Shown here: positions 1 to 64,000 of the stretch, piece after piece
How positions within the stretch are numbered: position 1 is the stretch's first letter
Layout: each line of letters begins with the position of its first letter
NCBI GenBank assembly: GCA_903863015.1
Contig: CAIPAI010000042.1
Span: 1-64,000 of the forward strand
DNA from: an uncultured Actinomycetes bacterium
Lineage (GTDB): Bacteria > Actinomycetota > Actinomycetes > Nanopelagicales > Nanopelagicaceae
Reading direction: 5' to 3'
DNA length: 64,000 bases
Notes under the pieces: generated by a model
Told to the model about the DNA's origin: nothing
Seen by the model: the letters and a program-made list of their open reading frames with translations, nothing else
Database searches by the model: none
Translations under genes and position numbers: made by a program

Positions 1-60
1 CCAATTCAGTTCAGACCAATTCAGTTCAGACCAATTCAGTTCAGACCAATGCATTGCAGA
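1..60. repeat. 15-bp tandem repeat upstream of nrdJ
   Basis: Three exact copies of CCAATTCAGTTCAGA (1-15, 16-30, 31-45) are followed by a fourth, degenerate copy (46-60). The array touches the window edge, so its full length is unknown. It lies about 65 bp before the nrdJ start codon. It has no resemblance that I can see to an NrdR box or to a cobalamin riboswitch. Its function is unknown. Confidence 0.9.
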
Positions 61-125
61 GCGGGTACGCAAATAGCGTGGCTTTCTCTTCGATCGATTA
101 ACACCACACCACAGGAGAAGATGAA

Positions 126-2921
126 ATGCCCGACACCGTAAACAGTCGTACTTCCGCTACCGCATCAAAGTCGAAGAAAGGTCTACGCATGGAGCGTATT
201 TTTACGACTCCAGGCGTGCACCCATACGACGAAGTGACGTGGGAACGTCGCGATGTAGTGCAGACCAATTGGAAGAGCGGCGAGGTGATCTTCGAACAAC
301 GTGGTGCAGAGTTCCCTGACTTCTGGTCAGTCAACGCATCCACTATCGTCACTACCAAGTACTTCCGCGGTGTAGTGGGTACCGATAATCGCGAGTGGAG
401 CCTCAAGCAACTTATTGATCGCGTGGTGTTGACCTATACAAAGGCTGGCAAAGACTTCGGTTATTTTGCTGCCGAGAGCGATGCCGAGATCTTCGAGCAC
501 GAGCTCACTTGGGCTCTCATGCACCAGGTCTTCTCGTTTAACTCCCCAGTGTGGTTTAACGTCGGAACAGCAGCGCCGCAACAGGTGAGCGCCTGCTTCA
601 TCCTCAGCGTTGATGACACGATGGATTCAATTCTTAACTGGTACCGCGAAGAAGGCATGATCTTTAAGGGTGGCTCGGGCGCCGGTCTTAATCTCTCGCG
701 TATCCGTTCGAGCAAGGAACTTCTTAAGTCCGGTGGCACTGCCTCCGGCCCGGTTTCCTTCATGCGCGGCGCTGATGCCTCTGCCGGAACCATCAAATCT
801 GGTGGCGCCACTCGTCGCGCAGCGAAAATGGTTGTGCTTGATATCGATCATCCAGATATCGAAGAGTTCATTGAGACCAAGGCGAACGAAGAGAATAAGA
901 TCCGCGCTCTCCGCGATGCTGGTTTCGACATGGACCTTGGCGGAAAAGACATCGTCTCCGTGCAGTACCAGAATGCAAATAACTCAGTGCGCGTAAGTGA
1001 CGAGTTCATGCGCGCAGTAGAAGAGGGCAAGCCTTTCGGGCTACGAGCTCGTGCTACCGGTGAAGTTATCGAAACCGTCGATGCACGTGAGCTCTTCCGC
1101 AAGGTTTCACTCGCTGCCTGGGGTTGCGCTGATCCTGGTATCCAATACGACGACACAATTAACGATTGGCACACCAATCCAGAGACCGGACGCATCAATG
1201 CTTCCAACCCTTGCTCTGAGTACATGTCGCTCGATAATTCCTCATGCAACCTTGCAAGTATCAACTTGCTTAAGTTCCTCAAGGAAGATGGCTCATTCGA
1301 TGCCAAGAATTTCGCCAAGTTGGTCGAAATCGTCATCACCGCAATGGACATCTCAATCTGCTTTGCAGATTTCCCTACCGAGTCCATCGGCGACACCACT
1401 CGTAAGTACCGCCAACTAGGTATTGGTTTTGCCAACCTTGGCGCACTCTTGATGGCTAGTGGCCTTCCTTATGACAGCGATGGCGGCCGTGCACTTGCCG
1501 GTGCTATCACTTCACTCATGACCGGCACTGCCTACAAGCGTTCGGCTGAATTGGCTGGAGTAGTTGGTCAATACGAAGGTTACGCACGTAACGCAGATGC
1601 CCATGCTCGCGTCATGCGCAAGCATGCTGCTGCAAATGATGCATCTCGCGCAGTCACTACTCTCGATAAAGATGTACATCGCGAGGCCACTAAGGCTTGG
1701 GCTGATTGCATCAAGATCGGCGAGAAGAATGGCTGGCGCAACGCGCAAGCTTCCGTGCTTGCACCTACCGGAACTATCGGTCTCATGATGGATTGCGATA
1801 CCACGGGTATCGAGCCAGATCTTGCACTCGTGAAGTTCAAGAAGTTGGTGGGCGGCGGTTCGATGCAAATTGTTAACCAAGCTATCCCACGTTCACTTCG
1901 CAAACTCGGTTACACCGAAGAGACCGTCGAAGCGATTGTTGAGCACATCGGTACTACCGGAAACGTCATTGATGCCCCGGGTCTTAAACTCGAGCATTAC
2001 GCCGTCTTTGATTGCGCCATGGGTGCTCGTCCTATCGAAGCAATGGGTCACGTACGAATGATGGCTGCGTGCCAACCATTCCTCTCCGGTGCAATCTCCA
2101 AGACAGTTAACCTTCCTTCAGAAGCAACTGTCGAAGAGGTCGAAGAGGTCTACTTCCAAGGTTGGAAGTACGGTCTTAAGGCGCTCGCTATCTACCGCGA
2201 TAACTGCAAGGTGGGTCAACCACTCTCTGATGCACGCGGAGCAAAGGAAGCAGCTCCTGCAGAAGTTTCTGCGGTCGCTACTCGTCGTCGTTTGCCTAAG
2301 TCACGCCCATCGCTCACCACCTCATTTACAGTCGGTGGCGCCGAGGGTTACATGACCGCTGGCTCGTATGAAGATGGCTCACTTGGTGAGGTATTCCTTA
2401 AGCTCGGCAAGCAAGGTTCAACTCTTGCAGGTGTGATGGATGCCTTCTCGATCGCAGTTTCTATCGGCCTTCAGTACGGCGTACCTCTCGAGACATATGT
2501 ACAGAAGTTTGCCAACCTGCGCTTTGAGCCAGCTGGTATGACAGATGATGCAGACGTTCGCATGGCGCAATCCATCATGGATTACATCTTCCGTCGTCTT
2601 TCACTCGATTACTTAGATTACGAAACGCGTTCAGCACTCGGTATCTACACTGCCGAAGAGCGCGCCCGTCAACTGGAAACAGGCTCGTACTCAGCCCCAG
2701 AAGAGGTCAGCGCCCTTGAGAGCGATGATTTGGTCACTAAGCCGGTTGCAGTAGTTCCGGCCGCTCCGGCCAAGCAGGTGGGCTCTTCTACTGAACTTCT
2801 TGAGGCCATGATGGGCCGTAACCAAGATGCACCGATGTGCGTGACTTGTGGAACGAAGATGCGCCCCGCAGGTTCTTGCTACGTCTGCGAAGGTTGCGGA
2901 TCGACTAGCGGTTGCAGCTAA
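126..2921 (+). CDS. nrdJ: Adenosylcobalamin-dependent (class II) ribonucleotide reductase NrdJ
   Basis: Reduces ribonucleotides to deoxyribonucleotides using adenosylcobalamin as radical source, without needing oxygen. The 931-residue protein has the NPCSE active-site motif with N361, C363 and E365. The redox cysteine pair is C157 (in SACFILS) and C374 (in SSCNLAS). The C-terminal 25 residues hold several CxxC pairs (MCVTC, CYVCEGC), as in the long NrdJ form, where they serve thioredoxin exchange or zinc binding. ATG 126 is chosen because AGGAGAAG (113-120) sits five bases upstream; the ATG at 121 opens only a seven-codon frame. A strong terminator follows directly. No nrdR is visible; it could lie upstream of the window. 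Presence of this enzyme implies that the cell makes or imports B12. Confidence 0.97.
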   Translation: MPDTVNSRTSATASKSKKGLRMERIFTTPGVHPYDEVTWERRDVVQTNWKSGEVIFEQRGAEFPDFWSVNASTIVTTKYFRGVVGTDNREWSLKQLIDRVVLTYTKAGKDFGYFAAESDAEIFEHELTWALMHQVFSFNSPVWFNVGTAAPQQVSACFILSVDDTMDSILNWYREEGMIFKGGSGAGLNLSRIRSSKELLKSGGTASGPVSFMRGADASAGTIKSGGATRRAAKMVVLDIDHPDIEEFIETKANEENKIRALRDAGFDMDLGGKDIVSVQYQNANNSVRVSDEFMRAVEEGKPFGLRARATGEVIETVDARELFRKVSLAAWGCADPGIQYDDTINDWHTNPETGRINASNPCSEYMSLDNSSCNLASINLLKFLKEDGSFDAKNFAKLVEIVITAMDISICFADFPTESIGDTTRKYRQLGIGFANLGALLMASGLPYDSDGGRALAGAITSLMTGTAYKRSAELAGVVGQYEGYARNADAHARVMRKHAAANDASRAVTTLDKDVHREATKAWADCIKIGEKNGWRNAQASVLAPTGTIGLMMDCDTTGIEPDLALVKFKKLVGGGSMQIVNQAIPRSLRKLGYTEETVEAIVEHIGTTGNVIDAPGLKLEHYAVFDCAMGARPIEAMGHVRMMAACQPFLSGAISKTVNLPSEATVEEVEEVYFQGWKYGLKALAIYRDNCKVGQPLSDARGAKEAAPAEVSAVATRRRLPKSRPSLTTSFTVGGAEGYMTAGSYEDGSLGEVFLKLGKQGSTLAGVMDAFSIAVSIGLQYGVPLETYVQKFANLRFEPAGMTDDADVRMAQSIMDYIFRRLSLDYLDYETRSALGIYTAEERARQLETGSYSAPEEVSALESDDLVTKPVAVVPAAPAKQVGSSTELLEAMMGRNQDAPMCVTCGTKMRPAGSCYVCEGCGSTSGCS

Positions 2922-2935
2922 ATAGAAAGTAGTGA

Positions 2936-2973
2936 AGCGGGGGTTCTCGAAAGAGAACCCCCGCTTTCTTTTT
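2936..2973 (+). terminator. Rho-independent terminator after nrdJ
   Basis: A perfect 13-bp stem (AGCGGGGGTTCTC / GAGAACCCCCGCT) with a GAAA loop, followed by TTCTTTTT. It ends the nrdJ transcript 15 bases after the stop codon, and its T-tract overlaps the 3' end of the convergent NUDIX gene by two bases. Confidence 0.95.
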
Positions 2974-3451
2974 AGACCGCTAAATTCGCTATAAATTTCT
3001 GCAGCGTTGGCCAGGCCTTGGCAAATGACGGATGCAAGTTCTCACGCTCAACAGCGCTTGTCAGAATCCATGCCACGGCAAGTGATTCGTGATTAGCTAC
3101 AGAGGCGTCAGCGTCATCGGATGCAAGGGCAATAACTGTCTCGTAACTCCAGGTTGAATGGTCGTCCATATGGGAATGCAGGGGCGTCAAGTGCGTCGCC
3201 TCGATTCCCACCTCTTCAAGCGCCTCTCGAAATGCCCCCGTGATGGCGTCTTCATCTCGGTTGAGAGCGCCCCCGGGTAACCCCCAGGTGTCACCGTTAT
3301 GGCTCCAGGGCGCGCGGTGCTGTAGGAGTACGTAGAGCTCATCGCCTCGTCGACGCACGGCTAAAAGGCCCGCAGCTCCGTAGATTCCCCAATGCTTATT
3401 TCCGCAACGGCACTCGTGCCAGCCATCACCACTTTCGGGACGATCGCTCAT
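2972..3451 (-). CDS. NUDIX hydrolase
   Basis: Hydrolyses a nucleoside diphosphate linked to another moiety; the substrate cannot be read from sequence. The 159-residue protein contains a complete Nudix box at residues 61-83 (G-x5-E-x7-REALEEVGI), which binds the catalytic metal. The N-terminus carries an ECRCGNKHWG motif (C14, C16), common to a group of small actinobacterial NUDIX proteins. It is transcribed convergently with nrdJ and divergently from the lipoprotein gene. ATG start at 3451. Confidence 0.9.
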   Translation of the reverse strand: MSDRPESGDGWHECRCGNKHWGIYGAAGLLAVRRRGDELYVLLQHRAPWSHNGDTWGLPGGALNRDEDAITGAFREALEEVGIEATHLTPLHSHMDDHSTWSYETVIALASDDADASVANHESLAVAWILTSAVERENLHPSFAKAWPTLQKFIANLAV

Positions 3452-3576
3452 CTCGCCCAGCTCTCACAAGTACTCACGGTGAGAGTCTACGAGCCCGGTG
3501 TTGCTTTTTCTGGGTGAGATTCTCGTATTGGGGGAGGAGGGCGTTCGCGGGGCCTCCACATCTTTACCGTGCCGTC

Positions 3577-3999
3577 ATGAAATATCTTCCGCTCTTACTT
3601 CTGCTGCTCCTCTCTGCGTGCGACTCCACCCAAGCAGCAGCCGCACCCGACCCCACTCCCATCACCGCGCGCCTCAGTACGCCTGTCGTTACGCCTGTCG
3701 TTACTGGGGCGGTTTCGTACCGAGACCAAGGGTTGATTCCAGAGAGCATTCCTACCGAAGTGCTCGATCTGCTCTTTCGGGGATTCTTTAGTGAGCGCTC
3801 GAGTGGGGCCACCTGCCAGTCTGGAAGTGCGCGTCTGCAACTCGTGGGGCTAGAGGTGAAGGCGCTCCAAAGAACGCATCTGGCTTTGCAGGTGCATTCA
3901 CATAAATGTGCGCTGGATTCAATTGACCTCTTTAACTTTTCAGAGAGCCACGGACGATGGCTGATGACAACAGCGACCTCTCCAGTGGTGATCCCGTGA
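3577..3999 (+). CDS. Putative lipoprotein of unknown function
   Basis: The 140-residue protein begins with a short, very leucine-rich signal sequence ending in the lipobox LSAC, with the lipidated cysteine at residue 15. It should therefore be anchored on the outer face of the membrane. I chose ATG 3577 rather than an in-frame start 63 bases upstream because the lipobox then falls at the right distance. Residues near 35-45 hold a duplicated TPVV unit encoded by a 12-bp direct repeat. Two further cysteines in the C-terminal half (TCQSG and HKCALD) could form a disulfide. I recognise no domain. The stop codon overlaps the GTG of the next gene, so the two are probably translated together. Confidence 0.7.
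   Translation: MKYLPLLLLLLLSACDSTQAAAAPDPTPITARLSTPVVTPVVTGAVSYRDQGLIPESIPTEVLDLLFRGFFSERSSGATCQSGSARLQLVGLEVKALQRTHLALQVHSHKCALDSIDLFNFSESHGRWLMTTATSPVVIP
3679..3702 (+). repeat. 12-bp direct repeat in lipoprotein gene
   Basis: Two exact tandem copies of ACGCCTGTCGTT encode two TPVV units just after the lipoprotein signal. It is one of several short tandem duplications in the window. Confidence 0.85.
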
Positions 4000-4700
4000 A
4001 GCGCGCGATCGCTCTGACGATCATCACCATTACTCTCTTCATAACTTCATGGGGGAGTGCGACGGCGCAATGTACTTCGAATTCGTGTCTTACCGTTTCG
4101 ACAGATGCTGACAATAGCGATGTAGTGGCTACCGTTATTAAGCGGGCATTGGCTGGGATTAATCGAACCGTGACTCCAGTAGTTTCCGTGCAGGAGCCAG
4201 TAAGTCGATGTGACCCGCCCGTGGATTTTCCTGGAATTTGTGCGCCACCAGTGGTGCGCAAGCCATCGCCGCTCACTCGAGAAAGTGTTCGTGAACACGT
4301 TCCTGATCTTCTTCTCACGCTAGAACCAGTGGACGCGATTGTTGGTCTTCCAATCAATGCATATTTAAGACCGCTACCCGCACCATTCACGCTTCTGGTC
4401 GGTGGGTTTACTTTGTACATCACTCTAATTCCTTCTGTGCAATGGAGTTTTGGAGATGGTGCAGAGCGGAGTGGCACCTTGGGAGGTCCGTATCCATCTG
4501 GATCGATGGTGCACACTTTTCGCACGGCCAATCGTTTTCGTGTAAGCGCGCGAGTGTTATGGAAAGTGTCGGCCGTAACAAGTGAGGGCGAGGAAGTTGA
4601 AGTAACGGGGGATGCGATTGTGCTCAACTATGCCCGTCTTATCACCGTGCGGGCGGCACGCGGTCATTTGATATCCACAAGTAGCAAATCTCGCCCATGA
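3996..4700 (+). CDS. Secreted protein with a PKD-like domain, unknown function
   Basis: The 234-residue protein starts at GTG 3996, which overlaps the lipoprotein stop codon (GTGA). This start gives a clean signal peptide: KR, a hydrophobic core, then a likely cleavage after SATA at residue 24. The C-terminal half contains a WSFGDG motif (W150) followed by a HTF...FRVSARV stretch, the hallmark of PKD-type beta-sandwich domains seen in extracellular proteins. The first half contains four cysteines (QC, SC, RC, IC), consistent with an exported disulfide-bonded protein. With the lipoprotein it forms a two-gene surface module. The partner and role are unknown. Confidence 0.7.
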   Translation: MKRAIALTIITITLFITSWGSATAQCTSNSCLTVSTDADNSDVVATVIKRALAGINRTVTPVVSVQEPVSRCDPPVDFPGICAPPVVRKPSPLTRESVREHVPDLLLTLEPVDAIVGLPINAYLRPLPAPFTLLVGGFTLYITLIPSVQWSFGDGAERSGTLGGPYPSGSMVHTFRTANRFRVSARVLWKVSAVTSEGEEVEVTGDAIVLNYARLITVRAARGHLISTSSKSRP

Positions 4701-4731
4701 CAACGAAGGTGTAAATGGGCAGGCTCCGCTC

Positions 4732-5700
4732 ATGACACCACATAACTCATCAGCTCTCATTCTTGATACGCCGCAGGATCTTCTCCTGACGATCCCTTTT
4801 CTCTTAGGATTTCATCCTCAAGATTCGCTTATCGTCCTCTCTCTCACTTCAGAGCGCCGACTGGCTCGAGTCATGCGCGCTGAACTCGCTGTTCTTCACG
4901 AGCGCGACTCTGCACGAGAGTTAATCGGCGCGCTCGCTTGGCAAAATATTGAAGGTGTCATGCTTGTTGCATACACAAATGGTGCGGGGCTTTCATTCCT
5001 CGAGATCTGCGAGAACGAGATTAGATCGGCAGGTTTTTCACTGATGGAATCCATTGTGGTTACTGAAACCGATTGGATCTCCAGACTGTGCGAAGGCGAA
5101 TGCGGGTCGTGCCAGCATCAAGGCAATCCACTTCCTGATTTTGAAAGTTCTCGTATCGCTGCCGAACATGTCATTCGCGGACATGTCATGCCCTGCGCCT
5201 CGGAACATGATTTAGCCGCCACCCTCGCCCAGGTGGGTGGCGCGAGCGTGCCCACCGACGAGCGGCCCGCTCTTCCGGTAGCTGCTGCGCATTTGCGCTC
5301 CGTCTGGGAACGATGGCAGGCCACTCGCGCGCTCCTGCCTAGTGACGTGGGCCCCACTCTTGCGGCGTTGGAGAATCTCGCCCTCCGGGATTATGCGATC
5401 ACCATCCACTCCAATGAGCAATTGACCGCCGCGGTCGAACTCTGGCGCACGCTCCTGGCGCACGCCCCCTGCGGATACCGCGCCCCAGTTGCTTGCCTCC
5501 TCTCGGCCACTAGTTACGAAGCGGGCGAAGGGGGTTTGGCTCGGTTAGCGCTCGATGAAGCCATTAAAGACGACCCTGCGTACTCACTTGCCCGTCTCTT
5601 GAATCGCGTTATGGAGGCTGGCTGGCCGCCCGAAGCTTTCACGCGCATGCGTCACGAGTTGGCCGAGAAATTGGAGGCCTTAGTGGAGGTCGCTGCCTGA
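4732..5700 (+). CDS. DUF4192 family protein
   Basis: The 322-residue protein starts with the family's typical opening (a DLLLTIPFLLGFHPQDSLIVLSL stretch, broken here as DLLLTIPFLLG then FHPQDSLIVLSL). DUF4192 proteins are widespread in Actinobacteria and often lie near the primary sigma factor gene, as here; their biochemical role is not established. No signal peptide or membrane segment is visible, so it is likely cytoplasmic. The C-terminal third, rich in alanine and leucine, looks helical and TPR-like. It lies 31 bases after the PKD gene and may be part of the same transcript. Confidence 0.8.
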   Translation: MTPHNSSALILDTPQDLLLTIPFLLGFHPQDSLIVLSLTSERRLARVMRAELAVLHERDSARELIGALAWQNIEGVMLVAYTNGAGLSFLEICENEIRSAGFSLMESIVVTETDWISRLCEGECGSCQHQGNPLPDFESSRIAAEHVIRGHVMPCASEHDLAATLAQVGGASVPTDERPALPVAAAHLRSVWERWQATRALLPSDVGPTLAALENLALRDYAITIHSNEQLTAAVELWRTLLAHAPCGYRAPVACLLSATSYEAGEGGLARLALDEAIKDDPAYSLARLLNRVMEAGWPPEAFTRMRHELAEKLEALVEVAA

Positions 5701-5737
5701 TTAGACATTTTTGGCAACCTCTCGCTAATCTTTCGCT

Positions 5738-5844
5738 CAGGTCATGAGTTCCAGCGTTTAGCCCCGGCTTGCTGGACGGCAACCCTCCACCGCGGTGGGG
5801 TGCTCCGGGTGAGGACCAGGTCGACACCGGTCGACAAGCGCGGG
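5738..5844 (+). promoter_or_regulatory. SAM-IV riboswitch aptamer upstream of metY
   Basis: The stretch from GGTCATGAG through CCGGCTTGCTGG, CGGCAACCCTCC, the CCGCGGTGGGGTGC hairpin and GGGTGAGGACC matches the conserved core of SAM-IV, an actinobacterial S-adenosylmethionine riboswitch. A second hairpin (GTCGAC-ACCG-GTCGAC) and the sequence AAGCGCG follow, as expected for the distal SAM-IV pseudoknot. It precedes metY-metX, the expected target. SAM binding should lower their expression. Confidence 0.92.
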
Positions 5845-5872
5845 TCTCTCAACGGAGACCCCTCAGGAGGGG
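5842..5872 (+). promoter_or_regulatory. Probable expression platform of the SAM-IV riboswitch
   Basis: Two hairpins share bases 5859-5861. One is GGGTCTC/GAGACCC (5842-5848 with 5855-5861). The other is CCCCT/AGGGG (5859-5863 with 5868-5872), which would cover the Shine-Dalgarno-like AGGAGG at 5865-5870. There is no T-tract, so translational rather than transcriptional control is the better guess. The mechanism is inferred from pairing only. Confidence 0.5.
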
Positions 5873-5874
5873 TT

Positions 5875-5961
5875 ATGTTTCGTTACCTATTTTTAGGTTC
5901 ACGATTCATGGTCTCGCCGTGCTCTCACACATACGACGAGAAAGTTGAAAACTATGTCTGA
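5875..5961 (+). CDS. Possible 28-codon upstream ORF in the metY leader
   Basis: ATG 5875 lies four bases after AGGAGG (5865-5870), the best Shine-Dalgarno sequence in this leader. The frame reads MFRYLFLG... and ends at TGA 5959-5961, overlapping the metY ATG by eight bases (ATGTCTGA). The same 8-nt overlap architecture joins several real gene pairs in this window. The peptide has no recognised homologue and could simply be a translation-coupling device. It may also be chance. Confidence 0.35.
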   Translation: MFRYLFLGSRFMVSPCSHTYDEKVENYV

Positions 5962-7282
5962 TACCGCAAAGGGTGGATGGTCCTTCGAAACACGCCAGAT
6001 CCACGCAGGACAAGTTCCTGATCCCACTACAGGTGCACGCGCATTGCCGCTCTATCAAACGACGGCATATCAATTCCGCGACACCAAGCATGCAGCCGAT
6101 CTCTTCGGCCTTGCAGAGTTGGGAAATATCTACACGCGCATCATGAACCCCACTCAAGATGCAGTTGAACAACGCATCGCCTCTCTCGAAGGTGGCGTGG
6201 CTTCTCTGCTCGTAGCTTCTGGCTCGGCTGCAACTACCTTTTCAATCCTTGCGGTCGCTGAAGCCGGCGATCACATTGTTTCTAGCCCCAGTCTTTATGG
6301 TGGAACTTATAACCTCTTCCATTACACGCTTCCTAAGCTCGGCATTGAGGTTTCCTTCGTCGAGGATCCAGACGATCTCGAGTCATGGCGCAAAGCGATT
6401 CGTCCAAACACCAAGGCATTCTTCGGTGAGACCATTTCGAATCCAAAGAACGATGTACTCGACATCGAAGGTGTGGCCAATGTGGCTCATGCATTTGGTG
6501 TGCCACTGATCGTCGATAACACGGTAGCCACTCCGTACTTACTTCGTCCGATCGAGCATGGCGCCGACGTCGTTGTGCACTCGGCCACGAAGTTCCTCTC
6601 GGGTCATGGAAACGCTGTAGTGGGTGCGATCGTGGATTCAGGTAACTTCGATTACGCACGCTATCCAGAGCGCTTCAAGAGTTTCAATGAGCCAGATCCC
6701 AGTTATCACGGCCTTGTATACGCGCAAGACTTGGGCGTCGGTTCGGCCTTTGGTGCAAACCTTGCGTACATCTTCAAGATTCGTCTCACGTTGCTACGTG
6801 ATATCGGTGCTGCAGTAAGCCCCTTCAACGCTTGGCTCCTTGCGCAAGGCCTAGAAACCTTGAGTCTTCGCATTGATCGTCACGTTGAAAACGCTAAAAC
6901 CATCGCCTCGTGGCTCGAGACTCGTGCAGAAGTGGAGAAGGTTAATTACGCCTCGCTTCCTTCCTCGAAGTGGCACCGCTTGGCTAAGAAGTACGTACCT
7001 CAAGGTTCTGGCGCGGTACTTTCTTTTGAACTCAAGGGTGGCGTAGAGGCTGGTCGTAAGTTCGTAGAGTCTCTACAACTCTTCAGCCACGTGGCCAACA
7101 TTGGTGATGTGCGTTCGCTGGTCATTCATCCGGCGACAACAACGCACTCTCAATTAAGTGCTTCCGAGCAACTGGCGGCTGGAGTTACTCCAGGCTTGGT
7201 TCGATTAAGTCTTGGGCTAGAGAATGTCGAAGATCTCAAGGCAGATATCGAGATCGGATTCCGCGCCGCTCAAGGCGCGTAA
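5954..7282 (+). CDS. metY: O-acetylhomoserine sulfhydrylase MetY
   Basis: PLP enzyme of the Cys/Met metabolism family that makes homocysteine from O-acetylhomoserine and sulfide. The 442-residue protein opens with the family stretch [14 protein letters not shown] and carries the PLP-binding lysine K213 in [14 protein letters not shown] 5954 is preferred to a TTG at 5945 because the GAGAAAG element (5938-5944) directly abuts the TTG but is nine bases from the ATG. It lies under the SAM-IV riboswitch and two bases before metX, so the two enzymes of direct sulfhydrylation are co-expressed and shut down when SAM is plentiful. Confidence 0.95.
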
Positions 7283-7284
7283 TT

Positions 7285-8472
7285 ATGTCTGCGCGCGCTT
7301 CACATCAAGCTGCGGGGGCGACAGTAGTCGCCTCCGCAGCTGAAGTGCGTTTGCGCGCAGATCGCACGTCGATCACAGGAGCATGGTTAGAAGGAGATGA
7401 TCCGGGGGACCGGCTCTTCCTCAACATCGGTGATCTCACGCTGGAATCGGGTGAAGTGCTTCCTCAAGTGAGGATCGCTTATCAAACGTGGGGCGCTCTG
7501 AACGCAGAACGCTCCAATGCAATTCTCGTCAATCATGCGCTCACCGGATGGTCGGATGTTCCTGGTTGGTGGCCGGAGATGGTGGGACCAGGAAAGCCTT
7601 TCGATACCGATAAGTACTTTGTGGTCTGCCCGAATGTCATCGGTGGATGTCAGGGATCCACTGGTCCGGCGTCGATTCATCCCGATGGTCGCTTCTATGG
7701 ATCTCGCTTTCCTGCAGTCACCATTCGCGACATGGTGCACGCAGAGATCGCTTTCTCTGATGCTATGGGTATCGCGCGATATGTCATTGCAGTCGGGCCG
7801 TCCATGGGTGGAATGCGCGCGCTGGAGTGGGCTATTGCCTACCCAGATCGAGTTGCCGGAATTTGCACGATCGGTTCTTCTTCGGTGGCTACCGGAGATC
7901 AGATCGGTACCTGGTCGGTAGAAATTCAGGCGATCAAGAAGGATCCACATTTCTATGGTGGCGATTATTACGACAAAGATTTCAGTCCCACCGTTGGTAT
8001 GGGAATTGCTCGACGCATTGCGCATCTCACCTATCGATGTGAGAGCGAAATGGATGTGCGCTTTGGACGAGATCTGCAAGACGATAATTCAGGGCGCTGG
8101 GCCGTTGAGTCCTATCTCGATCATCAGGCAGATAAGTTGCAGCACCGTTTTGATGCCAATACATATATCCGGTTGACCAATGCCATGGCTTCACACGACA
8201 TCGGGCGCGGTCGCGGAGGTGTGGAGCGAGCACTCGCCACCGCAACGCTCCCCATCGTCGTAGTCACCATCGATACCGACCGGCTCTTCCCACCCCGCCT
8301 TCAACAAGAGATCGCTGAGCTTGCCCCCACGGCGGAGCCACCACTAGTCGTGGCCTCACCCTTTGGCCATGACGGTTTTTTGATCGAGGTCGAGGCGGTG
8401 GGGGAGATCATCCGCCACACTCTGGAGCGGGCCGAAACCCGGTTGGCGCGGCTCTCGAAGGCGCTTTCCTAG
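7285..8472 (+). CDS. metX: Homoserine O-acetyltransferase MetX
   Basis: Transfers an acetyl group from acetyl-CoA to homoserine, making the MetY substrate. The 395-residue protein is an alpha/beta-hydrolase fold enzyme with nucleophile S173 in GPSMGGM, D332 in DTDRLFPP, and H362 in GHDGFLIE as the catalytic triad. A basic, low-complexity extension of roughly 30 residues precedes the conserved domain. It follows metY by two bases and shares its riboswitch-controlled transcript. The MetX family also includes succinyltransferases; specificity is inferred from the pairing with MetY. Confidence 0.94.
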   Translation: MSARASHQAAGATVVASAAEVRLRADRTSITGAWLEGDDPGDRLFLNIGDLTLESGEVLPQVRIAYQTWGALNAERSNAILVNHALTGWSDVPGWWPEMVGPGKPFDTDKYFVVCPNVIGGCQGSTGPASIHPDGRFYGSRFPAVTIRDMVHAEIAFSDAMGIARYVIAVGPSMGGMRALEWAIAYPDRVAGICTIGSSSVATGDQIGTWSVEIQAIKKDPHFYGGDYYDKDFSPTVGMGIARRIAHLTYRCESEMDVRFGRDLQDDNSGRWAVESYLDHQADKLQHRFDANTYIRLTNAMASHDIGRGRGGVERALATATLPIVVVTIDTDRLFPPRLQQEIAELAPTAEPPLVVASPFGHDGFLIEVEAVGEIIRHTLERAETRLARLSKALS

Positions 8473-8500
8473 GCTCACAGAGCGCAATCTGAGCGCTGCC

Positions 8501-8520
8501 TGAGCGCTATCTGGCGCTCA
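8501..8520 (+). other. Hairpin after metX, possible weak terminator
   Basis: A perfect 7-bp stem (TGAGCGC/GCGCTCA) with a 6-nt loop follows the metX stop, and a second hairpin (GGCTGG/CCAGCC, 8526-8548) follows it. Neither has a T-tract, so termination is only possible. The TGAGCGCT motif also occurs just upstream at 8490. Confidence 0.35.
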
Positions 8521-8589
8521 TCAGTGGCTGGAACCCCTTTTCCCAGCCGATGACCGGTAATTCGGTAATCGGAGGGGTGGCGGACGAAT

Positions 8590-8595
8590 TACAAT
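8590..8595 (+). promoter_or_regulatory. Candidate -10 element of the sigma factor gene
   Basis: TACAAT lies 46 bases before the GTG start, in an otherwise empty 169-base spacer. I see no convincing -35 hexamer 16-18 bases upstream, so this is a partial promoter call. Confidence 0.4.
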
Positions 8596-8641
8596 ATGGC
8601 GACCCGCATAACCGCCCGAACGTGTTACCGAAGGAACCTCA

Positions 8642-10228
8642 GTGCCCACATCAGCTGGAAAGAGCGGCAAGACCGCCGCCAAGAAGTCGCCAGCTCAGTT
8701 GTCAGAAAAGGCTCCGGCAAAGAAGGCGGCTCCGGCAAAGTCTGCTCCTGTGAAGAAAGCTGCGCCGGCAAAAGTAGTTCCAGTGAAGAAGGCGCCACCA
8801 GCGAAAGCACTCCCCGCAAAGAAAGCGGCTCCCGCAAAGAAAGCAGCTCCAGTAAAGGCCGCTCCAGTAAAAGCCGCTCCAGTAAAAGCCGCTCCTGTGA
8901 AGAAGGCAGCCCCAGTAAAAGCCGCTCCCGCAAAAGCCGCGCCTGTAAAAGCTGCGCCCGCGAAGAAAGCGGCACCAGTAAAAGCTGCGCCCGCGAAGAA
9001 AGCCGCACCAGTAAAAGCTGCGCCCGCTAAAGCTGATACGAAGAGTGCGAAGAGCGAGAAGCCAGCCAAGATCGATTCGCTTCTTGAAGAGAGCATCGAA
9101 GTAAAGATTGATGTTGAGCTCGAAGATGATATTGATCTTGAAGAAATTGAATTAGAAGATCTCGAAGCCGTTGTCGCTGAAGCCATCGCTATCGTTGAAG
9201 TCGAATCTTTGGTGGACGAAGTGGAGACGCCAGAAAAGCCGGGCGAAGATACTGAAGAGTTCACTCTTTCAGCTTCCGATGAGGAAGATGCCCCTGTGCA
9301 GCAGGTGGTTTCTGCTGGCGCTACCGCTGATCCAGTTAAGGATTACCTCAAGCAAATCGGTAAAGTCGCGCTTCTCAATGCCGAGCAAGAGGTAGAGCTA
9401 GCCAAGCGTATTGAAGCCGGTCTCTTCGCCGAAGAAATTCTTAACTCTGGCAAAAAGTTTGGCGATCGCGAAAAGCGTGAGATGGATTGGATCGCCGAAG
9501 ATGGTCGCCGCGCAAAGAACCATCTTCTCGAAGCAAACCTTCGTCTCGTGGTCTCGCTTGCAAAGCGCTACACCGGCCGAGGGATGCTCTTCTTGGATCT
9601 GATTCAAGAGGGAAACCTTGGTCTGATTCGTGCGGTTGAGAAGTTCGACTACACAAAGGGCTACAAGTTCTCCACCTATGCAACGTGGTGGATCCGCCAG
9701 GCAATCACGCGCGCTATGGCAGATCAAGCGCGCACTATTCGTATTCCGGTACACATGGTTGAAGTCATCAATAAGTTGGCCCGTGTACAACGCCAGATGC
9801 TTCAAGACTTGGGTCGCGAACCCACGCCAGAAGAATTAGCACGCGAATTAGATATGACCCCTGAAAAGGTTGTTGAAGTTCAGAAGTATGGACGCGAACC
9901 CATCTCGCTGCACACTCCGCTGGGCGAAGAAGGCGACAGCGAGTTCGGTGATCTCATCGAAGATTCCGAAGCTGTAGTTCCAGCCGATGCAGTGAGCTTC
10001 ACGCTGCTTCAAGAGCAACTTCATTCAGTCCTCAACACGTTGAGCGATCGCGAAGCTGGAGTTGTTCAAATGCGCTTTGGGCTCACAGATGGTCAACCCA
10101 AGACCCTCGATGAAATTGGCAAGGTCTACGGGGTTACCCGTGAGCGCATTCGACAGATCGAATCAAAGACGATGTCTAAGCTGCGTCACCCTTCGCGCTC
10201 GCAAGTGCTGCGCGACTACCTCGACTAA
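8642..10228 (+). CDS. rpoD: Primary sigma-70 factor (RpoD/HrdB/SigA type)
   Basis: Directs RNA polymerase to housekeeping promoters. The 528-residue protein has a lysine/alanine/proline-rich tail (about residues 8-143), an acidic stretch (about 148-216), region 1.2 (from [12 protein letters not shown], about 229), region 2 with the core-binding and -10 recognition stretch ([17 protein letters not shown] and [10 protein letters not shown]), and a C-terminal region 4 helix-turn-helix ([19 protein letters not shown]). GTG 8642 follows AAGGAA (8631-8636). Actinobacterial primary sigma factors often have long N-terminal extensions, but this one is unusually repetitive and histone-H1-like. The gene order sigma factor, DUF7455, parE is typical for the phylum. 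Confidence 0.96.
8705..9034 (+). repeat. Low-complexity repeat encoding the sigma factor tail
   Basis: Imperfect tandem units of 12-15 bp encode [12 protein letters not shown]-type motifs at residues 22-131 of the sigma factor. The units differ in codon choice, so expansion is not very recent. Long open frames on the opposite strand are artefacts of this composition. Confidence 0.85.
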
Positions 10229-10255
10229 ATGACGAGTGCGCGCCGCTAGCGGTGA

Positions 10256-10456
10256 TTAGTGGGCGTCAGAATCGACGAGACGGTTGGTCTCGTCATGAAT
10301 CTCAGCTGCCACTTTATTAAGGCTGCCGCTGTACTCCTTGGCATGGTGACCGCAGAAGAGCAGTTCACCGCCTGAAGGAAGAATTGCACGGACATAGGCC
10401 TGCGCTCCGCAACGATCGCAACGATCGCTGGCGAGCAAGCTACTTACTTCATTCAC
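10256..10456 (-). CDS. DUF7455 family zinc-ribbon-like protein
   Basis: A 66-residue protein with CDRC (residues 13-16) and, further on, FCGHHAKEY. The two cysteine/histidine clusters look able to bind one zinc ion. Small proteins of this kind are found beside the primary sigma factor gene across Actinobacteria; their role is unknown. It is convergent with the sigma factor, 27 bases away, with a CCGCTAGCGG palindrome between them. Confidence 0.8.
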   Translation of the reverse strand: MNEVSSLLASDRCDRCGAQAYVRAILPSGGELLFCGHHAKEYSGSLNKVAAEIHDETNRLVDSDAH

Positions 10457-10511
10457 TGTAGGCCTCCCGTCAGAAATTTCTTACTTATTACACTGTGTGA
10501 ACATCAAAGCA

Positions 10512-10542
10512 GGTATTTTTCATTCCCGCAGGGAGAAATACC
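10512..10542. other. Hairpin in the DUF7455-parE spacer
   Basis: An 8-bp outer stem (GGTATTTT/GAAATACC, one G-T pair) encloses a TCCC/GGGA inner stem. It sits in the divergent promoter region and could act in either direction. It lacks a T-tract on the plus strand. Confidence 0.35.
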
Positions 10543-10570
10543 CTTTGGCGTGTCCTCAATCACAATTCAC

Positions 10571-10616
10571 CGCCTCCTCTCAGGCTTCCTGACGAAAACG
10601 CTCCCAGAGGGAGGCG
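10571..10616 (+). other. Strong hairpin in the parE 5' leader
   Basis: CGCCTCCTCT (10571-10580) pairs with AGAGGGAGGCG (10606-10616) with a single bulge. It ends 43 bases before the parE GTG. No Shine-Dalgarno sequence is seen in front of parE, so the hairpin may influence translation. Function is inferred only. Confidence 0.4.
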
Positions 10617-10659
10617 GATATCCCGGGCGCTGGCTCCTTCTGCCGGTAACCTGCCCATC

Positions 10660-12786
10660 GTGCCTCCCGCGTCCAAGAAACCTGCTGCCGCGCCCGCCGC
10701 TCGGGCGAGCTCCAAGGGCGCCGGCGCCAAGGAGAGCAAGTCGAGTGATTACTCAGCGAAGCATCTCTCCGTCCTTGAGGGGCTCGACGCGGTCCGTAAA
10801 CGCCCCGGTATGTATATCGGCTCCACCGATTCGCGCGGTCTCATGCACTGCCTCTGGGAGATCATCGACAACGCGGTCGATGAAGCGCTCGCCGGCCACT
10901 GCACCGAGATCATCGTCGCGCTCTTGCCGGATGGCTCAGTAGAGGTCTCTGATAATGGTCGCGGCATTCCCGTGGATATCGAGCCGAAGACTGGACTTAC
11001 CGGTGTGGAAGTTGTCATGACTCGACTCCATGCCGGTGGCAAGTTTGGTGGCGGCTCCTATACCGCTTCAGGAGGCCTCCACGGCGTGGGCGCGAGCGTA
11101 GTCAACGCGCTCAGTGAGCGCCTCGATGTAGAAGTCGACCGCGATGGGCTCATCCACCAAATGTCTTTCCGTAGAGGTACCCCGGGATTCTTCGACGGGG
11201 AGGGACCGAAGGCCGCTTTCACTAAGAAGAGCGGGCTACGCAATGGCGGCAAAGTGAATAAAAAGGTAACTGGCACTCGCATTCGCTGGTGGAGTGATCG
11301 CCAAATTTTCATCAAGGAAGCTTCACTTGAGCTCACCGAAATTTATGATCGTGCGAGGCAGACCACATTCCTCATTCCAGGGCTTGCTATTGAAGTGCGT
11401 GACGAACGCAAAGAGAGAACAATCGAACGCTTCCAATCCACGGGTGGCATCGCTGAGTACTGTGAGTTTTTAGCGCCTGATTCTTCGCTCTGCGATCCCA
11501 TTCGTATCCATGGAAATGGCCACTTCACCGAAAGTGTGCCAGTACTCGACGAGCAGGGTCACATGGTCACCACTGACGTGGATCGAGATGTAGTAGTAGA
11601 CATCGCGCTTCGCTGGGGTAATGAATACGACACTGTGGTCAAATCATTTGTAAATATCATTGCAACTCCCAAGGGCGGCACGCACGTCACTGGCTTTGAA
11701 AGATCGGTTACGAAGTCATTTAACGAAGCGCTGCGGTCAGCAAAATTACTCAAGACCAGCGAACCGGATGTCATCAAAGACGATGTTCTCGAAGGTTTGA
11801 CTGGTGTCATCACCGTGCGCCTAGCTGAGCCACAGTTCGAGGGCCAGACCAAGGAAGTGCTGGGAACCAATGCTGTCACGCGCATCGTCTCCCACGTAGT
11901 CTCCGCACAGTTGAAGCACTTCTTCAATAGCAGCAAGCGCAACGAAAAAGCAGCAGCTCGAATGATCTTGGAGAAGGTTGCCAACGCGGCACGCACTCGA
12001 GTCGCCGCGCGTGCACACAAGGAGTTGCAACGCCGTAAAACTGCACTGGAGAGTTCCAGCCTTCCTGCCAAACTTTCGGATTGCCGAAGTGACGACGTGC
12101 TACGCACTGAACTCTTCATCGTCGAGGGCGATAGCGCTCTCGGTACCGCAAAGCAGGCACGCAACTCAGAAGTGCAAGCGATTCTGCCTATTCGCGGAAA
12201 GATCTTGAACGTTCAGAAGGCTTCGCTCGGAGATATGTTGAAGAATTCGGAATGCGCCTCGATTATTCAAGTCATTGGTGCCGGCTCTGGACGATCGTTT
12301 GATCTCGAAGCTGTGCGATATGGCCGCATCATTTTGATGTCTGACGCAGACGTCGACGGCGCACACATTCGATGCCTATTGTTGACTTTGATTCATCGTT
12401 ATATGCGTCCGCTGCTCGACGATGGAAGAGTCTTTGCTGCTGTCCCTCCATTGCATCGCATCGAGGTGATTGGAGGCAAGAAAGGTGAATATATTTACAC
12501 ATACTCGGATGCGGAGATGCGTAAGACTCTTGCCGATCTTGATAAAAAGAATAAGCGCTGGAAAGAGCCTATTCAGCGGTACAAGGGCTTGGGAGAGATG
12601 GACTCGGATCAACTTCGCGAAACCACAATGGATTCAAGCCATAGAACCTTGCGCCGCATTACGGGCAACGATATTGAAGCAGCTGAGAAAGTTTTTGAAT
12701 TACTCATGGGCAATGATGTGGCTCCGCGCAAAGAGTTCATTATTGAAAGCGCTGCTGAGATCGATCGCGAGCGGATTGACGCTTAG
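10660..12786 (+). CDS. parE: DNA topoisomerase IV subunit B (ParE), GyrB-like
   Basis: ATPase subunit of a type IIA topoisomerase that decatenates chromosomes. The 708-residue protein has a basic alanine-rich start (residues 1-25), the GHKL ATPase core (LEGLDAVRKRPGMYIGSTD, IIDNAVDEALAG, DNGRGIP, GGLHGVGASVVNALS), the transducer, and a TOPRIM domain (FIVEGDSALGTAKQARN, then MSDADVDGAHIR). GTG 10660 has no obvious Shine-Dalgarno sequence. Position next to the primary sigma factor and close to parC favours ParE over the dnaA-linked GyrB. Its 3' end overlaps the convergent Fe-S gene by four bases. Confidence 0.92.
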   Translation: MPPASKKPAAAPAARASSKGAGAKESKSSDYSAKHLSVLEGLDAVRKRPGMYIGSTDSRGLMHCLWEIIDNAVDEALAGHCTEIIVALLPDGSVEVSDNGRGIPVDIEPKTGLTGVEVVMTRLHAGGKFGGGSYTASGGLHGVGASVVNALSERLDVEVDRDGLIHQMSFRRGTPGFFDGEGPKAAFTKKSGLRNGGKVNKKVTGTRIRWWSDRQIFIKEASLELTEIYDRARQTTFLIPGLAIEVRDERKERTIERFQSTGGIAEYCEFLAPDSSLCDPIRIHGNGHFTESVPVLDEQGHMVTTDVDRDVVVDIALRWGNEYDTVVKSFVNIIATPKGGTHVTGFERSVTKSFNEALRSAKLLKTSEPDVIKDDVLEGLTGVITVRLAEPQFEGQTKEVLGTNAVTRIVSHVVSAQLKHFFNSSKRNEKAAARMILEKVANAARTRVAARAHKELQRRKTALESSSLPAKLSDCRSDDVLRTELFIVEGDSALGTAKQARNSEVQAILPIRGKILNVQKASLGDMLKNSECASIIQVIGAGSGRSFDLEAVRYGRIILMSDADVDGAHIRCLLLTLIHRYMRPLLDDGRVFAAVPPLHRIEVIGGKKGEYIYTYSDAEMRKTLADLDKKNKRWKEPIQRYKGLGEMDSDQLRETTMDSSHRTLRRITGNDIEAAEKVFELLMGNDVAPRKEFIIESAAEIDRERIDA

Positions 12787-13622
12787 GAGATCTTCACTCT
12801 AAAAATATCGCCGTTCACCGCTTCTTTATTGCACGATTCCACTGAGAGTCCTCGTTCGCTTCGCTCTACGACTTCGGAGTAATCCTTCCCGTCAAGTGAT
12901 GCGCTTACCTGCCAACTATGTTCAGAGATTTGTATCTGCGCAAAGAGTGCCCCAAAGAGATCGATGCCCGCGGAGAAGTAATGGGATTCCAAGGCTTGTT
13001 CTGCTCTCGAAAGGTGTGAAGATCCGCGTAGCTCGCCACCACGTCCCCATATTCGACCATCGGGCAGGGAGAGATGCACGGGAGCAAAGCGATGCCCACC
13101 GATATGGCTTGACTCCCAGACTTCTCTACCTTCAGCTTCCAACTGTTCGAGAAGCGGTCTGCCAAGTTGTGCGCAGCAGATGTCTCGCTTCCCGTTGGTG
13201 CACACCAAATCGACGCGTTCTGGATGAAGTGGGGCAGCGATATCGCCAGCGATGAATTTCACGGGATCCATGTCGTGGATTTGGCGAACATCCTGCAGGT
13301 CAAGCCTTAAGAGTGCACCAGGCCTTGAACGCAGGGGAGCGATATACATCCGCCGGGTCTCTTGCATGCGGTGAATGGCATGGCGATGGCGCGAACGCAT
13401 CAGCACTACCTTGATGTCGCCGTGATCAGACCACGTGGAGAGCGCTCGGGCTATGTCATCGGGTAATCGTGACCCACCGGGTTCAAGTGCTTGCGAACTC
13501 CATGGACCAGGTTGTTCAATCGCCACCCAGCAGGCAGTACTGGGAGCCGTCGCCGAGAGTGGCTCATCGCTCTTCGAACAGGGCGGAGATGAGTTTCCAG
13601 GTGAACTCACTGACGAATTCAC
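12783..13622 (-). CDS. Sucrase/ferredoxin-like (Apd1-type) 2Fe-2S protein
   Basis: Member of the Suc_Fer-like family, relatives of yeast Apd1. In that family a thioredoxin-like C-terminal domain binds a 2Fe-2S cluster with two cysteines and two histidines. Here the ligands are visible: C141 and C150 (C-x8-C in VCTNGKRDICC) and H173 and H177 (HIGGH), followed by FAPVHLSLPDG. The length from GTG 13622 is 279 residues, normal for the family. That start lies eight bases past the parC stop; longer in-frame extension would run inside parC and looks unrelated. GTG 13610 is an alternative. It is on the parC strand, so probably co-transcribed. The electron partner is unknown. Confidence 0.85.
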   Translation of the reverse strand: MNSSVSSPGNSSPPCSKSDEPLSATAPSTACWVAIEQPGPWSSQALEPGGSRLPDDIARALSTWSDHGDIKVVLMRSRHRHAIHRMQETRRMYIAPLRSRPGALLRLDLQDVRQIHDMDPVKFIAGDIAAPLHPERVDLVCTNGKRDICCAQLGRPLLEQLEAEGREVWESSHIGGHRFAPVHLSLPDGRIWGRGGELRGSSHLSRAEQALESHYFSAGIDLFGALFAQIQISEHSWQVSASLDGKDYSEVVERSERGLSVESCNKEAVNGDIFRVKIS

Positions 13623-13629
13623 TGAGTGA

Positions 13630-16041
13630 CTAACGAGGCCCTGCAAAGCCGGCGATCGGGCCGGGAAGTGCCACGCCACTTGCATCGCGTTTGGAGAGCG
13701 GAAGCTCGCACTCGATGGGAGCTCCATTGGCCGCACCCGCACGCATCGGAGTATTGCCCACCCAAGCAACGGCAATTTCATCTTCGCCCTTGAGGAATTT
13801 CTGGCAGCGCACGCCGCCCGTTGCGCGTCCCTTGCCGGGGAATTCGGAAAGCGCGGAGAGTTTGAGCGAACCAGAGGTTCCAGGCAATGCCACAGACGAG
13901 GCGGCGATGGTGGCCACGATGGTGTTCTTTCCTGGTGTCAGAGCTTCGAAGAAACAGACCCTGTCATTTTCACCGAGTGCGATACCTGCCATGCCACCGG
14001 CATTGCGTCCTTGAGGACGCACTAGGGAAGCAGGGAAGTGTAAGAGTTGCGCACCTGTAGTCACGAAGAAGAATTCTTCTTTGCCTGTGACGAGTTGGCG
14101 AGCTCCCACCACTTCATCACCTTCTTTCAGCGAGATAATTTCCCATGCATCTTTATTGGTGAGCAGTTCTGGTTGCACGCGCTTGATAACACCTTGTGCG
14201 GTTGCCAGGGCAATGCCTTCGCCTTCTTCGGAAAGGGTAGTTAGAGCCAAAACACGCTCGCCCTTTTCGAGGCGAATGATCTCGGCAAGTGGCGCACCAC
14301 CAGCAAGAGAAGTAGAGCGCGATGGAATCGTAGGCAGGTCGATGGATTTCAATCGGTGGAGTCGTCCATGCGAGGTGATTAAGCCGTACTCGCCCAGGGC
14401 CGTAGTTTCGATCTCGTCGATGATGAGATCGTGGCGCGAACGTTGGGCTCCCCAAATTCGATCTGAGAGCGGTTCTGCATCGGGGGTGCGTGCGATGAGC
14501 CCGGTCGCGGAGAGCACGATGCGGCATGGATCATCACTCACCTCCATCTGCAGGGCAGCAGGTCGCACTCCTTGGGACTCCAGCAAAATGGTGCGCCGTG
14601 GGGTAGCAAAAGTTTTCGCTGCTTCCTCTAATTCACCCGAAACAGCCTTACGAAGTTTCTTCTCATCGTCTAAGAGTTCTTGTAGCGATGCAATGGTCTT
14701 CGAGAGTTCCTTCTGTTCGGCTTCGAGTTCGATTCGCGAGAATTTAGTAAGCCGGCGGAGTGGCATTTCTAGGATGTAGTTCGTTTGGATTTCGGAAAGT
14801 TCGAAGACACTCATCAGTCGGGCACGCGCCGCTGCAGTGTCATCGCTAGCTCGGATTACTTGAATGACTTCGTCGATATCAAGAATTGCGACTAATAATC
14901 CTTCAACAAGGTGAAGGCGGTCGGCGGCTTTATTCCGCCGGTAGGTGCTTCGACGGCGAATGACCTCGAGTCGATGTTCGATGTACACCTCGAGGAGTTG
15001 CTTGATACCTAAGGTCTGTGGCTTGCCATTGACAAGTGCAACCGCATTGATGGCAAAAGACTCTTCCATCGGGGTGAGTCGGTAAAGCTCTTCTAATACA
15101 GCTTCTGCGTTGAAGCCATTCTTAATTTCGATGACAACGCGGGTGCCATTTTGACCGTCGGTAAGATCAGTGACATCCGAGATTCCTAAAATTTTCTTTG
15201 CTTTGACTAGATCGGCTATTTTTTCGACGATCTTCTCGGGTCCGACTAGGTAGGGAAGTTCGGTGACCACAATGCCGCGGCGCTTGGGCGTGACATTTTC
15301 AATGCGGGCAGTGGCGCGAGTGCGGAAAGAGCCACGACCACTTTCGTAAGCTTCCCGGATTCCATCAAGCCCAATAATTTTTCCGCCGCATGGAAAATCA
15401 GGGCCGGGCATGAATTCCATCAGTTCATCTACGGTGGCTTTAGGGTGGGTGATGAGGTGGCGGGTTGCCGCTACGACCTCGCCAAGATTATGCGGGGCCA
15501 TATTGGTGGCCATGCCTACCGCGATTCCGGTAGCGCCATTCACGAGGAGATTTGGAAAAGCCGCTGGTAAGACAATGGGCTCTTTGAGTTGGCCGTCATA
15601 GTTAGAGCCAAAATCAACGGTGTCCTCATCGCACTCCGCGACGATCGCCATCGCTGAAGCAGCAAGACGAGCCTCCGAGTAGCGCATGGCGGCCGGACCT
15701 GAATCGAGTGAGCCAAAATTTCCATGACCGTCAATTAATGTCATTCGCATCGAGAAGTCTTGAGCCATGCGGACCATGGCGTCGTAAATCGCGCCATCGC
15801 CATGCGGGTGGAGCTTGCCCATGACCTCGCCGACTACTCGGGCGCTCTTGACGTGTCCCTTTTCGGGGCGCAACCCCATCTCGGCCATCTGATAGAGAAT
15901 CCGTCGTTGTACGGGCTTGAGTCCGTCTCGCGCATCTGGCAGGGCGCGCGAGTAGATGACGGAGTATGCGTACTCCAGGAAGGAGCCCTGCATCTCGGCC
16001 GCTACATCAATATCAACAACATGGCCGATTTCGTTTTTCAT
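13630..16041 (-). CDS. parC: DNA topoisomerase IV subunit A (ParC)
   Basis: DNA-cleaving subunit partnering ParE. The 803-residue protein shows the winged-helix/breakage-reunion domain with [25 protein letters not shown] and the catalytic tyrosine Y121 in [10 protein letters not shown], then a coiled-coil region and beta-propeller-like C-terminal repeats from about residue 500. Unlike the usual compact parEC pair, parC here faces parE across the Fe-S gene. ATG 16041 has only a weak upstream purine stretch. The next gene upstream on this strand, the psuK-like kinase, ends 25 bases away, so transcription may continue from psuG-psuK. Confidence 0.92.
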
Positions 16042-16066
16042 GGGCCTATTCTCACCAAGAGCGAGC

Positions 16067-16945
16067 TCAACTTCGGGGAGGGCGCGCGCCTACCTGTGAA
16101 ATGGCTTGAGCGGCAACTTTTGCACCTACCCGTAGGCAGGCACCTAAGTCAGGTGGAGTCGCCCAATGGGCGAGGAAGCCGCCCGCGTAGGCATCTCCGG
16201 CGCCGGTGGTATCGATCACAGTGGCCGGCAAGGCCTCTTGGCGTTGGATCTGACCCTCATGCAGTACGAAAGAGCCTTGGGCGCCGTCTTTGATGACTAC
16301 GTAGCGGGCGTACTCAGCGAGTTGGGCTGCGGCCACGTAGAGGTCGCTGGTTTCCGTGATGACTTCAGCTTCGTCTCTGTTGAGAAAGAGGATGTCGCAT
16401 CCAGTGATCCAACTGAGAAATTCCGCGACTCCATATTTGTCGATGAGTGCACTTGATGCCGCATCGATTGCAGTGGTAGCGCCGGCGCTCCGTGCGAGCG
16501 AAAGTGCTTTGAGGGTTTCTGCGCGGCTGCCTTGCGCAAAGAGCGAGTAAGAGGCGATGTAGAGAATGTCGTGGGGGGAGAGGGTGGGAAGCAGATCCGC
16601 CTTGATGTCGATGTTGGCGCCTTTATACGGAAACATGCTCCGCTCACCACTGCGTGAAACGATGGACACCACGGATCCTGTTTCGATATCACTCCGTCCG
16701 ATGATGGTGTGCACGCCGGCGGCTTCGAGTTCTGAGATGAGTCGTTCACCCTCGGGATCGCGTCCGCAGGTACCGATAAAGACCGGGGACGCGTGAAGTG
16801 CGCCGAGCCACGATGCGGTGTTGGCGGCGCTGCCACCCCCATGGAACTCATTCCTTGAGAGCGTGTCACTACCAAAAGCCACCCGGTCTTCGTCAGTAAT
16901 AGCGACGACGTCAAGCATCATCTCGCCAAAGAGGTAGATCGTCAC
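16067..16945 (-). CDS. psuK: PfkB-family kinase, probable pseudouridine kinase
   Basis: Ribokinase-family enzyme of 292 residues. Visible family features are the [13 protein letters not shown] motif (residues 36-48) and the ATP/catalytic signature [12 protein letters not shown] with catalytic base D251. PfkB kinases act on many sugars and nucleosides; the substrate is inferred from the gene starting three bases after psuG ends. The likely reaction is pseudouridine to pseudouridine 5'-phosphate, which PsuG then cleaves. GTG start at 16945. Confidence 0.8.
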
Positions 16946-16948
16946 GAT

Positions 16949-17860
16949 TTAATCCTCAAGCTTTACGAGTGCCACAGCCATTTCTGCTGCGAGTGCAGCA
17001 TTAGACAAGATGATGTCAATGTTCGCCCGCAACGATTCACCTTCGGAGTTATGGTGGAAGTAATCAAGTAAGAACGGCGTCACGTATTTTCCGGAAATTC
17101 CTTGTTCTTCTGCAAGCGCAAGACCAGATGCGAGAACTCGATCGTGAATCTCTCGAGGAACTTCGCGTTCGATGGGGTTGGCAACTAAGAGTGCCGCGCC
17201 AGAAGTTCCCAATTTCTTGCGGGCATGGATCATCTCGGCCAGATCCTTGGCGCTCGCGGCTTGATACTCGAGAATGAACCCGCTCTCGCGTAAGTAGAAA
17301 CCGGGAAACTTAAGGGTGCGGTATCCCACTAACCCGATACTCAATGACTCAAGACGCTCCAAAGTTGCCGCTACATCAAGAATCGATTTCACACCGGCGC
17401 AGACGACGGTGATATCTGTGTGTGCAAGCGTGTAGAGGTCAGCTGATTCGTCCCATGTATCTCGAGCTCCACGATGTACTCCGCCCAGGCCGCCAGTGGC
17501 AAAGATAGAAATTCCTGCTGCTTGTGCGATGTGAGAAGTGGCGGCGACGGTAGTGGCTGCGTGGCGTTTCTGTTGCGCAAGTATTGCTAAATCTCTCACG
17601 GAAGCTTTTGTGACTGCATCGCTGGTGGCGATCTCGAGAAGTTCGGCCTCCTCGAGACCGACATGAACTACTCCGTTAAGCATGGCGATTGTCGCCGGCA
17701 CGGCACCAATACCGCGGACGGTATTCTCAATTTCCTTGGCAATCTCAAGGTTCTTGGGGCGCGGTAAGCCATGGCTGATGATTGTCGATTCGAGAGCGAC
17801 AATAGGGGCTCCATTTTTGCGAGCCTTCTTTACTTCGTCGGAGAAATTGAATGAATTCAC
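16949..17860 (-). CDS. psuG: Pseudouridine-5'-phosphate glycosidase PsuG
   Basis: Reversibly splits pseudouridine 5'-phosphate into uracil and ribose 5-phosphate by breaking the C-C glycosidic bond. The 303-residue protein keeps the residues expected from the E. coli enzyme: E24 in ALESTIISHG, K85 in VTKASVRDL and the Schiff-base lysine K158 in CAGVKSILD, plus the GGLGGVHRGA loop. GTG start at 17860. With psuK it forms a two-gene salvage unit for modified RNA nucleosides. It diverges from the MFS gene across a 64-base promoter region. Confidence 0.93.
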   Translation of the reverse strand: MNSFNFSDEVKKARKNGAPIVALESTIISHGLPRPKNLEIAKEIENTVRGIGAVPATIAMLNGVVHVGLEEAELLEIATSDAVTKASVRDLAILAQQKRHAATTVAATSHIAQAAGISIFATGGLGGVHRGARDTWDESADLYTLAHTDITVVCAGVKSILDVAATLERLESLSIGLVGYRTLKFPGFYLRESGFILEYQAASAKDLAEMIHARKKLGTSGAALLVANPIEREVPREIHDRVLASGLALAEEQGISGKYVTPFLLDYFHHNSEGESLRANIDIILSNAALAAEMAVALVKLED

Positions 17861-17924
17861 GCTGGTACTCTAGCCGGGCGCCGCGGGAAGTTATACAAGA
17901 TAGAAACGGGATGGAGGAGTTAAG

Positions 17925-19127
17925 TTGTTCACGATTACTCCCATCCGTCGACTGATCGGCGCAATTGCCCTTTCGGCCATTGGTAACGGGTTAGTGCTTC
18001 CCTTCTTTGTGGTCTACCTCCACTCCGTGCGTGGTTTCTCTATCTCCCATGCAGGGCTTCTGCTCTCCTGGATGGGCGTCTCGCAAATACTTTTCTCACC
18101 GTTTGTGGGGACGGCGGTCGATAAATTTGGCGCGCTTGTCGTCCTACGAATTTCACTCCTTATAGGTGCTTTCGGGTTTACCCTCCTTGGATTTGCACAT
18201 ACTTCGTGGCAAGTGCTCGGCGCGGTCACTATTTGTGCAATATCCCAAGGAACGATGTGGCCAGCTCAAGGGTCATTACTTGCGCAATTGTCGCCGGATC
18301 GTGAGCGCTCTTTTGGACTTCAATTCGCTTTTCTCAATCTAGGGATTGGTATCGGCGGTGTGATTGCCGCGCTGATCATTTCTGTCCCCACGGAGCGGGC
18401 TTTCCACATTCTGTACATAGGAGACGGAATCAGCTTCTTGGTCTATTTACTTCTCGTCTTTAAGTTGAAAGCACCTGAGCGAAGTGACGAAGAGAAGAGT
18501 AATTCTGATTCGGGGAGTTGGCGTCAGGTTTTTCAAGATAAACGACTGCTCCGCATTTGGATCGTTGCATTCATCGCGATCCTCTTCGGATACAGCCAGC
18601 TCGAGGCGGGCTTTGCCAGTTACTCGACCTACATTGCACACCTTTCCCCAGGGAATCTAGCGTGGGCTTACGCGGCAAACACGTTCATGATCGCTCTCAT
18701 GCAAATGAAATTTGTGAAGTGGGTGCGCCGTTGGCGCCGCTCACGTGCGCTGATGTCGGCGACTGCGCTCTGGGCGCTCTCTTGGTTGGTAGTCGGCGGT
18801 GCCGCATGGTGGCCATCGGTGCTGGTGCTGATCTTGGCTCAATTAATTTTTGCTGTAGGGGAAATGATCTGGTCACCGGTTGCTCCGGCGTTGGTGAATG
18901 ATTTGGCCCCGGAGGAAATGCGAGGTCGTTACAACGCACTCTTCTCTGGCGCCTGGCAGAGCGCTTTAATTCTTGGACCTGGAATGGCCGGACTACTCAT
19001 CGGCGCGGGGCAGGGCTTCTCCTGGGTTGTGGTGGTGGTCGCCGGCTCGCTCTTTGCCTCCCTCTTGGCTTTTAGACTCCAGGCAATCCTGACGCCGAGC
19101 CAAGAGCGTGGCAGGATGACCGAATGA
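17925..19127 (+). CDS. MFS transporter
   Basis: A 400-residue integral membrane protein with about twelve hydrophobic segments and an MFS-like layout (loop between segments 2 and 3 reading GTAVDKFG, central cytoplasmic loop around residue 180 rich in charged residues). TTG 17925 is the start: GGAGGAG (17911-17917) lies at good spacing. The substrate is not predictable; the general appearance is that of a drug or metabolite efflux or sugar-type MFS. Its stop overlaps the next start (ATGA), coupling it to the DUF5998 gene. Confidence 0.85.
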   Translation: MFTITPIRRLIGAIALSAIGNGLVLPFFVVYLHSVRGFSISHAGLLLSWMGVSQILFSPFVGTAVDKFGALVVLRISLLIGAFGFTLLGFAHTSWQVLGAVTICAISQGTMWPAQGSLLAQLSPDRERSFGLQFAFLNLGIGIGGVIAALIISVPTERAFHILYIGDGISFLVYLLLVFKLKAPERSDEEKSNSDSGSWRQVFQDKRLLRIWIVAFIAILFGYSQLEAGFASYSTYIAHLSPGNLAWAYAANTFMIALMQMKFVKWVRRWRRSRALMSATALWALSWLVVGGAAWWPSVLVLILAQLIFAVGEMIWSPVAPALVNDLAPEEMRGRYNALFSGAWQSALILGPGMAGLLIGAGQGFSWVVVVVAGSLFASLLAFRLQAILTPSQERGRMTE

Positions 19128-19657
19128 TCTCAGCTGTGGAAATTAACGAGGCCATCGATGCCACCGGTTATCACCCGGCTCTGGTGACGGAGGCGGTTTC
19201 AGACGCGCTCGGATCAGATGAGCCACTGGCACATTTTGTTGCTCAAGAGACCACGTTTGATTCACACGAGGTACGCCGCCATGTCACCGTCGCGATCGTC
19301 ACCGAAACCAATTTTATTGTGGTCCATGTAGATGACGAAGAAGTCGATGGCAAGACCGTCGTTACCGCAACCAGTGAAAGTGTTTCCAGAAATCAGATTC
19401 GGTCAGTGATGATCACCCGCTCAGCAGATCCCAACGGAAAGCTTGCTGAAGTGTTGGTCGGGATTGGGTGGGGTGGAATCTCTCGCGTAGAACTTGAAAC
19501 CAACGACTGCGGAAATCCCAATTGCGACGGAGACCACGGTTACTCCGGGGTGATCACTTCAGAAGATATTCAATTACGTGCTTCTCGTCTTGCAGAAGGT
19601 GAAGAGAGTGTGCGCGCTCTACTGGCTTTCGCTCGATCCATTCAGGTGTCAAAGTAA
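19124..19657 (+). CDS. DUF5998 family protein
   Basis: A 177-residue soluble protein with the cysteine-rich signature DCGNPNCDGDHGYSG near residues 125-139, which could bind a metal. This family is actinobacterial and is usually found next to the alkaline-phosphatase-superfamily gene and sepH, exactly as here. No function is established. It overlaps the MFS gene by four bases and lies two bases before the next gene. Confidence 0.75.
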   Translation: MISAVEINEAIDATGYHPALVTEAVSDALGSDEPLAHFVAQETTFDSHEVRRHVTVAIVTETNFIVVHVDDEEVDGKTVVTATSESVSRNQIRSVMITRSADPNGKLAEVLVGIGWGGISRVELETNDCGNPNCDGDHGYSGVITSEDIQLRASRLAEGEESVRALLAFARSIQVSK

Positions 19658-19659
19658 TT

Positions 19660-20757
19660 GTGAGTGGTTCTCTCGCTGACCTTACGCCAAGCATCTTCGC
19701 CTCGCTGGGGCTTGAAAGTGCTAACCCTCTCGAGGTCGAAAGTTCGGCTAGTGGTCGAGAGTGTTTTCTTTTAGTTGATGGTTTAGGTTCACGACAACTG
19801 CGCGAATACTCGGACGAGACTCCGCACCTTTCGCAATTGATGCACACTCCAGCAGAGCTACGTGTCGGTTTTCCTTCCACCACGGTCACCAGCCTTACAT
19901 CCATCGGTACTGGGTTGTTGCCCGGTCTGCACTCAATGCTCGGCTACACGGTACGGGTCCCCGGCAGCGGAGATCCAGGACGCTTACTCAATCCATTGAA
20001 GTGGGATGACCGGGTCGATCCGCTCTTCTGGCAACCCGAGTCAACGCTCTTTGAGCGAGCGGTGGCGGCGGGAATCTCTGTTCATCATGTTGCTTCCAAA
20101 CGGTACGCCGCGAGTGGCTTTACGGAAGCAAGTTTGCGTGGAGGAACATATCTGGCCGCAGATACTCACGAAGAATTGGTGCGCGAAAGTGCTAAATCAC
20201 TTGCTCGCTCGGGGAGTTTTTCCTATGTGTACCTCAATGATCTCGATGCTGCTGGCCATGCCTATGGGGTCGGCTCTCAGCAATGGCGCGATGCATTGGT
20301 TTCGATTGATCGGCTGGTAGGCCACCTCTGCAAGGCGCTACCAAGTGGTGTTCGGCTTTGGGTGACCGCCGATCATGGCATGACCAATGTAGGCGAGAAG
20401 ATTGTTATCGAAAATGAACTCTCGCTTGATGTGACTTTAATTGGCGGTGAACCGCGCGCTAGACATATTTACGTGCGAGAAGGCAGCGCCGCAGATGTAT
20501 CTCGAAGGTGGCGGGAGATTCTCGCAGATAAGGCCGAAATCTTTACTAAGGAAGAAGCGGTCTCTGCTGGCCTCTTTGGTGCCGAGGTGAACGAAAGATC
20601 CTTAGCGCGACTTGGGGATGTCATCGCGATCCCACGCGACCATGCGATTCTTATGGATGAAAGTCGCGTGCGCTTTGAAGAGGCAATGGTGGGTCACCAT
20701 GGAGCGCTCACCGATGAAGAGGTTTACGTGCCGCTGATATCGGTCACCCTTTCTTAA
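19660..20757 (+). CDS. Alkaline phosphatase superfamily / nucleotide pyrophosphatase-like enzyme
   Basis: A 365-residue enzyme of the type I phosphodiesterase/nucleotide pyrophosphatase group. The expected two-metal site is visible: D40 in LLVDGLG, the threonine nucleophile in FPSTTVTS (T74 or T75), DLDAAGHAYG, TADHGMTN and GHHGALTDEE. No signal peptide is seen, so it is probably cytoplasmic. The substrate is unknown. GTG start at 19660. It is convergent with sepH, 42 bases away. Confidence 0.85.
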   Translation: MSGSLADLTPSIFASLGLESANPLEVESSASGRECFLLVDGLGSRQLREYSDETPHLSQLMHTPAELRVGFPSTTVTSLTSIGTGLLPGLHSMLGYTVRVPGSGDPGRLLNPLKWDDRVDPLFWQPESTLFERAVAAGISVHHVASKRYAASGFTEASLRGGTYLAADTHEELVRESAKSLARSGSFSYVYLNDLDAAGHAYGVGSQQWRDALVSIDRLVGHLCKALPSGVRLWVTADHGMTNVGEKIVIENELSLDVTLIGGEPRARHIYVREGSAADVSRRWREILADKAEIFTKEEAVSAGLFGAEVNERSLARLGDVIAIPRDHAILMDESRVRFEEAMVGHHGALTDEEVYVPLISVTLS

Positions 20758-20799
20758 ACTTCACTGCCTTACACATCACTGCGCACAAGCCAGCGGAGA

Positions 20800-21693
20800 T
20801 TATTCGAAAGGGTCGGCGTCTTTCTTGGTGCCGAACATAATTTCATCCCATGCTGGAACATGTGTGCGCCCACGACCGCTCTCTTTGCGAGGCTCTGGGC
20901 GTGCTTCTTTTTCGAGTTCAAGTTCTTCCATTGCTGATTCGGAATCGCGCACAGCGGTAAGGCGAGCAATTTCGATGACTGGGCGCTCAGGGAGTGGTTC
21001 TTTTGCAACTGGAAGTTGTGGCGCGATCTCCTCAAGGCGAGTCGCGATTTTCTCTGCAGAGGAACGCTCATCACCCGTGAGCCAGCGAGCGCTCTCATCT
21101 TCTGCGGTGAGCGTGCGACGAACGTTATCAAGGACCCAATGTGCGTGTTGCACTCCACCGCTTGAGGGGTAAGTGAGAACGATGGTCCACTTGCCATCAT
21201 CGCGTCGCCAAGAATCCCATTCCATCTCTTCGCTTGCTACACCGCGGCTTGTGAGTCTGGCGGCTACCACGCTACCGAGTTCAGCACCTTCGCTGGAAGC
21301 GCGGCGAATCACAGTTCCGAGCGCTTGCTGGGCAATATGAAAACGCTCTCGAAGGATGGGGCCGGCGTAGCGATCAATCTTCTCTTCAGAGAGTCCTGAA
21401 CGTTCCGCGATTTCAGCAATAGATGCACCGCCGCGCACGAGTGTCTGAATTTCACGTGGTGTGGGCACTTCGGTCAAAGTGGCAAGTCGCAAGTGCGCGG
21501 CTGGCTTGGCTGCCGCAGTGGTGTCAGGAGTTGCGCTCGTTGGCGTGCTGACACTATTTCCGAGCGCAGATCGCAAAGTGGTGTCGATGGGCAATTCAAA
21601 GCGATTGCCGGCGCGATCAACAACGAAGAGGAGAGTGCCCTCTTGATTACGACCGACGACGCGGAGAGGCTGGGCTGGGTTGGTCACGCCCAC
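20800..21693 (-). CDS. sepH: Septation protein SepH (DUF3071)
   Basis: SepH is an actinobacterial cell-division protein that binds FtsZ and promotes filament assembly. The 297-residue protein has an N-terminal domain (LRVVGRNQEGTLLFVVDRAG), a helix-turn-helix-like segment at about 80-120 (EIQTLVRGGASIAEIAERSG, then LSEEKIDRYAGPI), a conserved middle, and a charged C-terminal tail rich in E and R. GTG 21693 is given; the in-frame GTG six bases later would give a start closer to known homologues. With sepF and ftsZ at 43-46 kb, the window carries both FtsZ assembly factors. Confidence 0.9.
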   Translation of the reverse strand: MGVTNPAQPLRVVGRNQEGTLLFVVDRAGNRFELPIDTTLRSALGNSVSTPTSATPDTTAAAKPAAHLRLATLTEVPTPREIQTLVRGGASIAEIAERSGLSEEKIDRYAGPILRERFHIAQQALGTVIRRASSEGAELGSVVAARLTSRGVASEEMEWDSWRRDDGKWTIVLTYPSSGGVQHAHWVLDNVRRTLTAEDESARWLTGDERSSAEKIATRLEEIAPQLPVAKEPLPERPVIEIARLTAVRDSESAMEELELEKEARPEPRKESGRGRTHVPAWDEIMFGTKKDADPFE

Positions 21694-21754
21694 ACTCTAG
21701 CGATAGCCGGCGCTTGAATCCCGGCATTTGGGGGTCAATCAATTGGAGGGTCAA

Positions 21755-23002
21755 TCAGAGGTGTGATGCCTGCAGGATCGTGCGCCACGAGGAGAAGCGC
21801 AGGAGTGAGATAAGGACGGCGGTAGCTAAGAAACCCAGTGGCAGCCAGAGCCCTAAATGGGCTGTGTGGCGATCGAGGAATTGTCCGCTGATGAAGGCTC
21901 CGGCTGAACTGCCGATAGGGAAGCCCATCGTGACGATGGCAATTGCTTCGGTCATTTGGGTTTCCGGGACGAGTTTTTCCACTACAGAGATGCCAGCGAT
22001 GAGAACAGGCGAGATCGCAAACCCGGAGAAGAAGAGCGCAATTCCCAAAGTGAGGAGCGAGTGGGTGAGGAGTGGACCGATGGAGAGCAGTGTCAGCGAG
22101 AGCAGCGCTATTAAGAATCGTGGGGCCGGATGAAAGCGGGCGGCGAAGATGCCATTAGCGATCGCGGCCACTCCGCTTCCGAAGGCCCATACGGCGAGCA
22201 GTACTCCGGAGAGTGGTTTCGCACCGGCTTCCGTACAGATTGCCACGACCGCTAGTTCCACTGCGCCGAAGTAGGCACCGAGAAAGAAGTTCACTGACGT
22301 GACGTTGAGGCATGCAGGCATCTTCCATACGCCGCCTGAGTGTTTTTCGCCGAGCTCTGCCATCGTCGGGGGAGCGCTCTCCCCTTGGGTGAGGAGAAAG
22401 ATGCTTCCGATCGTGACAAATGAAATTCCGGCAAGCAGTCCGGCAGCAGGTGCCACTTGTGTGCAGAGCACGGTTGCCACAATCGGCCCCACGATGAAGA
22501 CGACTTCATCAACAAGGGCTTCAAGTGACCACGCTGAATTTAATAATCCCTTACCGCGGGCGAGAGATTCATCGTCTACGGCTTTTCCGATCATGATGTA
22601 ATGCCAGCGCCGACGAATCAGCGAACCTGTTTGCACGGAGAAAGTTGCGGCGAGCAGGGCCGAGAAATACCAAAACCCTGAAGGTGTCTTCACGGAGACC
22701 AAGACGACGATGAGAAGTAGGCCGGCAATATGGAAGGGCAGCGCCTTCCTGATGGTGTTGCTCTGCCCAATGCGATCTGCCATGCGCGCCCAGCGTGGTC
22801 CAACAAACGACTGCGCAATCGAGTAGGCAGCAACGACCGCGCCGGCCGTTCCATACGAACCAGTTTTGGCGAAGATCAACAAGATGATGGCCAGACCCGT
22901 CATCGACATGGGCATGCGAGTAATGAGTCCAGCTAGCGAGAAAGCGAGCGAACCCGGGTAGGAGAAAATTTCCTTATAGGGCTTGAGTAACTTGGCTCGC
23001 AT
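21755..23002 (-). CDS. MFS transporter
   Basis: A 415-residue protein with about twelve hydrophobic segments. The loop after the second segment (GPRWARMADRIGQS) is the MFS A-motif region. The first 15 residues are basic and cytoplasmic. The substrate cannot be told. It is unlike the MFS protein at 17.9 kb except in fold. It lies 61 bases upstream of sepH on the same strand and diverges from the inositol monophosphatase-like gene. Confidence 0.85.
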   Translation of the reverse strand: MRAKLLKPYKEIFSYPGSLAFSLAGLITRMPMSMTGLAIILLIFAKTGSYGTAGAVVAAYSIAQSFVGPRWARMADRIGQSNTIRKALPFHIAGLLLIVVLVSVKTPSGFWYFSALLAATFSVQTGSLIRRRWHYIMIGKAVDDESLARGKGLLNSAWSLEALVDEVVFIVGPIVATVLCTQVAPAAGLLAGISFVTIGSIFLLTQGESAPPTMAELGEKHSGGVWKMPACLNVTSVNFFLGAYFGAVELAVVAICTEAGAKPLSGVLLAVWAFGSGVAAIANGIFAARFHPAPRFLIALLSLTLLSIGPLLTHSLLTLGIALFFSGFAISPVLIAGISVVEKLVPETQMTEAIAIVTMGFPIGSSAGAFISGQFLDRHTAHLGLWLPLGFLATAVLISLLRFSSWRTILQASHL

Positions 23003-23034
23003 ATCTCAAGGCTAGCGCGAGATAGAGTGGTGGT

Positions 23035-23856
23035 ATGCCTGCGGCGGATATTTCGACGACTCTCCTCCAAGAGTTATCCGTGCTCGCCATTAATATTGCC
23101 CACGAGGCGGGCGCGCTTCTGATGGATCGCCCTCAAGACCTTGGAGCCACAACCAAAACATCGCCGACCGACACTGTCACGATCATGGATAAGCGTTCAG
23201 AAAAGATGATTATTGAATCGATTCTGCAGGCGCGACCTGACGATGGTTTCCTGGGTGAAGAAGGTGCCGAACGTGAAAGTAAGAGTGGTGTCCGCTGGAT
23301 TGTTGATCCGCTCGATGGCACCACCAACTACCTCTATAACTTGCCTGGCTGGTGCGTGAGTATCGGCGTGCAGGCGCAAGATCGTTCTGGCGAGTGGTCA
23401 ACTGTTGTAGGTGTGGTTTATTCGCCCACCACTCTTCGTCTCTACTCTGCTATTCGTGGAGCCGGCGCGCTACTCAATGGTGCGACCATTAAATGCAACG
23501 ACCCAGTCACGCTTTCACAATCTCTCTTAGCGACTGGATTTGGGTATGAGTCAGCTCGGCGTGTACGCCAAGGTGAAGTACTCGCTGCTCTTGCTGGTGA
23601 GGTGCGCGATATTCGGAGAATGGGCGCAGCGGCACTTGATCTCTGCCATGTAGCTAGTGGTGGCGTCGATGCTTTCTTTGAGCGAGGTCTTGCACCGTGG
23701 GACCACACTGCAGGCGCCCTTATCGCTCGAGAAGCCGGAGCGATTGTTTCGGATCTTTATGGCGGCCCTGAGAGCGCCATCTTTACTTTTGCTGCAGGCC
23801 CTGCGCTCACCGCGCTCCTGCGACCCAAGCTGGAATCTCTCGCCGCTGACCGCTAG
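23035..23856 (+). CDS. Inositol monophosphatase family protein
   Basis: Mg-dependent sugar-phosphate phosphatase of 273 residues. The metal site is complete: E75/E76 in GEEGAE, D91 and D94 in DPLDGTTNY, and D223 in PWDHTAGALI. Members dephosphorylate inositol phosphate, histidinol phosphate, fructose 1,6-bisphosphate or NADP; the sequence does not decide. Since the his operon in this window lacks a recognisable histidinol-phosphatase gene, a HisN role is possible but unproven. ATG 23035. Confidence 0.9.
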   Translation: MPAADISTTLLQELSVLAINIAHEAGALLMDRPQDLGATTKTSPTDTVTIMDKRSEKMIIESILQARPDDGFLGEEGAERESKSGVRWIVDPLDGTTNYLYNLPGWCVSIGVQAQDRSGEWSTVVGVVYSPTTLRLYSAIRGAGALLNGATIKCNDPVTLSQSLLATGFGYESARRVRQGEVLAALAGEVRDIRRMGAAALDLCHVASGGVDAFFERGLAPWDHTAGALIAREAGAIVSDLYGGPESAIFTFAAGPALTALLRPKLESLAADR

Positions 23857-23893
23857 CGCCTCCTTGCGTGCGCAAGCTCCCCGAGGTACTCTT

Positions 23894-23909
23894 TCGAACA
23901 AATGTTCGA
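23894..23909. promoter_or_regulatory. LexA (SOS) box
   Basis: TCGAACAAATGTTCGA is a perfect palindromic match to the actinobacterial SOS box TCGAAC-N4-GTTCGA. It lies 138 bases before the DUF6504-dnaE2-dinB genes, all translesion or SOS-type functions, so LexA repression of this operon is well supported. Confidence 0.93.
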
Positions 23910-23980
23910 TAGCGGGCTTTCCACCCACATGTACGCGGGTCTTCCTATCGGTCTCATATATGAGCGGGATCTGAGTACCT

Positions 23981-24013
23981 GCGCGCCTTGAGGAGGAAAG
24001 CCTCGAGGCGCGC
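23981..24013 (+). other. Hairpin in the SOS cassette leader
   Basis: GCGCGCCT (23981-23988) pairs perfectly with AGGCGCGC (24006-24013), and GAGG/CCTC pairs inside. It lies between the LexA box and the DUF6504 start. No T-tract follows. Role unknown. Confidence 0.4.
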
Positions 24014-24046
24014 TCCTCGCCGCTCACTAGAGCGAGCGGGGGTCAG

Positions 24047-24355
24047 ATGTCAGGGCAGGGAGTAGAGCGCGGATTCCTGCTCGACGTCGTTGCTCCTGCG
24101 GGCGAACCCCTCTTCTTTACGTGGCGAGGTCGCGCCTACCGGGTTCACTCGGTGCTCTCTCGATGGTGTGAGTCGGGTGGCTGGTGGCAGCGAGCTTCAA
24201 CTGAAGAGTTAGTTCACGAAAGCGCGATCGGTGAGATCAACGATGGCGCCCGCACATCATGGCGCGTAGAAGCAGCGCCCGAAGGTGCGCTCGCAGTCTA
24301 TGACTTAGAAAGAGATGAAAGTTCGGGTCTCTGGCGGATTACTCATCATGGCTAA
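24047..24355 (+). CDS. DUF6504 family protein, SOS-linked
   Basis: A 102-residue protein containing the sequence GEPLFFTWRGRAYRVHSVLSRW and a C-terminal YDLERDESSGLWRI strand. DUF6504 proteins accompany Y-family and DnaE2-type polymerases in Actinobacteria; their activity is not known. The gene is the first after a perfect LexA box and overlaps dnaE2 by eight bases (ATGGCTAA), so it is probably an SOS-induced accessory of the mutasome. Confidence 0.8.
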   Translation: MSGQGVERGFLLDVVAPAGEPLFFTWRGRAYRVHSVLSRWCESGGWWQRASTEELVHESAIGEINDGARTSWRVEAAPEGALAVYDLERDESSGLWRITHHG

Positions 24356-27300
24356 AGAAGAGAGTTTTATCCACCTCAACGTGGTGAGTGGTTACTCGTT
24401 TCAATATGGCACTGCGATGCCGCATCAATTAGTAGAACGCGCAGGAGAGTTCCACATGAGTGCGCTAGCGCTTACTGATCGCGATGGCTTCGCCGGGGGA
24501 GTGCGTTTCTTGCAGGCGTGCGCTCGTGAAGGTATCGCACCGATCGTTGGCAGCAATTTTGCATATAGCGCGGATGGAGTGCGGGAGCGCAGAAAAAGTC
24601 CGGCGCATGGTGGTGTGCGGGTAGATAGCGCGCTTCCGCGTATCACTTTGCTCGCAAGGAATTCCTGGAAGGGGCTGGCCCGACTGGTTTCTGCTATTCA
24701 TGCGCAACAAGAACGTGGCGCACCGATTCTCACTCGAAATATTTTGCAAGAGGGATCGGATTTTTCTATTTTGCTTGGTACAGATTCTAACGTTGCACAT
24801 GCATTGAGTAGGCGACGGCCTGATCTTGCTGCAGAGTATTTACGAGAGTGGCGCGAGATCGCAGGGGAACGCATTGTTATTGAATGTGTCTCGCACTTTC
24901 ATCGCGAAGGCATCCAGTCAGTAGAAGGGGCTGCTCGCATGTTTAAGTTTGCGCGCGAGCATCAGATAAAGGCAGTTCTTACAAACCAAGTACGCATGCT
25001 TAATAAGGAAGACGCTCCAGTGGCCGACGTACTCGATGCGGCGCGCAAACTAGTGCCACTGCATCGCCGGCACGTAGAGCGCAGCAATAGCGAAGCGTAT
25101 TTAAAGAGCCCTGCAGAGATGTATCGGATTGCTAATGAGGTCGCGCGCGCAGCAGGGGAAAGTGCTCGTGATTTATTGCATGGCACCATCGCTTGCGGAG
25201 AGGCCCACGTGCTCAATCCACACGATTATCTCGGAGGTATTTATCTTCCCGAACCGGAGGTGGTGGGCGGTCTCTCTCATGGTGAATTAATTGAAATTCT
25301 CACTCAGAGGTGTGAAGCCGGCCTTTCATGGCGCTATCAAAGTGAAGCGTTACGTCTTCGTGGTTTGTATCGGTTGCAAGAAGAGCTTTCAGTAATAAAG
25401 AGTTTGGGGTATGAGTCGTACTTCTTAACGGTGGCAGATATTGCAACGATGGCTCGAGAGCGCGGCATTCGGGTAGCGGCTCGAGGAAGCGGCGCTGGCA
25501 GTTTGGTCTGCTATCTCCTAGGCATCTCGGGTGTTGATCCAATCGATCACGGTCTGTTGATGGAGCGCTTCTGCTCTCCACTGAGGAGAGATCTTCCAGA
25601 TATTGATATCGATGTGGAGTCTGCCAGGCGTCTAGAAATATATGACGCACTCTTCGCGCGTTATGCCCCTACCGGGACGTGGCCAGCTGGGCCGGCGCGT
25701 ACTGCGGCGGTGTCGATGGTCGAGACGTATCGCGCGCGGCATGCAATCCGCGATGTAGGAGCTGCGCTCGGAGTGCCTCCGGCAGATATTGGCATGGTGG
25801 CAAAGTCTTTTCCGCACATTAGAGCAAGAAGTATCAAGAATGCTTTAGCGGAGTTGCCCGAACTTAGAAACGGGTCGCTACAGAACTCGATTGGTGAAGC
25901 AAAGTTAACGATGTGGCTCTCACTTGCCGAGAAGTTAGATGGCCTTCCGCGCCACCTTGCACTGCATCCGTGCGCTGTGGTTCTTTCCGATGCTTCACTC
26001 CTAGATCGCGCCCCTACAGAACTCAGCGCTCAGGGATACCCCATGGTGGCTTTCGATAAAGATGATGTTGAAGCTATGGGTTTGCTCAAGTTAGACATCC
26101 TCGGAGTGCGAATGCAGTCGGCGATGGCGTATGCAATTCAAGAGATCAAGCGCGAACAGAAAGAGGATGTAGATCTCGACTCCTTGGCGCTCGATGACAA
26201 AGAGACCTTTGATCTGATCAAGTCCACTAAGACTCTCGGCATCTTTCAAGTAGAAAGTCCTGGGCAACGAGAGTTGGTAGGCAAGTTCGGGCCGTCCAGT
26301 TTTAACGATCTGATGATAGATATCTCGCTCTTTCGTCCGGGTCCGGTGAAGAGCGACATGATCACTCCGTTCTTGAAGGCCAGGCATGGATGGAGTGAGG
26401 CAAAAATGATTCATCCAGATCTGACAGAGGTGCTTTACGAGACTGAGGGTGTGGTGGTCTTTCACGAGCAGGTGATTCGAATTATCTCCATCATTGCGGG
26501 CGTTTCATTAGCGCAGGCAGATGAGTACCGGCGCGCGCTAGGCCGCCGGGATGGTTTAACCGAATTTGGCGAGTGGTTTATTGCGCGCGCGCACGAGCGC
26601 GGTTATTCCCCCGAAGTGGTCAACGAACTCTGGGAAGTACTCTGTGCCTTTGGTTCCTTTGGTTTTTGTAAAGCTCATGCTGCGGCCTTCGCGTTGACTA
26701 CTTATCAGTCGGCATGGCTAAAGCAACATTATCCTGCGCCGTTTATCGCGGGTTTACTTACTCATGATCCAGGTATGTATCCCAAGCGTCTTATTCTTGA
26801 TGAAGCTCGACAACTTGGTGTTGCGCTACTCCCGGTAGAAGTAAATCACTCCGATATTACTTATCGGGTAGAAGAGTCCGACGGTCGCCTTGCGCTGCGC
26901 ATGTCTCTTTGCGATGTTCACGGCATGAGCGAACACGAAGCGGCGACGATTGTTGCAAGTCGGCCCTTTCTTGATATCGGTGATTTCATGAAGCGCACTC
27001 GGGTCTCACAACCAACTGCCGAAAAATTAGTCACTATAGGAGCGTTCGACTCTCTTTATGGGATCACTTCGCAGCCGGGCCAGATTGGTCGCAGGCGCAC
27101 ACTCACGCGGCGAGATCTCTTCCTCTATGTCTCAGATGTGTCGAAGTGGGGTAATTCCCATGTGGATCAAATGGCGTTAGATCTACCTGCCCCGCAGGTG
27201 GTTATGAGCGGGTTGCCCGACATTACTTTGGCTGAGCGGGTACGTGATGAGTTAGAAATACTTGGCATGGATCTCTCCTGCCACGTTTTAGATTTCTACC

Positions 27301-27806
27301 AGAGCTTCCTTAATGAACTGGGAGTCGTGCCTTCTAGTGATTTGGTGAAACAACGATCAGGCGCGCTCGTCTTTGTGGCAGGAGTAAAAGTTGCATCCCA
27401 AACGCCGCCAGTACGTTCTGGCAAGCGAGTGGTCTTCCTTACTCTTGATGATGGCACTGGTTGTTCGGACTCCACTTTCTTTGATGATGCTCAAGAGAAT
27501 TACTCTTATACGCTCTTCCATTCCTGGTTATTGCTGACCCAAGGTGTAGTGCGACGCACGGGTGAACGCGGTGTCTCATTGCGTGCTACGGGATGTTGGG
27601 AAATCACTGCGCTCTATCAACTCTGGTTGGCGGAAGGGATTGATGCGGTGCGGGAGTATGTAGCTGATCGCCCCGCAGCGAAGCGGGCGAGCCAACGCAC
27701 CCTGATCCATCCCACCGGCTATCGCCAATCTCCCTATGCTGATATCAAGCCAACGGGTGAGAGTTTGCGAAAGCTCTGGCATACCAGCCCGGGTAGCGTT
27801 GGTTAA
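24348..27806 (+). CDS. dnaE2: Error-prone DNA polymerase DnaE2 (C-family)
   Basis: Translesion C-family polymerase of 1152 residues. ATG 24348 is chosen because it couples to the DUF6504 stop and gives the family start FIHLNVVSGYSF. Palm catalytic aspartates are in LPDIDIDVE (D418, D420). The PHP domain looks metal-free: the usual HLHxH motif reads HLNVV and the usual TDHDG reads TDRDG. A C-terminal OB-fold region (FLTLDDGTGCSDSTFF) and tail follow. It sits in a LexA-controlled operon before dinB. Canonical partners ImuA and ImuB are absent here. Confidence 0.93.
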   Translation: MAKEESFIHLNVVSGYSFQYGTAMPHQLVERAGEFHMSALALTDRDGFAGGVRFLQACAREGIAPIVGSNFAYSADGVRERRKSPAHGGVRVDSALPRITLLARNSWKGLARLVSAIHAQQERGAPILTRNILQEGSDFSILLGTDSNVAHALSRRRPDLAAEYLREWREIAGERIVIECVSHFHREGIQSVEGAARMFKFAREHQIKAVLTNQVRMLNKEDAPVADVLDAARKLVPLHRRHVERSNSEAYLKSPAEMYRIANEVARAAGESARDLLHGTIACGEAHVLNPHDYLGGIYLPEPEVVGGLSHGELIEILTQRCEAGLSWRYQSEALRLRGLYRLQEELSVIKSLGYESYFLTVADIATMARERGIRVAARGSGAGSLVCYLLGISGVDPIDHGLLMERFCSPLRRDLPDIDIDVESARRLEIYDALFARYAPTGTWPAGPARTAAVSMVETYRARHAIRDVGAALGVPPADIGMVAKSFPHIRARSIKNALAELPELRNGSLQNSIGEAKLTMWLSLAEKLDGLPRHLALHPCAVVLSDASLLDRAPTELSAQGYPMVAFDKDDVEAMGLLKLDILGVRMQSAMAYAIQEIKREQKEDVDLDSLALDDKETFDLIKSTKTLGIFQVESPGQRELVGKFGPSSFNDLMIDISLFRPGPVKSDMITPFLKARHGWSEAKMIHPDLTEVLYETEGVVVFHEQVIRIISIIAGVSLAQADEYRRALGRRDGLTEFGEWFIARAHERGYSPEVVNELWEVLCAFGSFGFCKAHAAAFALTTYQSAWLKQHYPAPFIAGLLTHDPGMYPKRLILDEARQLGVALLPVEVNHSDITYRVEESDGRLALRMSLCDVHGMSEHEAATIVASRPFLDIGDFMKRTRVSQPTAEKLVTIGAFDSLYGITSQPGQIGRRRTLTRRDLFLYVSDVSKWGNSHVDQMALDLPAPQVVMSGLPDITLAERVRDELEILGMDLSCHVLDFYQSFLNELGVVPSSDLVKQRSGALVFVAGVKVASQTPPVRSGKRVVFLTLDDGTGCSDSTFFDDAQENYSYTLFHSWLLLTQGVVRRTGERGVSLRATGCWEITALYQLWLAEGIDAVREYVADRPAAKRASQRTLIHPTGYRQSPYADIKPTGESLRKLWHTSPGSVG

Positions 27807-27824
27807 GAAGTGATGGAACTTTAT

Positions 27825-27833
27825 AAAGGAGGT
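27825..27833 (+). promoter_or_regulatory. Strong RBS that fixes the dinB start
   Basis: AAAGGAGGT is a full match to the anti-Shine-Dalgarno sequence and lies nine bases before GTG 27843. It lies inside the possible upstream extension of dinB, which is therefore rejected. Confidence 0.85.
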
Positions 27834-27842
27834 GGACGACGA

Positions 27843-29036
27843 GTGCGCGACGAAGCAACTATTTTGCATATCGATATGGATGCATTTTATGCGTCCGCAT
27901 CCTTGATCGCTCGCCCGGAGTTACGCGGTAAGCCAGTAGTTATTGGTGCCGGGCCAAGAAGTGTGGTGCTCTCGGCAACGTATGAGGCGCGCGCGTTGGG
28001 AATTCATGCAGCAATGCCAGTTGGACGTGCGCGCAGACTCGCACCGCATGCGATCTTTATCGAACCTGACCATGAACTGTACGCAGATATATCTGCAAGC
28101 GTGATGGAAGTTTTCCGATCGTTTACGCCTTTGGTGGAGCCACTCTCGCTCGATGAAGCATTCTTAGATGTGGCGGGCGTACGTCGACTCATCGGAGACC
28201 CTATACATATTGCTGAAAGCATTCGTACTCGAATAGCTGATGAGCAGCAGATTACGTGCTCGGTAGGAATCGCAACTACAAAGTTCGTGGCGAAGATTGC
28301 TTCCCAGCATTGCAAGCCTGATGGGTTGCTCAAGATAGAGGGCGACGATGTTCTTACATTCTTACATCCGCTTCCAGTGAAAGCGCTTTGGGGAGTGGGC
28401 CCAAAGACCGAAGAAGTATTAAGCCGCTTAGGTTTGCGCACTATTGCAGATGTGGCGCATACGCCAAAGACGACATTAGAACGAGCACTTGGACAGAGCG
28501 CGGGGGAGCATCTTCATAACCTTGCGTGGGGGAGGGATGAAAGAGAGGTCTACCCCTGGGAGCCAGAGAAGAGTATTAGCGCTGCAGAAACTTTTGGTGA
28601 AGATCTTGATGATGAAGAAGCGATACTGCGCGAGCTACTCAGGCTGACTGAGCGAGTAACTCAACGATTACGTGAACGCGGATTCAAAGCTCGCACTATA
28701 GGAATTTCGGTACGTTTCGCAGATTTCTCTACGATCTCGCGATCGAAAACAGTTCGAGATGCAACAAGCGTGACGCACGATATTTTTGAAACAGCGCGAT
28801 CGCTGTATCAAAACCTTCATTTAGATCGGGTTCGTGTGCGCCTAGTGAGTGTTCGCTTAGAAAATCTTGAGCAGGCAGGGGAGTCGGCTGAGCAGTTATT
28901 GCTCACGCAGGGCCCCAAGTGGGCCGAGAGCGACCAGGCTAGAGATCAGGCAAACCGACGTTTCGGCAGAGGTTCGGTTCGGCCAGCAAGACTCTTGCGT
29001 AGGCCCACTCGTGATGCGCAGGATGATTCAAAGTAG
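27843..29036 (+). CDS. dinB: DNA polymerase IV (DinB), Y-family
   Basis: Translesion polymerase of 397 residues. Catalytic metal ligands are D11 in HIDMDAFYAS and D104/E105 in LSLDEAFLDV; the fingers motif YEARALGIHAAMP and thumb helix-hairpin-helix (ALWGVGPKTEEVLSRLG) are present, followed by a little-finger domain. The C-terminal region contains EQLLL, a possible sliding-clamp peptide. GTG 27843 is chosen from the strong RBS. It follows dnaE2 by 36 bases and should be SOS-induced with it. DinB may take the role that ImuB plays in other Actinobacteria, but this is inference. Confidence 0.93.
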   Translation: MRDEATILHIDMDAFYASASLIARPELRGKPVVIGAGPRSVVLSATYEARALGIHAAMPVGRARRLAPHAIFIEPDHELYADISASVMEVFRSFTPLVEPLSLDEAFLDVAGVRRLIGDPIHIAESIRTRIADEQQITCSVGIATTKFVAKIASQHCKPDGLLKIEGDDVLTFLHPLPVKALWGVGPKTEEVLSRLGLRTIADVAHTPKTTLERALGQSAGEHLHNLAWGRDEREVYPWEPEKSISAAETFGEDLDDEEAILRELLRLTERVTQRLRERGFKARTIGISVRFADFSTISRSKTVRDATSVTHDIFETARSLYQNLHLDRVRVRLVSVRLENLEQAGESAEQLLLTQGPKWAESDQARDQANRRFGRGSVRPARLLRRPTRDAQDDSK

Positions 29037-29104
29037 CGCTGACTCAGGTTGGAGTCGTATCCTTAGGGGAGAGTCTCAGTGAAAATGTCGGCGAGGAGGT
29101 AGAA

Positions 29105-29473
29105 GTGCCACTTTCAGAGCATGAAGAACGTCTCCTTGCGCAGATGGAAGAGGCGCTGAAGGCCGAAGACCCACGCCTAGTTTCCACGCTGACCGGGGAA
29201 CGTCATTCGCGAGGCAGTCTCACTCTTCCGCTTCTCCTTATCTTGGTGGGCTTTGCCACCCTGATCGGTGGGCTCGTCTCCCAGGTTGCGGTGGTGGGCG
29301 TGATCGGTTTTGCTCTTGCCCTGGCTGGACTCACCTGGGCGCTTCGAGCTTTTCAAGGACCCAAGGCTGGCATGGCTTCCAGAAAGAGTGGAGGCAAGGG
29401 CGGTAAGAAAGAAGGTTTCAAGCGTTCCTTGATGGAGCGGATGGAAGAGCGCTGGGAGCGCCCCCAGGAGTAA
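29105..29473 (+). CDS. DUF3040 membrane protein
   Basis: A 122-residue protein opening with MPLSEHEERLLAQMEEAL, the family signature, followed by two transmembrane segments (about residues 39-58 and 61-80) and a basic C-terminal tail. DUF3040 genes commonly precede mraZ in Actinobacteria, as here; the function is unknown. GTG 29105 follows a GAGGAGG RBS (29093-29099). A terminator separates it from mraZ, so it is a separate transcript. Confidence 0.88.
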   Translation: MPLSEHEERLLAQMEEALKAEDPRLVSTLTGERHSRGSLTLPLLLILVGFATLIGGLVSQVAVVGVIGFALALAGLTWALRAFQGPKAGMASRKSGGKGGKKEGFKRSLMERMEERWERPQE

Positions 29474-29511
29474 GTCGAACACCCCCCTCGTCAGGTAAAT
29501 AAGCCAGCACT

Positions 29512-29547
29512 ACTCGTACTCGCACTCGTAATCGCACTCGTAATCGC
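29512..29547 (+). repeat. Degenerate hexamer repeat before terminator
   Basis: Six units alternate between ACTCGT, ACTCGC and AATCGC, including a perfect 12-bp duplication (CGCACTCGTAAT at 29521-29532 and 29533-29544). It lies between the DUF3040 stop and the terminator. Function unknown. Confidence 0.75.
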
Positions 29548-29548
29548 A

Positions 29549-29585
29549 CCGCGGAGATCTCTGGAGATCTCTCCGCGGTTTTTTT
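29549..29585 (+). terminator. Rho-independent terminator after DUF3040
   Basis: A 9-bp GC-rich stem (CCGCGGAGA/TCTCCGCGG) with an inner CTC/GAG pairing, followed by seven T. It ends the DUF3040 transcript and insulates the mraZ promoter. Confidence 0.93.
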
Positions 29586-29640
29586 CTGCCCACATCCGGC
29601 CGCTAGGGGGAGAGCGAGGCCAGAAAAGGGGGAAAGGTGG

Positions 29641-29668
29641 TTGACAGGGGAGTGAAAGGGAGTAAAGT
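29641..29668 (+). promoter_or_regulatory. mraZ promoter
   Basis: A consensus -35 TTGACA (29641-29646) and -10-like TAAAGT (29663-29668) with a 16-bp spacer. It lies 54 bases before the mraZ ATG and overlaps the G-rich repeats proposed as MraZ boxes. Confidence 0.65.
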
Positions 29669-29715
29669 GGGGGAAACGCTCAGCTGGGGAAGGTTGAGCA
29701 TGGTGGGAAGTGGGG
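29647..29715 (+). promoter_or_regulatory. Candidate MraZ-binding G-rich repeats
   Basis: GGGGAGTGAA, AGGGAGTAAA and GTGGGGGAAA are spaced exactly ten bases apart (29647, 29657, 29667). Further TGGGG/TGGGA copies lie at 29685, 29704 and 29711. MraZ is known in other bacteria to bind TGGG-type repeats with 10-bp spacing upstream of its own operon. These repeats overlap the promoter, so autorepression is likely. Confidence 0.6.
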
Positions 29716-29721
29716 GTCGGC

Positions 29722-30153
29722 ATGTTTTTGGGCACGCATGAACCCAAACTCGATGAAAAAGGTCGATTGATCCTTCCTGCCAAATTCCGAGACGACTTAG
29801 CCGATGGCGTCGTGGTGACCAAGGGCCAGGAGCACTGTCTCTATCTCTTCCCACTCGATGAATTCACCACCATGACCGAGGCGATGAAAGCCGCCCCGGT
29901 GACTGCAAAAGGCGCTCGTGACTACATGCGTGTCATGTTCGCGGGCGCACATGACGAAGTTCCTGACAAGCAAGGTCGCATCACTATTCCGGCGCATCTT
30001 CGTGAGTACGCCTCGCTTGATCGCGCCTGCGTGGTCATCGGAGCAAATACCCGCGTAGAGATTTGGGACTCCCAAGCCTGGGCTACCTACCTCGCCGCAC
30101 AAGAACAAGGTTTCGCGGATGTCTCCTCGGAGGTCTTCCCCGGAATCTTCTAA
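29722..30153 (+). CDS. mraZ: Transcriptional regulator MraZ
   Basis: DNA-binding regulator of the division and cell-wall cluster, 143 residues with two SpoVT-AbrB-like repeats: [23 protein letters not shown] split as [14 protein letters not shown] then LILPAKFRD, and later [18 protein letters not shown] 29722 matches the family start MFLGTHEP; an upstream in-frame GTG at 29710 is less likely. It is the first gene of the cluster and faces candidate MraZ boxes in its own promoter. Confidence 0.93.
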
Positions 30154-30154
30154 C

Positions 30155-30223
30155 CACGAATGGCCGTTGCCCGCGTAGCGACGCCACTTCCCCGGCGCCG
30201 CTCCCGGGCAACGACCACTCGTG
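30155..30223 (+). ncRNA. mraW RNA motif (cis-regulatory hairpin before rsmH)
   Basis: CACGAATGGCCGTTGCCCG (30155-30173) pairs along its whole length, with two G-U pairs, with CGGGCAACGACCACTCGTG (30205-30223). An inner stem (GCG-A-CGCC with GGCG-C-CGC) closes an ACTTCCCC loop at 30186-30193. The mraW RNA motif described for Actinobacteria is a hairpin upstream of mraW (rsmH) with a CUUCCCC terminal loop, so position, shape and loop all agree. Its ligand and mechanism are unknown to me. Confidence 0.8.
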
Positions 30224-30313
30224 ATGGCTAGCAATAGCAGATCAGTACCGGATTAGTACCAGAGCAAATATGAGCAGAGATAAGAGCAGTACGAAGAGGA
30301 AAAGGGGGAAGAG

Positions 30314-31255
30314 ATGGAGTATCCGCACCAGCCGGTTCTCTTGCAACGCTGCCTCGACCTCTTTGCCCCTGCGCTCGATAGTGCGAACGCGGTCTGCGTA
30401 GATATGACTCTCGGCATGGGTGGCCATAGTGAAGCTCTCTTAAACCGTTTCCCAGAACTCACTCTGATCGGCATTGATCGCGATCCCAAGGCCCTTGAAA
30501 TAGCCGGCGAACGCCTTGCTCGATTCTCGGATCGCACACATTTGGTGAGTGCCACGTATGACCAACTGACTGAAGTTTTGCGCGATCTTAATATTTCGAG
30601 GGTCCAGGGTGTACTCGGAGACCTTGGAGTGTCCTCGCTCCAACTCGACGAGGTCTCCCGCGGTTTTGCGTACTCCCGCGAAAGCGGCCTCGATATGCGC
30701 ATGAATCCGCGTGAAGAGCTCACTGCAGAAGTGATTGTGAATGAGTATTCCGCACCTGAGATTGTGCGAATTCTGCGCGAGTATGGTGAAGAACGCTTTG
30801 CACCCCGTATTGCATCTGCAATTCTTCGCGAACGCGCTACTGGGCGACTCACTTCAAGTTCGCAATTAGTAGACATCGTCCGCGATGCAATTCCCGCGGC
30901 TACCCGCCGCACCGGTGGGAATCCTGCTAAGCGCACCTTTCAAGCATTGCGTATCGCAGTGAATGACGAATTAGGAATTCTTGAACGTGCAGTTCCACAA
31001 TCGCTTCAGGTGCTCGAAGTCGGTGGCCGCGTTGTGATGATGGCGTATCACTCGCTGGAGGATCGCATCGTAAAGCGCTATTTCATGGCGGCCGTTGCTT
31101 CAGATACTCCTATTGATCTACCTGTAGATATGCCAAGTTTGGCTGCGAAGTTTCGGGCTGTTGCCAAAGGCGAGTCACCCTCTGAAAGTGAAATCTTGGA
31201 GAACCCAAGGGCTGCTTCGGCTCGACTCCGAGCAGTAGAGCGGGTGGCCGCGTAA
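30314..31255 (+). CDS. rsmH: 16S rRNA (cytosine-1402-N4) methyltransferase RsmH (MraW)
   Basis: SAM-dependent methyltransferase of 313 residues acting on 16S rRNA near the P site. Features are the start YPHQPVLLQRCLDLF, SAM-binding motif DMTLGMGGHSEALL, GIDRDPKAL, GDLGVSSLQLDEVSRGF, the NPAKRTFQALRIAVNDEL motif and YHSLEDRIVK. RBS GGGAAGAG precedes ATG 30314. Its stop overlaps ftsL by one base. Confidence 0.96.
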   Translation: MEYPHQPVLLQRCLDLFAPALDSANAVCVDMTLGMGGHSEALLNRFPELTLIGIDRDPKALEIAGERLARFSDRTHLVSATYDQLTEVLRDLNISRVQGVLGDLGVSSLQLDEVSRGFAYSRESGLDMRMNPREELTAEVIVNEYSAPEIVRILREYGEERFAPRIASAILRERATGRLTSSSQLVDIVRDAIPAATRRTGGNPAKRTFQALRIAVNDELGILERAVPQSLQVLEVGGRVVMMAYHSLEDRIVKRYFMAAVASDTPIDLPVDMPSLAAKFRAVAKGESPSESEILENPRAASARLRAVERVAA

Positions 31256-31665
31256 TGGCACTCGCAAATCCAGTTCGCGGCGCACAGGCATACGTATTCG
31301 TTCCTGCGCAGCGTGCCTTCTTACGCTTAGTACCAGACCTGAGAGTTCCGGCCGGTCAACAGATTCGACCTTTGGCATTTATCAAATTGATGGCGATCGT
31401 GCTGAGTATCGGAACGGCGCTTCTCCTCTTTATCAACATTATGCTTACACAGGATGCATTTACCTTGAGCCAGCTCGAACGCCAAGCCGCTGATGTTTCT
31501 GCGCAAGAAGAGGCCATCACTCAAGAGGCCGCACGAATTTCTTCTCCCACGATTTTGGCTCAGCGGGCAACGCAGTTGGGAATGAAAACCGGAGAGGCTC
31601 CAGCCTTTATCGATCTAGGAAGTGAGACGATTCTCGGCGCCCCTGACATGAACGTGAAGAAATGA
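31255..31665 (+). CDS. ftsL: Cell division protein FtsL-like
   Basis: A 136-residue bitopic membrane protein: a cytoplasmic N-terminus, one transmembrane segment (about 42-63), then a predicted coiled coil (LSQLERQAADVSAQEEAITQ). Sequence similarity in this family is weak; the call rests on topology and position between rsmH and ftsI. It should join FtsQ and the FtsW/FtsI synthase at the septum. It overlaps rsmH by one base and ftsI by four. Confidence 0.82.
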   Translation: MALANPVRGAQAYVFVPAQRAFLRLVPDLRVPAGQQIRPLAFIKLMAIVLSIGTALLLFINIMLTQDAFTLSQLERQAADVSAQEEAITQEAARISSPTILAQRATQLGMKTGEAPAFIDLGSETILGAPDMNVKK

Positions 31666-33464
31666 AATCGAACAATCAGCGGGTGCGCGCCGTCTATCTG
31701 CTTTTCATCCTCGTCTTTGTCATCATTGCGGGCCGTCTTATTCAAGTTCAAGGCGTGAGTGCTGCTGCCTATGCTTCTCGCGCGAGTCGAGAGCTGTATC
31801 AAACGGCTCCGCTGGCCGCATCGCGGGGTGCAATTACCGATAAAGATGGCGTTCCCTTCGCGCGCAGTATTGCTTCGGTGAACATTACGGTTGATCAACA
31901 ATTAGTTCTCGACCCCGCTCGTGCCGCAGAGATCGTAGCTCCGATAATTTCGCTTCCGGTCTCAACGGTACAAAGTAGATTGACCGGTGATCGACGATTT
32001 GCCTACGTCGCAAAAGACGTCACTCCCGCTGTGTGGAAATCTGTTAAGGAAGCGATCGCAGCGGAGAATACAAAGCGCTCCTATGGAAAATATATTTCTG
32101 GTTTTTACTCTGAAGATGCATTTCATCGTGATTACCCAGCAGGTGCATTGGGCGCTAGTTTCTTAGGATTTGTGAGCGCTTCCGGACATGGCGGGGGCGG
32201 TTTGGAATATGCCCTTGATCCCGTGTTGGCTGGAAAAGATGGCTCCTATACTTACGCCCAAAATGGGGGTGGACAGGTCATTCCCACGGCGCACGATGTG
32301 CTTACGCCGGCCTCTGCCGGTAAAGAGGTGCGGCTGACTATTGATCGAGATATCCAATGGGTAGCACAACAGTCCATCACTGCCGCTGTTAAAAAGGCGA
32401 ATGCTCTCTCTGGAACGGTGATCGTAATGGAGCCGGCCACTGGCAAGATTCTGGCTATGGCCACTGCGCCCACCTTTGATCCGAATAACATTTCCAAAGC
32501 CACGCCAGATTTACTGGCGACTCCGGCAGTCTCAGACCCTTACGAACCCGGTTCAACAGGCAAAGTTATGACTATGGCAGCTGCTATCGAAGAGAAAGTG
32601 GTGACTCCCACAACTCTCTTTACCGTGCCAGATAAAATCAAGAGAGGAAATCGTTATTTTGGAGATCACGATAAGCACGCCACGTGGAAGCTGACGACCG
32701 CCGGCATCCTCGCGAAGTCAAGCAATACGGGAACCATCCAAATCGGCGAGAAGATGAAGCCTTCGACACTTCACTCCTACCTCACCAAATTTGGTATCGG
32801 CACGAAGACGGGCCTTGAATTAGCGGGGGAGAGCAGCGGCCTCTTATCTCCAGTAGATCGATGGTCAGGTACGACAGCTCCCACAGTTGCATTTGGACAG
32901 GGCTATTCGCTCACGACGATTCAGGCAACGAGTGTCTTCGCGACCCTGGCTAACGATGGTGTGCAAGTTAAGCCCACTCTCGTTTCTGGCTACGTAGACC
33001 AGGCTGGCCATTACTCACCGAAATCCGTATCAAAAGGCGTCCGCATCATTTCGAGTGAGACGGCTCAAAAGGTTCGCCTCATGATGGAAAGTGTTTTGAG
33101 CGATGAGGGGACGGCTCCAGGGGCGCGCATCCCTGGTTATCGAGTTGCTGGAAAAACCGGTACTGCCAATCGTATTGATGCTTCTGGTCAGTATCACGGT
33201 TACACCGCATCATTCATCGGATTTGCACCTGCGGAAAATCCAAAGTTCGTTATTAACGTCACCATTCAAGATCCACATGGTGTGCACTTCGGGAGTTTGC
33301 TTGGCGGTCCTGTATTCAAAGAGGTGATGTCCTTTGCATTGAAGAGCTACCACGTGCCACCCTCTTCGCAAACAGTTACTTTGCTGCCCATGAATGAGAA
33401 AGAAATGAAGGCCTTGGCCGCCAAGAAGTCACAGAGTGAGACAAAGACGGTGAGCAAGGCGTGA
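31662..33464 (+). CDS. ftsI: Septal peptidoglycan transpeptidase FtsI (class B PBP)
   Basis: Crosslinks septal peptidoglycan. The 600-residue protein has an N-terminal membrane anchor (about 10-28), the PBP dimerisation domain, and a transpeptidase domain with active-site S298 and K301 in PGSTGKVM, SSN in KSSNTGTI, and KTG in GKTGTAN. Coupled by four-base overlaps to ftsL and murE. It works with FtsW, encoded downstream. Confidence 0.95.
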   Translation: MKSNNQRVRAVYLLFILVFVIIAGRLIQVQGVSAAAYASRASRELYQTAPLAASRGAITDKDGVPFARSIASVNITVDQQLVLDPARAAEIVAPIISLPVSTVQSRLTGDRRFAYVAKDVTPAVWKSVKEAIAAENTKRSYGKYISGFYSEDAFHRDYPAGALGASFLGFVSASGHGGGGLEYALDPVLAGKDGSYTYAQNGGGQVIPTAHDVLTPASAGKEVRLTIDRDIQWVAQQSITAAVKKANALSGTVIVMEPATGKILAMATAPTFDPNNISKATPDLLATPAVSDPYEPGSTGKVMTMAAAIEEKVVTPTTLFTVPDKIKRGNRYFGDHDKHATWKLTTAGILAKSSNTGTIQIGEKMKPSTLHSYLTKFGIGTKTGLELAGESSGLLSPVDRWSGTTAPTVAFGQGYSLTTIQATSVFATLANDGVQVKPTLVSGYVDQAGHYSPKSVSKGVRIISSETAQKVRLMMESVLSDEGTAPGARIPGYRVAGKTGTANRIDASGQYHGYTASFIGFAPAENPKFVINVTIQDPHGVHFGSLLGGPVFKEVMSFALKSYHVPPSSQTVTLLPMNEKEMKALAAKKSQSETKTVSKA

Positions 33465-34927
33465 GTGCGAAGCTCGAAAGCTTGAGAAGCATTATCGGGT
33501 TTCTCGGTGTCTCGCCCGGTGGATTCTCTACTGCCGAACTCGATATCTCCGTAAGGGGAGTCTCGGTTGAATCATCAAAGATTTCGAATGGCGACATTTT
33601 CGTGGCGATGCCTGGTGCGCATACGCATGGTGCGCACTTCGCCGCCGATGCGATCAGCCGAGGAGCGGTAGCCCTTATTACCGACGCTGAAGGTGCGGGA
33701 ATCGCGAACGCGGCCATTCCCGTCGTTCAGATCGAGAATATTCGAGCGAAAGTAGGAGAGCTGTCGGCTTTTGTTTACGGAAATCCGAGTTCGTCCATGT
33801 GTGTTGTGGCCGTCACTGGAACGAATGGGAAGACCACAACTACTTCGCTGCTTGAATACTTATGGAGTGGAAGCGGTCTCCCAGCTGGAGTGATTGGCAC
33901 TCTCGGTGCGCGATATCACACTCAAGGTAAGACGGTATCCCTGCCTTCAGCGCGAACGACGCCCGAGGCGAGTGAACTGCAAAAGAACTTGGCCTTGATG
34001 AGGGATTCGGGTGTGCAGGTTGTTGCGATGGAAGTTTCTAGCCACGCCCTCTCCCTTCATAGGGTCGATGGAATTTATTTCGAACTTTCTCTATTCACGA
34101 ATCTGACTCAAGATCACCTTGATTTCCACCACACGATGGAAGAGTACTTTCTGGCCAAGTCAGCGCTCTTTACTTCAAAGTTTTCTGCAGGTGCACTCGT
34201 TAACGCAGATGATTCTTTCGGGAAAAGGCTCCTGGCTCAATGTGAGATCCCTGCTATCTCGATTTCGACGGATAAGGGTGATTGGCAACTTTCGCTTACT
34301 GGCTTTCAATTGACTCGCCCAGGTGGAGCAATTCATATTATTGACTCGCCTCTTGTGGGTGACTTTAACCGCATGAACGCCGCAATGGCGCTCGTTGCAT
34401 TTGTGCAGACTGGCGGCGATATCGAGGTGGGAATCGATTTACTACGAAGCTTCCCGGGTGTTCCAGGGCGCCTTGAGCAAGTAGGTAACGGATCGCCTTT
34501 AGTTTTGGTTGATTACGCGCACACTCCTGATGCAGTTACTCGAGTTCTTTCATCACTTCGGTCGCATACTCGTGGGCGCATCATTGCTGTACTTGGTTGC
34601 GGAGGTAATCGAGATCCGCTCAAACGCCCGGAGATGGGACGTGCCTTACAAGCTGGAGCCGATCTTGCAATCGCCACCAGCGATAATCCGAGATCAGAAG
34701 ATCCAGCAGCAATTCTGGATTCGATGTGCGGAGAAGATTTCAAGGGAGTGCGTATTCTCGACCGACGAGAAGCTATCTCTCTCGCGATTAGTCAAGCAGC
34801 CGACGAGGATTTGGTTTTGATCGCCGGAAAAGGTCATGAGCAAGGCCAAGAGATAAATGGTGTCATCACTGCCTTCGACGATCGTCAAGTAGCGCTAGAG
34901 ATGCTCGCAAAGCGTGGCCAGTCATGA
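33461..34927 (+). CDS. murE: UDP-MurNAc-tripeptide synthetase MurE (meso-DAP type)
   Basis: Cytoplasmic ligase adding the third amino acid to UDP-MurNAc-Ala-Glu. The 488-residue protein has ATP-binding GTNGKTTTT (120-128) and DNPR at 408-411, the motif that contacts meso-diaminopimelate in DAP-adding MurE enzymes. This is the best evidence in the window for a DAP-type wall. GTG start overlapping the ftsI stop (GTGA). Confidence 0.95.
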   Translation: MSAKLESLRSIIGFLGVSPGGFSTAELDISVRGVSVESSKISNGDIFVAMPGAHTHGAHFAADAISRGAVALITDAEGAGIANAAIPVVQIENIRAKVGELSAFVYGNPSSSMCVVAVTGTNGKTTTTSLLEYLWSGSGLPAGVIGTLGARYHTQGKTVSLPSARTTPEASELQKNLALMRDSGVQVVAMEVSSHALSLHRVDGIYFELSLFTNLTQDHLDFHHTMEEYFLAKSALFTSKFSAGALVNADDSFGKRLLAQCEIPAISISTDKGDWQLSLTGFQLTRPGGAIHIIDSPLVGDFNRMNAAMALVAFVQTGGDIEVGIDLLRSFPGVPGRLEQVGNGSPLVLVDYAHTPDAVTRVLSSLRSHTRGRIIAVLGCGGNRDPLKRPEMGRALQAGADLAIATSDNPRSEDPAAILDSMCGEDFKGVRILDRREAISLAISQAADEDLVLIAGKGHEQGQEINGVITAFDDRQVALEMLAKRGQS

Positions 34928-36291
34928 TCGCAATGCGAACGAGCGAGATTGCCGAGATAGTGGGAGGCAGCCTTCATGGGGATGACTTTGTATTCTCTGG
35001 GTCGGTAGTGATCGATAGCAGAGAGGCCGAAGCGGGTTCACTCTTTGTCGCCTTGCCGGGAGAGCATGCAGACGGTCACGACTTTGTGTCGGCCGCAGCG
35101 AAGAACGGTGCCGTCTTAACCCTGGTCGCTCGCGCAGTAGGTTCTGCTGGTATCGCGTCGATCGTGGTGCCTGATGTCGCTGCCGCGCTTATGTCTCTGG
35201 CTGCCGAAGTTCGCGCCCGATTATCACAGGTGACAGTCGTTGGAATTACTGGTTCGCAAGGCAAAACAACAACAAAAGACATGTTGCTCCAGGTGCTCAA
35301 CCTCTTTGGTGAAACGATTGCTCCAAAGGAATCCTTCAATAATGAGATTGGACTTCCACTCACCATTCTTAAATGTTCAGAAGCGACAAAATTTCTGGTT
35401 CTCGAGTTTGGCGCCACGCACATTGGAGATATCGCGAAGCTTGCCTCATTTGCAAATATTGATGTTGCTGCAGTCTTGGTAGTAGGGACCGCCCATGTAG
35501 GCGAGTTTGGTTCTGTGGAAAATATTGCGACTGCAAAATTTGAACTAATCCAATCGCTTCCCAAGGGGGGAGTGGCAGTGCTTGGAACCTACGATCTGCA
35601 CACGTCTGCAATGGCTACGAAAGCATCGGGTCAAGTGGTGACCTTTGGTCCTCATGGAACGGTCCGTGCGGAAGAGATGCGGTTACTTGATGGCGAACCT
35701 ACATTCCGCTTCCGCGGGCATTCCATTCATCTTAACTTCACAGGCGGTCATCAGGTGGCGAACGCGGAGGCCGTCTTGGCTATCTGTGAATCGCTAAAAC
35801 TTGATATGACACGAGCCGTCGCGGGTTTGAATGAGGCGCGGCCGCTGAGCAAATGGCGGATGGAGCGATCCCATACCCCTGTGGGCGCCCTACTCCTGAA
35901 TGATTGTTATAACGCTAACCCGGCAAGTATGGCCGCGGCCCTGGAAACTCTGGCAGAAATCGGCAAGGCGCGAACGGGGCGATCGGTAGCCATCCTCGGC
36001 GAAATGCGAGAACTCGGCGAGTCCAGTCGGTCAGCGCATGAAAGTATCGGCAGGCTAGTGGCGCAGTTAGAGATTTCTCGGCTGGTAGGAATCGGTGAGG
36101 CTGGAGAGACCATGGTGAAGAGGGCTCTGGAAGAGGGGCACCGCGATGCCCACGCTTTTGGCGACCATGAAGCCGCCGTGCACTTTGTTGAGGCAGATCT
36201 GAGCTCAGACGATGTCATCCTCGTTAAAGCCTCTCGTGGAACTCATCTTGAAGGAATCGCTGCACGACTAGTAGGGGGTGTTTTGCAGTGA
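34924..36291 (+). CDS. murF: UDP-MurNAc-pentapeptide synthetase MurF
   Basis: Adds D-Ala-D-Ala to the UDP-MurNAc-tripeptide. The 455-residue protein carries the Mur ligase P-loop [22 protein letters not shown], and [12 protein letters not shown]. The ATG overlaps the murE stop by four bases; a second ATG four codons later is possible. Confidence 0.95.
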
Positions 36292-37346
36292 AGGGCGTAC
36301 TCGCGGCTGCCGCACTTGGGTTCCTCTTCACCATGTTTGGCACTCCGCTCGCAATTCGACTTTTAGTGCGTCGTGGATACGGTCAATTTATTCGAGATGA
36401 TGGTCCTTCGGCTCACCATACGAAGCGTGGAACTCCCACTATGGGTGGTGCCGTCATCATTGTGGCAACGCTGATTGCTTACTTTGGGTCTCACCTGCTT
36501 ACTTCTCACCATTTCACAGCTTCAGGGATGTTAGTTCTTGCTTTGATGACCGGGCTGGGCTTTGTCGGTTTCATGGATGATTGGTTAAAAGTTTCGCGAC
36601 AACGCTCTTTGGGATTACGGGCGCGTACCAAGATAGCTGGTCAATCATTAGTTGCAGTGGGCTTTGCGATTTTGGGCTTACGTTTTCCTGACGAACATGG
36701 TTTGACGCCGGTTTCACTACATTTCTCTGTGGTTCGAGACACTTCGATTTCGCTTCCTGTAGTTCTGGTTATTGTCTGGGTCTTTCTCATGATTGCTGCT
36801 ACTAGTAACGGCGTGAACTTGACTGACGGTCTTGATGGTCTTGCGACCGGAACGAGCGTGATGACTTTTGCCGCCTACATCTTGATTGGCGTGTGGGAAT
36901 TTGGGCAGGGTTGTTGGGTTAATCCCGGACCCAAGTGTTACGACGTCAGAGATCCCCTTGATCTTGCAGTAGTTGCTGCAGCACTGATGGGCGCTTGCTT
37001 TGGTTTCCTTTGGTGGAACGCAAGTCCGGCAAAGATCTTTATGGGAGATACCGGTTCACTCGCGTTGGGCGGAGCGCTCTCCGGGCTAGCGATCACGAGT
37101 CGCACACAAGGATTGCTCGCGCTTCTTGGCGGTCTCTTTGTGATCATCACACTTTCGGTCATTCTTCAGGTGGGGTACTTCAAATTGACCCGAGGTAAAC
37201 GAATATTTCGTATGGCCCCGCTCCAACATCACTTTGAGTTGATTGGTTGGGGCGAGGTGACGATTGTTATTCGCTTCTGGATTATCGCTGGTCTCTGTGT
37301 AGCCAGTGGCTTGGGGCTCTTCTATGGCGCATGGGTGAGCGCATGA
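36288..37346 (+). CDS. mraY: Phospho-MurNAc-pentapeptide transferase MraY
   Basis: Polytopic membrane enzyme that transfers phospho-MurNAc-pentapeptide to undecaprenyl phosphate, making lipid I. The 352-residue protein has about ten transmembrane segments and the active-site motifs [20 protein letters not shown] and [14 protein letters not shown], plus [16 protein letters not shown] start overlaps murF by four bases. Confidence 0.96.
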
Positions 37347-38752
37347 GCCGAGTGATTGTGGCCGGGGCTGGACGAACTGGATTGGCGTTGGCCAAGGCGG
37401 TCAAAGACCAAGGTCACGAAGTCACAGTGGTAGTAGACGCTCCGTTGCCCGCGCATGTTGCTTTGGAACTAACTCAAGATGGCATCGCTTCACTGTTGAC
37501 CAAGGAAGCGTTGACGCAGATGTCAAAATTCGTGCGCATTTATGCCTCTCCGGGTTGGAGATTAGACCATCCGCTCTTCCTTGCAGGCGTTGAAGTTGTT
37601 GGTGAAGTTGATTTCGCTTGGGAGATTTCGCAAGCTCGCGCCGAACGCCTCGGGGAGTCGGCACCACTCTGGTTAGCGGTCACAGGTACGAATGGAAAAA
37701 CGACCACGACCGAAATGTTGCAATCAATTTTGTCGGCCGACGGTCTTACTTCGGTGGCTTGCGGCAATGTGGGTTATCCATTGATCTCCGCGGTATTAGA
37801 CGATGTGAAGTACGACGTTTTGGCAATCGAACTATCGTCATTTCAGATTTCTCGGATGAAGATTGCGCGCCCTCGAGCATCCGCGCTGCTTAACGTGGCA
37901 GAGGATCACATTGATTGGCATGGCACTCTTGAAGAGTATGCACAAACAAAGATCGCCCTACTCGCTGCGTCTGAGACTTCGATCTGCAATGGAGACGATC
38001 CACTTTTAAACTCAATGCTCACCCTCGCCACGTTTACCCCAGATGTCACATTTACTTTGGATTCCCCCAAGCGAGGAGAGCTCGGTGTCGTTGAGGAGCT
38101 ATTAGTCGATCGTGCATTCGTGGAAGACCCAGATCATGCGGCGGTCTCACTCGCTGAGTTGGGGGACATTCGGCCCTTCGCGCCGCATAACGTTCAGAAC
38201 GCGTTAGCTGCGAGTGCTCTTGCTAGGAGTATTGGAATTGCAGAAGGTTCGATCGCTGCTGGACTTCGTGCCTTCACCCCCGGATCTCATCGCATCGCCG
38301 AGATTTTGGACGAGGGTGGTGTGAAATGGATCAACGACTCCAAGGCAACCAACCCACATGCCGCAATCGCTTCCTTGAAAGCCTTTGAGAACGTTATATG
38401 GATAGCAGGTGGTCTTCTTAAGGGCGCCTCTGTTGAGCAACTCGTGGTTGAGTGCGGCAAGCGTGTCAAGGTTGCATTGCTGATTGGGCAGGATCGCGAG
38501 GAGATTGCTCAGCTCATAGCTCAGCATGCTCCTCATGTGGTTGTGGAAAGAGTGGACGTCCATATTGACCCGACTCCGCAAGAGCCAGGGCGACAGTTAA
38601 TGCGCAATGTTGTTGCCCGAGCCCGCGAGTTGGCGGGCAGCGGAGATACCGTACTCCTGGCACCCGCTTGCGCCTCTATGGATCAATTCATTTCATATGC
38701 AGAACGAGGGAACTTCTTCACCGAAGCCGTCCGAGGCGGTGGCCATGTCTAA
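37343..38752 (+). CDS. murD: UDP-MurNAc-alanine:D-glutamate ligase MurD
   Basis: Adds D-glutamate to UDP-MurNAc-L-Ala. The 469-residue protein begins [18 protein letters not shown], a Rossmann-like start, and has [18 protein letters not shown] and [13 protein letters not shown] 37343 overlaps the mraY stop (ATGA); the reading frame extends further upstream inside mraY but that part is not MurD-like. Its end overlaps ftsW by eight bases. Confidence 0.95.
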
Positions 38753-39869
38753 GTCAACGTCTAAGTCAAAGTTATCTAGTGATCGTCGCTACTTTCCTCT
38801 CCTATTAGGATCATCGATCGCTCTTTGTGTCATCGGAATCACGATGGTCTTATCCGCTTCTTCCGTGTCATCTATTCAGTCTTCAGGGTCAAGTTTTTCG
38901 ATTGTGCTTAAACAGTTGCTCTTTCTGGGTATAGGTAGTGCGTTTGCATTTTTGGCGTTTAAGATTCCGACACCTATCTATCGCAAACTCGCCCCGCTCG
39001 CTGTCGTGGGATCTTGTGCCTTGCAACTCCTGATATTCACACCGCTAGGTGTGAATATCAATGGGAATCGAAATTGGCTGGAGTTTGGCCCCATACGCTT
39101 TCAGCCAAGTGAATTCGGCAAGCTCGCTCTGGTGCTTTGGGTGGCAGATGCATTGACCAGAAACGCGATTCCGCTCATGGATCGATTGGTTCGTGCGCTT
39201 TTGGGTTCGGCCCCGATTCTTATACTTGTGCTCGCCGGCAAGGACTTGGGCACGGCAATCATCGTCTTTGTGACGCTCTTTGCGATTCTCTTTGCGGCGG
39301 GGATCTCTGGTCGCACTCTTTCTTTCTTTGGCGTACTTGTTATTTTGGGCACCGCAGCGCTTGTAGTGAGTCAATCTCATCGATTGAAGCGATTCACTGC
39401 GCTCCTCGATCCTTTCTCCGTAGCAAATTACCAATCAGCCGGTTGGCAACCTGCTCATGGAATTATGGCGTTGGCCACCGGAGGGCTCTTCGGGGTGGGA
39501 TTAGGTGCAGGAAGTCAAAAGTGGGGCAATCTCGGTCCAGAGGCACATACGGATTTCATATTTGCGGTCATCGGTGAGGAGGTTGGCCTCTTCGGCACTC
39601 TTATGGTGGTGGCGATTTTCGGAGTCATTCTCTGGTGCGGTTGCTCACTGGCTTTGCGAGTTAAAGATAATTTCTCTCGTCTCATCGCGGTAGGAGTTAC
39701 GGCATGGATCGTTTTTCAGGCCCTCACGAACATGGGTTCATCAATTGGAGTATTTCCAGTAATTGGAGTGCCGTTGCCATTCGTTTCCTACGGCGGTTCA
39801 TCGCTGATTTCCACCTTAGCGGCGGTCGCAATTCTCTTAAGAATTGCTCATGATCGAGCCAACTCATGA
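38745..39869 (+). CDS. ftsW: Septal peptidoglycan polymerase FtsW
   Basis: SEDS-family glycosyltransferase that polymerises lipid II at the septum with FtsI. The 374-residue protein has about ten transmembrane segments and the signatures NRNWLEFGPIRFQPSEFGK and GPEAHTDFIFAVIGEE. ATG 38745 forms an 8-nt overlap with murD (ATGTCTAA). The first nine residues are a short SKST/SKSK repeat encoded by a 12-bp tandem duplication. In-frame upstream sequence lies inside murD and is rejected. Confidence 0.93.
   Translation: MSKSTSKSKLSSDRRYFPLLLGSSIALCVIGITMVLSASSVSSIQSSGSSFSIVLKQLLFLGIGSAFAFLAFKIPTPIYRKLAPLAVVGSCALQLLIFTPLGVNINGNRNWLEFGPIRFQPSEFGKLALVLWVADALTRNAIPLMDRLVRALLGSAPILILVLAGKDLGTAIIVFVTLFAILFAAGISGRTLSFFGVLVILGTAALVVSQSHRLKRFTALLDPFSVANYQSAGWQPAHGIMALATGGLFGVGLGAGSQKWGNLGPEAHTDFIFAVIGEEVGLFGTLMVVAIFGVILWCGCSLALRVKDNFSRLIAVGVTAWIVFQALTNMGSSIGVFPVIGVPLPFVSYGGSSLISTLAAVAILLRIAHDRANS
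38748..38771 (+). repeat. 12-bp tandem duplication at the start of ftsW
   Basis: TCTAAGTCAACG is followed by TCTAAGTCAAAG. It straddles the murD stop codon and lengthens the FtsW cytoplasmic tail by four residues. Confidence 0.8.
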
Positions 39870-40936
39870 AGGTGCTCTTTGCTGCAGGTGGAAGCGCTGG
39901 ACACGTAGATCCAGCACTAGCGACCGCGGATGCGCTTAACGAATTATCTCCTGGTGTCACTATTGCTTTTATGGGAACCAAGGAGGGAATTGAGTCCAGG
40001 TTGGTGCCGTCGGAGAACTATCCGCTCATGACCATTGAAAAACTCCCATTCCCACGGCAAATATCATTTTCAGCTCTTCTGTGGCCTTTTCGCGCATTAG
40101 CTAACCTGCGCAGAGCCCGGCGCATTGTTCGGGAGTTCGATGTGGTTGTCGGCTTCGGGGGATACGTGTCCGCCTTTGGCATGTTCGCTGCTTTTCTTCA
40201 ACATGTGCCGCGTATCGTCCATGAAGCCAATGCACTTCCCGGAATGGCTAATCGATTGTCGGCTCGTTTAGGTGCAGTAGCTGCTGTGAGTTACCCGCGC
40301 GCGAAGCAAATCATGAGAGGCGCCCACTTGATGGCTCTCCCACTACGTAAGAACTTGCAAACTACCCCGATGGATCGCTCGGCGGCTAAGGAATTCTTTG
40401 GAGCACCTGCAGATCTACCCACCGTGCTGGTTATCGGCGGATCGTTGGGAGCGCGCAAGCTCAACACCATTGTGAGCCATCTGGTTTCGCAAGGTCGAGA
40501 ACTTCCTTATGCGATTATTCACTCCCTCGGCCATGGCGCAGAGCTGCCGCAACCTTCGGCTCGATACCGTCCGCTGTCATATATTGATCGGATGGATGTA
40601 GCGCTTGCGGCCGCGGACTTGGTGATTTCCAGAGCGGGAGCGGGGGCAGTTGCCCAAATTTCCCGCTTCGAAGTGCCGGCAATCTTCATTCCGCTCTGGC
40701 ATGGCAATGGTGAGCAAGGGGCGAACGCCGCACCTGCCGTCGCGTTGGGCGCAGCGATCCTGCTCAACGAAGGTGAGGATCTGGAAGATCGCCTACTCAT
40801 GGAGATGTCGCGCCTCATGGGTGACACCACTGAACTTTCCAAGATGAGATCTGCCTACGTTGGATTGCCTGAGTCACTTCGTTCAAGTCTTGGGGCAACA
40901 GAGATGGCGACTCAAATCATTGCGCAGGCCCGATGA
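39866..40936 (+). CDS. murG: Lipid II synthase MurG
   Basis: Peripheral membrane glycosyltransferase adding GlcNAc to lipid I. The 356-residue protein has the lipid-binding GGSAGHVDPALA loop, a GFGGYVSAFG motif, HEANALPGMANR, and the nucleotide-sugar site VIGGSLGARKLN and PLWHGNGEQGANA. The ATG overlaps ftsW by four bases. GTGGH, usual in the first loop, reads GGSAGH here, a common actinobacterial variant. Confidence 0.95.
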   Translation: MKVLFAAGGSAGHVDPALATADALNELSPGVTIAFMGTKEGIESRLVPSENYPLMTIEKLPFPRQISFSALLWPFRALANLRRARRIVREFDVVVGFGGYVSAFGMFAAFLQHVPRIVHEANALPGMANRLSARLGAVAAVSYPRAKQIMRGAHLMALPLRKNLQTTPMDRSAAKEFFGAPADLPTVLVIGGSLGARKLNTIVSHLVSQGRELPYAIIHSLGHGAELPQPSARYRPLSYIDRMDVALAAADLVISRAGAGAVAQISRFEVPAIFIPLWHGNGEQGANAAPAVALGAAILLNEGEDLEDRLLMEMSRLMGDTTELSKMRSAYVGLPESLRSSLGATEMATQIIAQAR

Positions 40937-42321
40937 AAGAAGCACTCGATTCATCTCTGGGACCGGTTCATCTTGTAGGAATCGGCGGTTCTGGAATGAG
41001 TGGAATCGCTCGCATCCTCCTTGCGCGCGGTTTTCAAGTAAGTGGCTCAGATTCGCGCGAAACTCAGGAAATTCATGCCTTGCGTGCATTGGGCGCGCGT
41101 ATAGCGATTGGCCATGCTGCGGTGAATCTCTTGCAATTCGGTTCGCCGGCATCAGTGGTGGTTACTTCCACTGCCATTGCGCCAGATAACCCTGAAATTT
41201 CCGAGGCTCATACGATGCTCTGCCATGTCATGCATCGTTCAGAAGCCCTTGCGAGCCTCTTGGTAGGGCGTAAGAGCTTGGCGGTAGCGGGAACTCACGG
41301 AAAGACGACCACTACTTCAATGACCGCGGTAACTCTTCAATCCCTTGGACTTGATCCCTCCTATGCAATCGGTGCCGGATTGGGCGGCGCTGGAAGTAAT
41401 GCTCATCACGGTAATGGCGATTTCTTCGTCATCGAGGCAGACGAATCTGATAAATCATTCCTTGCTTATTCCCCAGACTCTGCGATCATCACCAATATCG
41501 AAGCTGACCATATGGATCAGTTCACTTCGTTGCGTGAGATTGAAGAAACTTTTCTTGAATTTGCACAATCGGTTTCTGGACCACTGGTGCTCTGCGGGGA
41601 TGATGAAGGTGTCCAGAGATTGGTCAAAAAGATGGATCGGGCAGTCGTTACCTATGGGCTCCTCAGCATAAATGATTTGATTATCTCCGACGTTCATCCG
41701 GTTAATGCCGGTTCCATATTCAGTGCCACACTTCGTGGGCGGAAATTGGGTTCCTTTAAGTTGCAAGTGCCGGGGCTTCACAATGTTCTGAATGCAGCTG
41801 CTGTCATTGCGATGACTGCCGAGTACGGACTATCACTCGAAGGCGTGCGTAAAGGGCTTGCCGAATTTACGGGTGCGCGGCGCCGTTTTGACATTCGAGG
41901 TGTGGTGTCGAACGTAACGGTTGTCGACGACTATGCGCATCATCCCACTGAAATCATTGCCACGTTGAAAGCCGCACGGGAGGTTTCTCCGCGAGGTCGA
42001 ATCATTGCGATATTTCAGCCACATCGTTTTACGCGGCTACAAGCCTTCATGAGCGAATTTGCATCGGCTCTTGAATTGGCAGATGAAGTAGCCATCATGG
42101 ATGTATATGGTGCGGGAGAGACCCCTCTTCCAGGCGTGAGCGGTATGCGTTTAGCCGCTCTCATTCCTCGCGCCACGTTCCTTCCTAGTTTCCTTGACGT
42201 GAGCGAATGGGCGGCGAAGATTGCCGAATCCGGAGATTATGTTTTCACCTTAGGTGCTGGAGATGTCACTTTGCTTGGCCCAGCCATTCTCGAACAACTC
42301 GCAGTGGTGGCTAAGAGTTGA
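40933..42321 (+). CDS. murC: UDP-MurNAc:L-alanine ligase MurC
   Basis: First of the amino-acid ligases of muropeptide synthesis. The 462-residue protein has VGIGGSGMSGIARILLARG, GTHGKTTTTSMTAV, EADESDKSF and VDDYAHHPTEI, all typical for MurC. Four-base overlaps tie it to murG and ftsQ. Confidence 0.95.
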   Translation: MKEALDSSLGPVHLVGIGGSGMSGIARILLARGFQVSGSDSRETQEIHALRALGARIAIGHAAVNLLQFGSPASVVVTSTAIAPDNPEISEAHTMLCHVMHRSEALASLLVGRKSLAVAGTHGKTTTTSMTAVTLQSLGLDPSYAIGAGLGGAGSNAHHGNGDFFVIEADESDKSFLAYSPDSAIITNIEADHMDQFTSLREIEETFLEFAQSVSGPLVLCGDDEGVQRLVKKMDRAVVTYGLLSINDLIISDVHPVNAGSIFSATLRGRKLGSFKLQVPGLHNVLNAAAVIAMTAEYGLSLEGVRKGLAEFTGARRRFDIRGVVSNVTVVDDYAHHPTEIIATLKAAREVSPRGRIIAIFQPHRFTRLQAFMSEFASALELADEVAIMDVYGAGETPLPGVSGMRLAALIPRATFLPSFLDVSEWAAKIAESGDYVFTLGAGDVTLLGPAILEQLAVVAKS

Positions 42322-42968
42322 GAAGGTTTCGCGTCCTCATTGCCGTGCTTGCCGCCTTCGTCCTCCTCGCTTGGGTACTCGGATGGTCTTCTCTGCTCAC
42401 GGTGCGAACAATTCACGTGCAGGGAATTGCTTCCAATAGTTCGCTCAAGGCGAGCCAGCTGATTGCGGAATCGGGTCTACGGATTGGCGACAAGATGGCG
42501 AGAGCTCATGCCTCGAATCTTGAGCAAGTTAAACGGAAGTATCCCAAGATCGAATCAATTGATGTGAAGCGAAGTTGGCCTTCCACGATCACGATCGTTG
42601 TAAAAGAGAAGAATGCTATTGCCGCTGTCTATTTCAACGGTGCCTATCAACTGTATGGCGAAGATGGGTTGCCATTTGCTCACGTCACAACCCCGCCGAG
42701 CGATCTTCCTGTCATTACGGGTCGAGAAACTGCAGGCATCAAAGCGGCGGTTGCGATTTACCGTTCTTTACCGAGAGATTTGGCTAGTCAAGTCGTCACT
42801 CTCACTGCGCGAACCAATGACTTGATTGAATTCACCATTGGTAAGACACGCATCACGTGGGGAAGTAGCGACGAGAGTGCCACAAAGATCAAAGTCTTGC
42901 GCGTGCTGCTCAAAACTTCCGCGAAGAAGATCGATGTGAGTGCGCCGCTTTCGCCCACCACACGCTGA
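42318..42968 (+). CDS. ftsQ: Cell division protein FtsQ
   Basis: A 216-residue bitopic membrane protein with an N-terminal transmembrane segment (about 6-25) and a POTRA domain (LTVRTIHVQGIASNSS through VKRSWPSTITIVVKEKNAIA). It recruits and regulates the septal synthase. TTG 42318 overlaps the murC stop (TTGA). It lacks the long cytoplasmic tail of many mycobacterial and streptomycete FtsQ proteins. It is the last gene before the ftsZ promoter region. Confidence 0.9.
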   Translation: MRRFRVLIAVLAAFVLLAWVLGWSSLLTVRTIHVQGIASNSSLKASQLIAESGLRIGDKMARAHASNLEQVKRKYPKIESIDVKRSWPSTITIVVKEKNAIAAVYFNGAYQLYGEDGLPFAHVTTPPSDLPVITGRETAGIKAAVAIYRSLPRDLASQVVTLTARTNDLIEFTIGKTRITWGSSDESATKIKVLRVLLKTSAKKIDVSAPLSPTTR

Positions 42969-43015
42969 GAAATACCCCGTGGTTGCTTTTCCTCGCGACA
43001 CGCCCGCACGGGTCA

Positions 43016-43044
43016 TTGCGCCTCCGGCCACCTAGCCCTACGGT
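43016..43044 (+). promoter_or_regulatory. Candidate ftsZ promoter
   Basis: TTGCGC (43016-43021) and TACGGT (43039-43044) are separated by 17 bases, a reasonable actinobacterial -35/-10 pair. They lie upstream of the 18-bp repeats in the 230-base ftsQ-ftsZ spacer. Confidence 0.45.
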
Positions 43045-43095
43045 ACGGATGAAATAGGACAAAAGGGTCATTCTCTACTAGAGGTTGAGCCTTGA

Positions 43096-43167
43096 GAGAA
43101 GTGCAGAGTTTGTGAGAAGTGCAGAGTTTGTGAGAAGTGCAGAGTTTGTGAGAAGTGCAGAGTTCGT
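43096..43167 (+). repeat. Four 18-bp tandem repeats before ftsZ
   Basis: GAGAAGTGCAGAGTTTGT occurs three times exactly (43096, 43114, 43132) and once with a single change (43150-43167, TTCGT). The array would be in the ftsZ 5' untranslated leader and ends 31 bases before the start codon. It could bind a regulator or alter leader folding; it is not coding in any supported frame. Confidence 0.92.
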
Positions 43168-43198
43168 CCGGTATTAACCATCAGCATGAGGAGTCGAA

Positions 43199-44347
43199 GT
43201 GGCCGCACCGCAGAATTATCTCGCCGTCATCAAAGTTGTCGGCATTGGCGGAGGTGGCGTTAACGCTGTCAATCGCATGATTGAAGCCGGCCTTAAGGGC
43301 GTTGAATTTATTGCTATTAATACCGACGCACAGCAACTCATCATGAGTGATGCCGACGTCAAGCTTGATATTGGTCGTGAGTTAACTCGTGGGCTTGGTG
43401 CTGGCGCGGCTCCCTCTGTAGGCGAGCAAGCAGCCAACGATCATGCCGAAGATATCGAAGAGGTTCTGCGCGGCGCCGACATGGTATTTGTAACGGCCGG
43501 TGAGGGTGGTGGTACTGGCACTGGCGGGGCACCTATCGTGGCGCGCATTGCTCGTGAACTTGGCGCACTGACCATTGGCGTTGTCACTAAGCCATTTAGC
43601 TTTGAGGCAAAGCGTCGTACCTCGCAAGCGGAAGAAGGTATTGAGAAGCTGCGTCGAGAAGTGGATACCTTGATTGTCATCCCTAACGATCGCCTGCTCT
43701 CCATATCTGATCGGGCGATCACTTTCCTTGATGCCTTTAAGAGCGCGGATCAAGTACTGCTCTCTGGCGTGCAAGGAATTACTGATTTGATTACCACACC
43801 GGGTCTGATCAACCTCGACTTTGCAGACGTCAAGAGCGTCATGCAAGGTGCTGGGTCGGCACTCATGGGAATTGGCTCAGCGCGCGGCGAAGGACGGGCG
43901 ATCCGAGCGGCGGAGAGCGCCATCTCGAGCCCTCTTCTCGAAGCTTCTATCGATGGAGCTCATGGAGTCTTGCTCTCCATTGCCGGCGGTTCAGACCTAG
44001 GTCTCTTTGAAATTAATGAAGCTGCCGAATTGGTGGCAAAAGCGGCCCATATAGATGCCAACATTATCTTTGGTGCGGTTATCGACGACGTATTGGGCGA
44101 TGAAGTACGCGTTACCGTCATCGCCGCAGGCTTTGATGGAGGCGAACCCACTCGCGTAGTGACTCCACCGGTGGTCACAGAAGCAGAGGAAGAGATCGCA
44201 CCTGCCGCCGCAGCGACCCCTTCGGCTCCGATTGAATTTGATCTCGCTGAAGGATTGGGTGAAACTCCGGCTCCGATCTCTTCGCGTCGAACAATCATCT
44301 TTGAAGAATCATCTGATGATCTCGACGTGCCCGACTTTTTGAAGTGA
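43199..44347 (+). CDS. ftsZ: Cell division protein FtsZ
   Basis: Tubulin-like GTPase that forms the division ring. The 382-residue protein has the GTP-binding signature [13 protein letters not shown] (103-115), NTDAQQL, and the T7 synergy loop [12 protein letters not shown] variable linker leads to the C-terminal peptide [10 protein letters not shown], the docking site for SepF and other partners. GTG 43199 follows a GAGGAG RBS at about 43188-43193. Confidence 0.97.
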
Positions 44348-44354
44348 TGCACGG

Positions 44355-45065
44355 TTGATTCGAACCTTCACCTCCCGCACTTTTCTTGAAGGTATAAGTT
44401 CCACACCGTTTGCCTCTTTAAATCTTGCCTATCACGTGGGTGATGATAGCCACGCGGTATCCGTAAACCGTGATCGCCTCAGTGAGCACTTTGGCATGCC
44501 GATCCAGTACATGAATCAGGTGCACGGAGACGATGTGCAATTAATTGACGCCACCGTAACTGACCCCACGGCCGATGCCTTGATCACGATGGAGCCAGGT
44601 CTCGGGCTTGCTGTGATGGTGGCCGATTGCATTCCACTACTCATCTGGGATGAGGCGCAGAGTGTCGTAGCGGCAGTCCACGTAGGGCGACGCGGGGCAA
44701 TCAACGGCATCGTGGCGAAGGTCGTCAATCAGATGCGCGCTTTAAGCACCTCACCACTCGTGGCTGTAATGGGCCCTCATATCTGTGCAGAGTGCTACGT
44801 CGTGGGGGAAGATATCGCGGCCGAGTTCGGCGATCACTTTCCATCCGCGGTGTTGAGGAAGAATGACGTGACATTGAATCTCAGTGGTGCTTTGAGCGGT
44901 GCTCTCGCTGAACTGAGGGTGTCTGTCAGTGAAGTGCACTCCTGCACCGTCGAGGATCCTCTCTTCTACTCCTATCGCCGAGATGGTGTTACTGGCCGTT
45001 TTGTCGGAGTGATTGCTCTGCCGGTGAAGCAACTGCCGGTGAAGCAAATACCGGAGAAGCAATAG
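44355..45065 (+). CDS. pgeF: Peptidoglycan editing factor PgeF (YfiH/YlmD, laccase-domain)
   Basis: In other bacteria this family removes wrongly incorporated L-serine from UDP-MurNAc precursors; it was earlier annotated polyphenol oxidase or laccase. The 236-residue protein shows the zinc/catalytic residues H57 in NQVHGDD, C92 in VADCIPLL, and H109 in AVHVGRRGAING. The usual HAGWRG reads HVGRRG. TTG start seven bases after ftsZ. The C-terminus ends in three LPVKQ-type units encoded by 15-bp tandem repeats, beyond the conserved domain. Confidence 0.9.
   Translation: MIRTFTSRTFLEGISSTPFASLNLAYHVGDDSHAVSVNRDRLSEHFGMPIQYMNQVHGDDVQLIDATVTDPTADALITMEPGLGLAVMVADCIPLLIWDEAQSVVAAVHVGRRGAINGIVAKVVNQMRALSTSPLVAVMGPHICAECYVVGEDIAAEFGDHFPSAVLRKNDVTLNLSGALSGALAELRVSVSEVHSCTVEDPLFYSYRRDGVTGRFVGVIALPVKQLPVKQIPEKQ
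45018..45062 (+). repeat. 15-bp tandem repeat at the end of pgeF
   Basis: Two exact copies of CTGCCGGTGAAGCAA and one variant (ATACCGGAGAAGCAA) immediately before the TAG stop encode LPVKQ, LPVKQ, IPEKQ. The units add a basic tail to PgeF. Confidence 0.9.
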
Positions 45066-45074
45066 AGTGTTTCT

Positions 45075-45767
45075 ATGACAGATCGCCGCGAAGAATTAGC
45101 GAAACATCTCGATCAAGTGCGGGCCGAAATTGCCACAGCAGCACGAGCGGCTCATCGTCAACCTGAAGAGATATCTCTTGTCGTAGTGACGAAGAATTTC
45201 CCTGCAACTGATGTGGAACATTTGATAGCCCTCGGGGTAAGCGATGTGGGGGAGAATCGTGAGCAAGAGGGATCATCTAAATCAAGCGAGGTGCGCTCGT
45301 CGATCAATTGGCACTTCATTGGCCAGTTACAGCGGAATAAAGTGAAGTCGGTAATTGAGTGGGCCAATGTGATTCACTCCGTTGATCGCATCGAATTGGC
45401 GGAAGAAATTGTGAAGCGGGCAGTGGGGCGCAGTCAGATATTGCGAGTTCTTGTCCAAGTCTCCCTCGACAGCGCGCCGGGGCGTGCGGGAGCACCTAGA
45501 TCTGAGCTCAACGAGATCGCCTCCTTATTAGCCACGTCGCCGATGGTTGAACTTTCTGGTCTGATGGCCGTGGCCCCGCTCGATGAGGATCCTCGGGCGG
45601 CCTTTCATCGCCTTCAAGCCATTCGGGCTGACTTCATCAGCGACTTTCCCGAGGCAGTGTGGTGCTCTGCCGGCATGAGCGGCGACTTTGCCGCAGCCAT
45701 CGAATTTGGCGCGACACACGTCCGCATAGGCTCTTCAATACTCGGTTCACGTCCCACATTCGGGTAA
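45075..45767 (+). CDS. yggS: PLP homeostasis protein YggS (YlmE/PLPBP)
   Basis: A 230-residue TIM-barrel PLP-binding protein with the lysine K40 in VVVTKNFPA, GENREQE, HFIGQLQRNKVK, and GMSGDFAAAIEFGATHVRIGS (broken: GMSGDFAAAI, EFGATHVRIGS). It buffers PLP and has no known catalytic activity. It lies between pgeF and sepF, as in most Actinobacteria and Firmicutes. Confidence 0.94.
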   Translation: MTDRREELAKHLDQVRAEIATAARAAHRQPEEISLVVVTKNFPATDVEHLIALGVSDVGENREQEGSSKSSEVRSSINWHFIGQLQRNKVKSVIEWANVIHSVDRIELAEEIVKRAVGRSQILRVLVQVSLDSAPGRAGAPRSELNEIASLLATSPMVELSGLMAVAPLDEDPRAAFHRLQAIRADFISDFPEAVWCSAGMSGDFAAAIEFGATHVRIGSSILGSRPTFG

Positions 45768-45778
45768 CGTCTCATTTC

Positions 45779-46273
45779 ATGGCAAACAGTATGCGCAAAA
45801 TGGCTAAGTACCTCGGTTTAGTTGATGCCGATGAGATGCTCGAAGGTGAAGCAGTCATTGAAGAGACGCAGGTAATGCGTCGTCCTGCTTTCGACATGTC
45901 ACGAGTTCGCCGCGAAACCGCTCAACCTGTGGTCAGCGATGTGCGCACCGTTGCACCTATGGCAACATCCCACGTTGAGCCCATTGAGCGACCGCTTAAC
46001 AAGATCGTCACCCTGCACCCGCGCAATTACAATGAGGCGAAGACGATCGGCGAGCATTATCGTCAAGGCGTTCCAGTCATCATGAATGTAACGGATATGA
46101 CGGATGCAGACGCCAAGCGTCTCGTTGATTTTGGTGCCGGTCTAGCTTTCGGTCTCCATGGTTCCATTGAGCGAGTTACGCAGAAGGTTTTCCTGATCTC
46201 ACCGGCAAATGTCAGCGTCTCGCTCGAAGAGAAGAGTGCGGCCGCCGAGGCATCCTTCTTCAATCAATCCTAA
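45779..46273 (+). CDS. sepF: Cell division protein SepF
   Basis: FtsZ membrane anchor, 164 residues. Starts MANSMRKMAKYLGLVD, an amphipathic membrane-binding helix, followed by a linker and the conserved C-terminal domain (IVTLHPRNYNEAKTIGEHYRQG, split as IVTLHPRNYNEA then KTIGEHYRQG; VDFGAGLAFGLHGSIERV). ATG 45779 is chosen because it yields the family N-terminus; upstream in-frame sequence lies in yggS. In Actinobacteria lacking FtsA, SepF is the main FtsZ membrane tether. Confidence 0.94.
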   Translation: MANSMRKMAKYLGLVDADEMLEGEAVIEETQVMRRPAFDMSRVRRETAQPVVSDVRTVAPMATSHVEPIERPLNKIVTLHPRNYNEAKTIGEHYRQGVPVIMNVTDMTDADAKRLVDFGAGLAFGLHGSIERVTQKVFLISPANVSVSLEEKSAAAEASFFNQS

Positions 46274-46285
46274 GGTTCGGGCCTC

Positions 46286-46579
46286 GTGCTCTTCGTCCTA
46301 AGTTTTGTTGATCTCGTCCTTCAGTTATTCCTTTACTTTTTATTAGCGCGCCTCATTCTTGAATACGTGCGCATGTTTGCTCGGTCTTGGCGACCTAAAG
46401 GGCTGATACTCGTGCTGATCACCGGCATCTATGTAGTCACCGATAAGCCGCTCAACCTCCTCCGGCGCCGAATACCTCCACTTCGCATGGGTGGCATCAG
46501 CCTTGATTTATCGTTCTTGGTGCTTTTCGTCATCGTGAGCGTTCTCAGATCAGGTGTGCGAATTCTCGCCCTTCTCTAA
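46286..46579 (+). CDS. YggT family membrane protein (SepG-like)
   Basis: A 97-residue protein with two or three transmembrane segments and the conserved YVVTDKPLNLLRRRIPPLRMG loop (here YVVTDKPLNLLRRR, IPPLRMG). Homologues in Streptomyces help localise FtsZ or compact the nucleoid. GTG start. Its 3' end overlaps the convergent ileS by four bases. In related genomes divIVA follows; it does not here. Confidence 0.88.
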   Translation: MLFVLSFVDLVLQLFLYFLLARLILEYVRMFARSWRPKGLILVLITGIYVVTDKPLNLLRRRIPPLRMGGISLDLSFLVLFVIVSVLRSGVRILALL

Positions 46580-49500
46580 TTGGCTTTGGTCACCGAAAAG
46601 CGCATTCCAATATCTTCGTTCTCATGGGGATGCTCACCCTCGTGGTGGTTCAATTCAAGAGCGAGCACCTCATTCATAATTTCGCCACCATGTCTCTCGA
46701 TAACTTCATCGAGGGGACTCTCGCCGGACCAGCTCACCAAAATACGATCACTTACATCGAATCCAGAACTCTTCCGGGCGTCTTGGATACTGCGAATAAT
46801 CTCTCGCATGATTCCGGCTGAACGTAATTCAGGCGTCATTGTGAGGTCGAGCGCTACGCTCTCGCCGGAATCAGAGGCGTAGGTCCAACCAGAACGTGGA
46901 GTTTCGGTAATGACGACATCTTCCAAGAAGATCTCGCGATCACCCACGAGCGTCTTGCCATTCTTTCGAAGAATCACGACCAAAGACGTGGCGTCGACTG
47001 CGGCCACCTCCGCAGCTACGGTGGCAGTTTCCTTTCCGAATCGTGTACCCAAAGTTCGGAAATTTGGTTTAAGAGAGAGGTCCACGACATCAACTTCGGA
47101 AATGTCGTCAAGATGAAGCACGTTGAGTTCTTCAGCAATCTCGTTACGGAGTTCCTCGCTCAGCGCCTGCCATCCCGGGGCGGAGATAAGGGCTCGACCT
47201 AATGGTTGTCGAATTTTGATATTGGACTCAGCGCGGGCAGCTCTGCCGAGTTCTACCAAACGGCGCACTTGGCCCACCTGACCAATCAAACTTTCATCGA
47301 TAAGTTCTGGGTTCACCTTCGGAAAGTCGGCGAGGTGAACCGAAAGGGCAGCCTTTGAATCCGCTGGTCGTATGAGCTCTTGCCATACGTGTTCGGTGAT
47401 GAAGGGAACCATAGGAGCCATCACGAGAGTGAGATCGCGCAGGCACTCAAAAAGAGTTGCCAATGCTGCCGGGTCACCATCCCAGAAGCGGCGACGAGAA
47501 CGACGCACGTACCAGTTTGAGAGGTTGTCGATAAAGGATGCGATTGCTCTACCTGCTGCTTGCGAGTCGAAATCAGTCAATGAAGCATCAACCGTGTGGA
47601 TCATTGAATTGAGTTCAGAAATGATCCAATGATCAAGGGTGGAGCGTTCTTCCAGAGGGACCACCTTTGTGGCATCGAAATCTGATGTTCGTGCGTAGAG
47701 ACTGAGGAATGCGACCGTATTCCAGTATGTCAGGAGCGTTTTTCGGATCACCTCGGTAATTGCGTCATGGCCGACACGACGGGATTGCCACGGTGAACCT
47801 GCGGCCAACATGAACCAACGAACGGCATCAGCCCCGTGTTCATCCATGAGGGAGATTGGTTCCAAGACGTTTCCAAGATGCTTGCTCATCTTTCGACCAT
47901 CTTTATCAAGAATATGACCTAGGCAGAGCACGGTTTTATAGGAACTCTCCTCGAACACCAAGGTTCCAATTGCCATGAGTGTGTAAAACCATCCGCGAGT
48001 TTGGTCGATGGCTTCACAGATGAAGTCAGCTGGATAAGCAGCGTTGAATTTTTCAACGCTACCTTCCTTATGCGGGTAGCCCCATTGTGCGAAGGGCATG
48101 GCGCCTGAGTCGTACCAACAGTCGATTACCTCAGGTACTCGATTCATTTCTCCAGCGCACTGCTCGCAAGGGAAAGTCACGTCGTCGACGAAGGGGCGAT
48201 GGGGATCTAAAGAGGAGAGATTTTGACCTGCGCGACCGCCAAGTTCTGCCAAGGATCCGAAACACTCCATATGGCCTTCTTCACAACGCCAGATAGGAAG
48301 TGGTGTTCCCCAGTAACGATTTCTTGAAACTGCCCAATCGATGTTGTTGTTTAGCCAATCGCCGTAACGACCGCTACGAATCGTTTCGGGATGCCAGTCT
48401 GTCTTTTCGTTCTCCGAAATGAGCGCATCTTTGATTGCTGTAGTGCGGATGTACCAAGAAGGTTGTGCGTAATACATCAAAGGGGTGTGACATCTCCAGC
48501 AATGCGGATATGAATGTTCGTATTGCTGCTGACGGAAGAGAAGTCCTCGTGCTTTGAGGTCCTTCACCAGTGCCTTGTCGGCGGTTTTAAAGAATTCTCC
48601 ACCCACCAAAGGAATCTCAGATTCGAAGGTGCCATCGGCTCTGACGGGATTGACCACAGGTAATCCGTATGAGCGGCACACTGCTAAGTCGTCTGCGCCA
48701 AAGGCGGGGGATTGGTGTACAAGGCCAGTGCCGTCTTCTGTCGTTACATACTCCGCAAGTACGACGTAGTGCGCATCTGGTATCTCTACCCAATCAAAAG
48801 GGCGCGAATATTTTGTGTGTTCAAGTGCGGAACCCTTGACAGATTCAAGAACTGTGACGCCATCACCAAGGACAGAAAGTAGTGGTTGCGCCACGATGAA
48901 CTTCTCGCCGGACTCATCAGATGCCACGACATAAGTAACTTTAGGGTGCACAGCGATGGCAGTATTGCTCACTAATGTCCAGGGAGTAGTCGTCCAGACT
49001 AGAAGCGATATGCCTTCGTACTTACCTTCAGTGATAGGGAAGCGCACGAAGACTGAAGGATCGGTGATCGTTTCATAGCCTTGTGCTAATTCGTGGTCGG
49101 AGAGACCGGTTCCGCAGCGTGGGCAATAGGGCGCTACTCGGTGGTCTTGTACGAGCAAACCCTTATTCCAAATTTGCTGAAGTGACCACCAGACGCTCTC
49201 TACATATTCAGGAGACATCGTCCAATAAGCGGTATCGAAATCAACCCAGAAGCCCATGCGAGTAGTCATCTCTTCGAAGGCGCCCACATGTCGTTGCACG
49301 GATTCGCGACACTTATCGTTAAAGGGAGCTACTCCGTACTTTTCGATATCGCCTTTTCCGGTGAAGCCAAGTTCCTTTTCAACTGCAAGTTCCACTGGTA
49401 AACCGTGACAATCCCAACCTGCTTTGCGAATGACATGGCGACCCTTCATGGTGTGGAATCGCGGGAAGACGTCTTTAAAGACGCGCGCCTCTACGTGGTG

Positions 49501-49698
49501 TGTTCCAGGCATGCCATTCGCGGTGGGTGGGCCTTCGTAGAAGGTCCATGTGTCGGCGCCTTCACGTTCACTTACTGAACGCGCAAAGACGCTCTCGCGA
49601 TCCCAAAAGGAGAGCACGCTTCGGTCGATCTCGGCCAAGTTGATCTGTGTGGGGAGTGACTTCCACGGTGACTTCTTCTCATGTGCGCTGCCCGTCAT
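46576..49698 (-). CDS. ileS: Isoleucyl-tRNA synthetase, type 2 (IleRS2)
   Basis: Charges tRNA-Ile. The 1040-residue protein belongs to the eukaryote-like IleRS2 branch. The class I signature HxGH appears as G65-T66-H67-H68 in PGTHHVEAR, and the KMSKS loop reads KMSKH (603-607). The editing domain (VWTTTPWTLVSNTAIAVHP, split VWTTTPWTLV, SNTAIAVHP) and anticodon-binding domain are present. ATG 49698 follows GGAGGAG (49710-49704); the longer upstream frame is rejected since it covers the T-box leader. IleRS2 enzymes are naturally resistant to mupirocin. Confidence 0.95.
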   Translation of the reverse strand: MTGSAHEKKSPWKSLPTQINLAEIDRSVLSFWDRESVFARSVSEREGADTWTFYEGPPTANGMPGTHHVEARVFKDVFPRFHTMKGRHVIRKAGWDCHGLPVELAVEKELGFTGKGDIEKYGVAPFNDKCRESVQRHVGAFEEMTTRMGFWVDFDTAYWTMSPEYVESVWWSLQQIWNKGLLVQDHRVAPYCPRCGTGLSDHELAQGYETITDPSVFVRFPITEGKYEGISLLVWTTTPWTLVSNTAIAVHPKVTYVVASDESGEKFIVAQPLLSVLGDGVTVLESVKGSALEHTKYSRPFDWVEIPDAHYVVLAEYVTTEDGTGLVHQSPAFGADDLAVCRSYGLPVVNPVRADGTFESEIPLVGGEFFKTADKALVKDLKARGLLFRQQQYEHSYPHCWRCHTPLMYYAQPSWYIRTTAIKDALISENEKTDWHPETIRSGRYGDWLNNNIDWAVSRNRYWGTPLPIWRCEEGHMECFGSLAELGGRAGQNLSSLDPHRPFVDDVTFPCEQCAGEMNRVPEVIDCWYDSGAMPFAQWGYPHKEGSVEKFNAAYPADFICEAIDQTRGWFYTLMAIGTLVFEESSYKTVLCLGHILDKDGRKMSKHLGNVLEPISLMDEHGADAVRWFMLAAGSPWQSRRVGHDAITEVIRKTLLTYWNTVAFLSLYARTSDFDATKVVPLEERSTLDHWIISELNSMIHTVDASLTDFDSQAAGRAIASFIDNLSNWYVRRSRRRFWDGDPAALATLFECLRDLTLVMAPMVPFITEHVWQELIRPADSKAALSVHLADFPKVNPELIDESLIGQVGQVRRLVELGRAARAESNIKIRQPLGRALISAPGWQALSEELRNEIAEELNVLHLDDISEVDVVDLSLKPNFRTLGTRFGKETATVAAEVAAVDATSLVVILRKNGKTLVGDREIFLEDVVITETPRSGWTYASDSGESVALDLTMTPELRSAGIMREIIRSIQDARKSSGFDVSDRILVSWSGESPLDEVIERHGGEIMNEVLALELNHHEGEHPHENEDIGMRFSVTKAN

Positions 49699-49900
49699 CT
49701 GCACTCCTCCGGTTAGTCGAACTCCATGAGTTCGATATATCTGAGTTCGATATATCAACAGAGGGACGACTTTCGCCGCGGTACCACCCACTTTGCGCCT
49801 CGCGACGCCACTCTTCTGTCGTACTTGTCACTCAGGGGGTGATTTTCACTTGCATGTGAACTTCGGGCTTACACCGTCCCCGAATCGCTCTTCTTCGTTT
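49699..49900 (-). promoter_or_regulatory. T-box leader of ileS
   Basis: On the minus strand, TGGGTGGTACCGCG (49790-49777) matches 13 of 14 bases of the T-box consensus, followed by the usual CGTCCCT. A short hairpin region upstream contains an ATC that could be the isoleucine specifier (49843-49841). There is no terminator; instead the SD is close, fitting the translational T-boxes with short Stem I known for actinobacterial ileS. Uncharged tRNA-Ile should activate translation. Confidence 0.85.
49728..49757 (-). repeat. 15-bp tandem repeat in the ileS leader
   Basis: GAGTTCGATATATCT (49728-49742) is followed by GAGTTCGATATATCA (49743-49757). The first copy also pairs with TCGAACTC (49717-49724), near the ileS Shine-Dalgarno sequence. 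It lies between the T-box element and the start codon. Confidence 0.85.
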
Positions 49901-49969
49901 GCAAGTTACTCGTCCCCGTCACCGTGCATAGGTAGACCTGGAGGAGTTTACCGGTCGTAGGATCATCTT

Positions 49970-50275
49970 GTGAGCGAAGTGGAGTCGATCAGACTGGCTA
50001 TCCGGGTTAAACCGGGGGCATCCAGAACTGCGGTCGGCGGCCTCGTGGGGGAGGAACTCGCGGTAGCCATCACCGCCCAAGCACATGATGGTGAGGCAAA
50101 TAAGGCGGCGATCGCGGCTATAGCCAAGGCCTTGGGCGTGGGTAAATCCAGGGTAGAGATCGTGAAAGGGGCGACTTTTCGCTCGAAAGTGGTGGAGATC
50201 TCCCTTGACCCTGGAGCGCGTGCGGAGGTCGAACGGAAGATTTGGGCGATGCGAACCCTCCCCACGCACAAGTAA
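49970..50275 (+). CDS. DUF167 family protein (YggU-like)
   Basis: A 101-residue protein with the family signature IRVKPGASRTAVGG, HDGEANKAAIAAIAKALGV and VEIVKGATFRSKVVEI. Function unknown in bacteria. GTG start at 49970. It diverges from ileS; its promoter region overlaps the ileS leader promoter. Confidence 0.88.
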   Translation: MSEVESIRLAIRVKPGASRTAVGGLVGEELAVAITAQAHDGEANKAAIAAIAKALGVGKSRVEIVKGATFRSKVVEISLDPGARAEVERKIWAMRTLPTHK

Positions 50276-50347
50276 TCGGCTACCCTTCCCCCAGTTAGAC
50301 CAAGAATTCATCTAGGAATTCAGCTAGTAGCGGTGAAGGAGATTACG

Positions 50348-51217
50348 GTGCCCAGCAAGAAGCCTGTTGCCAAGGTAGCGAAGAAGGCCCCTGCGAAGCC
50401 ACTGGTCAAGGCGCCTGCCAAGAAAGCCGCGTCCGTGAAGAAAGCTGCTCCGGTGAAGAAGGCTGCGCCTGCTAAGAAGGCTGCGCCTGCTAAGAAGGCT
50501 GCGCCTGCTAAGAAGGCTGCTCCGGTAAAGAAGGCTGCTCCGGCCAAGAAGGCTGCTCCTGCCAAGAAGGCTGCTCCGGTAAAGAAGGCTGCGCCTGCCA
50601 AGAAGGCTGCGCCTGCCAAGAAGGCTGCGCCGGTAAAGAAGGCTGCTCCTGCAAAGGAAGAAGCTCCAGCCAAGAAAGTCCTGACTGCCCCTGAAAAGGC
50701 CGCGGCCAAGAGCGAGAATGAACTCCCACATGGAATTGTTGCCCCACGCCTAGTCATGCTTCCCAGCGCAAAGCCGGCGAAGAAGAAAGGCGGAACCACT
50801 CTTAAGCCGCTCAAGGGAGCGCCCGAACCTTTAGTTGTTAAAGATGGCGAAGGTCCTTGGACAAAGAGTGAATTAAATGACATTAAGAAAGAGCTCGAAA
50901 GAGAGCTTGTACGCCTGAGAGCAGAATTGGCCGCCGCAGAGATCGAAATCAATGATCTCTTAAGAGATTCAGGCGATGGGGCTGGCGATGATCAAGCCGA
51001 TGCCGGAACCAAAACTTTCGAGCGCGAACACGAGTTATCGCTTTTGAATAATAATCGTGACATGGTCGTTCAATGTGAGCGAGCATTGGCTCGTATTACC
51101 GACGGAACATACGGCGTTTGTGAGTTGTGCGGACATCCGATCGGAAAAGCGCGCCTTCAGGTATTTCCTCGAGCCACCATGTGTATGGTCTGCAAGCAAC
51201 GCGAAGAGCGTCGTTAA
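50348..51217 (+). CDS. DksA/TraR zinc-finger protein with histone-H1-like tail
   Basis: The 289-residue protein has a lysine/alanine/proline-rich tail (about residues 4-125), a coiled coil (ELNDIKKELERELVRLRAEL, residues 175-200 and again 222-250), and a C-terminal DksA-type zinc finger with C258, C261, C279 and C282 (CELCGHPIG...CMVC). DksA-like proteins act in the RNA polymerase secondary channel; the acidic tip motif DQADAG (DxxDxG) lies between the coiled-coil arms. GTG 50348 follows AAGGAG (50336-50341). The gene is normally found between ileS and lspA in Actinobacteria. The tail resembles that of the sigma factor at 8.6 kb. Confidence 0.85.
   Translation: MPSKKPVAKVAKKAPAKPLVKAPAKKAASVKKAAPVKKAAPAKKAAPAKKAAPAKKAAPVKKAAPAKKAAPAKKAAPVKKAAPAKKAAPAKKAAPVKKAAPAKEEAPAKKVLTAPEKAAAKSENELPHGIVAPRLVMLPSAKPAKKKGGTTLKPLKGAPEPLVVKDGEGPWTKSELNDIKKELERELVRLRAELAAAEIEINDLLRDSGDGAGDDQADAGTKTFEREHELSLLNNNRDMVVQCERALARITDGTYGVCELCGHPIGKARLQVFPRATMCMVCKQREERR
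50440..50655 (+). repeat. 15-bp repeats encoding the K/A/P tail of the DksA-like protein
   Basis: About fourteen near-identical units of the type AAGAAGGCTGCTCCGG/GCGCCTGCC encode [14 protein letters not shown] motifs. The units are much more alike than those of the sigma-factor tail, suggesting recent expansion or strong homogenisation. Number of units could vary between strains. Confidence 0.9.
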
Positions 51218-52050
51218 GGCTTAGCGAAGCCGCTCTGCGAAAGGATGAGTTGTCCTTTCGAGGAGAGTAAGAACAAAATAAACGCATCTCTCGTTGACTT
51301 GTTTGCTTTGTTGCTCGGAAGCGGAGCGATGCTATAAACCGTCTTTAAATTTTTTGCCTCGGGTATCTCTATCGCTGTGAGTTTTGCGTTTGATAAAACA
51401 TCGGTGCGATAGATAAGGCCGGCATCTACCTCGCCGAGTAATACCTTTGTTTCAACTGATTTAACGTTAAGTTCAAAAGTTGCAGGTTTCAAAACGACCT
51501 TTGCTGCCTTAGCTACACTTTGCGTGAGTGCCCCACAGGGAACTTCTGCCGCGCAGATGGCGATTGTGGCGCGAGACAAATCCGCAAGGGATGCAATGTG
51601 GGTGGGATTTTCTTTAAGCACTGCTATCACTAAAGAGTTTGAGGCAAAGTCCTTCGCGGAACCGGCAAGTGCACTCTCTTCAGCTGCTAATTTCATTGGT
51701 GCTGGTCCGGCGGAGAGAAAGAGATCGGCCGGAACTCCATTGATTGCTTGTTGCGCCAACGTGCCTGAACCACCAAACGAGAAGATGAGATCGCTCTGCG
51801 GATAAATCCCTTTGAAGGCTCGTTCCAGGGCGGGGGCTACATCAGTCAAGCTCGAAGCGGCTAGCGCCACCACAGTTCCGCGCAATGCGCTCACTTGCCA
51901 CTTCTTTGCGACGCAGGTGTAGCGCACGCCATCTTTCACCGAGTTTCCACTCGTGCACTTTCCGGAGAGCGCTTGGGAGGGAGTCGTCGCAAGGGCAGCG
52001 CCAAGCACGAGGGTCATCGCAACCAATATGGTTCGCTTGATTGCGGTCAT
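51214..52050 (-). CDS. modA: ModA-like molybdate/tungstate-binding protein, orphan
   Basis: A 278-residue exported binding protein. A signal peptide (cleavage near SQA27) is followed by a small cysteine segment (GKCTSGNSVKDGVRYTC..., C32 and C46) and then a ModA domain: LAASSLTDVAPALERAF, FGGSGTLAQQ, ADLFLSAGPAPM, DAGLIYRTDV. Typical ModA proteins lack the cysteine segment. No modB or modC is nearby, so the permease must lie elsewhere or the ligand differs. It is convergent with the DksA-like gene (four-base overlap). Confidence 0.82.
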   Translation of the reverse strand: MTAIKRTILVAMTLVLGAALATTPSQALSGKCTSGNSVKDGVRYTCVAKKWQVSALRGTVVALAASSLTDVAPALERAFKGIYPQSDLIFSFGGSGTLAQQAINGVPADLFLSAGPAPMKLAAEESALAGSAKDFASNSLVIAVLKENPTHIASLADLSRATIAICAAEVPCGALTQSVAKAAKVVLKPATFELNVKSVETKVLLGEVDAGLIYRTDVLSNAKLTAIEIPEAKNLKTVYSIAPLPSNKANKSTRDAFILFLLSSKGQLILSQSGFAKP

Positions 52051-52150
52051 AATATTGAGAATATGCCGCTTATACGGGTATTACAACTCATCAGCGCCGA
52101 ATTATCGGGCGGAGGTTTGCCGCACAGAGGAAGCCTGAGAGACTTACCCT

Positions 52151-52642
52151 ATGTCCCGCAATCTCCCCGCTGCCCTCGCTCCTTTGCGCCGTGCGGGTTG
52201 GTTGATTGCCCTAGCCATACTTCTGCTCGACCAAGCGACCAAAATGTGGGCGGTCGCTGCCCTCTCCGATGGCCATCGCATGCAAGCCATTCCAGGTTTG
52301 CTCCACTTCACGTATGTGCGCAATTCAGGTGCGGCTTTCAGCATGGGTCTAGGAAGCACTCTCTACTTTGCACTCTTTTCACTCTTAGTCGGAATGGCTA
52401 TCGCGCTCTTTGGCGGGCATCGAAAAGAACTCTGGCTCCCTATGTCTCTTATCCTCGGGGGCGTCTTTGGCAATCTCAGCGATCGCATCTTTCGATCGCC
52501 AGGAGGTATGAAAGGCCACGTCGTCGACTGGATCGAATTACCTCACTGGCCAATTTTTAACATCGCAGATTCAGCGGTCGTGCTCGCCGCCACCATCATC
52601 GTTATCACCGCACTCTTCCAACGAAAGCGAACAGATGCCTGA
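52151..52642 (+). CDS. lspA: Lipoprotein signal peptidase LspA
   Basis: Aspartyl membrane protease that removes lipoprotein signal peptides. The 163-residue protein has four transmembrane segments and catalytic aspartates D111 (GNLSDRIFR) and D140 (FNIADSAV), plus LLDQATKMW and [14 protein letters not shown] 52151. It overlaps rluD by eight bases (ATGCCTGA). It would process the lipoprotein encoded at 3.6 kb. Confidence 0.95.
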
Positions 52643-53570
52643 TCAAAGACGGATAGTCATTCCTGCGGGCCTTGATGGCGAGCGGGTGGATTCAGGAATT
52701 TCGCGTTTGCTTGGACTCTCGCGCACGCGCGCTGCCGAACTGCTCGCCGAAGGTGGAATCACGCTGGCTCGCAATGGCGTTCGCCTCGGCAAATCAGATC
52801 GACTCGCTACCGACATGGTGATCGATGTGCTCATCCCGGAGCCCGTGCAGGAACTTGCAATCACTCCTCAAGCGATTCCAGACTTGGCCATTGTTTTTCA
52901 GGATGATCATTTTGTTGTCGTCGACAAGCCTTCAGGTGTGGCGGCTCATCCAAGTGTGGGCTGGAGCGGGGCTAACGTCCTAGGAGGATTAGCAGCGCTA
53001 GGCGTCTCGATTACAACCTCGGGCGCAGCTGAGCGCCGAGGGATCGTGCAACGCCTCGATGTAGGTACGAGCGGCCTGATGGTGGTGGCAAAATCTGAAA
53101 TCGCTTACTCCCGCCTCAAAGATGCTTTCCGCCAGCGGACGGTTACCAAGATTTACCATGCGCTCGTCCAGGGCCACCCCGATCCCAGCCGAGGCACGGT
53201 TGATGCCCCCATCGGTCGCCATCCCAAAGACGATTGGCGTTTCACGGTGATGGAAGGTGGGCGCGAGAGCATTACGCATTACGAGACATTGGAAGCTTTC
53301 CCGGCTGCTTCTCTCCTTGAGATTCACTTAGAGACGGGGCGTACTCACCAGATTCGGGTTCATATGTCTGCACTGCGCCACCCCTGCGTGGGAGATATCA
53401 CCTATGGGGCCGATCCCACCCTGGCGGACCGTTTGGGCCTCACCCGCCAATGGCTCCACGCCTGCGAATTGGAGTTCGAACACCCCCTGAGCGGCGAGTT
53501 AGTGCATTTCGTTTCCCCCTATCCGGCCGACCTCGAAGGGGGACTCGCGCGCCTGCGAAGTGAGCAGTAG
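52635..53570 (+). CDS. rluD: RluA-family 23S rRNA pseudouridine synthase
   Basis: The 311-residue protein has an N-terminal S4 RNA-binding domain (residues 15-70), then the catalytic domain with D142 in [14 protein letters not shown] and [12 protein letters not shown]. It isomerises uridine in rRNA; RluD-like specificity is inferred from the lspA neighbour pairing common in bacteria. The window also encodes PsuG/PsuK for recycling of pseudouridine released from RNA. Confidence 0.92.
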
Positions 53571-53594
53571 CGAAGAGGACTACCCTGCCTAGTC

Positions 53595-56500
53595 GTGTCC
53601 TCTTTTGCTCACCTCCACGTCCACACCGAGTACTCCATGCTCGATGGGGCGGCCCGGCTGACCGAGCTCTTTGAGGCAAGTGCCCGCATGGGGATGCCAG
53701 CCCTGGCGATGACTGATCATGGAAATGTCTTCGGAGCATTCGACTTCTATAAGCAAGGTAAAGCAAGCGGTGTGAATCCCATTATTGGCATCGAGGCATA
53801 TCTGGCGCCGGAGAGTCGCTTTGATCGCAAAAAAGTAAAGTGGGCACAAGGCGGGGAAGATGATGTTTCGGGCGGTGGGGCTTACACACACCTCACGATG
53901 CTCGCAGAAAATAACGAAGGCCTGCACAATCTCTTCAAACTCTCATCACTTGCTTCGCTTGAAGGCCAGTATTACAAGCCACGCATGGATCGAGAGTTGC
54001 TCTCTCGTTTCAGCAAAGGATTGATCGCCACCACGGGTTGCCCGGGCGGCGAAGTCCAAACGCGGCTTCGGATGGGGGATAAGGCCGGCGCCAAAAAAGC
54101 AGCTGCAGATTTTCGCGACATCTTCGGAGAAGGCAATTATTTCTGCGAAATCATGGATCACGGATTAGAGATCGAAAAACGCGTCAACGATGACCTTCTA
54201 GCGCTCGCGAAAGATCTTAAAATTCCGCTAGTTGCAACAAATGATTTGCATTACACGGCGCAAGAAGATTCCTACGCTCATGAGATTCTACTCTGCGTGC
54301 AATCAGGGTCGAACTTGGCAGATCCCAAACGATTCAAGTTCGAAGGCACCGAGTTCTATTTGAAATCGCCAGAAGAGATGCGCCACATCTTTCGTGATTT
54401 TCCCGAGGCTTGCGATGCAACCTTGGCTATCGCCGAAAGATGTTCTATTTCATTTACAGAAGGCGCCAATCTCATGCCTAACTTCCCAGTGCCCGAAGGG
54501 GAGTCGGAGGATTCCTGGCTGGAAAAGGAAGTTGCGCTGGGTCTTAAATATCGTTTTCCCAATGGAGCCCCGCAAGAGTACTTAGAGCGCGCCGCTTTCG
54601 AACTATCTGTTATCAAACAGATGGGTTTCCCTGGTTACTTCCTGGTTGTGGCTGATCTCATTTCACATGCTCGCAAGAATGGAATCCGCGTCGGCCCTGG
54701 TCGTGGTTCGGCTGCAGGTGCCGTAGTCGCCTGGGCGCTGCGCATTACCGAAATTGATCCCATTCCGTACGGCCTACTCTTTGAGCGATTCCTTAACCCG
54801 GAACGCGTATCTATGCCCGATATCGACATTGACTTCGATGAACGTCGCCGCAGCGAAATGATTCGTTACGCGACCGACCGTTATGGAAGCACTCACGTTG
54901 CTCAGATCATTACCTACGGCACTATCAAGGCGAAACAAGCGATTAAGGACTCCGCACGAGTTCTCGGGTATCCCTTTGCTATGGGCGATCGCGTTACGAA
55001 AGTCTTGCCGCCTTCGATTATGGGCAAGGACATTCCACTTAAGGGCATCTTTGATCCCGAGCACGAACGTTATTCAGAAGCGGGTGAATTCCGTGCAGTG
55101 TATGAGTCTGATCCAGATGTTCGTCGAGTAGTCGATACTGCTCGCGGTATCGAAGGGCTTAAGCGCCAATGGGGTGTTCACGCTGCCGGTGTGATTTTAA
55201 GTAAGACGCCTCTGATGGAAGTTATTCCAGTGCATCAACGTGAAGCTGACGGCGCGATCATTACCCAGTTCGATATGGGTGCCTGCGAAGCGCTTGGCTT
55301 GCTGAAGATGGATTTCTTGGGGCTTCGAAACCTCACAGTACTTGACGATTGTTTGCTCAATATCAAGGCCAACCGTGATGAAACTGTAGTTCTTGAAGAA
55401 CTTCCGCTTACGGACTTGAACACGTATCAGTTGCTCTCGCGCGGAGACACACTCGGCGTCTTTCAACTCGATGGCGGGCCGATGAGGGCGCTGCTTCGAT
55501 CGTTGGCGCCGGACTCCTTTGAAGACATCACCGCGGTACTTGCGCTCTACCGCCCGGGACCAATGGGGGCTAATGCCCACAACGATTACGCCGATCGGAA
55601 GAACAATCGAAAGCCCGTGCAGCCGCTTGTAGAAGAGGCTGCCGAGGCGCTCAACGAAGTGCTCGGAGATACCTACGGGCTCATCGTTTATCAAGAGCAG
55701 GTCATTCGATTGGCTCAGCGCCTGGCTGGTTACTCTCTCGGTGCGGCGGATTTGTTACGCAAGGCGATGGGTAAGAAGAAAGCCGAGATTCTCGATAAAG
55801 AGTACGTTCCATTCCGCGATGGCATGATCGCCAATAAGTATTCAGAGAAGACCATTAAAAAACTTTGGGACACACTCGTTCCCTTCGCCGACTATGCGTT
55901 CAACAAATCGCACGCGGCGGGTTATGGTCTCGTTTCATATTGGACCGCGTATCTCAAAGCTAACTACCCCTCCGAGTACATGGCGGCTTTGCTCACCAGC
56001 GTTCGTGATGACAAAGATAAGAGTGCGCTCTATCTCAACGAATGCCGCAGGATGGGTATTAAGGTCCTCCCACCAGATGTCAACGAATCAGATGCGGACT
56101 TCACGCCACGGGGTACTGATATTCGATTCGGTCTGGCCGCAGTGCGCAATGTAGGTGCTGGTGTGGTGGCCTCTATCGTGGGCGCACGTCTTGAAAAGGG
56201 ACGGTTCGAAAGTTTCGGCGATTACCTTGCGAAGGCCGATGCGCAAGCCTGTAGTAAGAAGACCGTTGAATCACTCATCAAGGCGGGCGCTTTCGATTCG
56301 CTCGGTCATACCCGTCGAGGACTCATGGCCGTTCATATGGAAGCCATTGATTCTGTAATGGAGAACAAACGCGCTGAGGCAATTGGGCAATTCGACCTCT
56401 TTGGCGCAGCGGGTCCAGCTGGAAGTCACACAGTTGGTCTAGATATTGATGTTCCGATTGATGAATGGGAAAAGTCACTCCTTCTCGCCTACGAACGCGA

Positions 56501-57098
56501 GATGCTCGGCCTTTACGTGTCAGATCACCCATTGCTCGGGGTCGAGCATGTGTTGGCGCGTCAAGTTGATCGAAGCATTAGTTCTTTGGCCGGCGAGGAT
56601 GTCGCGCACGAGCAGATCGTCTCGGTGGGTGGGCTCATCACAGGTATTCAACGCAAGGTCTCCCGCAAGGGTGATGCATGGGCGATTGTGACACTTGAAG
56701 ATCTCGAAGGCGTTATCGATGTTAACTTCTTCTCGAATGCTTACAATGCGCACGCGAATTCTCTCGTAGAAGATTCAATCGTCATTATTCGAGGCAGAGT
56801 AGATAAGCGCGAGGAGCAAGCACGTCTCTTTGCTATGGAAATGACAGTTCCCGACATCTCGGTGGGTGCGCGAGGACCTCTCTGCGTCACCATGCCGGTG
56901 GCTTTATGCACACAGCCCAATGTTGAACGGCTGAAGGAAATCCTAAGAACTCATCCAGGGACAACCGACGTGCAGGTGCGTTTGGAAAGTGCTGGTCAAA
57001 GTACGCTCCTCAAAATTGAAGAGGGATTACGCGTTCGAGTGACACCATCTTTGAGTGCTGACCTGAAGGCGCTCTTTGGGGCAGGTTGTCTGGCGTGA
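53595..57098 (+). CDS. dnaE: Replicative DNA polymerase III alpha subunit DnaE1
   Basis: Main chromosomal replicase, 1167 residues. The PHP domain is intact (HLHVHTEYSMLDG, TDHGNVFGAF), as in mycobacterial DnaE1, where it provides proofreading exonuclease activity. Palm catalytic aspartates D409 and D411 are in MPDIDIDFDERRR, and the C-terminal part has helix-hairpin-helix and OB domains. GTG 53595. It contrasts with DnaE2 in this window, whose PHP site is degenerate. It overlaps the YbaK gene by four bases. Confidence 0.96.
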   Translation: MSSFAHLHVHTEYSMLDGAARLTELFEASARMGMPALAMTDHGNVFGAFDFYKQGKASGVNPIIGIEAYLAPESRFDRKKVKWAQGGEDDVSGGGAYTHLTMLAENNEGLHNLFKLSSLASLEGQYYKPRMDRELLSRFSKGLIATTGCPGGEVQTRLRMGDKAGAKKAAADFRDIFGEGNYFCEIMDHGLEIEKRVNDDLLALAKDLKIPLVATNDLHYTAQEDSYAHEILLCVQSGSNLADPKRFKFEGTEFYLKSPEEMRHIFRDFPEACDATLAIAERCSISFTEGANLMPNFPVPEGESEDSWLEKEVALGLKYRFPNGAPQEYLERAAFELSVIKQMGFPGYFLVVADLISHARKNGIRVGPGRGSAAGAVVAWALRITEIDPIPYGLLFERFLNPERVSMPDIDIDFDERRRSEMIRYATDRYGSTHVAQIITYGTIKAKQAIKDSARVLGYPFAMGDRVTKVLPPSIMGKDIPLKGIFDPEHERYSEAGEFRAVYESDPDVRRVVDTARGIEGLKRQWGVHAAGVILSKTPLMEVIPVHQREADGAIITQFDMGACEALGLLKMDFLGLRNLTVLDDCLLNIKANRDETVVLEELPLTDLNTYQLLSRGDTLGVFQLDGGPMRALLRSLAPDSFEDITAVLALYRPGPMGANAHNDYADRKNNRKPVQPLVEEAAEALNEVLGDTYGLIVYQEQVIRLAQRLAGYSLGAADLLRKAMGKKKAEILDKEYVPFRDGMIANKYSEKTIKKLWDTLVPFADYAFNKSHAAGYGLVSYWTAYLKANYPSEYMAALLTSVRDDKDKSALYLNECRRMGIKVLPPDVNESDADFTPRGTDIRFGLAAVRNVGAGVVASIVGARLEKGRFESFGDYLAKADAQACSKKTVESLIKAGAFDSLGHTRRGLMAVHMEAIDSVMENKRAEAIGQFDLFGAAGPAGSHTVGLDIDVPIDEWEKSLLLAYEREMLGLYVSDHPLLGVEHVLARQVDRSISSLAGEDVAHEQIVSVGGLITGIQRKVSRKGDAWAIVTLEDLEGVIDVNFFSNAYNAHANSLVEDSIVIIRGRVDKREEQARLFAMEMTVPDISVGARGPLCVTMPVALCTQPNVERLKEILRTHPGTTDVQVRLESAGQSTLLKIEEGLRVRVTPSLSADLKALFGAGCLA

Positions 57099-57580
57099 GT
57101 CCGGCAACTTCGGCAACCAAACTCTTGAGCGAGCTCTCCATATCGTGGGTAGATCATTTTTATGACCACGATGCACGTGCAGAGTCCTTTGGTCTCGAGG
57201 CGGCGGCCGCGCTAGGAGTAGATCCAGCTCGAGTTTTCAAAACACTGATGGCAAACGTTGCGGACTCGGGTGAAAAATTAGTAGTGGGCGTCATCCCGGT
57301 GAGTGAGAAACTTGATCTTAAGAAATTGGCGATGTCCCTTGGTTTCAAAAGAGCAGAGATGGCGTTACCTCTCTCCGCAGAGCGGAGTTCTGGCTACGTT
57401 GTAGGCGGAATATCTCCAGTTGGTCAACGTAAGGCGTTGCCTACCTCAATAGATGAGACCGCACAACTCTTCGATACGATTTTTGTGAGCGGTGGCAAGC
57501 GGGGTTTCGATATTGAAATCTCGCCGGCAGATTTGCTCCGCGCCACCAATGCAACTTTTGCAGACATCTGTAGATCTTAG
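57095..57580 (+). CDS. ybaK: YbaK-type Cys-tRNA(Pro) deacylase
   Basis: Hydrolyses mischarged Cys-tRNA-Pro. The 161-residue protein has the YbaK/EbsC fold with the key lysine in ARVFKTLMA, VSEKLDLKKLA, and GGISPVGQRKALPT. GTG 57095 overlaps the dnaE1 stop (GTGA); a TTG nine bases upstream is an alternative. Confidence 0.9.
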   Translation: MSPATSATKLLSELSISWVDHFYDHDARAESFGLEAAAALGVDPARVFKTLMANVADSGEKLVVGVIPVSEKLDLKKLAMSLGFKRAEMALPLSAERSSGYVVGGISPVGQRKALPTSIDETAQLFDTIFVSGGKRGFDIEISPADLLRATNATFADICRS

Positions 57581-58290
57581 TTCGGGCAGACTTCGCTATC
57601 TGCGAGATCTGAAGCGGGAAGTGAAGGGATTGTCGAAATAATCCTGCGCTCCCTATCGAGTAGTTCACGAGATTTCTCAAGGCGTTCGTCGGTGGTATCG
57701 ATGTCTAACAATTCTTGTTTTTCTCTGCTGTCGAAAAGTGCTGAAGATGCAACGATGTAAGAAATAAGATTTGGATCATCTGGCAACCCGTCGGGTGCAT
57801 CTATGTGCGGTAATCCATTTGCGGAGAGAACGCGTGTGTATTGGTGGAAACTCTTCATCGTCGCACCTGCCAACCCCGAACTTTCCGTGGTGATGTCTTC
57901 TTCGAGCCACTCCACTCGCGCTTTGAAATATGTATCGCTGGGAAAAAGTTCCAATATCCGGAACCTGCGAGTGCCCACAGCGGAGATATTGCTTCGCCCG
58001 TCACCCAATTCGGTGATCTCATCAATGCGGGCAGCGGTGCCGGTTCGAACCATCGCTGCGATGCCATCGCGTGATACGTCGCCATCGCGACGGAGCGAAA
58101 TGAGCCCAAACTCTCGTTTCTCTCCGGGGAGAGTCATGAGATCGCTCACCATCTGCCGGTAGCGCGGCTCAAAAATGTGAAGTGGCAGCACCAGTCCTGG
58201 CACCAGCAGGACTGAAAGCGGGAAGAGCGGGATCACATCCACGTTTATGAGCGTAGAGGAGAATTGCAATCCTGCATCCTGAGCTCTCAT
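57577..58290 (-). CDS. LON substrate-binding domain protein
   Basis: A 237-residue protein with the N-terminal domain of Lon protease ([23 protein letters not shown] split as [29 protein letters not shown]) but no AAA or protease domain. Such stand-alone proteins are common in Actinobacteria and lie near hisD or dnaE; function unknown. The start may be ATG 58290 or GTG 58242, which begins just before the domain. Divergent from hisD and convergent with ybaK. Confidence 0.85.
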
Positions 58291-58343
58291 CTAGACTGGG
58301 ATCCTTAGATATGCGAGAGAGCGCCCACACGCGAGAACCAGAC

Positions 58344-58352
58344 AAGGGAGGT
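58344..58352 (+). promoter_or_regulatory. RBS that fixes the hisD start
   Basis: AAGGGAGGT lies six bases before TTG 58359 and inside the longer reading frame that starts at ATG 58311. It favours the shorter hisD product. Confidence 0.8.
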
Positions 58353-58358
58353 GGCCAG

Positions 58359-59681
58359 TTGGAGAGAGTTGATCTACGCATGGATCTGCGATCTGATCGC
58401 GGCCACCTGCGCTCACTCATGCCACGTGCTGGTGTCGACGTGGAGAGCGTCCTCTCTCGGGTCAAGCCGATCATCGAGCGAGTAGCCGCGGGTGGCGAAG
58501 TCGCACTTCTTGATCTCTGCGAGGAATTCGATGGCATACGGCCCACCTCTCTGCGCGTACCCCCAGAAGTTATCAATGCCTCGTTAGGAGCGCTCGCCCC
58601 CGACGTACGCTTAGCGCTTTTAGAGTCGATTCGCCGCGCTCGCATCGTTCATGAAGACCAACGTCGCCCTCCGCACACCACGGAAGTTGCACCGGGCGGT
58701 ACGGTCACTGAGAAATGGATTCCTGTAGAGCGTGTGGGGCTCTATGTTCCTGGAGGCTTGGCCGTGTACCCGAGTAGCGTGGTCATGAATGTGGTGCCTG
58801 CTCAAATTGCCGGAGTTGCCAGCATCGCCGTCGCCTCGCCTCCACAAAAAGACCACGGTGGGTACCCGCACCCAACAATTCTTGCGGCCTGCGGCCTTCT
58901 TGGTATTACCGAAGTTTATGCAGTCGGTGGTGCTCAGGCGATTGCTATGTTCGCTTATGGGTATGCAGAAGGATGTGCCCCCGTTGATATTGTCACCGGG
59001 CCTGGAAATGTTTATGTCGCTGCCGCAAAGCGATATCTGCGTGGCGTAATCGGAATTGATTCAGAAGCCGGGCCCACGGAAATTGCTATCTTGGCTGATG
59101 ATTCAGCGGATGCAGAACATGTGGCAGCCGATCTCATTAGTCAGGCGGAGCACGACACTCTGGCAGCCGCGGTACTAGTAACCACAAGCGATGCACTTGC
59201 CGATGCCGTTGATCTTGCTTTAGCGCAGCGAGTTTCTTTGACGAAGCATGGGGAGCGAATTGCCACCGCGTTAGCTGGGACCCAATCCAAAATCATCATG
59301 GTGCGAGATATCGAGCAAGGTCTCAATGTTGTAGATGCCTATGCGGCAGAACATCTAGAGATTCAGACGAAGGATGCCCGTAAAGTTGCCGAACAAGTCA
59401 AAAATGCTGGCGCAATTTTTGTGGGACCACATTCACCGGTCTCTTTAGGAGACTATTGCGCAGGCTCCAACCATGTTCTTCCTACTGGCGGTTGCGCCTG
59501 TCATTCAAGCGGACTATCTGTGCAAACTTTCTTGCGTGGGGTGCACTTGATTGAGTACAACAAGGCTGCACTCCAAGAAGTAGGGGAGTATGTCATTACT
59601 CTCGCTCGTGCTGAAGATCTGCCCGCGCACGGAGAAGCCATCACTGCTCGATTTGAAGAGAGCGAACAGTTACATGGGTGA
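58359..59681 (+). CDS. hisD: Histidinol dehydrogenase HisD
   Basis: NAD- and zinc-dependent enzyme for the last two steps of histidine synthesis. The 440-residue protein starts at TTG 58359, giving the family opening [22 protein letters not shown] ([10 protein letters not shown], then [12 protein letters not shown]); the longer frame lacks homology. Features: [26 protein letters not shown], the catalytic region [10 protein letters not shown], and [10 protein letters not shown]. First gene of the his operon. Confidence 0.94.
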
Positions 59682-60813
59682 GAGTAATTGGCCTCAGTGG
59701 CTTCCTGTTCGCGATGATCTCAGAGATCAGCATCCTTATGGCGCACCTCAACTTGATGTAACTGTTCGGCTTAATACGAATGAAAATCCCTACGCCCTTC
59801 CTGGCGCCGTCGTAGATGAAATCCAGCATGAAATGTCTCGCATCGCTATTGATCTCAATCGCTATCCGGATCGTGATGCCCTAGAGCTGCGTGCCTCGCT
59901 CGCCGCTTACCTCACATCTCAAGGAGCTCCTGCGCTGACCGTTGGGCAGGTCTGGGCAGCGAATGGAAGTAACGAGATTATCCAGCAGATCTTCATGGCT
60001 TTCGGCGGACGCGATCGATGTGCCATTGGATTCGTTCCAAGTTACTCGATGCATTCAAATATTGCGCGTAGCACCCAAACTACCTGGATCGATGGGGAGC
60101 GCGGTCCTGGATTCTCATTAAACGCTGAATTCATCGTGGCCCAGGCAACTCAGGCATCGGCGAATCTGGTCTTCCTCACTTCACCAAATAATCCAACTGG
60201 AACTTCTCTCGATCCCACCATTGTCTTGGCCGTTGCTACTGCGTTGCCATCGGCTCTCATTGTCGTTGATGAAGCGTACGGAGAATTCTTGCGAGACAGG
60301 TCGAAGAGTGCCCTTGGATTGGTTTCTCAAGTAAAGAACTTGGTGGTTTCAAGAACCATGAGCAAGGCATTCGGACTTGCTGGCGCTCGAGTGGGGTATC
60401 TCGTTGCCGACGAGGCGGTGGTGGACGCGATCCAATTAGTTCGATTGCCGTATCACTTGGGCGCGCATACGCAATCGATTGCCCTGGTGGCGCTTCGACA
60501 TGCTCCGTTGCTTTTGGAAAATGTAGAGCGCATCAAGGAGCAGCGCGACCGTATAGTCGCTGAATTGACCGCCATGGGGTTGGCGCCAGAACCGTCAGAT
60601 GCGAACTTCGTGCTCTTCGGCGGCCTGGCAGATGCAGCGAAGGTGTGGAGCGACTTGGTGGAGAGAGATGTACTCGTTCGAGACGTGGGACTCGCTGGAA
60701 TGCTCCGGGTCACCGCTGGTACGCAAGAAGAGACTACGATTTTCCTAGATTCGTTGCGGGCGATCATCAATGACAAGAGCGCGAATTACACCAACAGTGA
60801 AAGTAAGGGGTAG
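59674..60813 (+). CDS. hisC: Histidinol-phosphate aminotransferase HisC
   Basis: PLP aminotransferase of 379 residues. ATG 59674 makes an 8-nt overlap with hisD (ATGGGTGA). Features: [36 protein letters not shown], and the PLP lysine in [16 protein letters not shown]. Could also serve in aromatic amino-acid transamination, as some actinobacterial HisC do. Confidence 0.94.
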
Positions 60814-60815
60814 GG

Positions 60816-61403
60816 ATGGCTCGAGTAGCACGGGTTGAGCGCGTCACCAAAGAGTCAAGTGTGACAGTTGAATTAAATATCGATGGGACCGGAAATGTCA
60901 CGGTAGATACCGGCGTGCCATTCTTTGATCACATGTTGGGACAGTTGGGCAAACATTCTGGATTTGATTTAACTGTGACCACCACTGGTGACACTCATGT
61001 AGATGCGCATCACACTGTTGAAGATACTTCGCTAGCAGTCGGACAAGCACTTCGCGAGGCGCTCGGAGATAAGGCCGGTATCCGCCGCTTTGGTGATGCC
61101 ATGGTTCCGCTTGACGAATGCCTCGTACAAGCAGCGGTCGATCTCTCGGGTCGCCCTTACGTAGTTCACCGCGAGCCTGAAATCGTAGAATTGATCGGAA
61201 CTTACGACACCACGTTAACGCGTCATATCTGGGAATCTTTTGTGGCTGAAGCGCGCATTTGCTTGCATGTTCGCGTACTTGAAGGACGAAATGCGCACCA
61301 CGTCGTGGAGGCGCAATTTAAAGCTGTTGCGCGCGCTTTGCGTGACGCGGTTGCACTCGATGCCCGTGTAGTAGGCGTGCCATCTACCAAGGGATCCCTC
61401 TGA
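60816..61403 (+). CDS. hisB: Imidazoleglycerol-phosphate dehydratase HisB
   Basis: Mn-dependent dehydratase, 195 residues, monofunctional (no phosphatase domain). The metal-ligand histidines are visible in [25 protein letters not shown], and HVVEAQFKA. Since the phosphatase part is absent, histidinol-phosphate must be dephosphorylated by another enzyme, possibly an IMPase-type HisN. Confidence 0.95.
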
Positions 61404-61405
61404 GC

Positions 61406-62050
61406 GTGCCGAAGGTCGCAATTCTTGACTATGGCTCAGGAAACATTCGATCTGCAGAGCGCGCTTTGATGGCGGCAGGTGCGGATGTATTAGTAACGTC
61501 CAACCACACCGACTTGCTCGGTGCGGATGGAGTCGTACTTCCAGGCGTAGGAGCTTTCGATGCCTGCGTTAAAGCCTTGCGTGCAGTAGGTGGCGATCAA
61601 GTAATCGATACGCGCCTGGCCGGTGGACTTCCAGTGTTGGCTATTTGTGTTGGAATGCAAATTCTTTTCAGTAGTGGAATTGAACATGGCATTACCTCTG
61701 AAGGATTGTCGCAATGGCCAGGGGAGGTGACCGAGCTCATCGCTCCTGTGGTTCCGCATATGGGTTGGAATACCGTGGAAACCTCACCGAACTCCCGCCT
61801 CTTTCAGGGCCTAGAAAATGAAAGATTCTATTTCGTGCACTCTTACGCGGCGAAGACATGGGAACTGCCGCCATCGGAACGGATGGCGCCTCCTATCCTC
61901 ACATGGAGTCGCCACGGTGAGCGTTTCCTCTCGGCAGTAGAAAATGGTGCGCTCTCCTCGACTCAATTTCATCCAGAGAAATCTGGGCAGGCCGGCATCG
62001 CGCTTTTGCGTAATTGGATCGACACGTTTCCATCAAGGAATGAGCGATGA
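61406..62050 (+). CDS. hisH: Imidazole glycerol phosphate synthase subunit HisH
   Basis: Glutaminase subunit giving ammonia to HisF. The 214-residue protein has the class I glutamine amidotransferase triad C81 (LAICVGMQ), H189 and E191 (FHPEKSG). GTG start two bases after hisB. It overlaps the next gene by four bases. Confidence 0.95.
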   Translation: MPKVAILDYGSGNIRSAERALMAAGADVLVTSNHTDLLGADGVVLPGVGAFDACVKALRAVGGDQVIDTRLAGGLPVLAICVGMQILFSSGIEHGITSEGLSQWPGEVTELIAPVVPHMGWNTVETSPNSRLFQGLENERFYFVHSYAAKTWELPPSERMAPPILTWSRHGERFLSAVENGALSSTQFHPEKSGQAGIALLRNWIDTFPSRNER

Positions 62051-62367
62051 GTCGTGAGCGCGCGATGAGGCGCGAGGCACGAGAGCGCGAACGTTCAACT
62101 CGAATTTCGGCGGCTACTGCGCGAGAGCAAGCTCGACGTGAGAAAAGTGCACGCAAGGCGCGAATCAAAGATCGCTTTACACCGACTCAGCGACCAGGCG
62201 TTCTTGCCCGACGCAAGCGGCGGCGCGCGCTCTTGGTCACTTTTTTCCTCCTCATTATCAATCTCTTTGTTTGGCTCTTTATTCCAGAAGCCACCATTGG
62301 TGGAATTGTGTTGACGGTGCTCGTACTACCGCTTATTCGTACGTTCATTATTGATAGGCGGGATTAA
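62047..62367 (+). CDS. Small membrane protein within the his operon
   Basis: A 106-residue protein. The first about 60 residues are highly charged, rich in arginine and alanine ([15 protein letters not shown]), probably helical. Two transmembrane segments follow (about 61-79 and 82-99). Similar small proteins occur between hisH and hisA in other Actinobacteria, but no function is known to me. It overlaps hisH by four bases and lies two bases before priA. Confidence 0.75.
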
Positions 62368-62369
62368 CC

Positions 62370-63101
62370 ATGGGAAGTAAACTTATTCTTCTTCCTGCTA
62401 TCGACGTTGTTGACGGTCAGGCAGTCAGGCTGACGCAAGGCGAGCTCTCCGAAAAAAGTGTCTACGGCGATCCACTTGATGCTGCAAAAGCATTTGCAGA
62501 AGCCGGAGCGGAGTGGATTCACTTTGTAGATCTCGATGCCGCCTTTGGTCGCGGATCAAATCGCGCAATGATGCATCGCGTCATTGGCGAAGTGGGCATC
62601 AAGGTTGAACTCACTGGTGGAATTCGAGATGACGCATCTTTGCGAGAAGCCCTTGGCTCCGGCTGTGCACGAGTCAATCTGGGAACAGCAGCTCTCGAAA
62701 ATCCCGAATGGACTCGGCGGTGTATCGAGGAGTTTGGCGATCGAATTGCTGTGGGATTAGATGTGCGCGGACATACCCTTGCCACTCGTGGTTGGACCGA
62801 AGATGCTGGCAATCTCTTCGACGCCATAGCCAGACTTGATTCTCAGGGTTGCGCCAGATACGTAGTGACAGATGTTTCTAAGGACGGCACTCTTCAGGGA
62901 CCCAACTTGCAATTACTCGGAGAGGTCATGAAAGTAACTTCACGACCCGTAGTCGCCAGTGGCGGAATTTCTTCTCTCTCCGATGTAGCGGCGTTACGTG
63001 CGTTAGTGGACGATGGACTCGAAGGAGCCATCATCGGCAAGGCGCTCTATGCGGGAGCTTTCACGCTTCAAGAGGCGCTAGAAGTCGCAGGTGCACGATG
63101 A
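62370..63101 (+). CDS. priA: Phosphoribosyl isomerase PriA (HisA, possibly also TrpF)
   Basis: TIM-barrel isomerase of ProFAR, 243 residues. D12 in PAIDVVDG and the aspartate in [14 protein letters not shown] are the catalytic pair. Features such as VRLTQGE and TRGWTED agree with actinobacterial PriA, which also does the TrpF step of tryptophan synthesis. Whether it is bifunctional depends on the absence of trpF elsewhere, which cannot be seen here. Confidence 0.92.
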
Positions 63102-63859
63102 CTTTGGCTATCCGAGTTATTCCATGTCTCGATGTCGATAATGGTCGAGTTGTCAAAGGCGTCAATTTCGAAAATTTGCGAGATGCAGGCGATCCGGTCG
63201 AACTTGCGGCTCGTTACGACCTTGCCGGTGCTGATGAACTCACCTTTCTCGATATCACTGCAAGTAGTGGCAATCGAGGCACAGTCCTAGATGTCGTTCG
63301 CCGAACCGCTGAGTCACTTTTTATTCCGCTCACTGTAGGTGGCGGTATTCGCAGCGTTGACGATGTCGATGCCCTCCTCCGGGCTGGGGCTGACAAGATT
63401 TCAATCAACACCGCTGCCATCGCTCGGCCTTCTTTGATATCTGAGATATCTCAACGTTTTGGCAATCAGGTACTCGTCCTCTCGGTTGATGCGCGCAGAA
63501 AGAGTGATAGTCCCAGTGGTTTTGAGGTGACTACACATGGAGGCCGTGAGGGCGCTGGCATAGACGCGCTGGAGTGGGTAGCGCAGGCAGTGAAATTGGG
63601 GGTCGGAGAGATTCTGCTCAACTCCATGGATGCTGATGGCACCAAGAGCGGATTTGATCTTGAGATGATCTCGCGAGTGCGCCAAGCCGTCTCTGTCCCC
63701 TTGATTGCTAGCGGGGGAGCAGGTACCGCGGAACACTTTGTTGACGCTGCTCGCGCTGGAGCAGATGCGCTCCTGGCGGCAAGTATTTTCCACTTTGGAG
63801 AAGTCAGCATCGGAGAAGTGAAAGACGCATTGCGCTCGGCGGGTATCACCACTCGCTGA
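63098..63859 (+). CDS. hisF: Imidazole glycerol phosphate synthase subunit HisF
   Basis: Cyclase subunit, 253 residues, partner of HisH. D12 in [13 protein letters not shown] and the aspartate in LSVDARRK are the catalytic acids; GGGIRSVDD and GGAGTAEHF bind phosphate. ATG overlaps priA by four bases. It appears to be the last his gene in view. Confidence 0.95.
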
Positions 63860-63887
63860 AGTTGCCTTTCTCGTCTAACCTCGGAAT

Positions 63888-64000
63888 ATGTCCGAATCGC
63901 TAGCGCACACAGAGCGCCTTGGTCTCGTGGCACTCTTTCGCTCACTCGGCCCGAGCGCGCCCACTCTTTGCCAGGGATGGCGCACGGCGGATCTCTTGGC
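63888..64000 (+). CDS. TIGR03085-like protein, N-terminal fragment (cut by window end)
   Basis: An open frame from ATG 63888 reads MSESLAHTERLGLVALF, then PSAPTLCQGWRTADLL before the window ends. The pattern ER...L...GP.APTLC.GW...DL is the start of the TIGR03085 family (DinB/maleylpyruvate isomerase-like fold), often found near hisF in Actinobacteria. Only 37 codons are visible, so domain assignment is tentative. Confidence 0.65.
   Translation, partial: MSESLAHTERLGLVALFRSLGPSAPTLCQGWRTADLL

What the first reader, a model, noticed from the sequence alone, without database searches (positions are those of the whole stretch)
30155..30223. mraW RNA motif between mraZ and rsmH
The 19-bp stem and ACTTCCCC loop match the actinobacterial mraW motif, whose function is unresolved. 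The G-rich repeats of the mraZ promoter region (GGGGAA and similar) could in principle pair with the CUUCCCC loop in the same transcript, which would link the RNA and the leader. That pairing is speculation, but the sequences are complementary over several bases (for example GGGGAAG at 29686-29692 with CTTCCCC).
Basis: partly seen in the sequence, partly recalled or inferred. Interest (0 to 1): 0.52.

Follow-up and report, generated by a model that had tools for sequence, protein, structure and literature searches.

The report
mraW hairpin matching neighbouring ribosome-binding sites
Between two cell-division-cluster genes this freshwater actinobacterium has a known but unexplained RNA hairpin, and in its bacterial family the hairpin's never-changing loop is complementary to the unusual ribosome-binding sites of the two genes beside it, which suggests that the hairpin controls how much of both proteins is made.

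Summary
The hairpin is real (30155-30223, 26 pairs, loop ACUUCCCC, z -7.9): a diverged mraW RNA (RF01746, 40.5 bits, cut-off 50). CTTCCCC lies between mraZ and rsmH in 251 of 251 class loci, 102 not chosen by the motif, and the stem covaries. In the window's family GGGGRRG, which pairs with the whole loop word, lies within 25 nt of the start in 35 of 37 mraZ and 35 of 37 rsmH genes, against 1 of 258 background genes. Best reading: here the loop is a cis antisense element against both flanking ribosome-binding sites. Why it is invariant class-wide stays open; it outlived one loss of mraZ (14 of 14) and decayed after another (9 of 39 intact).

The parts
30155..30223 (+). mraW RNA hairpin; 5' arm begins 2 nt after the mraZ stop codon
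   Evidence: fold z -7.9; RF01746 40.5 bits; covariation of the apical stem in 111 distinct cores
30187..30193 (+). invariant loop word CUUCCCC
   Evidence: 251 of 251 class loci with mraZ and rsmH, of which 102 were not picked by the motif
30305..30311 (+). GGGGAAG at the rsmH ribosome-binding site, 7-bp complement of the loop
   Evidence: sequence; duplex -13.9 kcal/mol; GGGGRRG kept in 35 of 37 family rsmH genes, background 1 of 258
29686..29692 (+).
   Evidence: sequence; duplex -14.3 kcal/mol; same in the 3 nearest relatives L092-L094
29678..29699 (+). small leader hairpin whose loop shows GGGGAA; possible kissing partner; weak (z -0.72)
29641..29668 (+). predicted mraZ promoter: TTGACA (29641-29646) and TAAAGT (29663-29668)
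   Evidence: read by eye from the sequence; not mapped experimentally
29647..29676 (+). three 10-bp GTGGRG-like boxes, presumed MraZ operator
29722..30153 (+). mraZ (in-frame GTG at 29710 possible)
   Evidence: ORF; PF02381 matched in G000
30314..31255 (+). rsmH (mraW)
   Evidence: ORF; 95% identity to rsmH of three actinobacterial MAGs

Best explanation
The hairpin is the mraW RNA, an intercistronic element of the mraZ-rsmH transcript. Its apical loop CUUCCCC is presented as a single-stranded recognition word. In the window's family (Nanopelagicaceae-like freshwater actinobacteria) both flanking genes have ribosome-binding sites of the form GGGGRRG, which pairs with all seven loop bases (C-G, U-A or U-G). 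I infer that the loop pairs in cis with the rsmH ribosome-binding site about 110 nt downstream, and alternatively with the mraZ site upstream, and so lowers translation of one or both, linking the output of the MraZ repressor to that of RsmH. Shown: structure, loop invariance, and the family-specific complementarity against background. Inferred: that pairing forms, that it represses, and what relieves it. Not explained by this: why the loop is equally invariant in families whose ribosome-binding sites do not match it. The original partner there is probably a trans factor.
For: Family counts: GGGGRRG in -25..-1 of 35/37 mraZ and 35/37 rsmH genes. With 14 low-GC named relatives that I added: 45/50 and 48/51; 42/51 loci have it at both genes, 51/51 at one or both. 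Controls: 1/79 other genes of the same loci; 1/258 genes from 18 random stretches, and 1 of the 46 with a strong SD; 2/49 window genes, one being rsmH. Two whole family genomes hold 17 and 21 GGGGRRG-N2-8-ATG sites; of the 30 fetched (15 of 17, 15 of 21) rsmH is the only gene shared, mraZ being among them in one. Flanking bases vary while the seven positions stay purine-correct (42 and 36 distinct 25-mers, matching rows only). Duplexes -13.9 and -14.3 kcal/mol against -8.9 for the plain mraZ SD.
Against: Outside the family the complement is near chance: mraZ 53/200 (34.7 expected), rsmH 19/199 (14.2 expected), yet the loop is just as invariant. So the loop is not kept by this pairing in general. 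Because it never changes where mraZ is present, no compensatory change between loop and ribosome-binding site can be seen. All family counts come from one clade. GGGGRRG may be kept for another reason, such as pairing with a trans C-rich RNA. [quoted passage not shown] In G000 itself GGGGAAG before ATG occurs 32 times (control 11).
Confidence: 0.45

Rival explanations
1. A conserved trans factor, most likely a protein, binds the single-stranded CUUCCCC word class-wide; the family's GGGGRRG sites are a later addition or unrelated.
For: Loop invariant in 251/251 although cis complements are near chance outside the family. In Streptomycetaceae a second CUUCCCC has arisen 21-27 nt downstream in the same hairpin, unpaired in the four folds made, as if the word itself were the site. 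The loop is kept in 14/14 mraZ-less loci of six genera.
Against: No candidate protein was found. It does not predict the matching ribosome-binding sites at both flanking genes in one family.
Confidence: 0.27
2. The long stem is an RNA-processing site (for example RNase III) that separates mraZ mRNA from the rest of the cluster and leaves a stable apical fragment.
For: In M. tuberculosis a 31-nt RNA-seq species from the region upstream of rsmH gives 60- and 30-nt Northern bands (PMC3526491, passages). In C. glutamicum the 5' end of rsmH mRNA falls inside the 3' part of the motif and in C. diphtheriae downstream of it (PMC3890552, PMC5784534). TANNNT is depleted 10-60 nt after the loop (2 of 251, 26.5 expected), so a conserved promoter there is unlikely. 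Title only: RNase III cleaves mraZ mRNA in C. glutamicum (Maeda 2016, cited in PMC6705760).
Against: RNase III does not need an invariant loop. The reported cleavage is in the mraZ coding region by its title. The 5'-end data are reported as transcription starts.
Confidence: 0.15
3. The hairpin is released as a trans small RNA with a C-rich seed loop, working like 6C/B11.
For: 6C/B11 loops pair with G-rich ribosome-binding sites (PMC10470900, passages). Discrete small RNA bands in M. tuberculosis. A second C-rich word in Streptomycetaceae.
Against: Between two family genomes no conserved target other than rsmH was seen among the 30 of 38 sites fetched. The element stays beside rsmH.
Confidence: 0.08
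4. The loop pairs with the G-rich mraZ promoter repeats.
For: 7-bp complement at 29686-29692.
Against: The repeats are GTGGRG operator-like boxes mostly upstream of the predicted start of transcription; no class-wide enrichment of complements.
Confidence: 0.05

Closest known systems
mraW RNA motif (Rfam RF01746; Weinberg 2010, PMC2864571, passages)
   Same: Place between mraZ and rsmH, long stem, invariant CUUCCCC loop, full-length model match
   Different: 40.5 bits, below the 50-bit cut-off; shorter stem; flanking ribosome-binding sites complementary to the loop, which I found in no paper that I saw
6C / B11 small RNA of actinobacteria (PMC10470900, passages)
   Same: C-rich hairpin loop whose complement is a G-rich ribosome-binding site
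   Different: Cis, inside an operon, one C-rich loop in this lineage, no evidence of trans targets
Cis RBS-sequestering leaders and ColE1-type kissing loops (recalled, from no call)
   Same: A 7-nt loop fully complementary to a regulatory site
   Different: One loop, two alternative targets on either side; pairing not shown

Membership tests
RF01746 mraW RNA | Score at or above the curated 50-bit gathering threshold | tested here: not met
   40.5 bits; absent from the gathering scan. For comparison, 117 of 394 class genomes exceed it and 255 of 394 reach E 1e-3
RF01746 mraW RNA | Full-length match to the consensus hairpin and CUUCCCC loop | tested here: met
   Model positions 1-107 aligned, loop identical
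RF01746 mraW RNA | Lies directly upstream of rsmH in an actinobacterium | tested here: met
RF01746 mraW RNA | Covarying stem across homologues | tested here: met
   111 distinct apical cores: 88.7% paired (70.7% after shuffling), 165 double-change cells (42 after shuffling)
Cis RBS-sequestering element (works like) | Complementarity between element and RBS beyond background | tested here: met
   Within the family only: 35/37 and 35/37 against 1/258; near chance outside it
Cis RBS-sequestering element (works like) | Compensatory changes between loop and RBS | tested here: inconclusive
   The loop never varies in loci with mraZ; only A/G variation opposite U is seen
Cis RBS-sequestering element (works like) | Effect on translation | not testable with these tools
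   needs a reporter
MraZ operator within the hairpin DNA | 10-bp GTGGRG boxes | tested here: not met
   Two-box score median -8.7, shuffled -7.8, mraZ upstream 23.9
6C small RNA | Two C-rich loops in a free transcript | tested here: not met
   One C-rich loop here; Rfam finds only RF01746 and chance hits in the region; whether it is a free transcript is not testable

The most novel reading that the evidence does not exclude
One invariant hairpin loop serves as a two-sided antisense switch. In Nanopelagicaceae-like bacteria the ribosome-binding sites of both genes flanking it are built to pair with the loop, so that the transcript can hold down either the MraZ repressor or RsmH, but not both through the same loop at once.
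Probability: 0.35. Interest if true: 0.68.

Novelty: new variant of a known kind. Interest (0 to 1): 0.55.

Why it matters
The mraW RNA has had no known function since it was described in 2010 ('remains unknown', PMC5640933, passage), although it sits near the head of the division and cell-wall cluster in the class Actinomycetes, mycobacteria and corynebacteria included. A family in which both neighbouring ribosome-binding sites match the loop gives a concrete, cheaply testable mechanism, and the class-wide tally separates what that pairing can and cannot explain.

Tried and rejected
Loop pairs with the mraZ leader or coding region class-wide: 121 of 249 loci have a full complement, 117 expected. 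Rejected as a general rule.

Loop needs mraZ: Streptomyces-like genus g26 lost mraZ and the loop is intact in only 9 of 39 (22 changed, 8 without hairpin), which looked decisive. But six other mraZ-less genera keep it in 14 of 14, and the RsmH tree needs at least two changes of mraZ presence. Rejected as a rule; within the class, every locus found without the loop still lacks mraZ.

Hairpin DNA as MraZ operator: no box match. Conserved promoter after the loop: TANNNT depleted. Coding explanation: all seven loop positions, third codon positions in any frame included, are invariant. Element common to the whole phylum: of 58 loci outside the class examined, 51 had a readable rsmH and none of these has CTTCCCC within 300 nt upstream of it; 7 could not be read. 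Six-base complements outside the family: mraZ 64% GGGRRG, but the excess over its own shuffles (0.71 against 0.37 for strong SDs) is like that of background strong SDs (0.26 against 0.12).

Limits: start codons were chosen by best SD energy, for targets and controls alike. A first control covered only 15 mraZ genes because of a length cut and was replaced. 148 of the 251 loci were picked by RF01746 and so carry the motif by construction; the 102 others (80 picked by RsmH, 22 picked by RsmH from RF01746-negative genomes) and the window also carry it. Ten loci were left out before that count: one without rsmH (truncated), nine without a tblastn mraZ hit, which became part of the g26 set. The 14 named loci in the 51-locus family set were added by me for low GC and similarity; the 37-locus count leaves them out. 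The 9/22/8 split of g26 was made by eye on the folds.

Full report
WHAT IS THERE. The 69 nt at 30155-30223 fold into a hairpin of 26 pairs with the 8-nt loop ACUUCCCC (MFE -44.4 kcal/mol, z -7.9, 0 of 200 shuffles as good). It starts 2 nt after the mraZ stop codon and ends 90 nt before the rsmH ATG. With Rfam it aligns to RF01746 (mraW) over all 107 positions at 40.5 bits, E 8.3e-7, below the 50-bit gathering score; the ordinary scan therefore lists only a SAM-IV riboswitch elsewhere in the window. The genome has 1.94 Mb in 65 contigs. Its RsmH is 95% identical to those of three actinobacterial MAGs, two with lake-like labels, and 55% to records named Candidatus Nanopelagicaceae. That it is a freshwater bacterium of Nanopelagicaceae or a close family is my inference.

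HOW OLD AND HOW CONSTRAINED. In the class, 255 of 394 genomes have an RF01746 match at E 1e-3, 117 above the cut-off. Looking at the DNA directly, 251 of 251 loci with both mraZ and rsmH carry CTTCCCC between them. 148 of these were picked by the motif; 80 were picked by RsmH alone, 22 by RsmH from genomes with no motif match, and one is the window. In folds all seven bases of the word are unpaired in an apical loop in 159 of 251, and six are unpaired in most of the rest that were shown (the listing was cut). The apical stem covaries: over 111 distinct cores 88.7% of cells pair against 70.7% after shuffling, and 165 cells are double changes against 42 (s.d. 8.9) after shuffling; in the fixed-register subset sliding the 3' arm by one or two columns drops pairing of pairs 4-8 from 92% to 27-43%. 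Outside the class, none of the 51 loci with a readable rsmH has the word within 300 nt upstream of it (58 examined, 7 unreadable).

Upstream of mraZ, 243 of 246 loci have three GTGGRG boxes in 10-bp phase with a score of 15 or more of 18, against 2 of 246 shuffled; period 10 stands out from 7-13. The boxes overlap the -35 and -10, and are most simply MraZ operator DNA (that MraZ binds such repeats is recalled, from no call). In the window they run 29647-29676. The loop has a full 7-bp complement (GGGGRRG, counting U-G) between 90 nt upstream of mraZ and its stop in 121 of 249 loci, with 117 expected from local shuffles. So there is no class-wide pairing with the leader.

GGGGAAG also stands at 30305-30311, two bases before the rsmH start codon; the + strand of the window holds only five. 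In the window's family, counting only genomes the tool files in it plus the window, GGGGRRG lies within 25 nt of the start in 35 of 37 mraZ and 35 of 37 rsmH genes. With 14 named low-GC relatives that I added it is 45 of 50 and 48 of 51, 42 of 51 at both genes, 51 of 51 at one or both. Background is 1 of 79 other genes in those loci, 1 of 258 genes in random stretches of 18 family genomes and 1 of the 46 of those with strong SDs, and 2 of 49 window genes, one being rsmH itself. Bases around the word vary; the word changes only between A and G opposite the loop's U's (columns counted on matching rows only). In two complete family genomes the pattern GGGGRRG-N2-8-ATG occurs 17 and 21 times (controls 3 and 6). 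Of 30 sites fetched, 15 from each, rsmH is the only gene in both lists, and mraZ appears in one. In the window and its three nearest relatives rsmH has exactly GGGGAAG, while mraZ's GGGGAAG (29686-29692) lies 29 nt upstream of the ATG in a small, statistically weak hairpin (z -0.72). Loop duplexes are -13.9 (rsmH) and -14.3 (mraZ leader) kcal/mol.

LIMITS OF THAT READING. Outside the family the same count is mraZ 53 of 200 (34.7 expected) and rsmH 19 of 199 (14.2 expected), and relaxing to six bases adds nothing beyond strong, G-rich SDs. The loop is as invariant there as here. The pairing therefore explains the family's ribosome-binding sites, not the loop's age. One clade supplies all supporting counts, and an invariant loop cannot show compensation. 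In the window's own genome GGGGAAG before ATG is found 32 times (control 11), so the rsmH site taken alone is not extraordinary; its persistence at both flanking genes is.

A NATURAL EXPERIMENT, AND ITS CORRECTION. The loop is intact in 9 of 39, changed in 22, and the hairpin is gone in 8, with repeated changes on the RsmH tree. This suggested that the loop serves mraZ. Sister genera correct it: in the same family 30 of 30 loci picked by MraZ keep the loop, but so do 14 of 14 loci of six genera without mraZ, and the tree needs at least two changes of mraZ presence. The loop can outlive mraZ. Many of these loci carry a second CUUCCCC 21-27 nt downstream in the same hairpin, unpaired in the four folds made, which fits a word recognised as single strand.

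PAPERS. PMC2864571 (passages) lists the motif as likely cis-regulatory. PMC5640933 (passage) says its function remains unknown. PMC3526491 (passages) reports a 31-nt RNA-seq species upstream of rsmH in M. tuberculosis with Northern bands of 60 and 30 nt, and an rsmH SD GGGGAGG. PMC3890552 (table passages) and PMC5784534 (passages) place rsmH 5' ends in the 3' part of, or downstream of, the motif. PMC10470900 (passages) describes C-rich loops of B11 pairing with ribosome-binding sites. Searches that returned no paper on this pairing.

VERDICT. Best explanation 0.45, interest 0.55.

Noticed in passing
window 5740-5846 (+): SAM-IV riboswitch, 107.4 bits.
   Followed up: no
Possibly an undescribed element in the same place.
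   Followed up: partly
L360-L365, L367-L371, L373, L377, L381, L387, L389-L397, L399, L400, L402, L409: Second CUUCCCC word 21-27 nt after the loop word, inside the mraW hairpin of Streptomycetaceae; unpaired in the four folds made (L360, L363, L389, L392).
   Followed up: partly
L236-L241 and other g26 loci: mraZ lost while its promoter and part of its operator stay in front of rsmH; a new CCCUU(C/U) word near the 3' side of the hairpin (28 of 31 hairpin-bearing loci; CCCTTC in 8 of 251 mraZ-bearing loci).
   Followed up: partly
window 50269 (-): The only other window gene with GGGGAAG within 25 nt upstream of its start (130 aa); weak SD energy.
   Followed up: no
window about 29549-29586 (+): Terminator-like inverted repeat followed by a run of T's upstream of the mraZ promoter, seen by eye.
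   Followed up: no
L394, between the hairpin and rsmH: A long inverted repeat lies between the hairpin and rsmH (seen by eye).
   Followed up: no
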